This document shows, one piece after another, positions 1-38,373 of a stretch of 38,373 nt of DNA. The stretch is from positions 1 to 38,373 of IMG/VR virus record IMGVR_UViG_3300048908_000149, one strand, 5' to 3'. Source of the stretch: a virus. A model generated the notes under the pieces. That model was not told where the DNA came from, searched no databases, and worked only from the letters and a program-made list of their open reading frames with translations. The position numbers and the translations under genes are program-made. Position 1 is the stretch's first letter. Every line of letters starts with the position of its first letter.

Positions 1-475
1 GACCCGGTTTCGCTGGCGGCCCCGGCTCATGCGACGGCGCCCAATGCTCGAAAGCGGTTTTGAGGGCTTCGGCCACCGCGAGTGGGTCAATCTCGCCAGC
101 TCTGGTCTTCACCCATGATTGAACCGTCTTACCGTCCGCGTCCACAAGGGACGAGACGCCCTTGACGACATGGCCTTGCGGGACTGTGAACGATTTCCCC
201 GGCGCCGGCCCTTGCTGGATAAACCGCTTGAGCGTTGTTCCGTCTGCATCCTGCACTGTCGAAACGCGGCGAATGACGAAGCCGGGAAGGATGGGATCGA
301 AGCCGAGCCGCCCTTGCTTGGCGAGGGAGGCGACGCGATGCTGCACCGTGGAGCGGGTGAGGCAAAGCGTTCTGGCCAGCGCGCTCCAATTGATTGAGCC
401 GTCTTCGCGGCGATGTCCCGCGACTGCGGCTAAGGTTTCCGAGACTTGTTCATCGTTTAAAAAGGAGCCTGTCAT
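1..475 (-). CDS. HTH-containing phage protein, 3' end outside window
   Basis: An ATG at 475, preceded by a purine-rich ribosome site (GAGAGGGG), opens a frame that runs off the left edge after about 158 residues. Residues 1-50 look like a winged helix-turn-helix: a segment reading INWSALARTLCLTRSTVQHR is followed by VASLAKQGRLG. The rest is beta-rich, with repeated V-DADGKT-like turns. From memory of the family, similar N-termini in alphaproteobacterial phages precede a metallophosphoesterase-like domain, but that part is not in the window, so this is only an expectation. It lies directly after the lysis genes on the same strand. Confidence 0.6.
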   Translation of the reverse strand, partial: MTGSFLNDEQVSETLAAVAGHRREDGSINWSALARTLCLTRSTVQHRVASLAKQGRLGFDPILPGFVIRRVSTVQDADGTTLKRFIQQGPAPGKSFTVPQGHVVKGVSSLVDADGKTVQSWVKTRAGEIDPLAVAEALKTAFEHWAPSHEPGPPAKPG

Positions 476-523
476 CGCGTCCCCTCTCAAGGGTTGGGCT
501 ATGCCCGGGCGCAGAAAACTCGG

Positions 524-919
524 TTACGGTTTGGCCGGCCAAAAATGCGAGATCGCCCATTGCAGGGTAATGGCCGCGCCGCCGCCAATGCCGGACGCGA
601 TCGCGAGCAAGACAGCCATGGCGCCTTTCCCGCGCTCGTCCCGGCGCTCCAGCGCAGTCAAGCGGGCGTCGATCTTGGTTTCATGCTCGGACAGAGCCGT
701 TGTGAGCGCCTTCTGGCCGCTTGTGAGGTCATCCATTTTCGAGAGGATGAGCGCGTTCTGCGCCGCGATGGCGCGCAGGGCGGTGATATTGTCCCAGATG
801 TCGCGGCGGTCATTTTCGCTATGCCGGGAGGATTCCTGCAGCCGGGCGATTTCCGCCGCCTGCGTCAGAGCGCGGTCGATGTTATGGGCTGATTGGCGGG
901 CGGCTTCTGGTCCGGGCAT
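524..919 (-). CDS. XhlA-like coiled-coil protein with C-terminal membrane helix
   Basis: 131 residues. Residues about 10-95 are charged and heptad-like (repeats of L, I and A spaced by R, E, D and K), predicting a long coiled coil. Residues about 98-121 (AMAVLLAIASGIGGGAAITL) form one membrane helix with a short tail. This coil-then-TM layout resembles XhlA/hemolysin-like lysis accessory proteins. Its place just after the spanins supports a role in lysis or membrane anchoring. The start has an AGGAA ribosome site. The family assignment rests on architecture, not on a recognised motif. Confidence 0.6.
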   Translation of the reverse strand: MPGPEAARQSAHNIDRALTQAAEIARLQESSRHSENDRRDIWDNITALRAIAAQNALILSKMDDLTSGQKALTTALSEHETKIDARLTALERRDERGKGAMAVLLAIASGIGGGAAITLQWAISHFWPAKP

Positions 920-959
920 TGCGCATTCCTATGGCCGCACTAATGACGGCTCTCTCGAT

Positions 960-1232
960 TTAATGGGCCTCGTTTTCGATCAGATTTCCGACCGCACGAA
1001 GTTTCTGCCGGCAGTCGCGGCCCGCGCGCTTGAGGTCGATCACGTAATTCGCGGCCTGGCGATTGGTCGCGACCTTGGCGCCGTTCGGCTCGTCGAGGCA
1101 GGCCAGCAGGCTTTGCGGGACGCTGTCGCGCAACAGCGGGCGCGCGACTTGCGGCGGGGCCGTGAGAATGGCGGGCGAGCTGGCGCAGCCTGAAAGGGCC
1201 AGCGCGGCTAGAAGGAGAAAAGCACGCATCAT
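960..1232 (-). CDS. Outer-membrane spanin lipoprotein (Rz1-like)
   Basis: 90 residues. The N-terminus is a lipoprotein signal: MMRAFLLLAALALSGC with lipobox LSGC, so Cys16 would be the lipidated residue. The mature part is short and hydrophilic with a Pro-containing stretch just after the lipobox. Its ATG overlaps the stop of the preceding inner-membrane spanin candidate as ATGA. Known spanin pairs consist of an integral inner-membrane protein and an outer-membrane lipoprotein that together disrupt the outer membrane in the last step of lysis. Function here is inferred from lipobox, size and position. Confidence 0.7.
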   Translation of the reverse strand: MMRAFLLLAALALSGCASSPAILTAPPQVARPLLRDSVPQSLLACLDEPNGAKVATNRQAANYVIDLKRAGRDCRQKLRAVGNLIENEAH

Positions 1233-1687
1233 TTCCCCCGGATGGCGTCGAGAATGACGGAATGAGCCGGGGCGTCGGGTCCGTCCGGCTTGGCGTCCTG
1301 CGGCGCGGCGTCGATCAAGGCTTGCGCGGCGGCGAGATCGCCGTCGCTCGCCGCCTTCTGCCGGGCGAGATCGTCAAGCTGGGCCTTCATATTGGCGGCA
1401 TTAGCGGCGGCTTCGGCCCGCGCCATCTGTTCGGCGGCGATCACGGCTTTTTCGTTTTCGTCATTGACCGCGGCGATCTGCCGATCGTATTTTGCTTGCC
1501 ATCCAGCGTCAGCGTTATGATAGCCCTCGGCGTAGATCTGGCTGGCGAGCGCGGCGCAGAGACAGGCCGCGACCGCATAATGCTTGAACGGGGAAGGCAC
1601 ATAGACCAGAGCCGCCACAGCCGCCGCCACAGCGAGGATGGAAACGAGCGTGCCCGCATGGCCGATCACGTCGAAAAGAGAGAGCAT
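1229..1687 (-). CDS. Inner-membrane spanin (Rz-like)
   Basis: 152 residues. One or two hydrophobic segments lie within residues about 8-52 (VSILAVAAAVAALVYV and HYAVAACLCAALASQIYAEG), followed by an Ala/Glu/Lys-rich helical region at about 60-125 (QIAAVNDENEKAVIAAEQ) that should form a periplasmic coiled coil. This is the usual i-spanin architecture. It follows the endolysin by three bases and overlaps the lipoprotein gene by ATGA, as expected for a two-component spanin operon. The second hydrophobic segment is slightly unusual for Rz. Confidence 0.65.
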   Translation of the reverse strand: MLSLFDVIGHAGTLVSILAVAAAVAALVYVPSPFKHYAVAACLCAALASQIYAEGYHNADAGWQAKYDRQIAAVNDENEKAVIAAEQMARAEAAANAANMKAQLDDLARQKAASDGDLAAAQALIDAAPQDAKPDGPDAPAHSVILDAIRGK

Positions 1688-1690
1688 GGT

Positions 1691-2173
1691 TTAATCCTGC
1701 AAACAGAGCGCGCGTTCTTTTTCGCGCCGGCGGGTCAACCCGGGCATTCGAATCCCGGCGGCGCGGTCGAAGCGCAACAGCGCGTCGCAGCCGCCCCGGA
1801 TGTCGCCCGCGTTGAGCCTGGCTACGACGCTCGAGCGGCAGACGCCGCCGACGCCGATGTTGTGCGCGAGGCTCAGGACTGCGACATAGCGCGCGTCCGT
1901 CATGGGCGCGTGGATACACTTCTCAATCCCGTCGGCCTCGCGGTCGAGATCGGCCAGCAGCAGCGCCTTGCATTCGGCCAGGCTGGCGCGCTCGCCGGGC
2001 GTGACATCCGGCCCCGTATGGCCATAGCAGAGGGTCCAGGGCTTCCCGCGCGTCGCCGGATCGGGATAGGCGTTCTGGCGCAGGCCCTCGAAGCCGCCGA
2101 CGACCGAGACGGCCAGCGCCGCCGCGACGCCGCTCTTGTGCAGGCGGTTGCGTTTCTTCGGCGCGTCAGTCAT
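1691..2173 (-). CDS. Endolysin, GH24 lysozyme with SAR-like N-terminus
   Basis: 160 residues from the ATG at 2173, which overlaps the upstream stop by eight bases; the longer in-frame extension is not needed. Residues 14-27 (SGVAAALAVSVVGG) are a weakly hydrophobic Ala/Gly-rich segment like a signal-arrest-release anchor. It is followed at once by the catalytic Glu of a GH24/T4-lysozyme type site: FEGLRQNAYPD, eight residues from Glu to Asp, then WTLCYGHTG. The spacing from Asp to Thr is longer than in T4 lysozyme. The enzyme would cleave peptidoglycan glycan strands in the periplasm. It sits between a holin candidate and the spanins. Confidence 0.85.
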   Translation of the reverse strand: MTDAPKKRNRLHKSGVAAALAVSVVGGFEGLRQNAYPDPATRGKPWTLCYGHTGPDVTPGERASLAECKALLLADLDREADGIEKCIHAPMTDARYVAVLSLAHNIGVGGVCRSSVVARLNAGDIRGGCDALLRFDRAAGIRMPGLTRRREKERALCLQD

Positions 2174-2423
2174 TGGCGCCCGTCCCCGGCTGCTTGAAAT
2201 AGCGAGCGATGCCGAACGAGACCGACGCGAGCAGCAGACCCCCGGCAAAGGGCCATGCGCCAATCAGTGCTTTGGCCTCATCCGAGACAAACGGCGCGGC
2301 GAAAATGACGCCCCCGACCGTGGTCCAGAGAAAAACGACCCTGAAAGACCAAAGCCGCCAGATTTCCGTGCGCCAGCCGTCGATCAGCCGCTTGTCTGCG
2401 GCCGCCAAAACCTTTTCAAGCAT
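2166..2423 (-). CDS. Holin-like small membrane protein
   Basis: 85 residues if started at the internal ATG at 2423. It begins with an amphipathic stretch (MLEKVLAAADKRLIDGWRTE), then two membrane segments (about residues 24-42, FRVVFLWTTVGGVIFAAP, and 52-72, AWPFAGGLLLASVSFGIAR) and a short polar tail. Size, topology and immediate position before the endolysin fit a phage holin, which would permit endolysin activation. No family-specific motif is recognised, so the call is by architecture and context. The longer upstream extension overlaps the neighbouring gene and lacks membrane or domain features. Confidence 0.6.
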   Translation of the reverse strand: MLEKVLAAADKRLIDGWRTEIWRLWSFRVVFLWTTVGGVIFAAPFVSDEAKALIGAWPFAGGLLLASVSFGIARYFKQPGTGAND

Positions 2424-2433
2424 GGGAAGTCTT

Positions 2434-2658
2434 TCAGTTTCGAAGAGCGGAGAGAAAAAACCACAGCGCGCCGCCAAACAGCGCCGCGAGCAGGCCGCCG
2501 GAGCGGGCGAAGGACGAGCGCACGAACTCCAGCGCGAGGCGGACGAGGGCCTCGAGCGCGAGCATCAGGACCGTGAAGATGATCCCGGCGCCGCAGGTCA
2601 GGGCGATCAGGAGGATTCCGAGGCCCTTGACGGCGACCAGGGCGGCTTTGCCGATCAT
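2434..2658 (-). CDS. Small membrane protein of lysis module
   Basis: 74 residues with one or two long hydrophobic stretches (residues about 11-40, LGILLIALTCGAGIIFTVLM, and 54-71, GGLLAALFGGALWFFLSA), separated by a segment with Glu and Arg. The ATG overlaps the stop of a 27-codon ORF as ATGA, so translation is probably coupled. It could be a second holin or an antiholin-like regulator, since it lies just before the holin candidate. That role is an inference from neighbours only. Confidence 0.55.
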   Translation of the reverse strand: MIGKAALVAVKGLGILLIALTCGAGIIFTVLMLALEALVRLALEFVRSSFARSGGLLAALFGGALWFFLSALRN

Positions 2659-2738
2659 AGCGCGAAGATCGCCCAGACCGTGTAGGCGGCAGCAAGACAG
2701 GCGAAGGCGGCGAGACCTTGTTCGGGCGTGATATGCAT
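2655..2738 (-). CDS. Candidate 27-residue membrane microprotein
   Basis: A 28-codon ORF fills the gap between the 85-residue secreted protein gene (stop at 2743) and the 74-residue membrane protein. It starts MHITPEQGLAAFACLAAAYT and ends with a hydrophobic VWAIFAL, so most of it could span the membrane once. Its TGA overlaps the next ATG as ATGA, which is the spacing used throughout this operon. No clear Shine-Dalgarno is seen, so expression would rely on reinitiation after the upstream stop four bases away. Confidence 0.45.
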   Translation of the reverse strand: MHITPEQGLAAFACLAAAYTVWAIFAL

Positions 2739-2742
2739 GGTT

Positions 2743-3000
2743 TTACACTTTGAAGTCGTCAGGCGTGACGCATTCCGCGACCTTGAAGGTCAGGTCCGGA
2801 TGTTTCGTCGCCCATTCGGTCACGACGCCCATCAGCATCATGGCGCAGAGGCCGGTCTGCGCCGGCAGCCGGTCCTCGCTGAGACAGCGCGACGGTTCGT
2901 CCGTGTGACAGGCGGTGATCCTGATCTTGCAATTGTGATCGCAGGGCGAGGCCCAGACCGGCGACGCGCAAAGGAGCAATGCGGCGAGCAAGACGCGCAT
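2743..3000 (-). CDS. Secreted cysteine-rich small protein
   Basis: 85 residues. Residues 1-18 (MRVLLAALLLCASPVWAS) are a clear Sec signal peptide with an A-x-A-like cleavage region. The mature part has five cysteines (in CDHNCKIR, TACHTDEPSRCLSE, GLCAMM and AECVTP regions) that could form disulfides in the periplasm. An AAAGG ribosome site precedes the ATG. It is the first gene of the lysis segment after the esterase-like tail gene. I do not recognise the family; a periplasmic lysis or superinfection role is possible but unproven. Confidence 0.6.
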   Translation of the reverse strand: MRVLLAALLLCASPVWASPCDHNCKIRITACHTDEPSRCLSEDRLPAQTGLCAMMLMGVVTEWATKHPDLTFKVAECVTPDDFKV

Positions 3001-3029
3001 GGAAAAGCCTTTCGAATTTTAAGAAAGTT

Positions 3030-4505
3030 TCAGAGCACCGCCATCAGGCCATCGACGAGCGGGCGATTGGTGAGATAGCCGTTCGAAACCATGTGCAGGC
3101 CATCATTCGCGGCCATGCCAGGAACCCAGACGCCGCCATTGCGAATAGGCGTGAAAGCGAGCGTCGTCGCCGCCTCAAGAAGCGCGCAAATATCGATCAA
3201 CCCGTCCTGGTTCGCCGGGAAGGTCTGGCCTGTCGAAGGCGCCGTTCCGGTGATCGACGCCGCTGGCGTGGTCGTTCCTGTGAACGCCGCCGACATGACA
3301 ATCGTGCCGGTGCTATAATTGATCGACGAAATTGTCGTGCTTCCGGGGATGCCGCTCGTTGTCGACGTTATCGTCATGCCGGGGAAAAGCCCTAGCAGCG
3401 TCAGGCTAGAAACCGCCGTGATGTTGGCGCTGCCATTGGTCAGCGTGCCCGTCGTGGTGTACGCCCCCGCGCCGCGCCAGAAGTCGTTGGCGGTGCATCG
3501 CACGATTTCCTGACCGGCATTCTGCGGGGCCTGTCCTGACGTGGTATTCCAAAGGTCCCCGGAGGTTGTGTAGGGTGTGCAGGTTGTCCCATAGACACGG
3601 TCAACGCCATTGGCCTTGAGTGTCGTCGTGATCGTGTTGCGGTCTGTAATGCCCTGTGCCGCCGACCGACCATTGGAGATGTCATTACGAATGAGTTGCA
3701 AGATCGCCGAGAACGGACAGGTTGCGCTTGCCCCTGCCGCGACGAGCAACGCCGCGCGGGCGGTGAACCCGGCTGCGGCCACTGAGGCGCGGTCTCCAGG
3801 AGCCGCCCAATTGAGATGCGGGCCGACGAGCGCCGCGCCGCGCCCGAACAGGCCGCGCCCGCCAGCCGGGTCGAATACCGTATCGTCGGTCTCGCCAAGG
3901 CTGTCCGTGATCAGCACCCAGACTTTGCGATCCGACATCACAGAAACATATTGCGGTAGCCAGTTATTGGCTTCGCCCGAGCCAAGATAGGTGCTGTCCT
4001 GCGTATGGCCATAGCCGCTCGCGCCGACCTGATATTGGTCGCCGTTGCCGCGGTCGCAGCAATTCGAATAGCTCATCGACGGGACGAAGCCGCCGGCGCC
4101 CATCCCAATATCCCAGTTGATGATGAATTTCTTGCACGCTGGGTTGACGACGCCAGGGACATCGACGTAGCCGAGGGCATTGTTCGCGATGGCCGCTGAC
4201 GAATAAGTGGCGGTTGTCGTGCCATCCGATTGCGAAATCGGGCACCGCAGCGTCATTGTGCCGCCGTTGCCACTCTCGCCCGCGCCTCCGGTCAGGATCG
4301 CGCCATTCCAGAAGCCAATGCGGACGGTGCCGTTGACCGGGACGTAGGGAATTTGCCAGCACCGACCGCCGCTCTGCGTCTGTGACCCGGAACGGGCGTT
4401 CGGAATGCAGACGCGATTGGTTGCGTGGCGCAAACTTGGCGGCAGGGTGATGCGGTTGCTAGGCGCGACGAGGCTCAGCGACGGGATCGGAGGAAGATTG
4501 CTCAT
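3030..4505 (-). CDS. SGNH/GDSL-like hydrolase, tail-associated
   Basis: 491 residues. An SGNH-like core is suggested by VWVLITDSLGETDD (about residue 196-209), where Ser in TDSLGE would be the nucleophile, and by the C-terminal NDGLHMVSNGY, matching the D-x-x-H block V that carries the catalytic Asp and His. A Thr/Ser-rich beta insertion (about residues 350-430, GTLTNGSANITAVSSL region) looks Ig-like and lies between the blocks. Such enzymes on phage tails deacetylate or de-esterify surface polysaccharide. GGAG lies eight bases before the ATG. The gene originally followed the 155-residue appendage gene directly, before the HNH segment entered. Confidence 0.65.
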   Translation of the reverse strand: MSNLPPIPSLSLVAPSNRITLPPSLRHATNRVCIPNARSGSQTQSGGRCWQIPYVPVNGTVRIGFWNGAILTGGAGESGNGGTMTLRCPISQSDGTTTATYSSAAIANNALGYVDVPGVVNPACKKFIINWDIGMGAGGFVPSMSYSNCCDRGNGDQYQVGASGYGHTQDSTYLGSGEANNWLPQYVSVMSDRKVWVLITDSLGETDDTVFDPAGGRGLFGRGAALVGPHLNWAAPGDRASVAAAGFTARAALLVAAGASATCPFSAILQLIRNDISNGRSAAQGITDRNTITTTLKANGVDRVYGTTCTPYTTSGDLWNTTSGQAPQNAGQEIVRCTANDFWRGAGAYTTTGTLTNGSANITAVSSLTLLGLFPGMTITSTTSGIPGSTTISSINYSTGTIVMSAAFTGTTTPAASITGTAPSTGQTFPANQDGLIDICALLEAATTLAFTPIRNGGVWVPGMAANDGLHMVSNGYLTNRPLVDGLMAVL

Positions 4506-4517
4506 AATTTGCTCCGA

Positions 4518-4583
4518 TCAATCGACGAAGATGGCGACTTGGGCCGACGAACTCGCGGCGTAAACCTGGCATCGGGAGCGCAT
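4518..4583 (-). pseudogene. Stranded original 3' end of the 5450-5917 gene
   Basis: Reading this strand toward a TGA at 4518-4520 gives an ending CQVYAASSSAQVAIFVD. The intact gene at 5450-5917 ends SVYAPLSTAQVAIFVD. The last 14 residues agree at 11 positions or more, but the codons differ mostly at third bases: GC-rich here (GTC, GCC, ATC, TTC) and AT-rich there (GTT, GCA, ATA, TTT). No start codon or longer homologous frame exists upstream of this fragment. It is best read as the displaced 3' end left when the HNH segment inserted. Confidence 0.7.
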
Positions 4584-4652
4584 TTGAGCGCGCGTTAGCA
4601 ATATGCGGGGAACACGCATTTGGGTAGCCTCTAAGATGAGATTGAAAGGGTG

Positions 4653-5411
4653 CTAAATGATCATGCCGCGCGATTGCGCGAATTCTACTGGATCACGAGC
4701 ATGCTTGGAACTATTGCAGGGCTGACAAAGCAATTGTAGATTTCGAGGCCAGTTCGATCCGCCATTCACGAGAGCGATGATATGATCGACATGGCCCTTT
4801 CCAAGAAGCTTTTTCCGGCAATAAGCGCACTTGTCATGCTGTGCTTTGCGAATGCCCGAAATGTCTTCCTGCGTAAATGCCCCTTCCGCGCCAGATCGTC
4901 GTGCGCGACGGTTTCGAGTATTTGTAAGGACGTAATCAGGATTGGCTTTCTGCCAATCTCGACTTGTTTTCTTTGATTTCTCAGCGTTCTTCGCATACCA
5001 CGCACGATTCGCCGCGAGCACCTTCTCTCGGTTCTGGATTTTCCATTGCCGCTTTCGCTCTCTCTCCTGTGCGAGATTTTCAGCGTATTCCTCACGCCGT
5101 TTTTTGTTACGGCCTTCCGGGTCTCGGCTCCGGTACTTCCTCGCACGCTCAGCCATTTCCTCTCTATGTCTGGCATAGAATAGTCTTTGGGCTTCATTGA
5201 GTTTTTGACGTATCGTTGCTCTTTTCACTTCCGCCAGTTCATACGCGCACATCGCGCATGTTTTCGCTGATGTATAGCGTGGGGCTTTGTGCCCATTTTT
5301 GCATGGGTCTCCAGTGAAATAATAGCGCGATCCCGCTACAACTGCCGCCGTACGAGTGCGTGGCAGTTCTTCATAATTTATCGATTCTTGCGAGAACACA
5401 TTAGATGTCAT
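4653..5411 (-). CDS. HNH homing endonuclease
   Basis: 252 residues. An N-terminal zinc-binding module has C37, H41, C52 and C55 (YYFTGDPCKNGH, TCAMC). The centre, residues 60-170, is Lys/Arg/Glu-rich helix likely to contact DNA. The HNH core runs from about 195: C195xxC198, then HVDHII with catalytic H/D at 207-210, NGGSNWPRNLQLLC and C229xxC232 with K236. Such enzymes nick or cut DNA to spread their own gene. Base composition and codons are far more AT-rich than the neighbours. It has no Shine-Dalgarno but has its own promoter-like sequence just upstream, and it separates two tail genes that were probably adjacent. Confidence 0.88.
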   Translation of the reverse strand: MTSNVFSQESINYEELPRTRTAAVVAGSRYYFTGDPCKNGHKAPRYTSAKTCAMCAYELAEVKRATIRQKLNEAQRLFYARHREEMAERARKYRSRDPEGRNKKRREEYAENLAQERERKRQWKIQNREKVLAANRAWYAKNAEKSKKTSRDWQKANPDYVLTNTRNRRARRSGAEGAFTQEDISGIRKAQHDKCAYCRKKLLGKGHVDHIIALVNGGSNWPRNLQLLCQPCNSSKHARDPVEFAQSRGMII

Positions 5412-5418
5412 AATTTAT

Positions 5419-5447
5419 ATTATAGTTTCATTTTCAATGAGCAGCAA
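5419..5447 (-). promoter_or_regulatory. Sigma70-like promoter for HNH gene, probably leaderless
   Basis: On the minus strand TTGCTG (5447-5442) and a perfect TATAAT (5424-5419) are separated by exactly 17 bases. The expected transcription start, about seven bases past the -10 box, is at about 5412, immediately before the ATG at 5411. This would give a leaderless mRNA, in line with the absence of a ribosome site. The -35 box overlaps the last codons of the preceding gene's neighbourhood and the region is strongly AT-rich. Confidence 0.5.
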
Positions 5448-5449
5448 TA

Positions 5450-5917
5450 TTAATCTACAAATATTGCAACTTGCGCTGTTGATAATGGAGCGTACACGCT
5501 CACTCTACCTTTAAAGGTCTGGCTCGTCCATGACCCGCCCTGCGCCCCGACCGATGACCCGCCGCCGAGGGCGAACACGCTGGCGTTTACCGGCGCTGCG
5601 GCGTTCGCCGCCGTGCCGTCGTCGCGGATGATTGCGATCTGCGCGCCGGAGGTGTTTTCGATGTCGATATTGTTGCGCGATGGCGACGCCGCGACGGTCG
5701 CGATCAGCACATAGGAGGCATAGGGGCCCGACGCCGCGAAATTCGCGCCGATATTGGGCAGCGTCGGCTTGTTGGCGCTGTAATCGAGGCCGGTCGACCC
5801 GGCTTGAGCGACAGAGCCGCCCGACCCGCTATAGATGACCTCGGCATAAGTGCCGTCGCCCATGTCTTTGAGCTTTTTATTTTGGCCGGTTAGCACGGCA
5901 TAGGTTATGTCAGCCAT
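5450..5917 (-). CDS. Tail appendage structural protein with recoded 3' end
   Basis: 155 residues, beginning ADITYAVLTGQNKKLKDMGD, a start I associate with small virion proteins of alphaproteobacterial phages. The body is Gly/Ser/Ala-rich and beta-strand-like, with no catalytic motif. A GGAGCAAG ribosome site precedes the ATG. The last 20 or so codons switch abruptly from GC-rich to AT-rich usage (GTA, TTA, GCA, ATA) while the encoded residues match the GC-rich stranded fragment at 4518-4583. I infer the natural end was replaced by the invading HNH segment without loss of protein sequence. Confidence 0.6.
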   Translation of the reverse strand: MADITYAVLTGQNKKLKDMGDGTYAEVIYSGSGGSVAQAGSTGLDYSANKPTLPNIGANFAASGPYASYVLIATVAASPSRNNIDIENTSGAQIAIIRDDGTAANAAAPVNASVFALGGGSSVGAQGGSWTSQTFKGRVSVYAPLSTAQVAIFVD

Positions 5918-5956
5918 TATTCTTGCTCCAGACTGGGCGAATGGATTGATGAAGCG

Positions 5957-6322
5957 TCAGCGGATGATGGTCGGAATGACGGTAAACGTCCCGGTCATGA
6001 TGCGGGAGCGGATGCCGGAAGCCTCTACGATCAAGGCTTCATGGTAATAGTTCCCGGGCGTCTGGCTTTCGGTGTCGGCTTCGGCCAGCGTCACCCACAG
6101 CGACCATTCCAGCGTCGTGGAATCCTGCACGAAGCTGGCGCCGGTCGTCGCCGTCGATTTCTTCAAGAGGACGTCAGCGCCGCTGGAAGATGATGTTTTC
6201 CCCATCCACCAAGTTCCCGTCGCGCCGGTCGGGTCGAACGCCGATTCATCCGCGACCGTGATGGCAATAGTGAGTGTCGGCGTATCGCCTGCCGGAATGG
6301 AGACGTTCTGATTCTTGTTCAT
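5957..6322 (-). CDS. Small beta-rich tail appendage protein
   Basis: 121 residues from the ATG at 6322, chosen because it overlaps the preceding stop as ATGA and has GAAGGA seven bases upstream. Longer in-frame extension would run deep inside the neighbouring gene and is rejected. The sequence alternates hydrophobic and polar residues (TPTLTIAITVADE, LEWSLWVTLAEADT, YYHEALIVEA) as in an Ig-like or BppU-type baseplate domain. The pattern, a strand-rich module that describes a cast value and an upper-baseplate fold, is similar to N-terminal fibre domains, but this is only resemblance. Likely a virion component. Confidence 0.6.
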   Translation of the reverse strand: MNKNQNVSIPAGDTPTLTIAITVADESAFDPTGATGTWWMGKTSSSSGADVLLKKSTATTGASFVQDSTTLEWSLWVTLAEADTESQTPGNYYHEALIVEASGIRSRIMTGTFTVIPTIIR

Positions 6323-7233
6323 TTCGTTTCCTTCGGCAGGAGAATACCGACAAGGGATTTTGCGCGCTCGATCACGCCAATGACGGGCGCGGAGCGTGCG
6401 ATCACGCCGCCTAGCGCGATGCTGCGCGCGATGGAGCCTGACAGCGCAAGCGCGCGGATGGCGAGCGCATGAGCCGCCGTGGCGACAAGCGAGAGCGCCG
6501 ATGATGACGCCGCCGCGAGCGTGACAGACAGAGCGCGGGCGAGCGAAAGCCCGGAAGATGACGCGACCGACAGGCCTTGAATGCTCATGGCCTTGGTATT
6601 GGACATAGCCGAGGCCGAAGCCACCGCGCAATGCAGCGCGATTGACCGCGCCAATGCGAGCGTCGATGGCGCCGCGGTCGCCGCGACCTTGCCGACAGAC
6701 CGCTTGAGCGAAGCTGCCGAGGATGACGCCATAGTCAGCACGCGCGAAAACACGGTCGCCTTGAGCAACGAAACCGCCGAGGACGACGCGACCGAAAGCG
6801 CGCGGAAATAGGCGCGGGCAAAAATGAGCGAAACCACGCTCGAAGATGTGGCCGAAAAGATCTTTCCGACAGCGCGCTTGATCGACGCGGCCGACGCCGA
6901 AGCAACCGAAAGAGGCTTGCCGATGGATCGAATGATAGACGCCGCCGAGACCGACGCCGCAGAGAGCGCCTTGGCAACGTCGCGCTTGATCGACGCAGAC
7001 GAAGCCGAGGAAACTGTCAGTGCCCGCAGATAAGCCGTGATCCGCGTGAGGCTTACGCTGGACGCTGCCGAAACTGTCAGCACCCGCGCATAGGATAGCA
7101 CATAAGACAACGCCAAGGCGCTGGATGATGCGACAGTTAGCGAAACAGGGTTCGTGACCGAGTTAACAGTCGGATCGCGCAACCTGATATTAGTCGCGGT
7201 CGCCTCGCCCGGGCGAAGATAGATATTGACCAC
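6319..7233 (-). CDS. Ser/Ala-rich tandem-repeat protein
   Basis: 304 residues with a GTG start at 7233, four bases after the previous stop. After a 30-residue head, the chain is about eleven imperfect repeats of 18-20 residues with the theme LSVASSSAxSLxRAxxxxRA (for example LSVASASAASIKRAVGKI, LSVASSSAVSLLKATVFSRV). The C-terminal 50 residues lose the pattern (ALSGSIARSIALGGVIARSA). Ser/Ala with regular hydrophobics could form a beta-solenoid or a membrane-interacting helix bundle. No known domain is recognised. It sits among tail appendage genes and overlaps the next gene by ATGA, so a virion role is likely but unproven. Confidence 0.6.
   Translation of the reverse strand: MVNIYLRPGEATATNIRLRDPTVNSVTNPVSLTVASSSALALSYVLSYARVLTVSAASSVSLTRITAYLRALTVSSASSASIKRDVAKALSAASVSAASIIRSIGKPLSVASASAASIKRAVGKIFSATSSSVVSLIFARAYFRALSVASSSAVSLLKATVFSRVLTMASSSAASLKRSVGKVAATAAPSTLALARSIALHCAVASASAMSNTKAMSIQGLSVASSSGLSLARALSVTLAAASSSALSLVATAAHALAIRALALSGSIARSIALGGVIARSAPVIGVIERAKSLVGILLPKETK
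6420..7170 (-). repeat. Degenerate tandem repeats, 54-60 bp units
   Basis: The DNA coding the Ser/Ala-rich protein contains about eleven degenerate units of 54-60 bp. Each carries a run for A-S-S-S-A followed about nine bases later by a Leu/Lys/Arg segment. Three or so consecutive units have the 18-residue form (IKRxVxK ending), others the 20-residue form (xxYxRA or xxFSRV ending). The units are divergent at the DNA level, so expansion is not recent. Confidence 0.55.
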
Positions 7234-7236
7234 GAC

Positions 7237-7743
7237 TTAGACGCCGGTCAGCGTGTTAACGGTTGTGCCCGCCGTGTCCGGGCTTCCCGCCTCATATGCC
7301 ACGACGAAGCACGCGACGTTATTGGGGTCGGAAAGCTGGTAATAACCTGCCGAATCCACGGTTTGCGTATCGACCAGAAGCCCGGTCGCCGTGTTGAACA
7401 ATTTGACCGTGCAACCGGGGTTCGGAGCGCCGGAAGCGTCGAGCGTCTGGCCGATGACCTTCTTGGGGACATGCGTCCCAGTTTCCGGCCAATCCCATGC
7501 CCACATCTGGTGCATGCCCTCGATGATGTAGGGACATGGGCTGTTGGCGTCGATCCCTCCCGTGAAGGATGACCTGGGCCAAAGCACATCGGAATCGCGT
7601 GGCTCCAGACGGCCATAGGGAGAGAATACTCGATAGTCTGCCCCCTGGATTAAATCGTTGTTGAACGAATAGCCAGACAGCCCAAGAACGAAAGTCTGCC
7701 CGGTGCCACTTACACTTGTATTCCCAAGGACCAGACTGCTCAT
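7237..7743 (-). CDS. Appendage protein with carboxypeptidase-regulatory-like domain
   Basis: 168 residues; ATG at 7743 overlaps the preceding stop as ATGA. The C-terminal half (residues about 95-168) reads KKVIGQTLDASGAPNPGCTV, then LFNTATGLLVDTQTVDSAGY. This is the G-x-V-x-D-x-x-G-x-P-x-x-x-x-x-V-x-L pattern of carboxypeptidase-regulatory-like/transthyretin-like Ig folds, common in surface and virion proteins. The N-terminal half is unrecognised, with WPRSSFTGGID and a Trp-rich HQMWAWDWPE. Probably a decoration or adhesin of the tail tip. Confidence 0.6.
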   Translation of the reverse strand: MSSLVLGNTSVSGTGQTFVLGLSGYSFNNDLIQGADYRVFSPYGRLEPRDSDVLWPRSSFTGGIDANSPCPYIIEGMHQMWAWDWPETGTHVPKKVIGQTLDASGAPNPGCTVKLFNTATGLLVDTQTVDSAGYYQLSDPNNVACFVVAYEAGSPDTAGTTVNTLTGV

Positions 7744-8228
7744 AGGTCTATTCCTATATTTACGTGCGGAACAATCACCATACTTGCGCTAGAGTTAACG
7801 GCGATCTGCCATAGAACAAGAGATGTGTTAGACTGCATTTTTATCCCGCCTCGGAACAAGAAACTGAACTTGTCTGAGCCGCCACCGTTGGCATCAACAG
7901 TGCAGTTAATGGTTGCCCGCCGAATATAGGTTGACGGAACCTGCGGCGGAGTAGTCCAGTCAGCCGTAACAAAGCTATTGCATGACGTGTTTGTTTGGTC
8001 GTCCGGTTTGAAACAGGTCTTGCTGCGCGCAATCCCGGAAACGCCCGGTTTTCCAAACCCAACTGCCCACCCCTGCGTCAACGTTGCGATGCCGCCGCCT
8101 AATGCGATTTCAAGCTCCGTTAGAACGAGCCAATCTGTCGGTCCGGAAAAAATTTCCAGCACTGGGCGGCTTTCGGATGATGTCGCCCAAATCGGAGCGC
8201 ATTGGATAGCGGCTGAATATCTAGCCAT
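7740..8228 (-). CDS. Tail appendage protein, paralogue of the next gene upstream
   Basis: 162 residues with a GGGGAA ribosome site. The C-terminal third contains FLFRGGIKMQSNTSLVLWQI, which matches FPRGIMVPKNTSLVLWNLST in the gene at 8238-8672; both start MAxYS. The two are probably tandem duplicates that have diverged, this one having gained an extra internal segment (about residues 60-110, with three cysteines). No enzymatic motif is present. The predicted beta-rich fold and the location in the appendage cluster point to a virion protein. Confidence 0.6.
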   Translation of the reverse strand: MARYSAAIQCAPIWATSSESRPVLEIFSGPTDWLVLTELEIALGGGIATLTQGWAVGFGKPGVSGIARSKTCFKPDDQTNTSCNSFVTADWTTPPQVPSTYIRRATINCTVDANGGGSDKFSFLFRGGIKMQSNTSLVLWQIAVNSSASMVIVPHVNIGIDL

Positions 8229-8237
8229 GAGATTCCC

Positions 8238-8672
8238 CTACTCATCCAAAACAATCCACACGTCTGCCGCCGAAGTCGTGGACAGGTTCCACAACACCAG
8301 AGACGTATTTTTCGGAACCATGATGCCGCGCGGGAAGGTCCAGATGATGCCCGCGCCAATGGTCGCCGGAAGCGAAACACGGCGGAAGAAGTTCGTCGGT
8401 ACCGTGGGCGCCGTAGTGCCCCAAGCCAGCGCCGTGGTGGTGTTGCCCGCCGTGGTGTTGTTCTGGTCTTCCGCCAGAACCGTCACGGGCGAAGTCGCGC
8501 CGACGCCCTTGGCGGCAGGAACGCCGAGGCCGAAGGCCGAAGCCGTCGCGGCGTTAATGGTGATGCCGACTTCAAGCAGGCGATAGCCGACGCCAGACGC
8601 CGCGATGATTTCGAGATTGGCGGCGCCGGTCGTGGTGTTGGTAGTGCGGTTGGCAAGCGAATAGATAGCCAT
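8238..8672 (-). CDS. Tail appendage structural protein
   Basis: 144 residues, starting MAIYSLANRTTNTTTGAANL. The text YRLLEVGITINAATASAFGL and PKNTSLVLWNLSTTSAADVW is typical of small beta-sandwich virion proteins seen in alphaproteobacterial phages. It is the shorter member of a paralogous pair with 7740-8228. No recognised catalytic or binding residues. It probably forms part of the tail tip or a fibre, judged from neighbours only. Confidence 0.6.
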   Translation of the reverse strand: MAIYSLANRTTNTTTGAANLEIIAASGVGYRLLEVGITINAATASAFGLGVPAAKGVGATSPVTVLAEDQNNTTAGNTTTALAWGTTAPTVPTNFFRRVSLPATIGAGIIWTFPRGIMVPKNTSLVLWNLSTTSAADVWIVLDE

Positions 8673-8699
8673 GAGGTTTTCGCCTTCTAGCTTTGGAGG

Positions 8700-9077
8700 T
8701 CAGGAATAGGCGATTTTCATGGTGTAGGCGATGGAATCGCCGCTCGCGAGCGTGACGGAGCCGTGGTCGCAATAATAGTCCATGTTCCCGCCAGTCGGAG
8801 GCGAGCCGGTGCCGACCGCATCGAATGCGCCGACTTCGGTAATGGTGCGGGCGCCCGCAGCCGTGATCGTCGCCACGAGCTGAAGGGTGTCGTTGGTGAC
8901 GGAAGTCGTCTGCTGCGTCGCGGTGCAGGACACGCGCGCTTCCGTGGTCGTGGTCGTGGTGACGACATTGGCCGACGCGGCGGCGGCGCTGCCGGTCCCC
9001 CACTGGAACCAAAACGAAGCCGCAGCAAGCAGCGACGTGACGCGGGCCAGTCCGTTATTCTGCGTGCGAGCAGTCAT
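8700..9077 (-). CDS. Small virion protein, Thr/Ala-rich
   Basis: 125 residues, with an AAGGA ribosome site eight bases before ATG. Begins TARTQNNGLARVTSLLAAAS and contains a run of six Thr (VVTTTTTTEARVSCTATQQT). Strand-like segments follow (TLQLVATITAAGARTITEVG, DYYCDHGSVTLASGDSIAYT). It resembles small phage tail proteins that wrap or bind the tail tip, but I do not recognise a named family. Its neighbours are all tail appendage genes. Confidence 0.55.
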   Translation of the reverse strand: MTARTQNNGLARVTSLLAAASFWFQWGTGSAAAASANVVTTTTTTEARVSCTATQQTTSVTNDTLQLVATITAAGARTITEVGAFDAVGTGSPPTGGNMDYYCDHGSVTLASGDSIAYTMKIAYS

Positions 9078-9151
9078 GCTGACATTCCTTTTCAGTTGAT
9101 TTTAAGGAAAAATTGGATGAGGATGTTTCCGGAACGAGGCTCTGCAAAGAG

Positions 9152-9244
9152 CTACGTGGGCCGCTCTGCGGGTCCTGGTCCCACACCGGTACGGCACTTA
9201 AAACCAGCAAAGCAGCCCGCCAAAGTGCCGGTCGTTCCGCTCAT
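9152..9244 (-). CDS. Possible 30-codon ORF
   Basis: An ATG at 9244 overlaps the stop of the 53-residue ORF as ATGA and opens 30 codons (MSGTTGTLAGCFAGFKCRTG and ten more) before a TAG. The overlap style matches the operon. Composition is Gly/Thr/Pro-rich with no domain, and the frame ends well before the next gene, so it may be spurious. The remaining sequence down to 9078 holds nothing I can support. Confidence 0.2.
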   Translation of the reverse strand: MSGTTGTLAGCFAGFKCRTGVGPGPAERPT

Positions 9245-9402
9245 TTCCAGAACATTTTCCGGAACTTGAAAGCCCAGCGCATGAGCGGGTTTTTGTGCCA
9301 GTAGCCAATCACGCCGAGGTCTTCCCGGCGCCCATCGGCGCGGATGACGACAGCCGAAAGCGTCGCCTGCTTCGCGCGGGCGTGCGTCAAAAGTTCAGTC
9401 AT
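9241..9402 (-). CDS. 53-residue hypothetical protein
   Basis: A short gene in the gap after the fibre gene (stop at 9417). It begins MTELLTHARAKQATLSAVVI, continues RADGRREDLGVIGYWHKNPL and ends with an aromatic/basic tail (MRWAFKFRKMFWK). The balanced composition and codon use match the neighbours, unlike the shadow frames around it. From memory, similar short proteins with REDLG and YWHxNPL occur near fibre genes in alphaproteobacterial phages. Function unknown. No strong Shine-Dalgarno is seen. Confidence 0.55.
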   Translation of the reverse strand: MTELLTHARAKQATLSAVVIRADGRREDLGVIGYWHKNPLMRWAFKFRKMFWK

Positions 9403-9416
9403 GTTGGGTTATCCGT

Positions 9417-10463
9417 TCAGAGCGGGCCGGTGCGCGAGACTTCATAAAAGGTCGTGCCGTCTCCGATAAATGAGACGGTCCAGACCTTGCCGGAGGTCGT
9501 TCCCGTATTGACGACGCCCGCGCTTTTGAAATTGGTCCCGAAGGTGATCGCGTAAGTCGTGGTTCCGCTTGTCGTGATGACAAAGGAAATGCGTTTGCTC
9601 GCCACCGTCGCGCAATTGATCGTCGCCGCGCCGGTCGGAATGATCGCAAATAGATCAGCCGTAGTCGGATCGAGCGCGATGGTTCCGCTCGTGGCTGTCG
9701 TGGACGAAATCAGCGCCGGCATGACGGGCGTAGCCCAAGAGGCGTCGCCAGCGGTCGAGGAATTCTTGACCGGAACTTGGCCCGCCGTGCCTCCGGTCGG
9801 AAGTTGCAGCACAGTCGCCCATGCGCCAGTTCCGCTCGATCCGCCATAGCCGACAAACTGCCCGGAGGCGCCGCCTGTCGGGATGCCATTCGGAGGCGTA
9901 ATCCACGCCAGCGCGTAATCCGTCGAACTGGTCTTGGAGAGGACTTGCCCGGTTGTTCCGCCCGCAATCACATAATGCGGCGTGGTCCAGACGACATCAA
10001 AATCAGTGCCGGAATTCTTGGCGAGAACTGCGCCCGTCGAGCCGCCCGTTGGCATCGTGTTCGCCGGAGAATCAAGAATTTCCCCGTAAAGATTATGCCC
10101 CAGCCCATCCGTCGCCCCGGCTGAAAAGGTCGTGGCGGAGGTATGCGCGACCAGAACTTCATAGGCCGCGCCATTGATGTAAAACGTGTCAGCGACGGCA
10201 TAGGCGGTCGAAGCCGCCCACGCCCCGCGCGCGTTCCAATGCAACAGGGGAAGGTCGAACGGGCCTTGAACCGTGCTGTCCGTCAGCGTGACTGTGAACG
10301 TCCCTCCCGTGACGGTGAATGTCGAAATCCCTACCGGCGTCGCCAGCGTCAGCCCGGAAATCTGGCTTTGCAGGGCCCAGAAGTTGCCATCGATCGTCGC
10401 CGCAGCGAGGGCCGTTCCGGTTCCCGTTCCCCAGGCCCCGGAAGTCACATATTGCACGCTCAT
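9417..10463 (-). CDS. Tail fibre-like protein with carbohydrate-binding-like module
   Basis: 348 residues, GGAAT ribosome site. Residues about 75-115 (WNARGAWAASTAYAVADTFY, then INGAAYEVLVAHTS) have the W-x-x-x-x-x-Y-x-x-x-D-x-x-x-x-x-G-x-x-Y pattern of chitin-binding/CBM5-12-like modules. Residues about 135-240 carry four to five repeats of the theme PTGGxTGQVLxKxSxTDxxxxW, typical of phage fibre shafts (TGGSTGAVLAKNSGTDFDVV, AGGTTGQVLSKTSSTDYALA). The C-terminal 100 residues are beta-rich and may trimerise or bind the receptor. It probably recognises the host surface. Confidence 0.7.
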   Translation of the reverse strand: MSVQYVTSGAWGTGTGTALAAATIDGNFWALQSQISGLTLATPVGISTFTVTGGTFTVTLTDSTVQGPFDLPLLHWNARGAWAASTAYAVADTFYINGAAYEVLVAHTSATTFSAGATDGLGHNLYGEILDSPANTMPTGGSTGAVLAKNSGTDFDVVWTTPHYVIAGGTTGQVLSKTSSTDYALAWITPPNGIPTGGASGQFVGYGGSSGTGAWATVLQLPTGGTAGQVPVKNSSTAGDASWATPVMPALISSTTATSGTIALDPTTADLFAIIPTGAATINCATVASKRISFVITTSGTTTYAITFGTNFKSAGVVNTGTTSGKVWTVSFIGDGTTFYEVSRTGPL

Positions 10464-10475
10464 GAGTTATTCCGA

Positions 10476-12548
10476 TCAGATGAATTGCTTGATGCGGCCA
10501 AGCGGAACGTCGAGCATGATCGTTTGAATGTCGGCCAGCGTCGTCCCGAGCGCCGAAGCGAGCGCATCGCCGAACGAAATCCCGTCGCAGGTCAGATAGG
10601 GCGTCCAACCGGGCGGCTCCGCGTCTGACTCGCTTGCGTCGTGCGCGAAGGCCGTCGCGACGCAATAGCCTTGGATGACGTGCTTGCCGTTGGACGCATG
10701 AAGCCAGCCGTCAAAAACGTCATGATAAGGGAACTGGTCCGGCGTCGGGTCGCCGCCGTAGGTCGATTGGGTCCAGGTAAAATCAATCTTTCGCCCTGGA
10801 GCGTAAATTGAGCCGGTATTGCTCCACGCATAATTGACAGGGTTTGCGGCTGCGATGGTCGTCCCGCGTTCCTCGATCAGATAAGCCTTGTTCAACGTCG
10901 CGCCGGTCGCGAAGGGGAACCCAGGGGCGAACCATGATCCGTCGGAAACGGACCCCAGCGATTTCATGTAGCCGGTGAGAAAATCAGATGAGCCGCCGAA
11001 ATACGGGCTACCATCGACATAAAGCTGCTTCCAGATGACCGTGCTGGTAAAACTGACGGCATAATCAAAGATCGCCGCGTCGCCTGTCTCTACAGAATAG
11101 GTCGCCTGACCCGCCAGGAATGCGTCTGCGGCGGCCTTATCGGCTGGCGTGGCGTAGCTTGCGCCGTTCCACCATGACCCGATAACAGCCGAGGTCGTCT
11201 CGGTGCTAGCGGACAGGACGCCAGACGACGCCAAAATATCAATGCCGCCCGATTGCGTCAGAACATTTAAATGCGTGTCATCGTCATATGCCGGGGACAC
11301 GTCGCCCCCATCAGCAGCGACGCCATATAGCGCGTCAGGGGAAAGCGCCCCCGGCTGGAATCCTGTTCCGGGGAATGCGGCGTTGTCTCCGGGCGTATTC
11401 GACATCAAGCCCAGGAACGCCGGATGATTGAGCGCATAATAACGCTTGCCATCCGCTCCGATCGAATAGGGCATTGCATCGAGGACCGAAGCGGAGCCGA
11501 TGGTTGTGAAGTTTGTTCCGTCCCAGGCCAAGGTGTCGAACGGCGTGTAAATCTTGGTTGCGGTAGCGTTGAACAGGGGCGACCCGTCGAGCGGCGTTCC
11601 GGTTGGCGCCGTCGGCCCGCTGGGGTTGGTGTGGCGGCTTAACTGAGTGGAGATGAACTGATCCAGCGCCGAACCTGGCGCGATCACGCTGAGATTGCAA
11701 TTTGTCTCCGCGCTGAGGATGCCAGTGATATTTCCGAAGGCGTCTGTTGAATTGGTTATCTTGAGCGCGGAATAGACAAAACACGCCTTTTTCGCCGGTC
11801 GCAATTGCGCCAGCTTGATCCGCGTCGCTCCCCATGAACTTGACGCCAGCGTGGCCGTATAGGAGGGCGCCCCGAGGCCAAGTGGATTTTTAAGCTTGCT
11901 TGCCGGCCACGCCGCAACCTTGTTGCCGCCATAGAGGACGAGCAGCATCCCGCCGCCCCAGTTCACGTCAATGATGGTCTGCCACGGATCGAGACGCCAC
12001 GGCGGATTAATCGAAGTGCCGTCCCACGTCTTGTCAGGGTCAGGGAGATTGGCGTCGGATCCGGTGTCCGGATCGGCGTCGTCCCAGACCAGTTCGAAGA
12101 TCGTTTCCTGATAATGGTCGTTTGGATCGGTCAGCGAGGCCTGATCGATGCGCCGCAGTTTCAGCCAAGTGTCCTCGTCCCGGTTGCCGGAACTGTCCCG
12201 CGCATAAACTTTCACGTCATGGGTTTTGAGATGGTTCGGCGTGTCGGCGGTGTTATTCCAAAACTGCTGCGTTTCCTGATAGCGGTCGTTCGGGTCCAGC
12301 ACCGCGACGCGGCTGGTCCGCTCAACTTTGACCTTTGATGTAGGGTCTTCCGTCCCTACGACCTCGAAGGCATCGCCCTGCCGTGACGAATCCGCCGAGT
12401 TGTCGTAAGTGAATTGCGTTTCCTGATAATTGTCCTTTGGATCGATGAACGAAAGCCCGTCGATAATGTGCAGATCGACATATTGCGTATCGTCGTCAGG
12501 GTTGGTGATCCTGCGGACGCTGGTTGTGCGGTCGGACTCGACAGGCAT
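10476..12548 (-). CDS. Large tail-tip protein with three YQET repeats
   Basis: 690 residues; its ATG shares bases with the previous TGA (TGATG). The first 160 residues contain three repeats of about 50 residues whose signature is DPxDxYQET at residues 36, 85 and 141 (DPKDNYQETQF, DPNDRYQETQQF, DPNDHYQETIF). The remaining chain is a long aromatic-rich domain with no recognised motif (for example WDGTSINPPWRLDPWQTIID). Position between the hub-like protein and the fibre gene suggests a central tail-tip or fibre-attachment component. Family name not recognised. Confidence 0.6.
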   Translation of the reverse strand: MPVESDRTTSVRRITNPDDDTQYVDLHIIDGLSFIDPKDNYQETQFTYDNSADSSRQGDAFEVVGTEDPTSKVKVERTSRVAVLDPNDRYQETQQFWNNTADTPNHLKTHDVKVYARDSSGNRDEDTWLKLRRIDQASLTDPNDHYQETIFELVWDDADPDTGSDANLPDPDKTWDGTSINPPWRLDPWQTIIDVNWGGGMLLVLYGGNKVAAWPASKLKNPLGLGAPSYTATLASSSWGATRIKLAQLRPAKKACFVYSALKITNSTDAFGNITGILSAETNCNLSVIAPGSALDQFISTQLSRHTNPSGPTAPTGTPLDGSPLFNATATKIYTPFDTLAWDGTNFTTIGSASVLDAMPYSIGADGKRYYALNHPAFLGLMSNTPGDNAAFPGTGFQPGALSPDALYGVAADGGDVSPAYDDDTHLNVLTQSGGIDILASSGVLSASTETTSAVIGSWWNGASYATPADKAAADAFLAGQATYSVETGDAAIFDYAVSFTSTVIWKQLYVDGSPYFGGSSDFLTGYMKSLGSVSDGSWFAPGFPFATGATLNKAYLIEERGTTIAAANPVNYAWSNTGSIYAPGRKIDFTWTQSTYGGDPTPDQFPYHDVFDGWLHASNGKHVIQGYCVATAFAHDASESDAEPPGWTPYLTCDGISFGDALASALGTTLADIQTIMLDVPLGRIKQFI

Positions 12549-12754
12549 CAGAGCGCGTTTTCTTTGGGCTTCTTGATGACATAAATCGAAATGCTGCTCG
12601 AATAGGAGACATGGAAAGTCTTGGCCGCGCCGACCAGGCCAGGACGCAGCCGAACCGGCGACGAGCTTTCCGAAAAGCCGGACGGGAACGCCACTTGAGC
12701 CGGCGAATAATCCGCCGTCTCATACGGCCTTACGATGCGCTCAAAACCGGCCAT
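12548..12754 (-). CDS. 68-residue hypothetical tail protein
   Basis: Begins AGFERIVRPYETADYSPAQV and ends SYSSSISIYVIKKPKENAL; both its start and stop are shared with neighbours as TGATG. The strand-rich character and conservation of operon spacing support a real gene. It lies between two large tail-tip genes. No function can be assigned. Another minus-strand frame of similar length over the same bases is Arg-rich and looks like a shadow. Confidence 0.6.
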   Translation of the reverse strand: MAGFERIVRPYETADYSPAQVAFPSGFSESSSPVRLRPGLVGAAKTFHVSYSSSISIYVIKKPKENAL

Positions 12755-15396
12755 CAGGTCGCCCCTAGATCGATCTGTTTGGGAAGTTGCAGCAAGGTCG
12801 TCGGCACGTCATAGACGGTGGTGAAGGCCGTTCCGTTGACGGGCTTCAATTGCAAGTCCAGATAGATCGAGTTGCCGGCCTTCGCGAGAACCTGATCGAT
12901 CGAGACATTGCCAAGCGCCGCGATCTGCGCCATCAGCGACAGTTTCGCCGGGGCGGTGGCCGTCGCCCATCCCGCCTTGGCCTGGAGGGCGGCTTCTTTC
13001 TGAATGAGCGGAATGGCCGCGTGAATGGCGGCCTCCTGCGTCGCGAGGCTTCCCACCACTGAACTGCTGATCACAACCTGGCTGGCGTCGAGCGGAAAGC
13101 GCAAGCCGTCATCGTTCGGATTGTCCAGCGGCGGACCATAGCCCAGATCGCCAGAGGACGGCAGGGAGGTAGCTCCGGTCATTTGCTGGTAGCCAAGCAG
13201 CATATAACCTGGCTGGGCGTACACGCCCGTCCCCGCCACGGCGGCAACAGTTCCCGCTTTGCCAACCGAACAGCCGATCTTGATCTTGGTTTCAAAATCG
13301 CCGTTATCGCCATCGCCGGACAGCGAATAAGACACGATTTTCCCCGTCGCCAAGCCGCCCGGAAGGCGCGGGTCATTGATGACTGCATTCTTGCGGCAGG
13401 ATAGGCCGACGCCGAGCGCGAAGGGCGCAGCAAAACCAATCTCGACCGCCCGCGCCCTGCGGCGCAGATGCGCGCGCGCCTTCATCAGCGCATATTCAAG
13501 GCTCTGCAGCCCCCGCGACGACGGGAAATAGGACGGCGCCGTGACATTGCCCACCATGCCCCCCGCAGGGATCGACAGCGACGGTCCGCCATAGCCCAGC
13601 GAGCGCCAATGGATCGTTCCGTCTGTAACCGTGTTGCCCGCCGTCGCAGAGAACGGCGGCTGAACTTGAACGTCTGAAATCCCGGCCTGCGTGCAAAGCT
13701 GGAACGTTCCGCTCGGAAGCACCGGGCCAAGCGAGGTCCATTGCACGGAGCCGTCATTGACCGTCGCGCCCCAGGTTGAGGAAAACGCCGGAATGGTCGT
13801 GTAGCCGGTTGTCCCGCCAATGGTGCAGACCTGATAGGACAGATTATTATCCGCCCGAATGACCATGTCTTCGGAAACCGAAACGCCTTCCGTGCGATAG
13901 GGCACAACTTGAGGCAACAACGCCGAATAATAGATCCATGACGGCGTTGCAGGCGCGATGATCGTCCCCAACGCTGCCGCCGTTCCCGCCTTCCAGCCGC
14001 CAATCGTGGGCAGGCTTTCGCCAAGGCAAGCCCAGACCGCAGATCCGTCATTGGTGGTGACGCCGACGACATCGGAAAAGATAGGCTCCGTCGATCCGCA
14101 AGTTCCCGCCGTGATGCAGATTTGATAGGACGTGCCGCCTGGGAGAACGGGGTTGTTCGGCAGGCAGATTTGCCCGACATCGACATGCTGACCGGCGAGA
14201 ACCGTCCAGTCCTTGGCGTCAATCAGCGGCTGCGACAGATCGACGGTGTTGAGTTTGAGGACTTCGGAATCCTGCTGCACGGTCGGATCGGTCAAGACCG
14301 GCTGAAGATCGGATTGCAGCGTGAAATAAACCGTTTCCGCCCTTTTGCGATCCGCCTGATATTGCAGGAACATCGAGGCGATGACGGTATATTGCGGAAC
14401 CCAAAGATAGGTGCTGTTCGATGATGAATTGGGGCTTCCCGTCCCGTCAAACAGGACGACGCCCGTCGTTTCCGAATAAGTGAGCAGGATCGGAATATAA
14501 GGCGTGTTCGTCAGGAAATAGGGCAGAGACTGCGAAACGTTGAGCGACATGGTGTCGCCCTCGCGGTGCTTGGTATCGTGGTTCTGCCAGGAATAAGACG
14601 TGCTGATCGTCTGCGCCGTATTGACGCCGCCGATGTCCAGCGCGCTTGAGGACTGCACCGACCAGCCGCCGCCGATCGAAGACCCGGCCTTCGGCCAATC
14701 GGAAATCAGGCTGGCGCCGGTATAGGTCTTGATCGTCCACGGGCCGAGTTTGATGCTGCCGCCCGTCGTCGTTTGCGACCATTTGGCGTCGATTTGGCAA
14801 CGGAGTGCGGTGAAGGGCGGCTGGTCGATCCGCAATTCAAGGCTGTCATAAAACGCCTGATCTCCGGTAAATGTGACCGTGCCGTCTTCGCCGTTGAGAA
14901 TGTCCGAAGCCGACCACGCCAGCGACATGCGATCGACATGAGGCATTGCGGACCATGCCTCTAGGATCGCCTCAAGGTCGTTAGCATGCGCGTCGTCCAG
15001 AAAGACCCGATCATAATAGGGCGCGATTTTCAGCGTCTCGGCCAGAGCTTGCTTGCGTGAGATATAATCCGGCGCGCGCGCGATGATCTGGATCTTGATC
15101 ACTTGCGCGAACAGGTCGCTTGGAACGCCGACAAGCCGCCCGAAAAACAGCGGAACGACGCTGGATCCGTTCCACCAGCTAAACCAAGCCCATTGCTTGC
15201 GGCCGGCCGAAAGCAGCCCCACGCCCGGATTCTTGATTTCGAGATCAAGCGTCGGGATCTGGCCTTCGGAATGGCTCAAGGAGAACGAGTAAATCCGTTC
15301 GTCTTCAACGTAATTCGCGGAGGAAAACGCGACCGTGCTGTCGGCCACCCACGAAAAATAGAACGGACCGCCCGAACCGGGGCCAGGGCCGCTCAT
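12754..15396 (-). CDS. Tail hub/tip protein with inserted carbohydrate-binding-like repeats
   Basis: 880 residues; the ATG overlaps the previous stop as ATGA. The N-terminal part (about 1-130: YSFSLSHSEGQIPTLDLEIK, FFGRLVGVPSD, IKIQIIARAPDYISRKQALA) resembles the hub-type fold of siphophage tail-tip proteins. Residues about 400-600 hold three copies of the motif YQxCTxAGTSG...PxFSxxxGxTxxDGxxxWxSLG. The C-terminal region (residues 650-880) returns to hub-like strands and an Ala-rich helix (ATQEAAIHAAIPLIQKEAAL). It probably closes the tail and carries surface-binding domains. The assignment is from layout and size, not from a named domain. Confidence 0.65.
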   Translation of the reverse strand: MSGPGPGSGGPFYFSWVADSTVAFSSANYVEDERIYSFSLSHSEGQIPTLDLEIKNPGVGLLSAGRKQWAWFSWWNGSSVVPLFFGRLVGVPSDLFAQVIKIQIIARAPDYISRKQALAETLKIAPYYDRVFLDDAHANDLEAILEAWSAMPHVDRMSLAWSASDILNGEDGTVTFTGDQAFYDSLELRIDQPPFTALRCQIDAKWSQTTTGGSIKLGPWTIKTYTGASLISDWPKAGSSIGGGWSVQSSSALDIGGVNTAQTISTSYSWQNHDTKHREGDTMSLNVSQSLPYFLTNTPYIPILLTYSETTGVVLFDGTGSPNSSSNSTYLWVPQYTVIASMFLQYQADRKRAETVYFTLQSDLQPVLTDPTVQQDSEVLKLNTVDLSQPLIDAKDWTVLAGQHVDVGQICLPNNPVLPGGTSYQICITAGTCGSTEPIFSDVVGVTTNDGSAVWACLGESLPTIGGWKAGTAAALGTIIAPATPSWIYYSALLPQVVPYRTEGVSVSEDMVIRADNNLSYQVCTIGGTTGYTTIPAFSSTWGATVNDGSVQWTSLGPVLPSGTFQLCTQAGISDVQVQPPFSATAGNTVTDGTIHWRSLGYGGPSLSIPAGGMVGNVTAPSYFPSSRGLQSLEYALMKARAHLRRRARAVEIGFAAPFALGVGLSCRKNAVINDPRLPGGLATGKIVSYSLSGDGDNGDFETKIKIGCSVGKAGTVAAVAGTGVYAQPGYMLLGYQQMTGATSLPSSGDLGYGPPLDNPNDDGLRFPLDASQVVISSSVVGSLATQEAAIHAAIPLIQKEAALQAKAGWATATAPAKLSLMAQIAALGNVSIDQVLAKAGNSIYLDLQLKPVNGTAFTTVYDVPTTLLQLPKQIDLGAT

Positions 15397-15848
15397 ATTT
15401 CCTCAAGCTCCAGTTTCGACCTGACCGACGCTGTATATTCCCCGGTGTCGGTCTGCCACGGCCTGACGCGCATGGTCAGAATCGGGCGATAGAAGGTGAA
15501 TGCGCCTTCGGTATAGGATGACCCCGAGACCACTGGCCGTTCCGGCGTCCCGCCTGCGGTCAGATAGGACAGTTCGGCAACGCAAGAGACGGTGACTGTC
15601 TGACCTGGCCAGATGCCGTCCAACGCCAAGGGACGCTGATCGTCAAAGGAGACAGTTGAATCGTATTTGCGGAATTGGGGCATGCTGAGATCATCTAGAG
15701 CACCGTTGATGGTGCGGCGCATGGATTGCGCCGCCCTGATCGGCTCCAATGTCTGCTTGATACCGCGCGCGGCAAAAAGCGGGACGATCGGATTTGTCGG
15801 CGCCGTGATGACCAGCAGCGTCGTTTGGCCGGGAGGAAGCAGAGCCAT
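15393..15848 (-). CDS. Tail protein, function unknown
   Basis: 151 residues, lying between the tape-measure region and the hub protein, with the start directly after the preceding stop (TAA then ATG). Segments such as TTLLVITAPTNPIVPLFAAR, IKQTLEPIRAAQSMRRTING and TFYRPILTMRVRPWQTDTGE suggest a compact alpha/beta or beta fold. The position matches that of distal-tail proteins in siphophages, but there is no recognisable motif. Likely a structural tail-tip component. Confidence 0.6.
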   Translation of the reverse strand: MALLPPGQTTLLVITAPTNPIVPLFAARGIKQTLEPIRAAQSMRRTINGALDDLSMPQFRKYDSTVSFDDQRPLALDGIWPGQTVTVSCVAELSYLTAGGTPERPVVSGSSYTEGAFTFYRPILTMRVRPWQTDTGEYTASVRSKLELEEI

Positions 15849-16076
15849 TTAGCGGATGCCCAACTTTACCCGGAACGCAATGAATAATTTCATGACGATC
15901 ACAGCCAATCCGGCAAAGGAAATCGTCACACAAATCGCGCCAGGGACAACGAAAAGCGGAGCGAGCACGAGCCACCACGACCAATCGATCTGGCCCGTCA
16001 ATTTCAGATAGATGAAAAGGAGGGAAAGAAGCGACAAAAACGGGTCGCGATAATTCGAAGACGATTTCTCGGCCAT
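15849..16076 (-). CDS. Small transmembrane protein (Fragile-X-F-like)
   Basis: 75 residues with two hydrophobic segments (about 14-26, LSLLSLLFIYLKLTG, and 33-60, WSWWLVLAPLFVVPGAICVT). The phrase KLTGQIDWSWWLVLAPLF strongly resembles small phage membrane proteins annotated as transmembrane Fragile-X-F proteins; this is from memory of the family. It is encoded between the tape measure and a tail-tip gene. Role unknown. Confidence 0.6.
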   Translation of the reverse strand: MAEKSSSNYRDPFLSLLSLLFIYLKLTGQIDWSWWLVLAPLFVVPGAICVTISFAGLAVIVMKLFIAFRVKLGIR

Positions 16077-16079
16077 GGC

Positions 16080-19000
16080 TTATCGGTCCCAGCTCGGCTT
16101 GCGTTTCGTAGTCGACGACATTTGAGAAGCAGCAGAATCGCGTTGGAGGCCGCGAACGACATCAGAACGCGCCATTACTTCATATCGACGGCCACCCAGA
16201 TCGAGCGAGAATGGGATCACCCCCGCATGGGCGCCCCCAGAAACGAGACCGCCGCCTGCAAAGGCCGGAACGCTGGCGAACGACGGCGCCCCAATCATGC
16301 CGCCGAGCGCAAAGCGCGGCATTTCGAAATTGTTTAAGGCATGAAAGAAGCCCGGACCCCACGCCGCGACCGCCTTCGCGTTCACGACGAATTCGCCATT
16401 GGAGAGGCGCGCGAGGATGCTATCCGAAGTCCCGGTTCCGGGGCCTGAAATATGGCCGCCAGCGGCGTGGCCATCGACCGGCGTCGCAGACTGGCCGCCC
16501 GGCAATTTGAAATTCGACATCGCGTCGGACAGGTTGCGAATGCCGGTCGTGAACGTCTGCAATAGGCCGGAAGCCGTTGCTGTCGCTTCGCCCGCCTGTT
16601 CGAACGACGATTTCGCTTCGGTCGTCTTTTCGGCCGCCGCCTCGACCGAGCCGAGATATTCTGTATTGGCTTCGGCACTGCGCTTCATTTCATCAGCTGA
16701 GAAATACTCGCTATTGCCGTGGAAGCTGGAGTCATTCGGACCCGGCGCATAGGCATTGCTACTGTCAGGCGCGGACTTGACGCCCGGAATATCTTTTGGG
16801 CTTGACTCGCGGGGCTGGCTACCTCCGGAGAATAATTTCATGATATTGGCGAAAAATCCGTCTGAGGCTTGCTTGGTCTGCTGTTCCATCGATTTGAACG
16901 GCTCGACAATATCGCCTGCAATGCGCGACATGATTGAAGCCAGATCGGAGCCAATCCGCACCGCCTCTTGATAGGAGCCGGCGAGGTCAGCCTTCGCGCC
17001 AGGCTTGCCGCCCTGAACGCCGCCCTTGGCTTCGGCGGCGGATGCGCTCGAAACGCCGAACTCCTTCCAGAGCTTTCCGAGAATTCCCAGCGTGTCTTCG
17101 TGGTCTTTCTTGACGCCCTCAAGGGAATCCTTCTGGACCTTGCGGAAATGGTCTGCGGCGTCCTGATTGCCGCTGAACAGCTTTGAAAATCCACTGATGA
17201 TGCCCGAAAAGAAGCCGTCGCTATCCTTCTTCGTTTCGTTGGCCGCGTCGCCGGTTCCGGAAAACAGCGAGCGGACGCCCAAGACGAGTTTGGCGATTGA
17301 TGTCGTGAAAAGTCCGGCACTGGCGCCAGCCCCGCCAAAAGCGTCGCCAATCGCGGGTTTCAGTTGGTTAAGAACTTCTTTTAGATCGCCGGTTTTGCGC
17401 CATACTTCGTACAGCCCTATTAGGAACGCTGATATTTTCGGATGATCTATCGCGATAAATGCAGCAGTCACAGCCAGCGCGAGAACGTCGAATACGGCGG
17501 CCAGCGCCGTCACGATGGCGAGAACCGGGCCAAGCACACCAGAAAATTGCAGGAACGCCGTGATCAGAAGCAATTGCTTCCCGGTCAAGCTGGTCCCGAA
17601 AATCCCGTTGATCGCCTTGGCGACGAAATTGGCGCCGCCCTCAACCGCCTTCCAGACGGCGAGAAGGTCGTCCCAAACGCCCTTGATGACCGTCCAGCCC
17701 TTTTGATGCTCGGCCTTGATCCACGCCCATGCGCTCGCTACAGCGCCTTCCAGCGCCTCCCACGGGCCACGCAGCCACGGGATAGAAGAGACGGACTGCG
17801 CGCGGAGCCACGCATAGCCATCGGTAAACGCCGTGCGCACCGTCGCCCATGCCTCGCCGGCCGCCGTGGCGAATTGGCGCCACGCCTGCGCCTGCACCGC
17901 GCTATTGCCAGAAAACAGGCTTCCAAACCACGCCAGAAAAGCGCGGCCTGCGGTCATGATCTCCGCGAACGCGCCGCTTCCAGCGAGCGAGACTGAACGC
18001 CACCCGGCGCCAAGCCCCGGCGCAACCTCGATCGCGCCTTCCCAGATCGCGCGCCATGCGACCGTAGCCGCCAGCGCCATTGCGGAGAACCCGCCACCCC
18101 ATAACGCCGCGCTGGCGAGCAAGCCGATGCCGATCTCGATCCACGTCTCGCGCGAAAAGCCCTTGATCTTGTCGAAGACCGCGCTCGCCAGTTTCTCGAT
18201 TTCCGCCAGCGGAGCCGCAAGGCTTGGGAAAACCGAAACTAACGTTGACTTGACCGCATCATAGCCGTTCTTGGCCGCTTCTCCGAGGCGCGCGAATACT
18301 TCGCCGGCCTGCGCTTCGATCGATGTCCAAAGCGCAGAAAAGTCGATTTTTGAAATGGCCTGCGAGATTTGACCCCATGCCGCCGAAGCGCGCGTGACAA
18401 TGCCGCCGAAAATATCTGATGCGGCCTGCTTGAACCCGCCGAACGACGAGAAGTCATGCGCCGCGAAAAAGTCGCGGATTGCATTGATCGCAGGCCGCAC
18501 ATAATTGGCGACGAAATCCGGAATGTCGAGACGGTGCTTTTCGATGAAACCGGATAAGCCATCCTGATTGGCCGTCGCGAATGGCGTGAACAGCAACCCG
18601 ATGTCGTGGATCACGCCGCTGATCGTCGCGGAAATGATCGCCTTCTGTTCAAAAAGATTCTGGCTCAAGCGATGGAACGAATCCGCCCAGGCGCTGGAAA
18701 CTTCTTTGGCGTGATCCGTTTCTGCAATGCCGAGCTTGTCGAAAACCTCGCGCGTCGTCCTGATCTTTGCGGCCAGATCTTCAATTTCTTTGGCGTCTTT
18801 GCCGTATTTCGTTTCCAGCGCGGCGACGAAGGCGTCCTTGCGCGGACCATCATCCAGACTGGCGAGGGTTTCACCAATCTTTTGCAAGACGGATTGATAG
18901 TCGCGGGCGCCGGCAATGGCGAGCGGGCTGATCACGCCATCAAATCGAATGCTAGTGTTGCCAGCCGCCCCGGGTTTCGCAGGAGAAACGACCGATGCGC

Positions 19001-19508
19001 CCGAGCCCGCGAAAAAGGTCGCGCTTTGCGCGCCGAGATCGCCAATCGCCCGGAAATGGTTTTTCGCGCTCTTGGCCGTTTCGTCCAGCGCGTTCTTGGT
19101 CTTATCGAGCCACGTATTGAGTTTGTCGCCGCTGATGCCCGCCGCGCCCGCCGCAAATTGCAGACGCTGGACTTCCTCGGTCGTCGTCTTCAATCCCTTG
19201 GCGGTGTCGACGAGGTCGTTCGTCGTCTTGGCCGCCTTCGCGCCAATAGCCGCCATGACGCCGGAAAGCGCGCCGAAAGCGGCGGCGATCTCGCCAATGC
19301 CTTTGACGATGGATCCGAGGCCGCTACCGAGCGGGCCGAACGAATCCACTGCTGCGCGAAAGGCGCTTAGGCCGCCAGTCGATTGGCGCGCGGCGTCGCT
19401 GATCTGCTTGAACGCCTGATCGCCTGCCTTGCCGATTTCGGCAAGTTGCTTCGAGACATCTCCGGCGCCTTGGAGCGCGATGTTCTGGGTAAAGGTCGTA
19501 TTCGCCAT
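16080..19508 (-). CDS. Tape measure protein
   Basis: 1142 residues from the ATG at 19508 shared with the upstream TGA; a TTG one codon earlier is rejected. The N-terminus is Ala/Gly/Lys-rich helix (SKQLAEIGKAGDQAFKQISD, SGLGSIVKGIGEIAAAFGAL). The centre has several hydrophobic helices (residues about 470-500 and 655-705, LLLITAFLQFSGVLGPVLAI). The C-terminus has the Gly-rich AAGGHISGPGTGTSDSILAR and LSNGEFVVNAKAVAAW typical of phage tape measures. Length sets tail length; at about 1.5 angstrom per residue it predicts a tail near 170 nm, an estimate only. It follows the tail chaperone frameshift pair, the usual order. Confidence 0.9.
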   Translation of the reverse strand: MANTTFTQNIALQGAGDVSKQLAEIGKAGDQAFKQISDAARQSTGGLSAFRAAVDSFGPLGSGLGSIVKGIGEIAAAFGALSGVMAAIGAKAAKTTNDLVDTAKGLKTTTEEVQRLQFAAGAAGISGDKLNTWLDKTKNALDETAKSAKNHFRAIGDLGAQSATFFAGSGASVVSPAKPGAAGNTSIRFDGVISPLAIAGARDYQSVLQKIGETLASLDDGPRKDAFVAALETKYGKDAKEIEDLAAKIRTTREVFDKLGIAETDHAKEVSSAWADSFHRLSQNLFEQKAIISATISGVIHDIGLLFTPFATANQDGLSGFIEKHRLDIPDFVANYVRPAINAIRDFFAAHDFSSFGGFKQAASDIFGGIVTRASAAWGQISQAISKIDFSALWTSIEAQAGEVFARLGEAAKNGYDAVKSTLVSVFPSLAAPLAEIEKLASAVFDKIKGFSRETWIEIGIGLLASAALWGGGFSAMALAATVAWRAIWEGAIEVAPGLGAGWRSVSLAGSGAFAEIMTAGRAFLAWFGSLFSGNSAVQAQAWRQFATAAGEAWATVRTAFTDGYAWLRAQSVSSIPWLRGPWEALEGAVASAWAWIKAEHQKGWTVIKGVWDDLLAVWKAVEGGANFVAKAINGIFGTSLTGKQLLLITAFLQFSGVLGPVLAIVTALAAVFDVLALAVTAAFIAIDHPKISAFLIGLYEVWRKTGDLKEVLNQLKPAIGDAFGGAGASAGLFTTSIAKLVLGVRSLFSGTGDAANETKKDSDGFFSGIISGFSKLFSGNQDAADHFRKVQKDSLEGVKKDHEDTLGILGKLWKEFGVSSASAAEAKGGVQGGKPGAKADLAGSYQEAVRIGSDLASIMSRIAGDIVEPFKSMEQQTKQASDGFFANIMKLFSGGSQPRESSPKDIPGVKSAPDSSNAYAPGPNDSSFHGNSEYFSADEMKRSAEANTEYLGSVEAAAEKTTEAKSSFEQAGEATATASGLLQTFTTGIRNLSDAMSNFKLPGGQSATPVDGHAAGGHISGPGTGTSDSILARLSNGEFVVNAKAVAAWGPGFFHALNNFEMPRFALGGMIGAPSFASVPAFAGGGLVSGGAHAGVIPFSLDLGGRRYEVMARSDVVRGLQRDSAASQMSSTTKRKPSWDR

Positions 19509-20140
19509 CAACGCCCCCCCAGATGCTTCTCGTAGAAATCGGGGATCATTTCGGCGGCCTGTCGGGCGATGCCGAGAATGTCCAGTTTTTTCGAAATCGT
19601 GACGCTGGAAAGCCCGATGAACAGCGGGATTTTCTCGCCGGTTCTCGACCGTAAATCAGCATTCGTCAGCCGCTTTGAGCGCGACGGCTGCGCCTTCAAG
19701 GCAGATTCAGCCGGAGCGCCGCCGCCATAGCCATAGAGCATCGGATATTTGCCGCCCTTCACATAGAACAGCGGGCCGATTTCCTGCTCATAGAGCTTCG
19801 CAGTCATCTTCCGCGCGCCAATGGTCTTTGGCGTGCCGGGAAGAGGAAGCCAGAGCAGCGGCTTTCCCTCTATCGTCGCCCCATGCTCGAAAACCATCGC
19901 ATAGGGAACGCCGTGGCTGACGCGGGCCACATCCCGATTTGACGAAAACGACGTTGAAACATTCAGCGTGTTTTCAAGACCGCCGGCGAACCCCGCCGCC
20001 GCGATATTCGCCCGCCCTTTGGCGATCATATAGGCCGCAACGTCCTTGATCGCCTCTTGCGCCGCCTGTCCCTGCAATTTCGCGAAGTCGCTAACGACCT
20101 CATCGAAATCGCGGCCGTCGCGCTTGAAGGTGAATTCCAT
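19508..20140 (-). CDS. Tail protein between chaperone and tape measure
   Basis: 210 residues starting MEFTFKRDGRDFDEVVSDFA at the ATG at 20140, whose A is also the last base of the frameshifted chaperone's TGA. The text HGVPYAMVFEHGATIEGKPL and LWLPLPGTPKTIGARKM resembles DUF6441-type or HK97 gp10-like minor tail proteins of alphaproteobacterial phages, which occupy this same slot. The Arg-rich extension seen upstream in the same frame is a shadow of the chaperone gene. Function unproven. Confidence 0.65.
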   Translation of the reverse strand: MEFTFKRDGRDFDEVVSDFAKLQGQAAQEAIKDVAAYMIAKGRANIAAAGFAGGLENTLNVSTSFSSNRDVARVSHGVPYAMVFEHGATIEGKPLLWLPLPGTPKTIGARKMTAKLYEQEIGPLFYVKGGKYPMLYGYGGGAPAESALKAQPSRSKRLTNADLRSRTGEKIPLFIGLSSVTISKKLDILGIARQAAEMIPDFYEKHLGGR

Positions 20141-20825
20141 CAGGTCACTTCTCCTGGCCTGATCAATTCCGCGAATTGCTCTTCGACCGCCTTCGGCTCG
20201 CCGCGTGCAGCCATCGTCTGGATGTTGAGCTGTTCCGCCAGTTCGCGACGATGGCGCCGTGACGCTAATTTCAGCGCCGCGGCGATCTGGCGCGGCGTCA
20301 TCGCCCAAACTTCCATTGGGCGATAATTGAAGCCGATCAGCGCATCAAAGGCTTCCGCGAGATCCGCGAAAACATCGCGCTTCGGCTCCGGCGCGGCGTC
20401 AGCCGGTCTTGCCGCCGCCGCCGCTTCGATATTGGCGTAATATCCTAAGGATTCGAGGAAGGCGTCGCGCCCATCGCCTTCGTCAACGCCTGCACTAAAG
20501 GGCCGGGGCCATCCGGCATGGTCAGAGCAATAATCGGGGCCAAAAGAGCCGCCTGTTCGCCCATGACAAGACGAGAGAACAGCTTTTCCGCCGCATCATC
20601 GCCAAGCCGTCCGCACCCGGCAGCGATGGCGGCTCCAACCGCCTCGGCGCCAATATCGAACCAGTCGCCCTCCGTCACAACGCCGCCCTTCAGCTTCGTG
20701 ATGATCTGCGGGAAACGCTTGGCGAGGCGGAGGAAATCCCCGAGCGCCAGCCCGGAGACTTCCACCGCGATATTGCGGATCGTGACGGTTTCAGAGAGCG
20801 GCGCGAGGTCGAAAATATCGGCCAT
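20140..20825 (-). CDS. Tail assembly chaperone fusion by -1 frameshift (gpGT-like)
   Basis: Translation starts at 20825 and decodes 110 codons to the heptamer C CCT TTA (20502-20496). A -1 slip would then read CCC TTT AGT and continue for 118 more residues in an uninterrupted frame to a TGA at 20140, giving about 228 residues. The extension carries ESLGYYANIEAAAAARPAD, a central EVWAMTPRQIAAALKLASRR and AEQLNIQTMAARGEPKAVEE, the helical, charged character of T-type chaperone domains. The extension has no start codon of its own in a sensible position. By analogy with lambda gpG-gpT, it recruits tape measure and tail tube. Confidence 0.75.
20445..20825 (-). CDS. Tail assembly chaperone, short product (gpG-like)
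   Basis: 126 residues beginning ADIFDLAPLSETVTIRNIAV; the start overlaps the tail-tube stop as TAATG. The chain is mostly helical with GDFLRLAKRFPQIITKLKGG and a hydrophobic C-terminal region. It ends at a TAG shortly after the frameshift site. In siphophages this slot encodes the G-type chaperone that coats the tape measure during tail assembly and is absent from the finished virion. The identification is supported by order (tube, chaperone, tape measure) and by the frameshift. Confidence 0.8.
   Translation of the reverse strand: MADIFDLAPLSETVTIRNIAVEVSGLALGDFLRLAKRFPQIITKLKGGVVTEGDWFDIGAEAVGAAIAAGCGRLGDDAAEKLFSRLVMGEQAALLAPIIALTMPDGPGPLVQALTKAMGATPSSNP
20496..20502 (-). promoter_or_regulatory. 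-1 ribosomal frameshift slippery heptamer
   Basis: The minus strand reads CCCTTTA with zero-frame codons CCT and TTA, an exact X XXY YYZ pattern. Fourteen bases downstream, GAAGGCG (20481-20475) and CGCCTTC (20464-20458) form a perfect seven-pair stem with a ten-base loop that could stimulate slippage. The zero frame meets a TAG soon after (20447-20445), while the -1 frame stays open for 118 codons. Spacer length is longer than the usual five to nine bases, so stimulation strength is uncertain. Confidence 0.7.
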
Positions 20826-21535
20826 TAGGCGATCTCCGCGCCATAATAGAGCTGGAAGTTGTCGTTCGGGACGCCGTACATATCGCCCTTCAGGCTCATC
20901 TTGGCCTGCTTTTCCGAGATCCACTCGATTTTATCGGGGATGATCTGGAAACGCGGGACGATGACCTGGAAGTGCTTGCCGTAAGCGTTGGTTCCGACAT
21001 GCTGCAACGCGATGTTGGTCGGGAGGGCGCCGCCGAAGCCGACAAAACGATTTGGCGACGTGCCGGTGATCGTGCCGAAATTGGCGAGAGCCAAATTTTC
21101 GATGGTGTATTCTTCCAGCGTGAATTCAAGATTTCCTTTGCGCTTGGTCAGGAAAGTCATGTCGGTGGCGACGGAGCCGAGTTGCGAAGTCTGATGATCC
21201 TCGCGGGTGTCGGCCATCCCGGTATTAAGTCCGGGGCAATTGCCAATGCCCGAGAACGCAAGGCTCGACCATACCGCCGTGCCGGCTCCGTCAGCGATGC
21301 CCGTTCCGCTTCCGATCGGGCCGGTTGTAGACCCCGAGTTGCCCGCCGTGGTGCACACATAGATATTCATGGGAAGCGCCGGGGCGACGGCCGTCGCATC
21401 GGTGTTCAGCACCTGATCTCCGACGGTATAGGCAGTCGAGGGTTTCCATTTGCTGATCAGCGGCGCCGTCAAAAGGACGCCGACGACGCCTTTGCCAAGG
21501 AAGTAATTCTGCGGGCCAAGGGGGGTCGCGGTCAT
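20825..21535 (-). CDS. Major tail (tube) protein with inserted surface domain
   Basis: 236 residues, GGAG ribosome site. The N-terminal 28 residues and residues about 100-236 form a tube-like protein (GNLEFTLEEYTIENLALANF, KIEWISEKQAKMSLKGDMYG). Residues about 29-96 are an insertion: KWKPSTAYTVGDQVLNTD, then IYVCTTAGNSGSTTG and a terminal DGAGTAVWSSL. This matches the carbohydrate-binding-like module also seen three times in the hub protein. The insert would protrude from each tube subunit as a decoration. It lies directly upstream of the chaperone pair. Confidence 0.8.
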   Translation of the reverse strand: MTATPLGPQNYFLGKGVVGVLLTAPLISKWKPSTAYTVGDQVLNTDATAVAPALPMNIYVCTTAGNSGSTTGPIGSGTGIADGAGTAVWSSLAFSGIGNCPGLNTGMADTREDHQTSQLGSVATDMTFLTKRKGNLEFTLEEYTIENLALANFGTITGTSPNRFVGFGGALPTNIALQHVGTNAYGKHFQVIVPRFQIIPDKIEWISEKQAKMSLKGDMYGVPNDNFQLYYGAEIA

Positions 21536-21560
21536 GTTAGAGGCTCCATCGTGGGGCTTG

Positions 21561-21576
21561 CGGCGTCATCACGCCG
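21561..21576 (-). promoter_or_regulatory. Hairpin in tail-operon leader
   Basis: A perfect six-pair stem with a four-base loop (CGGCGT GATG ACGCCG on the minus strand) lies 26 bases before the tail-tube start, downstream of the terminator. It has no T-run. It may affect mRNA stability or translation of the tail-tube message. Function not shown by sequence alone. Confidence 0.35.
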
Positions 21577-21591
21577 ACGCGGTTCGGTGTT

Positions 21592-21611
21592 GCCTAAGCA
21601 CCTGATTAGGC
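21592..21611 (-). promoter_or_regulatory. Inverted repeat between terminator and tail tube
   Basis: GCCTAA and TTAGGC flank eight bases, giving a perfect six-pair inverted repeat. It begins just two bases beyond the T-run of the terminator. It could be an RNA hairpin, a protein operator or a processing site. It is too short to decide among these. Confidence 0.35.
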
Positions 21612-21612
21612 A

Positions 21613-21637
21613 CAAAAAAACCGGCATAAGCCGGTCG
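21613..21637 (-). terminator. Strong intrinsic terminator between head and tail genes
   Basis: On the minus strand ACCGGC TTAT GCCGGT is followed at once by a run of seven T. This is a textbook rho-independent terminator, 18 bases after the stop of the tail-terminator gene. It would reduce transcription of tail genes relative to head genes unless antitermination or a new promoter acts. On the plus strand the same stem is followed by a weaker T-containing stretch. Confidence 0.85.
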
Positions 21638-21654
21638 TTTTGAAGCGAGAAAAA

Positions 21655-22137
21655 TTAAGCGCTGAAATCGCTGTTTTTCAGCGGATAAGAGATCAAGAGC
21701 GGGAACACCATTTCGCTTTCCACGCCTGATGCCATTGTTAATGCGGTCGAACATCCTTCGTAGACGACGTCGCCGCTAGCCGTGACCAGATCGCCAAGCG
21801 AGCCAGTAACCTGCGTAACCCCTTCTGGTAGGATATCGGCAAAGATCGCCTTTAACACTGCGATGCGTAAAGAGTTCACACTCAACCCCACATCCTCCGG
21901 AGCGCCGACAAGCGAGATATAAATCTCTGGCGTCATACGAATAGCGGTAGTGCCTAAAGTGCGGAATGCCGTCTCAGGAAGCCTATCATCACGGCTTTCA
22001 TGGGCGTCAAACAAATGGAGTGCTGGACGTGTGGCCGCAGAAGCAATGACTGGACGATTGCGGTAAACCGCCGCAAAATCCGAAATGCCGGAAAGCACGG
22101 TGAACAGCCGCGACAGGATCGCTTCGCGCCGGTCCAT
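21655..22137 (-). CDS. Tail terminator/completion protein candidate
   Basis: 160 residues from the ATG at 22137, which shares its A with the previous TGA; the in-frame extension upstream is rejected. Starts MDRREAILSRLFTVLSGISD and contains RPALHLFDAHESRDD, TTAIRMTPEIYISLVGAPED and SEMVFPLLISYPLKN. The helix start and mixed alpha/beta character, plus location after the head-tail adaptor and before the tail tube, match tail-terminator proteins that cap the tube and join it to the head. No diagnostic motif. Confidence 0.65.
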   Translation of the reverse strand: MDRREAILSRLFTVLSGISDFAAVYRNRPVIASAATRPALHLFDAHESRDDRLPETAFRTLGTTAIRMTPEIYISLVGAPEDVGLSVNSLRIAVLKAIFADILPEGVTQVTGSLGDLVTASGDVVYEGCSTALTMASGVESEMVFPLLISYPLKNSDFSA

Positions 22138-22526
22138 CAGGCCACTTCCATCATCATGAACAGGATTTCGCCCAGCGTTTCCCAATTGGGGATCGGCCTA
22201 AGCTGTCCGGTCATCACGCGCCAGGATGGGTCCGGCTTTTCATGAGCCGACATGATGCGCCAGTTCTTGCCGCCGAAGGTCACGTTCACGTCGACCATGG
22301 CGGAGGGATCAATTTTCAGCGCGGTGAGGCCAGAGCGCAGCACTGTCGCAGCCGGCTTCAATGCACCAATCTTGAGCGACTTTTCATCGATGATTTCCGC
22401 CGCCGTGCGATCAACCGCGATCAGCGTCACCGACTTTTGCGTAATCGGATTGCGGAAGACGAACGGCTTGCCGGCCGACCGATAAAGATTGCCCTGCAAT
22501 CGCAGCATCGCGCCTTTCACGTCCAT
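22137..22526 (-). CDS. Head-tail joining protein candidate
   Basis: 129 residues, beginning DVKGAMLRLQGNLYRSAGKP, with a GAGGGG ribosome site. Features FVFRNPITQKSVTLIAVDRT and VNVTFGGKNWRIMSAHEKPD suggest a small beta-barrel like those of head-closure proteins. Position between the connector and the tail-terminator candidate fits a head-closure or neck role. Assigned from order and size. Confidence 0.6.
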   Translation of the reverse strand: MDVKGAMLRLQGNLYRSAGKPFVFRNPITQKSVTLIAVDRTAAEIIDEKSLKIGALKPAATVLRSGLTALKIDPSAMVDVNVTFGGKNWRIMSAHEKPDPSWRVMTGQLRPIPNWETLGEILFMMMEVA

Positions 22527-22538
22527 GCGTCAGGCCCC

Positions 22539-23207
22539 TCAGACTGCAAGAGGGGCGTATCCGCCCGTGATTAGCATCTGCATGATAGAGGAAGGAATGG
22601 CGTCGCTCTCACGCGGGTTCGCAAACCATTCATTGCGGCCAAGGCCGTCGATCACTTCCATTTTCACGTTCGGGTCGCGGCTGTCCTGCCAAAACAGGAT
22701 TTGCGCCAGTTGGCTTGCCGCGAGCGCCAGATCATCCGGAACCGTGGCAAATCCGGCGACAAACGAGATCGTGATCTTCCGCCCGCACCACGGGATTTCA
22801 ACATCATCGGAGTTCAGCCGGACCAGAGCGCCTTGCGTTTTTTTCACGACGTAGAATGCTGTGTCGATCGTCTCGCCATCGACGATGACGGATGCAACCG
22901 ATGTCACGGGGCGGCGCAGCAGCAGCAACTTATGAAGCGGGCGCTCGTCCGAGAACACGTTGCGATAATGGAAGTGGTCAAGCCGCGTGACCTGCGTAAT
23001 CGTCTCGCTCAACAATGTCGGTGGCGTTTCGCCATCCCTGGCGACGCCGCAGGCTTTGGTGATCATCGCAGAAACGCGGGCGCCGAGGGAGAGAAGCGCC
23101 GTATCCTTGCTCGAATCCGTGACGCCGGCGATGTCCCGCAATTGCGCGATGGTGAGCAAATTGCGATCAGTCGCCGGTGTCGTTACGGTGATCGTGCTGT
23201 CAATCAT
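22539..23207 (-). CDS. Head-tail connector (gp6-like)
   Basis: 222 residues from the ATG at 23207, overlapping the upstream stop as ATGA; a GTG three codons earlier is rejected. The N-terminus LTIAQLRDIAGVTDSSKDTA and LLSLGARVSAMITKACGVAR is the helical start typical of HK97 gp6-like/phiE125-type connectors (an L-x-x-x-K-x-x-L-x-I-x-D pattern). A strand-rich centre (LHKLLLLRRPVTSVASVIVD) and a helical LALAASQLAQILFWQDSRDP follow. The protein forms a ring beneath the portal for tail attachment. Confidence 0.75.
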   Translation of the reverse strand: MIDSTITVTTPATDRNLLTIAQLRDIAGVTDSSKDTALLSLGARVSAMITKACGVARDGETPPTLLSETITQVTRLDHFHYRNVFSDERPLHKLLLLRRPVTSVASVIVDGETIDTAFYVVKKTQGALVRLNSDDVEIPWCGRKITISFVAGFATVPDDLALAASQLAQILFWQDSRDPNVKMEVIDGLGRNEWFANPRESDAIPSSIMQMLITGGYAPLAV

Positions 23208-23416
23208 CGGCGCCACTTCGTCTGCTTGATACGGGCTGCAGGCGGCGCGACGGATGTTTTTGGTTCAACATCCTTCACGATCCGCCGCACGAACCCCTCT
23301 GCCTCAAGCCCCGCGACCAGATGATCCGCAATATCGTCCTCCGCGCCCGCCTTGGCGTGAAGGATTTCCACGCCATTCCGAGAGTGCGGAAAATGACGGA
23401 GGATCGACACGCGCAT
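23204..23416 (-). CDS. Small conserved-looking head gene product
   Basis: 70 residues beginning MRVSILRHFPHSRNGVEILH and containing ADHLVAGLEAEGFVRRIVKD. Its ATG shares bases with the previous stop (TAATG) and its stop overlaps the connector start. The start-like RILxxFPxSxDGI and DLVAGLEAEGYV text recalls short proteins placed between capsid and connector genes in alphaproteobacterial phages. Function unknown. Confidence 0.6.
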   Translation of the reverse strand: MRVSILRHFPHSRNGVEILHAKAGAEDDIADHLVAGLEAEGFVRRIVKDVEPKTSVAPPAARIKQTKWRR

Positions 23417-23862
23417 TACGATGTCCGCAGAACGGTGATCGAGAAGGTCGCCGGGGTGACGTTGGAACTGCCGCCGTCATAGGCGATTTCGATCACGTCG
23501 CCCGCATTGACAGTGTTGGCGGCGGTCGGGACAACCGAAACGCCGGTGCCAGCCGCCGCCGTGACCGCGACGGCCCAAGCTGGCGCCGTGACAGCGACGG
23601 TCGCGAGTTTGGCCGTCAGAACGGTCTGCGTCCCGGCGTTGGCGCCGTGATTGACGGTGGCGAGACCGACGATCGTCCCGGCGAACGGGCAGACGACGAA
23701 CGAACTTCCCGCCGTGCCGATATCGGCGGCATAGGTGTTGAGAACGGCGCGGCCGAGGATGGCGCCGCCGGCCTCTTCCGTGATCTTGCCGCCGCTGGCG
23801 ACGACAAATTCATCGCCGCCCTGCTTCTCATAGACTTTTGTCTGGTATGAAGTATCAACCAT
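23416..23862 (-). CDS. Head structural/decoration protein candidate
   Basis: 148 residues, GAGAGGGG ribosome site. Begins VDTSYQTKVYEKQGGDEFVV and continues ASGGKITEEAGGAILGRAVL; the rest is Ala/Val/Thr-rich strand (NVTPATFSITVLRTS at the end). This resembles small virion proteins that follow capsid genes and may stabilise or decorate the head. A hairpin with a weak T-tract lies just upstream. Not certain whether it is a decoration protein or a tail appendage. Confidence 0.6.
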   Translation of the reverse strand: MVDTSYQTKVYEKQGGDEFVVASGGKITEEAGGAILGRAVLNTYAADIGTAGSSFVVCPFAGTIVGLATVNHGANAGTQTVLTAKLATVAVTAPAWAVAVTAAAGTGVSVVPTAANTVNAGDVIEIAYDGGSSNVTPATFSITVLRTS

Positions 23863-23880
23863 GGGTCGCCCCTCTCAAAG

Positions 23881-23906
23881 GAAAATGGGCGGCACCCAGG
23901 CCGCCC
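23881..23906 (-). terminator. Terminator-like hairpin after 142-residue head gene
   Basis: The minus strand carries GGGCGGC CTGGGT GCCGCCC followed by ATTTTC. Seven pairs with a six-base loop and four T make a weak terminator or a stabilising 3' hairpin. It begins eight bases after the stop of the gene ending at 23914. Confidence 0.5.
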
Positions 23907-23913
23907 GTCAGGC

Positions 23914-24342
23914 TTACGCCGGGGGATTGGCGGTCGGGCGATTGCGCGGGTGGCCGAGGACTGCCACGCCGGCCAGGAACACATTGCCGGTGTTGCCGGT
24001 TGGCGTCACGGTCGCGCGGACATAACGCTTGCCGCCAATATAGCCGATCTTGCGGGTCTTGAAGTCAGACGCAAAGGTATAGCCGGCGCCGGCCAGCGTG
24101 CCGATGAGATCGGTCGAAGCCGGAGCCGCCGTATCGGCCAAGGCGGAATCATCGCCATGTTCGAGCGTGACGGCGAAGGTCGCATCGGCGTCGGCGTCAG
24201 TTCCGGTGACCAGAACCAGCGTCAGGCTTTCATAGCCCTGCGTGTCGATGATGCTGGACACGATAGCCGTATTATCGGTGATCGCCGCCTTCGGCTCGAA
24301 CAGCGGGAGCGGATTGATATTGTCGAAAAGATCAGAGCGCAT
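23914..24342 (-). CDS. Head protein following capsid, possible stabilization protein
   Basis: 142 residues, with a very good AGGAGG ribosome site seven bases before the ATG. The text RSDLFDNINPLPLFEPKAAI, SIIDTQGYESLTLVLVTGTD and KRYVRATVTPTGNTGNVFLA indicates a beta-rich protein. Strong translation signals and position directly after the major capsid gene suggest an abundant virion component such as a cement protein. Not verified by motif. Confidence 0.6.
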   Translation of the reverse strand: MRSDLFDNINPLPLFEPKAAITDNTAIVSSIIDTQGYESLTLVLVTGTDADADATFAVTLEHGDDSALADTAAPASTDLIGTLAGAGYTFASDFKTRKIGYIGGKRYVRATVTPTGNTGNVFLAGVAVLGHPRNRPTANPPA

Positions 24343-24365
24343 CTGCGCCTCCTGGATCGAAAGGG

Positions 24366-24394
24366 AGGAAAGGGCGGCGCCTCACTGCGCCGCC
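24366..24394 (-). terminator. Hairpin after major capsid gene
   Basis: The minus strand reads GGCGGCGC AGTGAG GCGCCGCC, an eight-pair perfect stem, then CTTTCCTCCC. It lies 14 bases past the capsid stop. The downstream tract is pyrimidine-rich rather than pure T, so it is a leaky terminator or an mRNA-stabilising hairpin, as often follows major capsid genes. Confidence 0.55.
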
Positions 24395-24407
24395 GCATAT
24401 TTTAGGA

Positions 24408-25691
24408 TCAGGCCGAGACGGTCTGGACCGCGATGGCTTCGCCCTTGACGACGGCGCCGCCGACACGCTTGCGCGCGCGGAACAGGATCTGGCCGCTGCC
24501 CGACTGGGTGAAGGGGTCGCGCAGGACCGAGATCACCACGCGGTCAACGACGCGATAGCCCTGGAAGAAATCGCCAACGGCGATCGGCTTCGTGCCGGCC
24601 GCGATGTTCGGCATGTCCGGCATTTCCGCATAGGGCGAACCCATGATGGTGTTGGGGACATTGCCGGCGATGCCGGGAAGCCAGAGATATTGGCCGTCGC
24701 CGTCCTTGAGTTTGCGGACCGTGCCGAGGGTGGCGCGGTTCATGACCCAGGTGGCGTTCTTGGCGTAGGCGGTTTTCAGGCCGTTGTAGAACAGGCTGAT
24801 CAGGCCGTCGGCGGTGATCGCGGCGGCGCTGCCGGAGTTCACGCCATTGGTCGCGGCGCTGGTCAGGATGCCTTCGGCCTGATTGCTCGCGCCCGTGCCG
24901 GAGATGAATTCCGCGCCTTCCTTGACCGCGAACTGTTCGGAAAATTCAAGCTGCATTTCGGCCTGAATGTCGAACAGGCTGTCTTCGATCATCTGTTCCG
25001 AGATATGCACCTCGGCATACATTTCCGGGCACTGGATTTCGACCAGGCCGGTGGCGTAGCCGGTCGTCTCGGTGCGGGCTTCGACTTCGCCGACGCGCTT
25101 GGCGGCGAAAGTGCCGGTGCGCTTCGGAAGCTTGAGCGATGCGACGCCGATCTGCGTCACGCGGGCCAGAGCGCGCAGCGGAGACTGCAGCACAACGTTC
25201 TTGATGATCTCCTGCGACATTTCGGCCGGGGAGAGATAATAGCCGCCGAGGGCGTCCGCGCTGGCGACCAGCGTCTTGTATTCCGCGACGCGGGCTTCGA
25301 GGGCCTTATAGGCGTCGGGCGGGAGCTGGGCGGCGGGGTTGCTGCGCAGATAGGTGTCGAACGCCTGCTTGTATTCGGCGTCCTTGCCGGTCTTGCCATC
25401 GCCGCCGCCAGCGCCGGGGCGGCCGAGCTTGGTTTCCAGTTTTTCGAGCACTTCGCGGAGCGACTTCTGCTCTTCCTCGATCTGCTTGGCCTTCGCCGCC
25501 GAAAGGGTGAGTTCGGCGTTCTTGGCCTCGAACTCGTCAAGGCGGGTGTTCAGTTTGCCGAGCTTGTCGGTCGTGATCGGGTCAGCGACGCCGGTCTTTT
25601 TGATTTCGGCGATTTCGCGATCCACGGTCGCCTTGAATTCGGCGTGCGCGGTCATCAGGCCTTCGACGGCCTGTTTCACTTCGTCAGACAT
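24408..25691 (-). CDS. Major capsid protein, HK97 fold
   Basis: 427 residues from the ATG at 25691; a TTG five codons upstream is rejected. Residues 1-95 are a coiled-coil delta/scaffold domain (KLNTRLDEFEAKNAELTLSA, EEEQKSLREVLEKLETKLGR). A Gly-rich linker (RPGAGGGDGKTGKD, about residue 90-105) follows, where prohead protease cleavage is expected. The mature fold contains LASADALGGYYLSPAEMSQ, FSEQFAVKEGAEFISGTGAS and the C-terminal FRARKRVGGAVVKGEAIAV, all typical of HK97-type capsids. It follows the portal and protease genes in the classical order. Confidence 0.92.
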   Translation of the reverse strand: MSDEVKQAVEGLMTAHAEFKATVDREIAEIKKTGVADPITTDKLGKLNTRLDEFEAKNAELTLSAAKAKQIEEEQKSLREVLEKLETKLGRPGAGGGDGKTGKDAEYKQAFDTYLRSNPAAQLPPDAYKALEARVAEYKTLVASADALGGYYLSPAEMSQEIIKNVVLQSPLRALARVTQIGVASLKLPKRTGTFAAKRVGEVEARTETTGYATGLVEIQCPEMYAEVHISEQMIEDSLFDIQAEMQLEFSEQFAVKEGAEFISGTGASNQAEGILTSAATNGVNSGSAAAITADGLISLFYNGLKTAYAKNATWVMNRATLGTVRKLKDGDGQYLWLPGIAGNVPNTIMGSPYAEMPDMPNIAAGTKPIAVGDFFQGYRVVDRVVISVLRDPFTQSGSGQILFRARKRVGGAVVKGEAIAVQTVSA

Positions 25692-25702
25692 TTTTGTGAC
25701 TT

Positions 25703-26404
25703 TCAATGAGGGTTGATGGAGGCGGCGGCGCGACGGAGCAGCGCAGCCAGGTCATCCGCCTCAGCGTCACGCAGGGCGATGGATTTGAAGCCGTTGGCCA
25801 GAATGGCTTTAGCCTCGGTGCGGGAGAGTCCTGCGTCACGCAGAACCGACTCCAGATAACGAATATCGCGGGCGCTCGCGCCAGACTTCACCGCCGTAAT
25901 CGTGGCGGCGGTGTTGGCCGGGAAGGTCACGGGGGAGACTTCGATCAGGTGAACCGCCTTGATGGACCGGCGCGGTTCATTTTCCTTGCGCCCACGGATG
26001 AAGTCTTTGACCTGATAGCCGATGGAGAGGCCGTCAAGCTGCCCCTCTTTCATCGCGCCATAGAGACGCTTTCCGGTCTCGGTGTCGAGATTGATGAGCT
26101 GGCCCTTGCACTGCAGGCCATGGGCGTCTTCGGACATACCGGTCCATTTCCCGACCGGGATCAGGTCTTCCGGCGCGGGCGACGCGAAATAGCCGCCGAG
26201 GCCGCCGTGGTTCAGCATCATTTTCGGCATTTTCCCGCGCGCCTGATAATCGGCCAGCGTCTTGGTGAACGCCCCCGCCAAAACCATGTCGCCGTAATCG
26301 TCTTCATTGTTGAAGACGGAACCATATCCTTCGAACGAACCCGGCGCATCCTCGGTCGTTTTGAACTCGAATGATGCGACTTTGAATTCAGTGGCGTCAG
26401 CCAT
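25703..26404 (-). CDS. HK97-family prohead protease
   Basis: 233 residues. Starts with EFKTTEDAPGSFEGYGSVFN and then GDMVLAGAFTKTL, a classic prohead protease opening. Catalytic residues can be seen: His66 (MMLNHGG), Ser127 (DGLSIGY) and Glu155 (LIEVSPVTFPAN). The enzyme removes the capsid scaffold domain during head maturation. The ATG overlaps the portal stop by eight bases. The C-terminal 50 residues (YLESVLRDAGLSRTEAKAIL) are helical, as in other members. Confidence 0.92.
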   Translation of the reverse strand: MADATEFKVASFEFKTTEDAPGSFEGYGSVFNNEDDYGDMVLAGAFTKTLADYQARGKMPKMMLNHGGLGGYFASPAPEDLIPVGKWTGMSEDAHGLQCKGQLINLDTETGKRLYGAMKEGQLDGLSIGYQVKDFIRGRKENEPRRSIKAVHLIEVSPVTFPANTAATITAVKSGASARDIRYLESVLRDAGLSRTEAKAILANGFKSIALRDAEADDLAALLRRAAASINPH

Positions 26405-27803
26405 TGCTAGGCTCCAATTCTTTCAGAACCTCGTTGAGGTTATTGCGCGCGCCAACGATGCGCCGCTCATTGGCGGCCGAGAGCGCGCGCCCGATCTTCA
26501 TTTCAAGGGCGGCTTCATCATGGCCGTTCATCATGGATTTGACGGCGTTCGCGACTTCCTTGGCCGCCGCCGCGCGATCAGCCTCGGTCCCAAGATTGAG
26601 CGGGACGAGCGGCGCATCAAGGCCTTGCAGCGGGTTCCAGCCCTCATCAAGCCGCGCCTCGTTCCGCGTCATGATGCCGAGCGTACAGAGCGCGGTATAG
26701 AACGCCGCGCGCGAGGCGTGGTCGCCGCGCAACAGCGCCCGCGTCTCAAGATTGAACCTCAGGCCCGCCTTGCGTTCGGCCTTGCTCATCAGATCGACTT
26801 GAACGCGCTCCTCGAACCGCTTCACCCAGCGTCCAAGCGAATGGATGACATGGGCCAGAAAGAATTGCTCGGCCGAGGCAAACGTGCTGGTCTTGTCGGA
26901 ATGCCCGATGATCGCCGGGAACACGCCGAACGCCCGGCAAACCTCTTCGATCTGCATTCGGCGCGTTTCGAGATGCTGCGCGTCAACGCCATTCATCGAA
27001 ACCGGCGTCCACGTCAGCCCATTGGCGAGAACGAGCGGCTTGGCCGAATTGGCGACGCCGCCATTGCTTTGCGCAAATGTCTCGCGCAACAGTTCGATGT
27101 CGTCTTTGCCGAGCTTGGAATCCGTCGAGAGAACGCCAGTCGTGTTGACGCCGTTGGAATGCAGACGAGCGTGCGTCTCTTCCGTCGCCAGCGCCAGGCC
27201 GATCGCCTCGCGCGCCATGCGCGTCGCGTCCATGCCGCTGTAGGAATTCCACGACGGCGCCCGCAGATGGAAAATGTTTTCCTTCGGAACGACCATGCTG
27301 CGGCCGGAGGCGAACGCAACCGTGTAAGTCAGGCTGTAATCCGGCTCCTGCAGCAGCGTGACTTGATCGGGGCGCAGCGGGATCAACTCGCGGGGCGTGC
27401 CTGTCGCACTGGCCTCGCCATTGCTGTTTACGCCGCGATTGATGAAGGACAGCCCATTGCCGCACAGCACGGCATGGATCATCATTGTTTCGATCCACTC
27501 GGTCGGCGTCTGCCAGGCGTTGGGCTGATCGCAAAGCACATCCCAAAGAGGATGATCTTTTTCCTTGTCGAACCCGCCATCCGCGCGCTCGCGCAACACT
27601 TCCCCCGGCATCATGCCGAGGCCGCAGGCCAGCGCCTGGACGCAGGCCAGCGCGGTCGTGCATTGCAAGGCGCGATCCGGCGAAATCGTAATGCCGGATT
27701 TCGACCGCCAGCCGCCAAACAGCATCGTGGACAGATAATTGCTGATGTCGGTCGTTTTGGCTTCGTAGCCGCGCCCGAATACAGCGTCGATAATGCCGGC
27801 CAT
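26397..27803 (-). CDS. Portal protein, HK97 family
   Basis: 468 residues. Characteristic stretches are SPDRALQCTTALACVQALAC, GMMPGEVLRERADGG, PLWDVLCDQPNAWQTPTEWI and GNGLSFINRG near the N-terminus, then PKENIFHLRAPSWNSYSGMD and RMQIEEVCRAFGVFPAIIG, all hallmarks of HK97-type portals. The C-terminal tail (ALSAANERRIVGARNNLNEV) is helical. The portal forms the dodecameric channel for DNA entry. The start shares bases with the previous TGA (TGATG). Confidence 0.93.
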   Translation of the reverse strand: MAGIIDAVFGRGYEAKTTDISNYLSTMLFGGWRSKSGITISPDRALQCTTALACVQALACGLGMMPGEVLRERADGGFDKEKDHPLWDVLCDQPNAWQTPTEWIETMMIHAVLCGNGLSFINRGVNSNGEASATGTPRELIPLRPDQVTLLQEPDYSLTYTVAFASGRSMVVPKENIFHLRAPSWNSYSGMDATRMAREAIGLALATEETHARLHSNGVNTTGVLSTDSKLGKDDIELLRETFAQSNGGVANSAKPLVLANGLTWTPVSMNGVDAQHLETRRMQIEEVCRAFGVFPAIIGHSDKTSTFASAEQFFLAHVIHSLGRWVKRFEERVQVDLMSKAERKAGLRFNLETRALLRGDHASRAAFYTALCTLGIMTRNEARLDEGWNPLQGLDAPLVPLNLGTEADRAAAAKEVANAVKSMMNGHDEAALEMKIGRALSAANERRIVGARNNLNEVLKELEPSNG

Positions 27804-27994
27804 CAGGAGGGCGCCCTATTCGACGGAACGCCAGCCACACAAGCGGCCAGAAGGATCGCGCCAAGCGTAATGAACCCGGCCGGCTGATAGACAAGCCACG
27901 CGCCATAGGAGACAAGCCCAGCGCCGGACAGCGCCGCAATGTCGCGGGCGATGCCCCGCGCCAATGATGCGGCGTGGCCCGGTTCTTTCTGCAT
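27803..27994 (-). CDS. Small membrane protein between terminase and portal
   Basis: 63 residues with TAGGAG six bases before the ATG. The hydrophobic segments are GAGLVSYGAWLVYQPAG and FITLGAILLAACVAGV, predicting two membrane passes. Small membrane proteins in this slot are known in several alphaproteobacterial phages, but I cannot name the family or role. The gene is tightly coupled to both neighbours. Confidence 0.55.
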   Translation of the reverse strand: MQKEPGHAASLARGIARDIAALSGAGLVSYGAWLVYQPAGFITLGAILLAACVAGVPSNRAPS

Positions 27995-28002
27995 AGGTGC
28001 TC

Positions 28003-29820
28003 CTAAAGGACGAAAATTTGCGGGCGGCTGTCGGTTTTCTCTTGAATCGGCTGCGAGGCGGCGCCTACGGCCATTGCCAAGGTCACAACGCCGTCAATGC
28101 GGCCCCGCGTCCGTTTCTTTTCAAACGCCCGATTATTCTGCCCGTCGCTCACGATGATAGCGTTTGCCGCGCACATATGAGTCACGGGAGAATCGTCAAT
28201 TATGATTGTTTCGTTGAGGATATGGTCCTCAAGCCGCTCAATCGAATGAGGCATACAGAGTTGACGCCCCTCGAACACAACTCGTTTTCCTTGCCCATGA
28301 GAGACAAGCATAAGCCCGGAACCTGACGGCTCATCCGGACCATTATAGCGCCAGACTTCCAGACCGATGTCTGCGCACGCGCGCTCAAAATCCGCCATCC
28401 CAGCCGGATCGAACGCCAGCATTTGCACATCATATTCCGCACAAAGCCGCGCCACCTGCGCGGCGGCGAATGTCTTGTCGATCGTCTTGCCAGGAAGCGC
28501 GGTTAGGAACCCCTGCGCAACCCACGGCTCATAGAGCGCCTGATCTGCGAGAGCGCGATCCGGTAGGCCCTCGGCAACTGTCCAGTACCAAGACTTCGCG
28601 GATAAGAAGCCTTCGCTATCGTCCCATACGGCTGTAAGCGCGGTTAAGTCATTCTTCTGCGAAAGGTCGAGAGAGAGCCAGCATTTCTGGCCCCGCAAGG
28701 CTGATTCATCAACCTTGCCTTGGACAGCTACCCAGGCGTCCTCATCAATCCAGAACCCGGCCGTCCCAACCGGAATGCCAAAATACAACCGCTTGACGGA
28801 AAGCGCGGTCGATAGCAGGATGCGCGCCGTATTGACCTCGCCCCGCATATTCTCAATCGGGAAGGTTATGCCGAGGGCCGGCAATGCCTTAACCCAGCAC
28901 GATTCATCTTCGAATGGATCATCATCAGTATCGACGCGAGCAATGTAGGCGAACGCCTCATCGTCATTGAATTCGCCGCGCACTACCTTCTGATAAAATT
29001 CGCTGTAATTTGTCCCAACGATTTGTGTTGACGCCGGGGTATTGGTTCCGAGCAGCATCAGGGCGTCGCCCGGCATTTTTGCGATAGCGCGCTTCCAGAT
29101 TTCAATTGGCGCGTCACCCTTGAATTCATGGATCTCGTCGGCCACCACCGCGACGGGGCGCGGGCCTGAAATGCTTTCGCCATTGGCGAGGGACTGAAAC
29201 TTTGAACCGCTCGCCGGGTGCTCAATTTTCCACGCATTATCGAGCGTGCCGCGAAGAACAACCTCGCCGCGCGCTTCCAGCGTATCCGATCCTTCCCCGC
29301 CAGGGATCGGCGCCCGGCACATCGCGACCGCATCTTTAAAAAGGACGTTCGCCGTGTCCTTATCCCATCCGATGGCGTAGATTTCGGCGCGTGCAATTCC
29401 GCAGAACCCGAGCAAGTAAAGCCCGATCGCGGCCATCAACGGCGATTTCGCCTGACCCTTGCCCGTTTCAAGCCATGCGTTGCGGAACCTGCGGCGCCCG
29501 CTGGACTTGTACCACCCGAATAGCGACCCAACGACAAAGATATGCCACGGCAACAAATTGAACGGTTCGCCAACCTTTGCCCCCGCCGTGATGCTGAGAA
29601 CGGCGGGGAAAAACCCTATCGCCCGGTCTGCCTTATCAGGCTGCCAGATAAGCCCGCGCTTATGCCCGTTCTTCAAGTCTGCGAGATGCCGCTTACACGC
29701 CCCGATCACCAATGACCCGGCAATGATCTTGCCGGAAACGACGGCCTGAGCATATTCCGTCGTGACGTCGCGCGGGCCGCCCTCATTTTTTTGTGAGGTA
29801 CGAGTCCGCCGCACGGTCAT
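28003..29820 (-). CDS. Terminase large subunit
   Basis: 605 residues if started at the ATG at 29820, with overlap into the small-subunit gene. The ATPase part has a Walker A-like NAWLETGKGQAKSPLMAAIG at about residues 115-135 and a Walker B VAVVADEIHEF at about 223-233. The nuclease part has LSLDLSQKNDLTALTAVWDD, LAFDPAGMADFE and the late RIDGVVTLAMAVG with conserved acidic residues. The Walker A reads GQAKS, with Ala where most terminases have Gly. The protein cuts and packages phage DNA with the small subunit and portal. Confidence 0.92.
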   Translation of the reverse strand: MTVRRTRTSQKNEGGPRDVTTEYAQAVVSGKIIAGSLVIGACKRHLADLKNGHKRGLIWQPDKADRAIGFFPAVLSITAGAKVGEPFNLLPWHIFVVGSLFGWYKSSGRRRFRNAWLETGKGQAKSPLMAAIGLYLLGFCGIARAEIYAIGWDKDTANVLFKDAVAMCRAPIPGGEGSDTLEARGEVVLRGTLDNAWKIEHPASGSKFQSLANGESISGPRPVAVVADEIHEFKGDAPIEIWKRAIAKMPGDALMLLGTNTPASTQIVGTNYSEFYQKVVRGEFNDDEAFAYIARVDTDDDPFEDESCWVKALPALGITFPIENMRGEVNTARILLSTALSVKRLYFGIPVGTAGFWIDEDAWVAVQGKVDESALRGQKCWLSLDLSQKNDLTALTAVWDDSEGFLSAKSWYWTVAEGLPDRALADQALYEPWVAQGFLTALPGKTIDKTFAAAQVARLCAEYDVQMLAFDPAGMADFERACADIGLEVWRYNGPDEPSGSGLMLVSHGQGKRVVFEGRQLCMPHSIERLEDHILNETIIIDDSPVTHMCAANAIIVSDGQNNRAFEKKRTRGRIDGVVTLAMAVGAASQPIQEKTDSRPQIFVL

Positions 29821-30262
29821 TTTTCTTCGCTCGCTCCGGTGCTTTTGTCGTGCGCCCGCGCTCAACAGGAGGAATGCCTAAATCCCGCTCCGCCGACTGA
29901 AGCCGCTTCATCGCGGCGTCGGCAATCGCTTTGTAAGGGTTATGCATCGGGACGCCGGTCTTCGGCGCCGGAACGATCGGGCCAGACTTCGCTACTTGCG
30001 CCTCCGCAAGCTTCCAGTCCGCGTAAGCGCCAGACGCCATTTCGATCAAAGCGTCGTTGTCGAGGTCGAGAATCCCCTTGTGCTTCATGCACGCAACAAT
30101 CTGCTTCCATCGAGCAGACGCTATTTTCGCGCGTTGTGCGCCCCATTCGTTCTCTTGGAATTTCAGCAACCAATCAGGCTCTGGAAAATCAGGAGGCGCG
30201 CACGGGAAAACCCCAGTGATGACAGATGCGACTGGAACGGCCTTCGGTTTAGATCCGCGCAC
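29783..30262 (-). CDS. Terminase small subunit, P27 family
   Basis: 159 residues from a GTG at 30262. I chose GTG because AAAGGA lies nine bases upstream and the protein then starts RGSKPKAV, like the R-G-R-K-P-K starts of the family; the TTG further upstream adds an unlike 24-residue stretch. The core has PDFPEPDWLLKFQENEWGAQ, ACMKHKGILDLDNDALIEMA and a C-terminal HNPYKAIADAAMKRLQSAER then LGIPPVERGR, the P27 signature. It binds packaging-start DNA and directs the large subunit. Confidence 0.88.
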   Translation of the reverse strand: MRGSKPKAVPVASVITGVFPCAPPDFPEPDWLLKFQENEWGAQRAKIASARWKQIVACMKHKGILDLDNDALIEMASGAYADWKLAEAQVAKSGPIVPAPKTGVPMHNPYKAIADAAMKRLQSAERDLGIPPVERGRTTKAPERAKKNDRAADSYLTKK

Positions 30263-30379
30263 GCGGCAAAATCCTTTGATTAGGCGGAAACTCCCCCTGA
30301 AAATCGAACTCTCAGTGCGAACGCAGGTGACCAACCGGTGTAACGCGGCAAACCTCTAGAGATTAGACGCCCCCTCCCC
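30263..30379. other. Non-coding gap beside terminase genes
   Basis: About 117 bases between the HNH gene and the small terminase contain no supported gene. On the minus strand they include AAGGGGAGGGGGCG, a TCTAGA palindrome and an ACCGGT palindrome. Packaging sites often lie in or near small-terminase genes, so a cos or pac location here is possible. The sequence alone does not prove it. Confidence 0.3.
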
Positions 30380-30727
30380 TTATGGCTTTCTGTTCCATGG
30401 GTGAGACGGGTCGATAGGACGCCCACTGACGTCATTCCCTATCATGAAGCCGATCCGGTCCGCCCTCTGCTTCGGGCCGTCGTGGCATGGCTTGCAAAGG
30501 CTTTGGAATGGGCCACCGAAGAATGATAGCCTATTCCCTCTATGCGGGGTGATATGGTCGCATTCTGTCGCCGGCGTCAGTTTGCCGAGCCTCGCGCACA
30601 TCCTGCATATTGGCTCGGACGCAATCTGTTTGCGTTTGATTGCTCTCCACTCAGGCGTGAAATACCATTTGCGATATGCAATCGCGGCTTGTGACCTCTG
30701 GTCTATCCCGCGGGGCGCTCTCAGCAT
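30380..30727 (-). CDS. HNH endonuclease next to terminase
   Basis: 115 residues from the ATG at 30727, overlapping the previous stop by seven bases; an ATG-like start five codons earlier is less well placed. The core has two Cys pairs, C41xxC44 (PICRMCARLG) and C78xxC81 (SLCKPCHD), flanking the catalytic ECDHITPHRG with D57, H58 and H62. Such small HNH proteins are typically encoded beside terminases and help HK97-type terminases cut at cos. This supports cos-type packaging. Confidence 0.85.
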   Translation of the reverse strand: MLRAPRGIDQRSQAAIAYRKWYFTPEWRAIKRKQIASEPICRMCARLGKLTPATECDHITPHRGNRLSFFGGPFQSLCKPCHDGPKQRADRIGFMIGNDVSGRPIDPSHPWNRKP

Positions 30728-31191
30728 ATCACGAACGAACAACTGGGCGATGAAGCGGCTTCAGTCGGAGCTTTGTTTCTCTCGGAGAGCACCTGAGAAA
30801 GCGCCTTGGCAACGCCTACAACAATGGCCCCGACGTTTATCCGAACCATGACCACACCGTCATCATTGGCGTATTCATGGATGGCGATCCTCGTCATCTC
30901 ATGCGGCTGAAAGTTGGATATGCCTAAGTGTTCGGCTGCTTTCGAGACTAAGATTCCAGCATCTGTCATCCTATTGAGGAAGACAGCCTTCATGATGTCT
31001 CTGGCGGAAAACATCCGCGAGCGTCCCGTCCCAGGATGCCCGCTCTGCGGGCTGATAAACCCGCGTTTGATCCAGTTACGAACCCTTTCCGCTGGAGCCC
31101 CCGCGCATGATATGAGGTCTTCCATCGTGAAAATTACAACGTCAATGGATAAGCCATTTGGAAGAAGCGATTGTGTCTTCGGGCCGCCCAT
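30721..31191 (-). CDS. MerR-like DNA-binding protein
   Basis: 156 residues. Residues about 25-80 (GAPAERVRNWIKRGFISPQS, RMFSARDIMKAVFLNRMTD) have the arrangement of a MerR-type winged helix: helix-turn-helix, then W-x-x-x-G-x-x-x-P and the R-x-F/Y-x-x-x-D-I wing. The C-terminal half (VVMVRINVGAIVVGVAKALS) is unrecognised and lacks metal-binding cysteines. It could regulate late gene transcription from its position just before the packaging genes, which is an inference. A start at the internal ATG (31125) is also possible. Confidence 0.65.
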   Translation of the reverse strand: MGGPKTQSLLPNGLSIDVVIFTMEDLISCAGAPAERVRNWIKRGFISPQSGHPGTGRSRMFSARDIMKAVFLNRMTDAGILVSKAAEHLGISNFQPHEMTRIAIHEYANDDGVVMVRINVGAIVVGVAKALSQVLSERNKAPTEAASSPSCSFVIC

Positions 31192-31194
31192 TCG

Positions 31195-31479
31195 TCAGCC
31201 CTGCGCCGGGACCGGATGATCCGCAACAGCCTGATTGAGCGCGTCAGTCGCAGCCTGAACCTGCTGCGTCAGGCTCACGAGCTGGGCTGGGTCAACGGTC
31301 ACAGCCGCATGAGCCTGGATGGCCTGCACCGCAGCGTCTTTGGCCGGCGTCAGATTGGCGATGGCTTGGACAAGGGCGTCAAATTGGGGAGACGACATAT
31401 CTTGGTGTCCTTCGAGATAGCGGATTAACGCGAGTTCAAGCCGAACGCGGCGTCGAATGAAGGCGAGCGCGGTTTTCAT
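31195..31479 (-). CDS. Small helical phage protein
   Basis: 94 residues from the ATG at 31479 that overlaps the previous stop as ATGA. The N-terminus is basic (MKTALAFIRRRVRLELALIR) and the rest is Ala/Gln/Val-rich with heptad-like spacing (DAAVQAIQAHAAVTVDPAQL, TQQVQAATDALNQAVADHPV), suggesting a coiled coil. A second ATG at codon 28 (MSSPQFDALVQ) could begin a shorter form. Function unknown. Confidence 0.55.
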   Translation of the reverse strand: MKTALAFIRRRVRLELALIRYLEGHQDMSSPQFDALVQAIANLTPAKDAAVQAIQAHAAVTVDPAQLVSLTQQVQAATDALNQAVADHPVPAQG

Positions 31480-31670
31480 TTCGAAGCCTTGGAGCGCATC
31501 GCCTTGATGCGAACGCTGCCGTCGATGTCCTTGACGACACAGAACGAGCCGGGATGCGGGATGAAGACGTATTCGCCGCTTGGGGTTTCCCAGCACTTGG
31601 CGTTTGGGATGTCAGCGAATGGAGCGCGTATCCATCCAAAGGTGTGAGGCAATCCAATGCGCGGCGTCAT
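31476..31670 (-). CDS. 64-residue hypothetical protein
   Basis: Start and stop both overlap neighbours as ATGA. Contains PNAKCWETPSGEYVFIPHPG and SFCVVKDIDGSVRIKAM, a short beta-rich protein with two cysteines. No recognised family. Overlap spacing and balanced composition are the main evidence. Confidence 0.5.
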   Translation of the reverse strand: MTPRIGLPHTFGWIRAPFADIPNAKCWETPSGEYVFIPHPGSFCVVKDIDGSVRIKAMRSKASK

Positions 31671-31972
31671 GCGGTACGCCGTTCGCTCTCACAAGAATGA
31701 TAATAAGCTTCTTTTTCCTTCGGCACTTCGATCAGCGCCACGGCGGCGATATAGCATTCGCAAAACGGCTCATATTTGGCCAGTTCAGCCTTGGCGTCCT
31801 CATACGTCACATGGACGGAGAACGGGCCATTGCAATCATTCTTCACGACCCAATAAGCGCCACCCATCATAAGCGCCATGCAGACCGGGCATTTCTTGAA
31901 ATCTTTCGAACGGCCACGCGGATCTTTCGCGCTGAACCCGTTGCCGCAATCTTCGCAAATCGGCATAGCCAT
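31667..31972 (-). CDS. Zinc-ribbon protein
   Basis: 101 residues from the ATG at 31972 shared with the stop of a 20-residue ORF; a longer frame starting at 32002 would overlap that ORF. Two CxxC pairs (PICEDCG and KKCPVCM) form a classical zinc ribbon at residues 6-31. The remainder has FSVHVTYEDAKAELAKYEPF and no catalytic motif. Probably binds nucleic acid or protein. Confidence 0.6.
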   Translation of the reverse strand: MAMPICEDCGNGFSAKDPRGRSKDFKKCPVCMALMMGGAYWVVKNDCNGPFSVHVTYEDAKAELAKYEPFCECYIAAVALIEVPKEKEAYYHSCESERRTA

Positions 31973-32034
31973 CACGCGACGCCAAACCGGGCTAGCATCC
32001 AAATAAGTGCGGCGGCGAACCAGATCAGCAGCAT
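31972..32034 (-). CDS. Candidate 20-residue membrane microprotein
   Basis: The ORF encodes MLLIWFAAALIWMLARFGVA, one continuous hydrophobic helix with a single Arg. GAGGCGG lies upstream at a suitable distance and overlaps the stop of the previous gene. Its TGA shares bases with the ATG of the zinc-ribbon gene (TGATG), so it seems an intended operon member. Function unknown; such peptides can modulate membrane complexes. Confidence 0.5.
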   Translation of the reverse strand: MLLIWFAAALIWMLARFGVA

Positions 32035-32044
32035 GGTGGCCGCC

Positions 32045-32254
32045 TCAATCTTCATGCACGATATTGATCGGCGGGCGCGGCCCAACTTCGGCTTGACGCG
32101 CGAAAGACACCACATCGCCGCGATTGATCCGCGTGCGGTCCATCCAAGCATGGAGCAGAGCGGTTAGCTCGTCATGCTCTTGCTCGCTCAGCGGCTTGAA
32201 GCGGTCTATGTCGCGCAGGGCCTTGGCCAGCGTGAAGGATGCCGGTTGCGACAT
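32045..32254 (-). CDS. 69-residue hypothetical protein
   Basis: Begins SQPASFTLAKALRDIDRFKP and contains DELTALLHAWMDRTRINRGD, a likely helical, charged protein. An AGAGG ribosome site lies eight bases upstream. No known family. It is the first convincing gene after the poorly coding stretch 32255-32632. Confidence 0.55.
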   Translation of the reverse strand: MSQPASFTLAKALRDIDRFKPLSEQEHDELTALLHAWMDRTRINRGDVVSFARQAEVGPRPPINIVHED

Positions 32255-32632
32255 GCTGGCCTCTTGGGGAAGGATTCGAGCGGGCCGAGATCGAAAGCCC
32301 GGCTAACCGCCATATTTTACCCCGACAGGCGGCACGCTATGACCAGAGCGGGCAACTTAATCCCGTTATAGTCCGGGGGGCTTGCGCGTGTCTGTCCACG
32401 CCGCCGCTCGAAACTTGTTGCCCATTCGGGCTAAACTAGCGGGCGGGTATTTAGCTGGCCGCTGTCTCTCGCTTCACCGCTGTCGCGGACGGGATTTTTA
32501 CCCGCAAGACCTGCCTACTGACCCGTTTCGTGCCCCGATCGGCATCTAAGACGCGCTCCCGCCATCTACTCTGCCGTCACGCTCCGAGCATCTTCGACAT
32601 GGGGCTGTCGGAAGCGCGTCCCCCATGAAACT
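32255..32632 (-). other. Poorly coding 380-bp stretch
   Basis: No gene is supported here. The minus strand contains a GCCC GAAT GGGC tetraloop hairpin (near 32425-32440), two copies of GACAGCGG close together, and GC-rich strings with several stops in all frames. It may hold a promoter, a small RNA or the remains of a gene. I cannot identify a promoter with confidence. Confidence 0.35.
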
Positions 32633-32797
32633 CTATCGCAGCGCGTCCCGGCGCGTTGTCATGTGCAAGGTCGTAAGGCGATGCTGCGAGCGGGAACAGC
32701 ACCCAAGCACATACTGCGGAACTGGGATCACAAAGCCCCGCCGTTTCCGGTCCGGGGCTTGCGCAGGTGCAGGCGCGCGAATGATAATCACCCGCAT
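32633..32797 (-). CDS. Possible 54-residue basic protein
   Basis: The frame begins MRVIIIRAPAPAQAPDRKRR and ends with TTLHMTTRRDALR before a TAG. The sequence is Arg-rich with a hydrophobic RVIII start. It contains the hairpin at 32733-32760. The ribosome site is weak (GCGAAAAA). A neighbouring TTG-started frame of 87 residues over the same bases is less plausible. Confidence 0.35.
   Translation of the reverse strand: MRVIIIRAPAPAQAPDRKRRGFVIPVPQYVLGCCSRSQHRLTTLHMTTRRDALR
32733..32760 (-). promoter_or_regulatory. GC-rich hairpin, possible terminator or attenuator
   Basis: On the minus strand AAGCCCCG and CGGGGCTT form a perfect eight-pair stem around a twelve-base loop. It is followed by TGTGATCCC, with no real T-run. 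It lies about 80 bases past the stop of the 225-residue gene. It could end the early transcript weakly or be incidental to a coding frame. Confidence 0.4.
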
Positions 32798-32836
32798 TTT
32801 TCGCTTTTATATTTCTGACCGCATTTCGATGTACAG

Positions 32837-33514
32837 TCAAGCTGTCTTTTTCAAAACGAGGTCGCCAAGGTTCCCGATCTCATATTCCGCGCCGAATTGC
32901 GCCAAGTTATCCCCATGTTCCGCCTTCATGCGCGCTTTGTCGGCGCCTTTTCCGATCAGCCCAAGCATCTCAACGAGGCAATCCAGCGCCTCAATCAACC
33001 GGAAAACGACGAAGCTTTGTTCCGCCCGCAATTGCGACGCCACACCATAGCCGCCCCCACGGCTCATGCTGAACTGCTTGGCGCATATGGCGATTGTTTT
33101 TTCCTCGCCGCATACGGCCCGCAGGATGGCATAACCCTGTTTCCCGATGCCAGGGTAGCGGCGAGCCTTGCGAAGCCAGTCCAGCGCGTCCTGCTGTTGT
33201 TCTGAGAGCGGGTCAAGCGCCGCGCCGCCGTCCACATGCTCGCGGGTATAGTCGATCGCCTTGGCGCCGCCCAATTCGGCATGAGAATAGTTCTCTGCGA
33301 AAATCTCGCCCGCCCGGCGCTGCGCCACGTCGAGGCGGCCGCGCTTCGCCAGATCGTTCAACGGCGTCAGATTGCGCGCGACGGTGATTTTCTCGCCAGG
33401 CTTAAGAGCCAGCGGATTTTCGACATCGGTATATTCGATTTTCAGGCAGGCCGCTCCGCTTGCCACTCGGGCGAGTGAAACCTCGTTTTCGCGCTTGCGT
33501 CCCGCTTTGGCCAT
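32837..33514 (-). CDS. Hypothetical protein with charged N-terminus, possibly regulatory
   Basis: 225 residues. The N-terminal 65 residues include KPGEKITVARNLTPLNDLAK, and the centre has RRAGEIFAENYSHAELGGAK. The region QQQDALDWLRKARRYPGIGK then QGYAILRAVCGEEKTIAICA ends in a helix-turn-helix-like CAKQFSMSRGGGYGVASQLR. The layout recalls DUF6456-type alphaproteobacterial regulators, but I cannot confirm it. It follows the methyltransferase by 23 bases in the same direction. Confidence 0.55.
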   Translation of the reverse strand: MAKAGRKRENEVSLARVASGAACLKIEYTDVENPLALKPGEKITVARNLTPLNDLAKRGRLDVAQRRAGEIFAENYSHAELGGAKAIDYTREHVDGGAALDPLSEQQQDALDWLRKARRYPGIGKQGYAILRAVCGEEKTIAICAKQFSMSRGGGYGVASQLRAEQSFVVFRLIEALDCLVEMLGLIGKGADKARMKAEHGDNLAQFGAEYEIGNLGDLVLKKTA

Positions 33515-33537
33515 TGTCTCATTCTCCGGTCAGGGTT

Positions 33538-34918
33538 TTACGCGGAACGCAACTGTTCATCGATACGCTGGCCAATAAAACGCATCACGTTTACAGCCAT
33601 GGAATTGCCGAGCTGCTTGTATCTCGGCCCGTCTGCCTGCGGCTTCCCGCGCGCATCAGGGACGAGCGTGTGGTCGTCTGGAAAGCCTTGCAGGCGCTCG
33701 CATTCTCTCGGCGTCAGTCTGCGCACCGCCCATTGCTGCGCGACATAGGAGCGCGAGGACCCGCCAGATGCCGCGCGAATATTCGCCGTGTCGTGCGGCC
33801 CCTCGAATTGCGCGCCGCCATCGCGCCCACGAAGGTCAAACGCGACGGCCATCTGTCCGCCCGCATTGGCATGGCTTTCGGCATGGCCCATAGATCGCAA
33901 TGTCGGCGCTAGATCATTGGTCGCATCCGCGCCGTGGTCCTCGCAGGAAAAGGCCAGCACCGGGACAATCGGCGTCCCGCGTCCCGTGCCATCCTCGCTG
34001 GCGTCGAACCCTTCGCCGCGTAGCGAATGGGCGACATAATTGTCAAGGTCCGCAGCGTGGCTGTCATTTTCTTTGGCGAGCAGCGTATTCGCGACAGGTT
34101 GGGCGACGAATGTCTCGACCTCGAAATCAATCCGCTGGCCTTTGGCCGTCAGGCAGGCGGCTTGCTCGATTGGTCCGCTGGTGTTGCCCCCCCCCGAAAC
34201 CGATTCCAGCGCCAGCCGCAGCAGTTCCGGCAGCGCCTTCCCGCGTTTCTCGGCGCGGCGCAGAATTCCCGCGCAGGCCTTGGCGCTCAAATAATACCGT
34301 TGCGGGATCGGCCCCGTTTCCAAAATCTGCGACAACGAACACACGCTTGCGCCGCTGGGCCAGTCCGAAATATTGAGCGTCGAAAACCCGCCATGCCGCC
34401 CGTGCCCGTGGCCCGGCAACCATACCTGCGTCGGGCCATCCTTCCCCGTCTGGCGTACACAAGGGATCGTCTGCGCCGACAAGCCCTGAAAGGAAACAGC
34501 CGAAGGCGTTATCTGGCGTGTTGAGGACGCCGGGGACGTTTTCCCACCAGGCGTTTCGCAATCCATGAGATCCAGCAAGTTCATGAGCCAGCACCGTGTA
34601 GGCGAGGGAAAGATTGCCGCGGGCGTCGACCAGAGAAAGGCGCTTGCCCGCGATCGAAAAGGCTTGGCAGGGCGTGCCGCCGACCAGAACATCGACGCGC
34701 CCGAGTTGTGAAAGATCAATCTGCGTAAAATCGCCAAAGTTCGGAACGCCGTTGCGCGACAGTTCCTCGCCGGGTAAATTCGACCCGAAGCGATGCGCCA
34801 GAACATGCGAGGCGGCGCGGTCAATCTCCGCAAAGCCGACCGCTTGCCAGCCCATGGCTTCCGTCGCCATGGATGCCGCCTCGATGCCGGAGCAAACGGA
34901 CAGGAAGCGGATGCTCAT
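33538..34918 (-). CDS. C5-cytosine DNA methyltransferase, frame-disrupted at poly-G
   Basis: Two frames make one enzyme of about 459 residues if one G is removed from a nine-G run (34195-34187). The first frame has motif I RFLSVCSGIEAAS, catalytic GGTPCQAFS (Cys84), NAWWENVPGV (ENV) and LAQRRKRVFVV. The second frame supplies FGGGNTSGPIEQAACLTA, the target region, RRLTPRECERLQGFPDDHTL (motif IX) and KQLGNSMAV (motif X). As written, translation in the first frame stops after 263 residues, losing motifs IX and X. The enzyme methylates DNA, probably to evade host restriction. It may be phase-variable, an assembly error or a real pseudogene. Confidence 0.85.
34187..34195 (-). repeat. Nine-G homopolymer at methyltransferase frame break
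   Basis: The minus strand reads TTC then nine G then CAACACC. With eight G the frame reads FGGGNTSGP and joins both halves of the methyltransferase. With nine it runs into an early stop at 34127. Tracts of this length are prone to slipped-strand replication error and to sequencing error. Confidence 0.8.
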
Positions 34919-35184
34919 GCCGCGCGCTCCTTCCCTGCCTTCATGCGATGGCGCCCAGAAAATCCGGCCATGCGCTTCGCCTGGTGCGGGTCCAAAATCG
35001 TCTTCACCACCATTCCCTTTGGCTCAAGCACGTAGAGAAATCCGTCGATCTTGACGGAGGTCGCTCCTGCGCTGACGGCCTCGCCAACAAGGCCGGCGAT
35101 ATGGTCGTAAAACGTGGTGAGGTCGATACCGGCCACGCGCTCGATAAAACGGATCATCGCGTGATCTGACACAGTGATATTCAT
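34915..35184 (-). CDS. 89-residue hypothetical protein
   Basis: Starts MNITVSDHAMIRFIERVAGI at the ATG at 35184; the longer in-frame extension overlaps another gene and is rejected. Contains TSVKIDGFLYVLEPKGMVVK followed by TILDPHQAKR. The SDHAxxRxxERV opening recalls small phage proteins found in similar clusters, in my memory. Overlaps both neighbours by ATGA. Function unknown. Confidence 0.6.
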   Translation of the reverse strand: MNITVSDHAMIRFIERVAGIDLTTFYDHIAGLVGEAVSAGATSVKIDGFLYVLEPKGMVVKTILDPHQAKRMAGFSGRHRMKAGKERAA

Positions 35185-35375
35185 TTCGCCTCCTTCCCGG
35201 CCTTCATCCGCTCGATCGCCTTGTCTTGCCTCGCCTGGGCGAGCGGGCCAAACTTCGGGCCATCGGTGGGCGTGGCGTATTCGGGATTCCAGGGAATGCC
35301 GCGATCCGAGCAGAAGCGGCGGACCCAAGTTGCATAAGGCTCTGCGTGAAGAAATGCGATTTTCGTGACAGTCAT
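35181..35375 (-). CDS. 64-residue hypothetical protein
   Basis: From the ATG at 35375, overlapping the HNH stop as ATGA; a start four codons earlier is less fitting. Contains AEPYATWVRRFCSDRGIPWN and KAIERMKAGKEAK. No family recognised. A short charged C-terminus could bind nucleic acid or protein, which is a guess. Confidence 0.5.
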   Translation of the reverse strand: MTVTKIAFLHAEPYATWVRRFCSDRGIPWNPEYATPTDGPKFGPLAQARQDKAIERMKAGKEAK

Positions 35376-35983
35376 AGCCAAGTCCAACTCGTACGAGCCG
35401 CAATCCTAGATACAGTATTTTTAGCTATGCCGTAGTCTTTCGCTACGATGCTATGCTTTTCTCCATTGGAAACCCGATCCCGTATTTCGATCACCTTTTC
35501 AGCAGTCAATTTCGCGACTTTAGTCGCCTCCCCAAATTGCCGCGTACCGTGGATAAGTTTGCCAGCCTCGTTCTCAGTACGGGTTTTCCAAGATAAATGA
35601 CGAGGGTTGGCACACCCAATCTTTCCATTCCCGCAAGAGTGCGCGGCCTCATGCTTTGGTGATGGAGGCTCGCAAATCATGGCCAACATGCGCCGGTGGA
35701 CGTACATTTTCTTTCCATCGACTGTACTTTGCGCATAGCCATTTAGATTGCGAGCGAACGGCCAGATCAGACATTCGCTGGCCTTATATCCGGCATGCGC
35801 ATCTATCCATGCTCTAGTTTCCGCTGGGGGAGTGCGACCGATAAGAGGATCACCATGCCTCTTGAATGCGCCATAATGCTTCTCGCAAAACCCCTTGGCA
35901 TAATGTTTCACGCGGCATCCATTGACCGCGCATTTTCTTTTCTCGGCTTCGGTCTGGTAGCGGCCAACGAGGGTGTTTTTCAT
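35372..35983 (-). CDS. HNH endonuclease with zinc finger and C-terminal HTH
   Basis: 203 residues. An N-terminal cluster (C18, C23, C33, H36) resembles a zinc finger. The nuclease core runs YVHRRMLAMICEPPSPKHEA, AHSCGNGKIGCANPRHLSWK with catalytic-type H115, N126 and H129. The C-terminal 45 residues (AKLTAEKVIEIRDRVSNGEK, IVAKDYGIAKNTVSRIAART) are a helix-turn-helix typical of homing endonucleases. Codons are less GC-rich than the neighbours. It fits between two genes with ATGA overlaps at each end, so the insertion was tidy. Confidence 0.82.
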   Translation of the reverse strand: MKNTLVGRYQTEAEKRKCAVNGCRVKHYAKGFCEKHYGAFKRHGDPLIGRTPPAETRAWIDAHAGYKASECLIWPFARNLNGYAQSTVDGKKMYVHRRMLAMICEPPSPKHEAAHSCGNGKIGCANPRHLSWKTRTENEAGKLIHGTRQFGEATKVAKLTAEKVIEIRDRVSNGEKHSIVAKDYGIAKNTVSRIAARTSWTWL

Positions 35984-36207
35984 TGCTCGCTCTCCTGCCT
36001 AATTTCGACAACAGGTGCGCGCCACACCATTGGGTTCGTCCTCATTCCTTGCGCGATGTAATTGGCGTTCGCCAACGCCTCATCCATACCGACTGCACGA
36101 ACGACGAAAGTTTGAACACGCTCGCCGGCGTCTTTCTGATCGGCCTTTTGCCCACGCCCCGTGCTGTGAGGCCACGCCTCGATCTTGACCAAATATCTAT
36201 CGGCCAT
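35980..36207 (-). CDS. 75-residue hypothetical protein
   Basis: Begins ADRYLVKIEAWPHSTGRGQK and has a mixed alpha/beta pattern (TFVVRAVGMDEALANANYIA). The ATG shares bases with the preceding TGA (TGATG). No family recognised. It sits between the replication genes and an HNH gene. Confidence 0.55.
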   Translation of the reverse strand: MADRYLVKIEAWPHSTGRGQKADQKDAGERVQTFVVRAVGMDEALANANYIAQGMRTNPMVWRAPVVEIRQESEQ

Positions 36208-36941
36208 CAGATCACCTCACGCATTTCAGCAAAGTCAGCCCCTGACGTATCGGGCGGCTCAATCCCGCAGACCTTCAAGGCGCGGGCGGAAAGCTTCGGC
36301 GCCGGACGCGGGTTGGCCGCCTCGGCCTCACACCACGCCGCCGCCTCGGCCTTGGTATGCTCGCGGCTCACGCGATGGACGCCGCCCAGCTCTGCGTCCA
36401 GATCGCGGAACCCCGCCTTCATGCGGTCGCGGTCGCCCGGTTCCGGCAAATGCTCGACATCGGCGTTGAGAACCGAATTGATAGTTTCCCGCTCGTCCTG
36501 CGCGGCCTTGGCTTCCTGCTCGACGGCGGCGCGCATTTCGCCTGCAGACGGCGGCCATGCGGTTGGACGCTGGATAATCCGCTGGCAACCCTGCTGCACC
36601 GCCCATTGCGGGAATTCCTGCACCTGAGCGACGTACAGCGCCACGGTTGCCCGCGTCTCGTCCGCGCCAAGCTTCACCTGCTGATAGGCCAAGAACATTT
36701 GGCTGATGGTGCGTGCGATCTCGTTGCGGTCGCCCGGCGCCAGCGTGTCGGCCAGATGGTTGCGGCGCTCGATTAGGGCTTTGCGGTCATCGCCAGACGG
36801 CGCGCTGCTGGCCAAAATCAAGTACCGTCCCTCCGGCGTCCTTTGGAGTTTGTTCCGATAGATCGAGGTCAAAGTGGCGATCTGCCGGGTTTGAACGAGG
36901 GGCGGTGAATTGGGGCGGTGCTTGGTCGGAAGGTTCGTCAT
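36207..36941 (-). CDS. Possible helicase-loader-like replication protein
   Basis: 244 residues from the ATG at 36941. The central part (ISQMFLAYQQVKLGADETRA then VALYVAQVQEFPQWAVQQGC) and a WPPSAGEMRAAVEQEA region resemble replication-accessory proteins of alphaproteobacterial phages that accompany a replication-organizer gene. The C-terminal part (KLSARALKVCGIEPPDTSGA) is unrecognised. The start is uncertain, because it overlaps the previous gene by 155 bases. Role inferred from neighbour and partial resemblance. Confidence 0.55.
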   Translation of the reverse strand: MTNLPTKHRPNSPPLVQTRQIATLTSIYRNKLQRTPEGRYLILASSAPSGDDRKALIERRNHLADTLAPGDRNEIARTISQMFLAYQQVKLGADETRATVALYVAQVQEFPQWAVQQGCQRIIQRPTAWPPSAGEMRAAVEQEAKAAQDERETINSVLNADVEHLPEPGDRDRMKAGFRDLDAELGGVHRVSREHTKAEAAAWCEAEAANPRPAPKLSARALKVCGIEPPDTSGADFAEMREVI

Positions 36942-37560
36942 CGAAGAAATTCCCAAGGGCGATTTGCGTCAGGGTTTCGCGTCCGTTCGGGCGGGGCTGA
37001 GGCCCTGCGCGCGGCTTGGCGCTTGGGGCTGGACGGTCGTTGAACCGCTCCTGGTTCAGGAACGTCGCCGGGTTGAGCCAAGGGCGGTCAGACGGCTTTG
37101 CGGAAACGTAAAACCCCACGCCCTCGATGATCGCGGCGAGGTCTGACCGTTGACGGGCTTTACGGAACGCAGCCTTCGCAACCGGCTTGCCGACCTTGTT
37201 CGGCCAGATCGGCCAGAACTCGGTTTCAAATTCGCGGTCGAACGCGTTCGCGCCAACAGAAACCGAGCGAAGCGAGGAATTGGAGGGGGAGGAGTTAGGG
37301 GTTGAGTTATTATCTCTTGGGGGAAGAACCTGGGGAGGCTCGTCACAATCTGTCCCGTGAGTTCCCGTGACTTCACGTGACCTCACGTGACGTTGACGCT
37401 CTTTGCGCTCACGATCATTCGCGCGGCGCGCTTCGATGGCTGCCGCAGACTTCCCTTCGGTAGCCTGTTCGACTTCTGAGAGCATTGCTGCGACAGCCTC
37501 AGTCTGTTCAGGAGACAGGCCAAGCAATGCAAGTTTGGCGATTGTGGAAGCGGGGATCAT
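36787..37560 (-). CDS. Replication-organizer-like phage protein
   Basis: 257 residues from the ATG at 37560 (ATGA with the previous stop); the longer frame is Arg-rich upstream and rejected. The N-terminus is helical (LALLGLSPEQTEAVAAMLSE). After a Ser/Asn-rich linker comes EFETEFWPIWPNKVGKPVAK, AAFRKARQRSDLAAIIEGVG then RPWLNPATFLNQERFND, the replisome-organizer C-terminal pattern. It would bind the phage origin and recruit helicase. The C-terminal 55 residues overlap the next gene. Confidence 0.7.
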   Translation of the reverse strand: MIPASTIAKLALLGLSPEQTEAVAAMLSEVEQATEGKSAAAIEARRANDRERKERQRHVRSREVTGTHGTDCDEPPQVLPPRDNNSTPNSSPSNSSLRSVSVGANAFDREFETEFWPIWPNKVGKPVAKAAFRKARQRSDLAAIIEGVGFYVSAKPSDRPWLNPATFLNQERFNDRPAPSAKPRAGPQPRPNGRETLTQIALGNFFDDEPSDQAPPQFTAPRSNPADRHFDLDLSEQTPKDAGGTVLDFGQQRAVWR

Positions 37561-37961
37561 TGAAGCCCCTCCGCTGCCACAACGTCTTCTACGGCTCCCG
37601 CGTCCAACCCTATTTGGGCGAACCAAGCAGGAAGGCTTTCGATATCCCCACCATGCTCAAGCCAGTATTTGGCGGCGATGCTGTCCAGTTCGCAGAGAGC
37701 GCCGGTCAGGTAGGCACAGAACCATTCGCCCGTGACGCACCAAGTGTTTAACGCTTCGTGCATCCTGCGTTCAAAGACCCGAGCGACTTCACGATTGGGA
37801 AGGCAGATAGTCCGCACGACAGTCAGCCGGAACGGCGCCCCTGTTTGCAGGGATGAAAGCCTTGATCGAACGGAGTTCGTGATACCGACTTTGAAACACT
37901 CCATGCGCTCGGCAAGCGTGTAATCGGCCTCAATGATATAGAGGTAGCATGGAGGGCTCAT
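37557..37961 (-). CDS. GIY-YIG/T5orf172-like protein
   Basis: 134 residues. CYLYIIEADYTLAERMECFK then VGITNSVRSRLSSLQTGAPF and a later FERRMHEALN, VTGEWF have the layout of the T5orf172/MUG113 branch of the GIY-YIG superfamily (Y-x-Y, K-V/I-G-x-T, R-x-x-x-L-Q, F-x-x-x-x-H-E). These proteins are often encoded in phages and may cut DNA. Overlaps both neighbours by ATGA. Confidence 0.7.
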   Translation of the reverse strand: MSPPCYLYIIEADYTLAERMECFKVGITNSVRSRLSSLQTGAPFRLTVVRTICLPNREVARVFERRMHEALNTWCVTGEWFCAYLTGALCELDSIAAKYWLEHGGDIESLPAWFAQIGLDAGAVEDVVAAEGLQ

Positions 37962-38353
37962 TTCGGCCCCCCATTCAGTGGAATGGAATTTCTCTGCTTC
38001 TCGCGGATCTTGTCGGCGTTCTCATATCCGACTGAGGCCTTAAGGGATTTTTCGCGCAAATTCTTCGTGTTCCGGCATTCGTTGCAGCAATCGTCCTGAT
38101 TGGTGGGATTGAACATGGCCTTGCGGCGGCGCGTGGTGTAATTTCCGCACACGCATTTAACGACCCACGGGCGCCCCCCCGCGCTGGCAGGAACGTCAAG
38201 AACGCCGAGGACTGTGAACCGGCCAAACCGTTTGCCCCTGAGGTCTTCCTGCCCCGTATGCGTCGCGGGCGCGATCATCTTCGGAGGCGCTTTCCAAAGG
38301 TGGTGAACGTCAGCATTCTTCTGGACGAAGTTGTAACTCTCGCCAGAGGACAT
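37958..38353 (-). CDS. Zinc-ribbon protein with GRFTVL motif
   Basis: 131 residues. GKRFGRFTVLGVLDV at about 40-54 is followed by VVKCVCGNYTTRR (C67, C69) and DDCCNECRN (C89, C90, C93), making a zinc-ribbon-like element. The combination of GxRFGRxTVL and spaced cysteines is often found in phage-encoded HNH/AP2-type proteins, but no HNH or AP2 part is seen here. Upstream sequence is outside the window. Function unknown. Confidence 0.6.
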   Translation of the reverse strand: MSSGESYNFVQKNADVHHLWKAPPKMIAPATHTGQEDLRGKRFGRFTVLGVLDVPASAGGRPWVVKCVCGNYTTRRRKAMFNPTNQDDCCNECRNTKNLREKSLKASVGYENADKIREKQRNSIPLNGGPK

Positions 38354-38373
38354 GACCGACGCGGCGGCCTTAT

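Follow-up and report, generated by a model that had tools for sequence, protein, structure and literature searches.

A likely HNH homing cassette bearing a replacement 3' end for the phage gene it occupies

Among described systems the closest to that considered here are the mORF gene hybrids of fungal mitochondria, known for atp6 of Allomyces macrogynus and for atp6, atp9, cox2 and nad3 of Glomus. In these an in-frame foreign C-terminal part is followed by an endonuclease ORF, and that in turn by the native C-terminal part; the native copy is identical or nearly identical as protein to that of a relative, the inserted copy has diverged in nucleotides, and the enzymes are of the LAGLIDADG or GIY-YIG types (PMC3630166). 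Intronless homing is also the mode of the free-standing seg and mob endonucleases of phage T4, whose genes are located between other genes or, as with mobA and mobE, divide a gene into two parts that still work (PMC2988022). The subject here is one gene of a viral contig, IMG/VR record IMGVR_UViG_3300048908_000149, the whole of which (38,373 nucleotides) is called the window. A first-pass annotation had known of no standard name for the arrangement at this gene. There is a precedent for it, as fungal mitochondrial endonuclease ORFs with foreign C-terminal ends have been published (PMC3630166).

The invaded gene and its two 3' ends

The invaded gene (5450-5917, minus strand) specifies 155 amino acids of unknown function, and has tail genes on one side and an esterase-like gene on the other. 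In the direction of its reading the features, compared where relevant with the uninvaded contig L002, are:

5519 to 5917, minus strand: native body of the invaded gene, 91% identical as protein to the uninvaded L002 homologue, GC3 0.80
5450 to 5518, minus strand: rebuilt 3' end, TFKGRVSVYAPLSTAQVAIFVD-stop, rich in AT and foreign in appearance; its last 22 codons have GC3 0.23
5412 to 5449, minus strand: AT-rich spacer ahead of the HNH start; its sequence includes the hexamer TATAAT
4653 to 5411, minus strand: HNH endonuclease gene, 252 amino acids, matching PF01844 (E 2.6e-12), with an intact HVDHI motif and CxxC pairs
4569 to 4652, minus strand: spacer of 84 nt from the HNH stop to the stranded end, the right-hand end of the insert, missing from L002
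4518 to 4568, minus strand: stranded native 3' end, QVYAASSSAQVAIFVD-stop, with all 17 codons as in L002 at the protein level and 42 of the 51 bases shared with it
4506 to 4517, minus strand: ribosome-site region of the next gene, TCGGAGCAAATT, undisturbed and identical in L002

An AT-rich gene end, an HNH gene and a stranded GC-rich end before the next gene, which is what the first-pass annotation had described, are thus all present, on the minus strand. The working tail is SVYAPLSTAQVAIFVD-stop, AT-rich (the ORF terminates ...WTSQTFKGRVSVYAPLSTAQVAIFVD-stop), and the stranded DNA, CAGGTTTACGCC...GTCGATTGA, is GC-rich and sits upstream, at a distance of 12 nt, of the ATG with which the next gene (3030-4505, minus strand) begins. 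The two tails have 12 of 16 residues and the stop in common, with 31 of 51 bases identical, so that 'the same protein end in different codons', as it had been put, is right as to the largely synonymous recoding and wrong for 4 of the 16 residues. Not one of 100,000 in-register shuffles matched the observed similarity. Where the residue is the same, only 3 of 13 codons are spelled alike, whether the working tail is set against the stranded end or that of L002; with the latter it agrees in 13 of 17 codons as protein and 32 of 51 bases (stranded copy: 17/17 and 42/51).

How unusual is the composition of the rebuilt end? The phage's other genes, taken as 1187 windows of 22 codons, have a mean GC3 of 0.72 and a minimum of 0.36, and none is as low as the 0.23 of the rebuilt 22 codons. 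The GC step is visible in the composition profile, and composition changes abruptly at the places predicted, about 5510 and about 4590. The recoding begins some six codons ahead of the point at which the stranded copy starts, the TFKGRV codons being likewise AT-rich, and in consequence the foreign segment is taken to be about 4569-5518. All tail residues that are invariant among the nine homologues compared are present in the rebuilt end, and for this reason it should function.

Two IMG/VR contigs, L002 and L003, match the window in gene neighbourhood here and lack the HNH gene. In them GRV leads straight into QVYAASSSAQVAIFVD, i.e., ...WTSQTFKGRVQVYAASSSAQVAIFVD-stop-TCGGAGCAAATT-ATG, with the same next gene downstream, which places the insertion point between GRV and QVY, the native TFKGRV codons having been replaced too; blastn alignment to contigs of this type is interrupted at the insert. 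The expectation that in a relative lacking the HNH gene the gene body would join the stranded-type end directly is thereby met by L002, which has the nearest of the uninvaded homologues. Besides further viral contigs, the 23 distinct homologues of the target gene come from Shewanella phage vB_Sb_QDWS, a Paraburkholderia genome and a Rhizobiales MAG. None of them has been invaded: in every one the next gene follows directly on the tail, and tandem tails occur in 0 of the 23. (Two of the matching records, OK094664.1 for Shewanella phage vB_Sb_QDWS and OP650936.1 for Hujiaoplasma phage zrk29-1, are both of 47,902 bases and give the same match; they are probably a single genome entered under two very different hosts.)

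As the dead copy has kept every residue and the working copy is respelled throughout, the working end, as far as sequence comparison can tell, came from outside, and it is the stranded copy that is native. The intactness of the dead copy also suggests, by inference, that the insertion was recent. No donor, i.e., an AT-rich native gene ending in SVYAPLSTAQVAIFVD, came to light when phages, IMG/VR, plasmids and GTDB genomes were searched at the protein and DNA levels and by alignment.

The domain of the HNH protein is intact, with HVDHI at residue 207, and its PHROG families are those of endonuclease VII/HNH (PHROG 1035, 2118). A consensus scan of the region gave 3 promoter-like sites where 1.1 were expected; that the spacer with TATAAT is a promoter is possible, on weak evidence only. 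At the junction the 84 nt spacer and the native left flank have only CCAG in common, and a resemblance to a CRISPR repeat near 4600 was discarded as merely a short partial match. An HNH gene of the same broad family is annotated as a glycolate dehydrogenase subunit in MT161381.1 (595-1167) and related Xanthomonas FoX phages.

Two further features of the region may be recorded. Synonymous divergence from L002 is raised in the approximately 30 codons (5519-5617, minus strand) preceding the rebuilt end, where GC is still high: 14 of the 34 codons just before that end have synonymous changes, and there are 14 in the first 100 codons. Co-conversion or ordinary divergence may be responsible, and possibly the tract is a second or older conversion tract; it is not used as evidence. 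The other is a 304-residue protein (6319-7233, minus strand) consisting mostly of degenerate repeats, rich in Ala and Ser and each about 20 residues long (ALSVASSSAVSLLKA-like); L002 has a longer repeat protein in the corresponding place.

Rebuilt ends at other genes

Are replacement ends confined to this one gene? At 25 HNH loci the translated sequence upstream of the HNH gene was compared with that downstream, 150 mismatched locus pairs serving as controls. The self-match score of the window was 66, and three other loci, designated L006, L008 and L047, scored 54, 52 and 45, the control maximum being 44 (n=150). The fixed-window score of L047 is barely above that maximum, though its full alignment is strong. 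In each of the four cases none of 100,000 in-register shuffles reached the observed similarity, and in all four the AT content is higher in the rebuilt end than in the gene that it completes. The anticipated homologous HNH genes beside other targets in other phages do therefore exist, and have rebuilt ends:

L006, 3' end: the gene after the terminase ends AITPYGFYRFLISAGAKVVEV... (GC3 0.29); then the HNH gene; then stranded ALSPYGFYCDLRRNGAEIVRV... (GC3 0.81; gene body 0.78)
L008, 5' end of the terminase: stranded start MIEYDPQTGFPIF; then the HNH gene; then rebuilt start LIKTDPSTGFPIYSPDG...
L047, Synechococcus phage Ssp-JY40, 5' end of the helicase: stranded start MTLTLRPYQERCLADLWHWFER; then the HNH gene; then rebuilt start VTLVLRDYQERAISDLWAWFEK

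A Microcystis phage has an uninvaded homologue of the L006 target gene. The terminase of L006 is itself uninvaded and starts MIEIDPATGLKIFRPDG; when its start is compared with those of L008, the codons for the same residue are identical in 7 of 9 instances for the stranded start and 1 of 6 for the rebuilt one. The native GAATGA overlap of L008 persists, and the rebuilt terminase start overlaps the stop of the HNH gene (CTTTGATAA). In L047 the HNH gene has taken over the native ATGA, at which the preceding gene is overlapped, and its own stop overlaps the rebuilt start of the helicase (CTGTGACC). At 5' ends, then, not only the protein sequence but also the stop/start overlap between genes is restored. 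HNH and helicase genes are arranged in Yong-M3-232 as in Ssp-JY40. In the latter (PP438430.1, 2279-3097) the annotated HNH protein opens with 33 residues of the stranded helicase start (MTLTLRPYQERCLADLWHWFER...), an in-frame fusion.

The duplicated end was absent beside many of the HNH relatives compared. In L049, L079 and L081 the HNH gene is immediately ahead of a helicase, yet no stranded start is visible. Additional cases were considered and not accepted. In one phage, represented by L010 and L011 (99.8% identical), a P22-like portal gene is flanked by an HNH gene on each side, and the short possible duplicates there (5' MAKRKT; 3' APPSATNGAG/APPQPTNGTN) are not above controls and so weak only. 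L048 scored 42 and is of arginine-rich low complexity; L079 scored 46 in an uncalibrated run and its match is out of frame and of low complexity. It may be added that the junction between a small sigma-factor/HTH gene and the helicase has related HNH genes in L049, L079, L047 and L050, and is empty in Rhizobium phage 16-3. A tree of the HNH proteins did not show the four cases as one clade, and a single origin is not excluded. The survey is limited by small samples, by being mostly of metagenomic contigs, and by an enzyme group defined by one search history.

Explanations for the doubled end, and a possible mechanism

Phage genomes are mosaic, and could ordinary mosaicism, an illegitimate exchange with the homologous gene of an AT-rich phage in which the HNH gene was a mere passenger, account for what is seen? 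The lack of a donor and of cleavage data leaves room for it, as do the several HNH relatives that adjoin genes without a duplicated end. However, duplicated ends are found around homologous HNH genes at four unrelated targets, two of them 5' and two 3', and chance exchange would not favour one enzyme group nor achieve exact in-frame rebuilding every time; this explanation, though not to be dismissed, is improbable. An insert flanked by two copies of one end also brings to mind target-site duplication, with the insertion doubling the phage's own gene end and the copies then drifting. Drift predicts the reverse of the pattern present, in which the unused copy has kept all the native residues and the used one has changed nearly all its spelling and its GC; moreover the stranded copy is without the native TFKGRV codons, and we consider such self-duplication very unlikely indeed.

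A self-splicing intron encoding the HNH protein, with the recoded tail as part of the intron, has the merit that joining GRV to QVY would yield exactly the protein end of L002. Nevertheless, an Rfam search gave no group I or group II intron match, nor one to any intron family at a relaxed threshold, and once the HNH ORF and recoded tail are subtracted no more than about 120 nt are left, which is too short for a typical intron core. There is also no reason for an intron to begin by repeating the end of the protein itself over 16 codons, stop included after them, and in the 5' cases the rebuilt start lies after the HNH gene. Splicing can scarcely be entertained. An intein was discarded as well: the target gene is closed by a stop and the HNH ORF after it is separate, and a Pfam scan gave no intein domain. 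The first-pass annotation's view that no intron or intein is involved agrees with the Rfam and Pfam results. Of the two results that it had said would refute it, tandem tails in uninvaded relatives and a spliced intron, neither was encountered, there being no tandem tail in the 23 homologues and no intron family found.

In our judgement, then, 4569-5518 is probably a homing cassette with a free-standing HNH gene, its cargo being a copy of the target's 3' end that has diverged and is still functional. That a homing element inserted with a replacement 3' end had been proposed at the outset, and the empty sites, composition steps and recurrence support it. The sequences themselves show that there was an insertion, that the working end is foreign and the stranded end native, that relatives are uninvaded, and that the arrangement recurs with homologous HNH genes at three other targets (two of them 5'). 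Cleavage, homing, loss of the cut site and the donor are inferred, there being no biochemical data for these enzymes. How might such a cassette arrive? The HNH enzyme would cut or nick an uninvaded gene near the GRV/QVY codons, and repair templated by an invaded donor phage would bring in the HNH gene. With the left crossover inside the shared gene body, the donor tail would substitute for the native tail, which would end up stranded downstream, adjoining the ribosome site of the next gene. The product would be a poor substrate for its own enzyme and its protein still usable.

The expectation of a poor substrate comes from the working end being spelled so differently, and the earlier idea that the element destroyed its own cut site is to this extent plausible. 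It is not demonstrated: the 3 of 13 identical codons in the window tails compare with 3.4-4.3 expected under saturated divergence. Simulation of codon avoidance gave the same answer in all four cases, with identical codons (3/13, 3/11, 3/8 and 5/14) at the level of saturated synonymous divergence, and deliberate codon avoidance was rejected as there is no excess over such divergence in 4 of 4. Since codon identity is what saturated divergence alone would give, immunity of the product may be its by-product.

A broader proposal, advanced tentatively and with doubt somewhat outweighing belief, is of a class of phage HNH cassettes that systematically supplies a recoded replacement for whichever gene end is occupied. 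At 3' ends this would be a new tail, and at 5' ends a new start recreating the stop/start overlap, the native start being left before the HNH gene or fused to it; the cargo would serve for rescue and immunity to cleavage, and would swap gene ends between phage lineages. If this is true, HNH cassettes are the equivalent in nature of the recoded-rescue homing systems that have been engineered.

Comparison with mitochondrial and T4 endonuclease genes

What is at issue is a way for selfish DNA to enter a gene without splicing, namely by bringing a replacement for the part it damages. With such cargo gene ends become possible homing sites, and replacement ends explain small abrupt foreign patches at the ends of phage genes. 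Stranded ends also mislead annotation, as in Ssp-JY40, where the HNH gene as annotated begins with the stranded helicase start.

Like the T4 seg and mob genes, the endonuclease gene of the window is without an intron or intein and is missing from relatives at the same place, and like the mob enzymes its product is of the HNH type. Unlike the window, the T4 review gives no replacement gene end and no stranded native end (PMC2988022), and homing activity has been demonstrated for the T4 enzymes and not for the HNH enzyme of the window. The domain family to which the latter belongs, the HNH/endonuclease VII-like phage proteins (PF01844, PHROG 1035, 2118), has a name that implies no replacement of ends. 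In the literature searched, which included PMC2988022 and PMC10448857 and covered few subscription papers, neither a phage example nor a 5'-end version was found; the architecture itself is known from fungal mitochondria.

The resemblance to the mORF hybrids is closer. Here too a duplicated gene end lies on both sides of an endonuclease ORF, with the stranded end nearest the uninvaded relative and the inserted end divergent. The differences are that a phage and an HNH enzyme are involved, and that there are also 5' ends with recreated stop/start overlaps. The inserted end of the window has its own stop, whereas some Glomus mORFs are in phase with the gene. A criterion for the mORF hybrids is that the hybrid gene is expressed and the native end silent; for the window there are no transcript data. 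As the phage and fungal mitochondrial designs use unrelated enzymes, the analogy suggests that the same design had more than one evolutionary origin.
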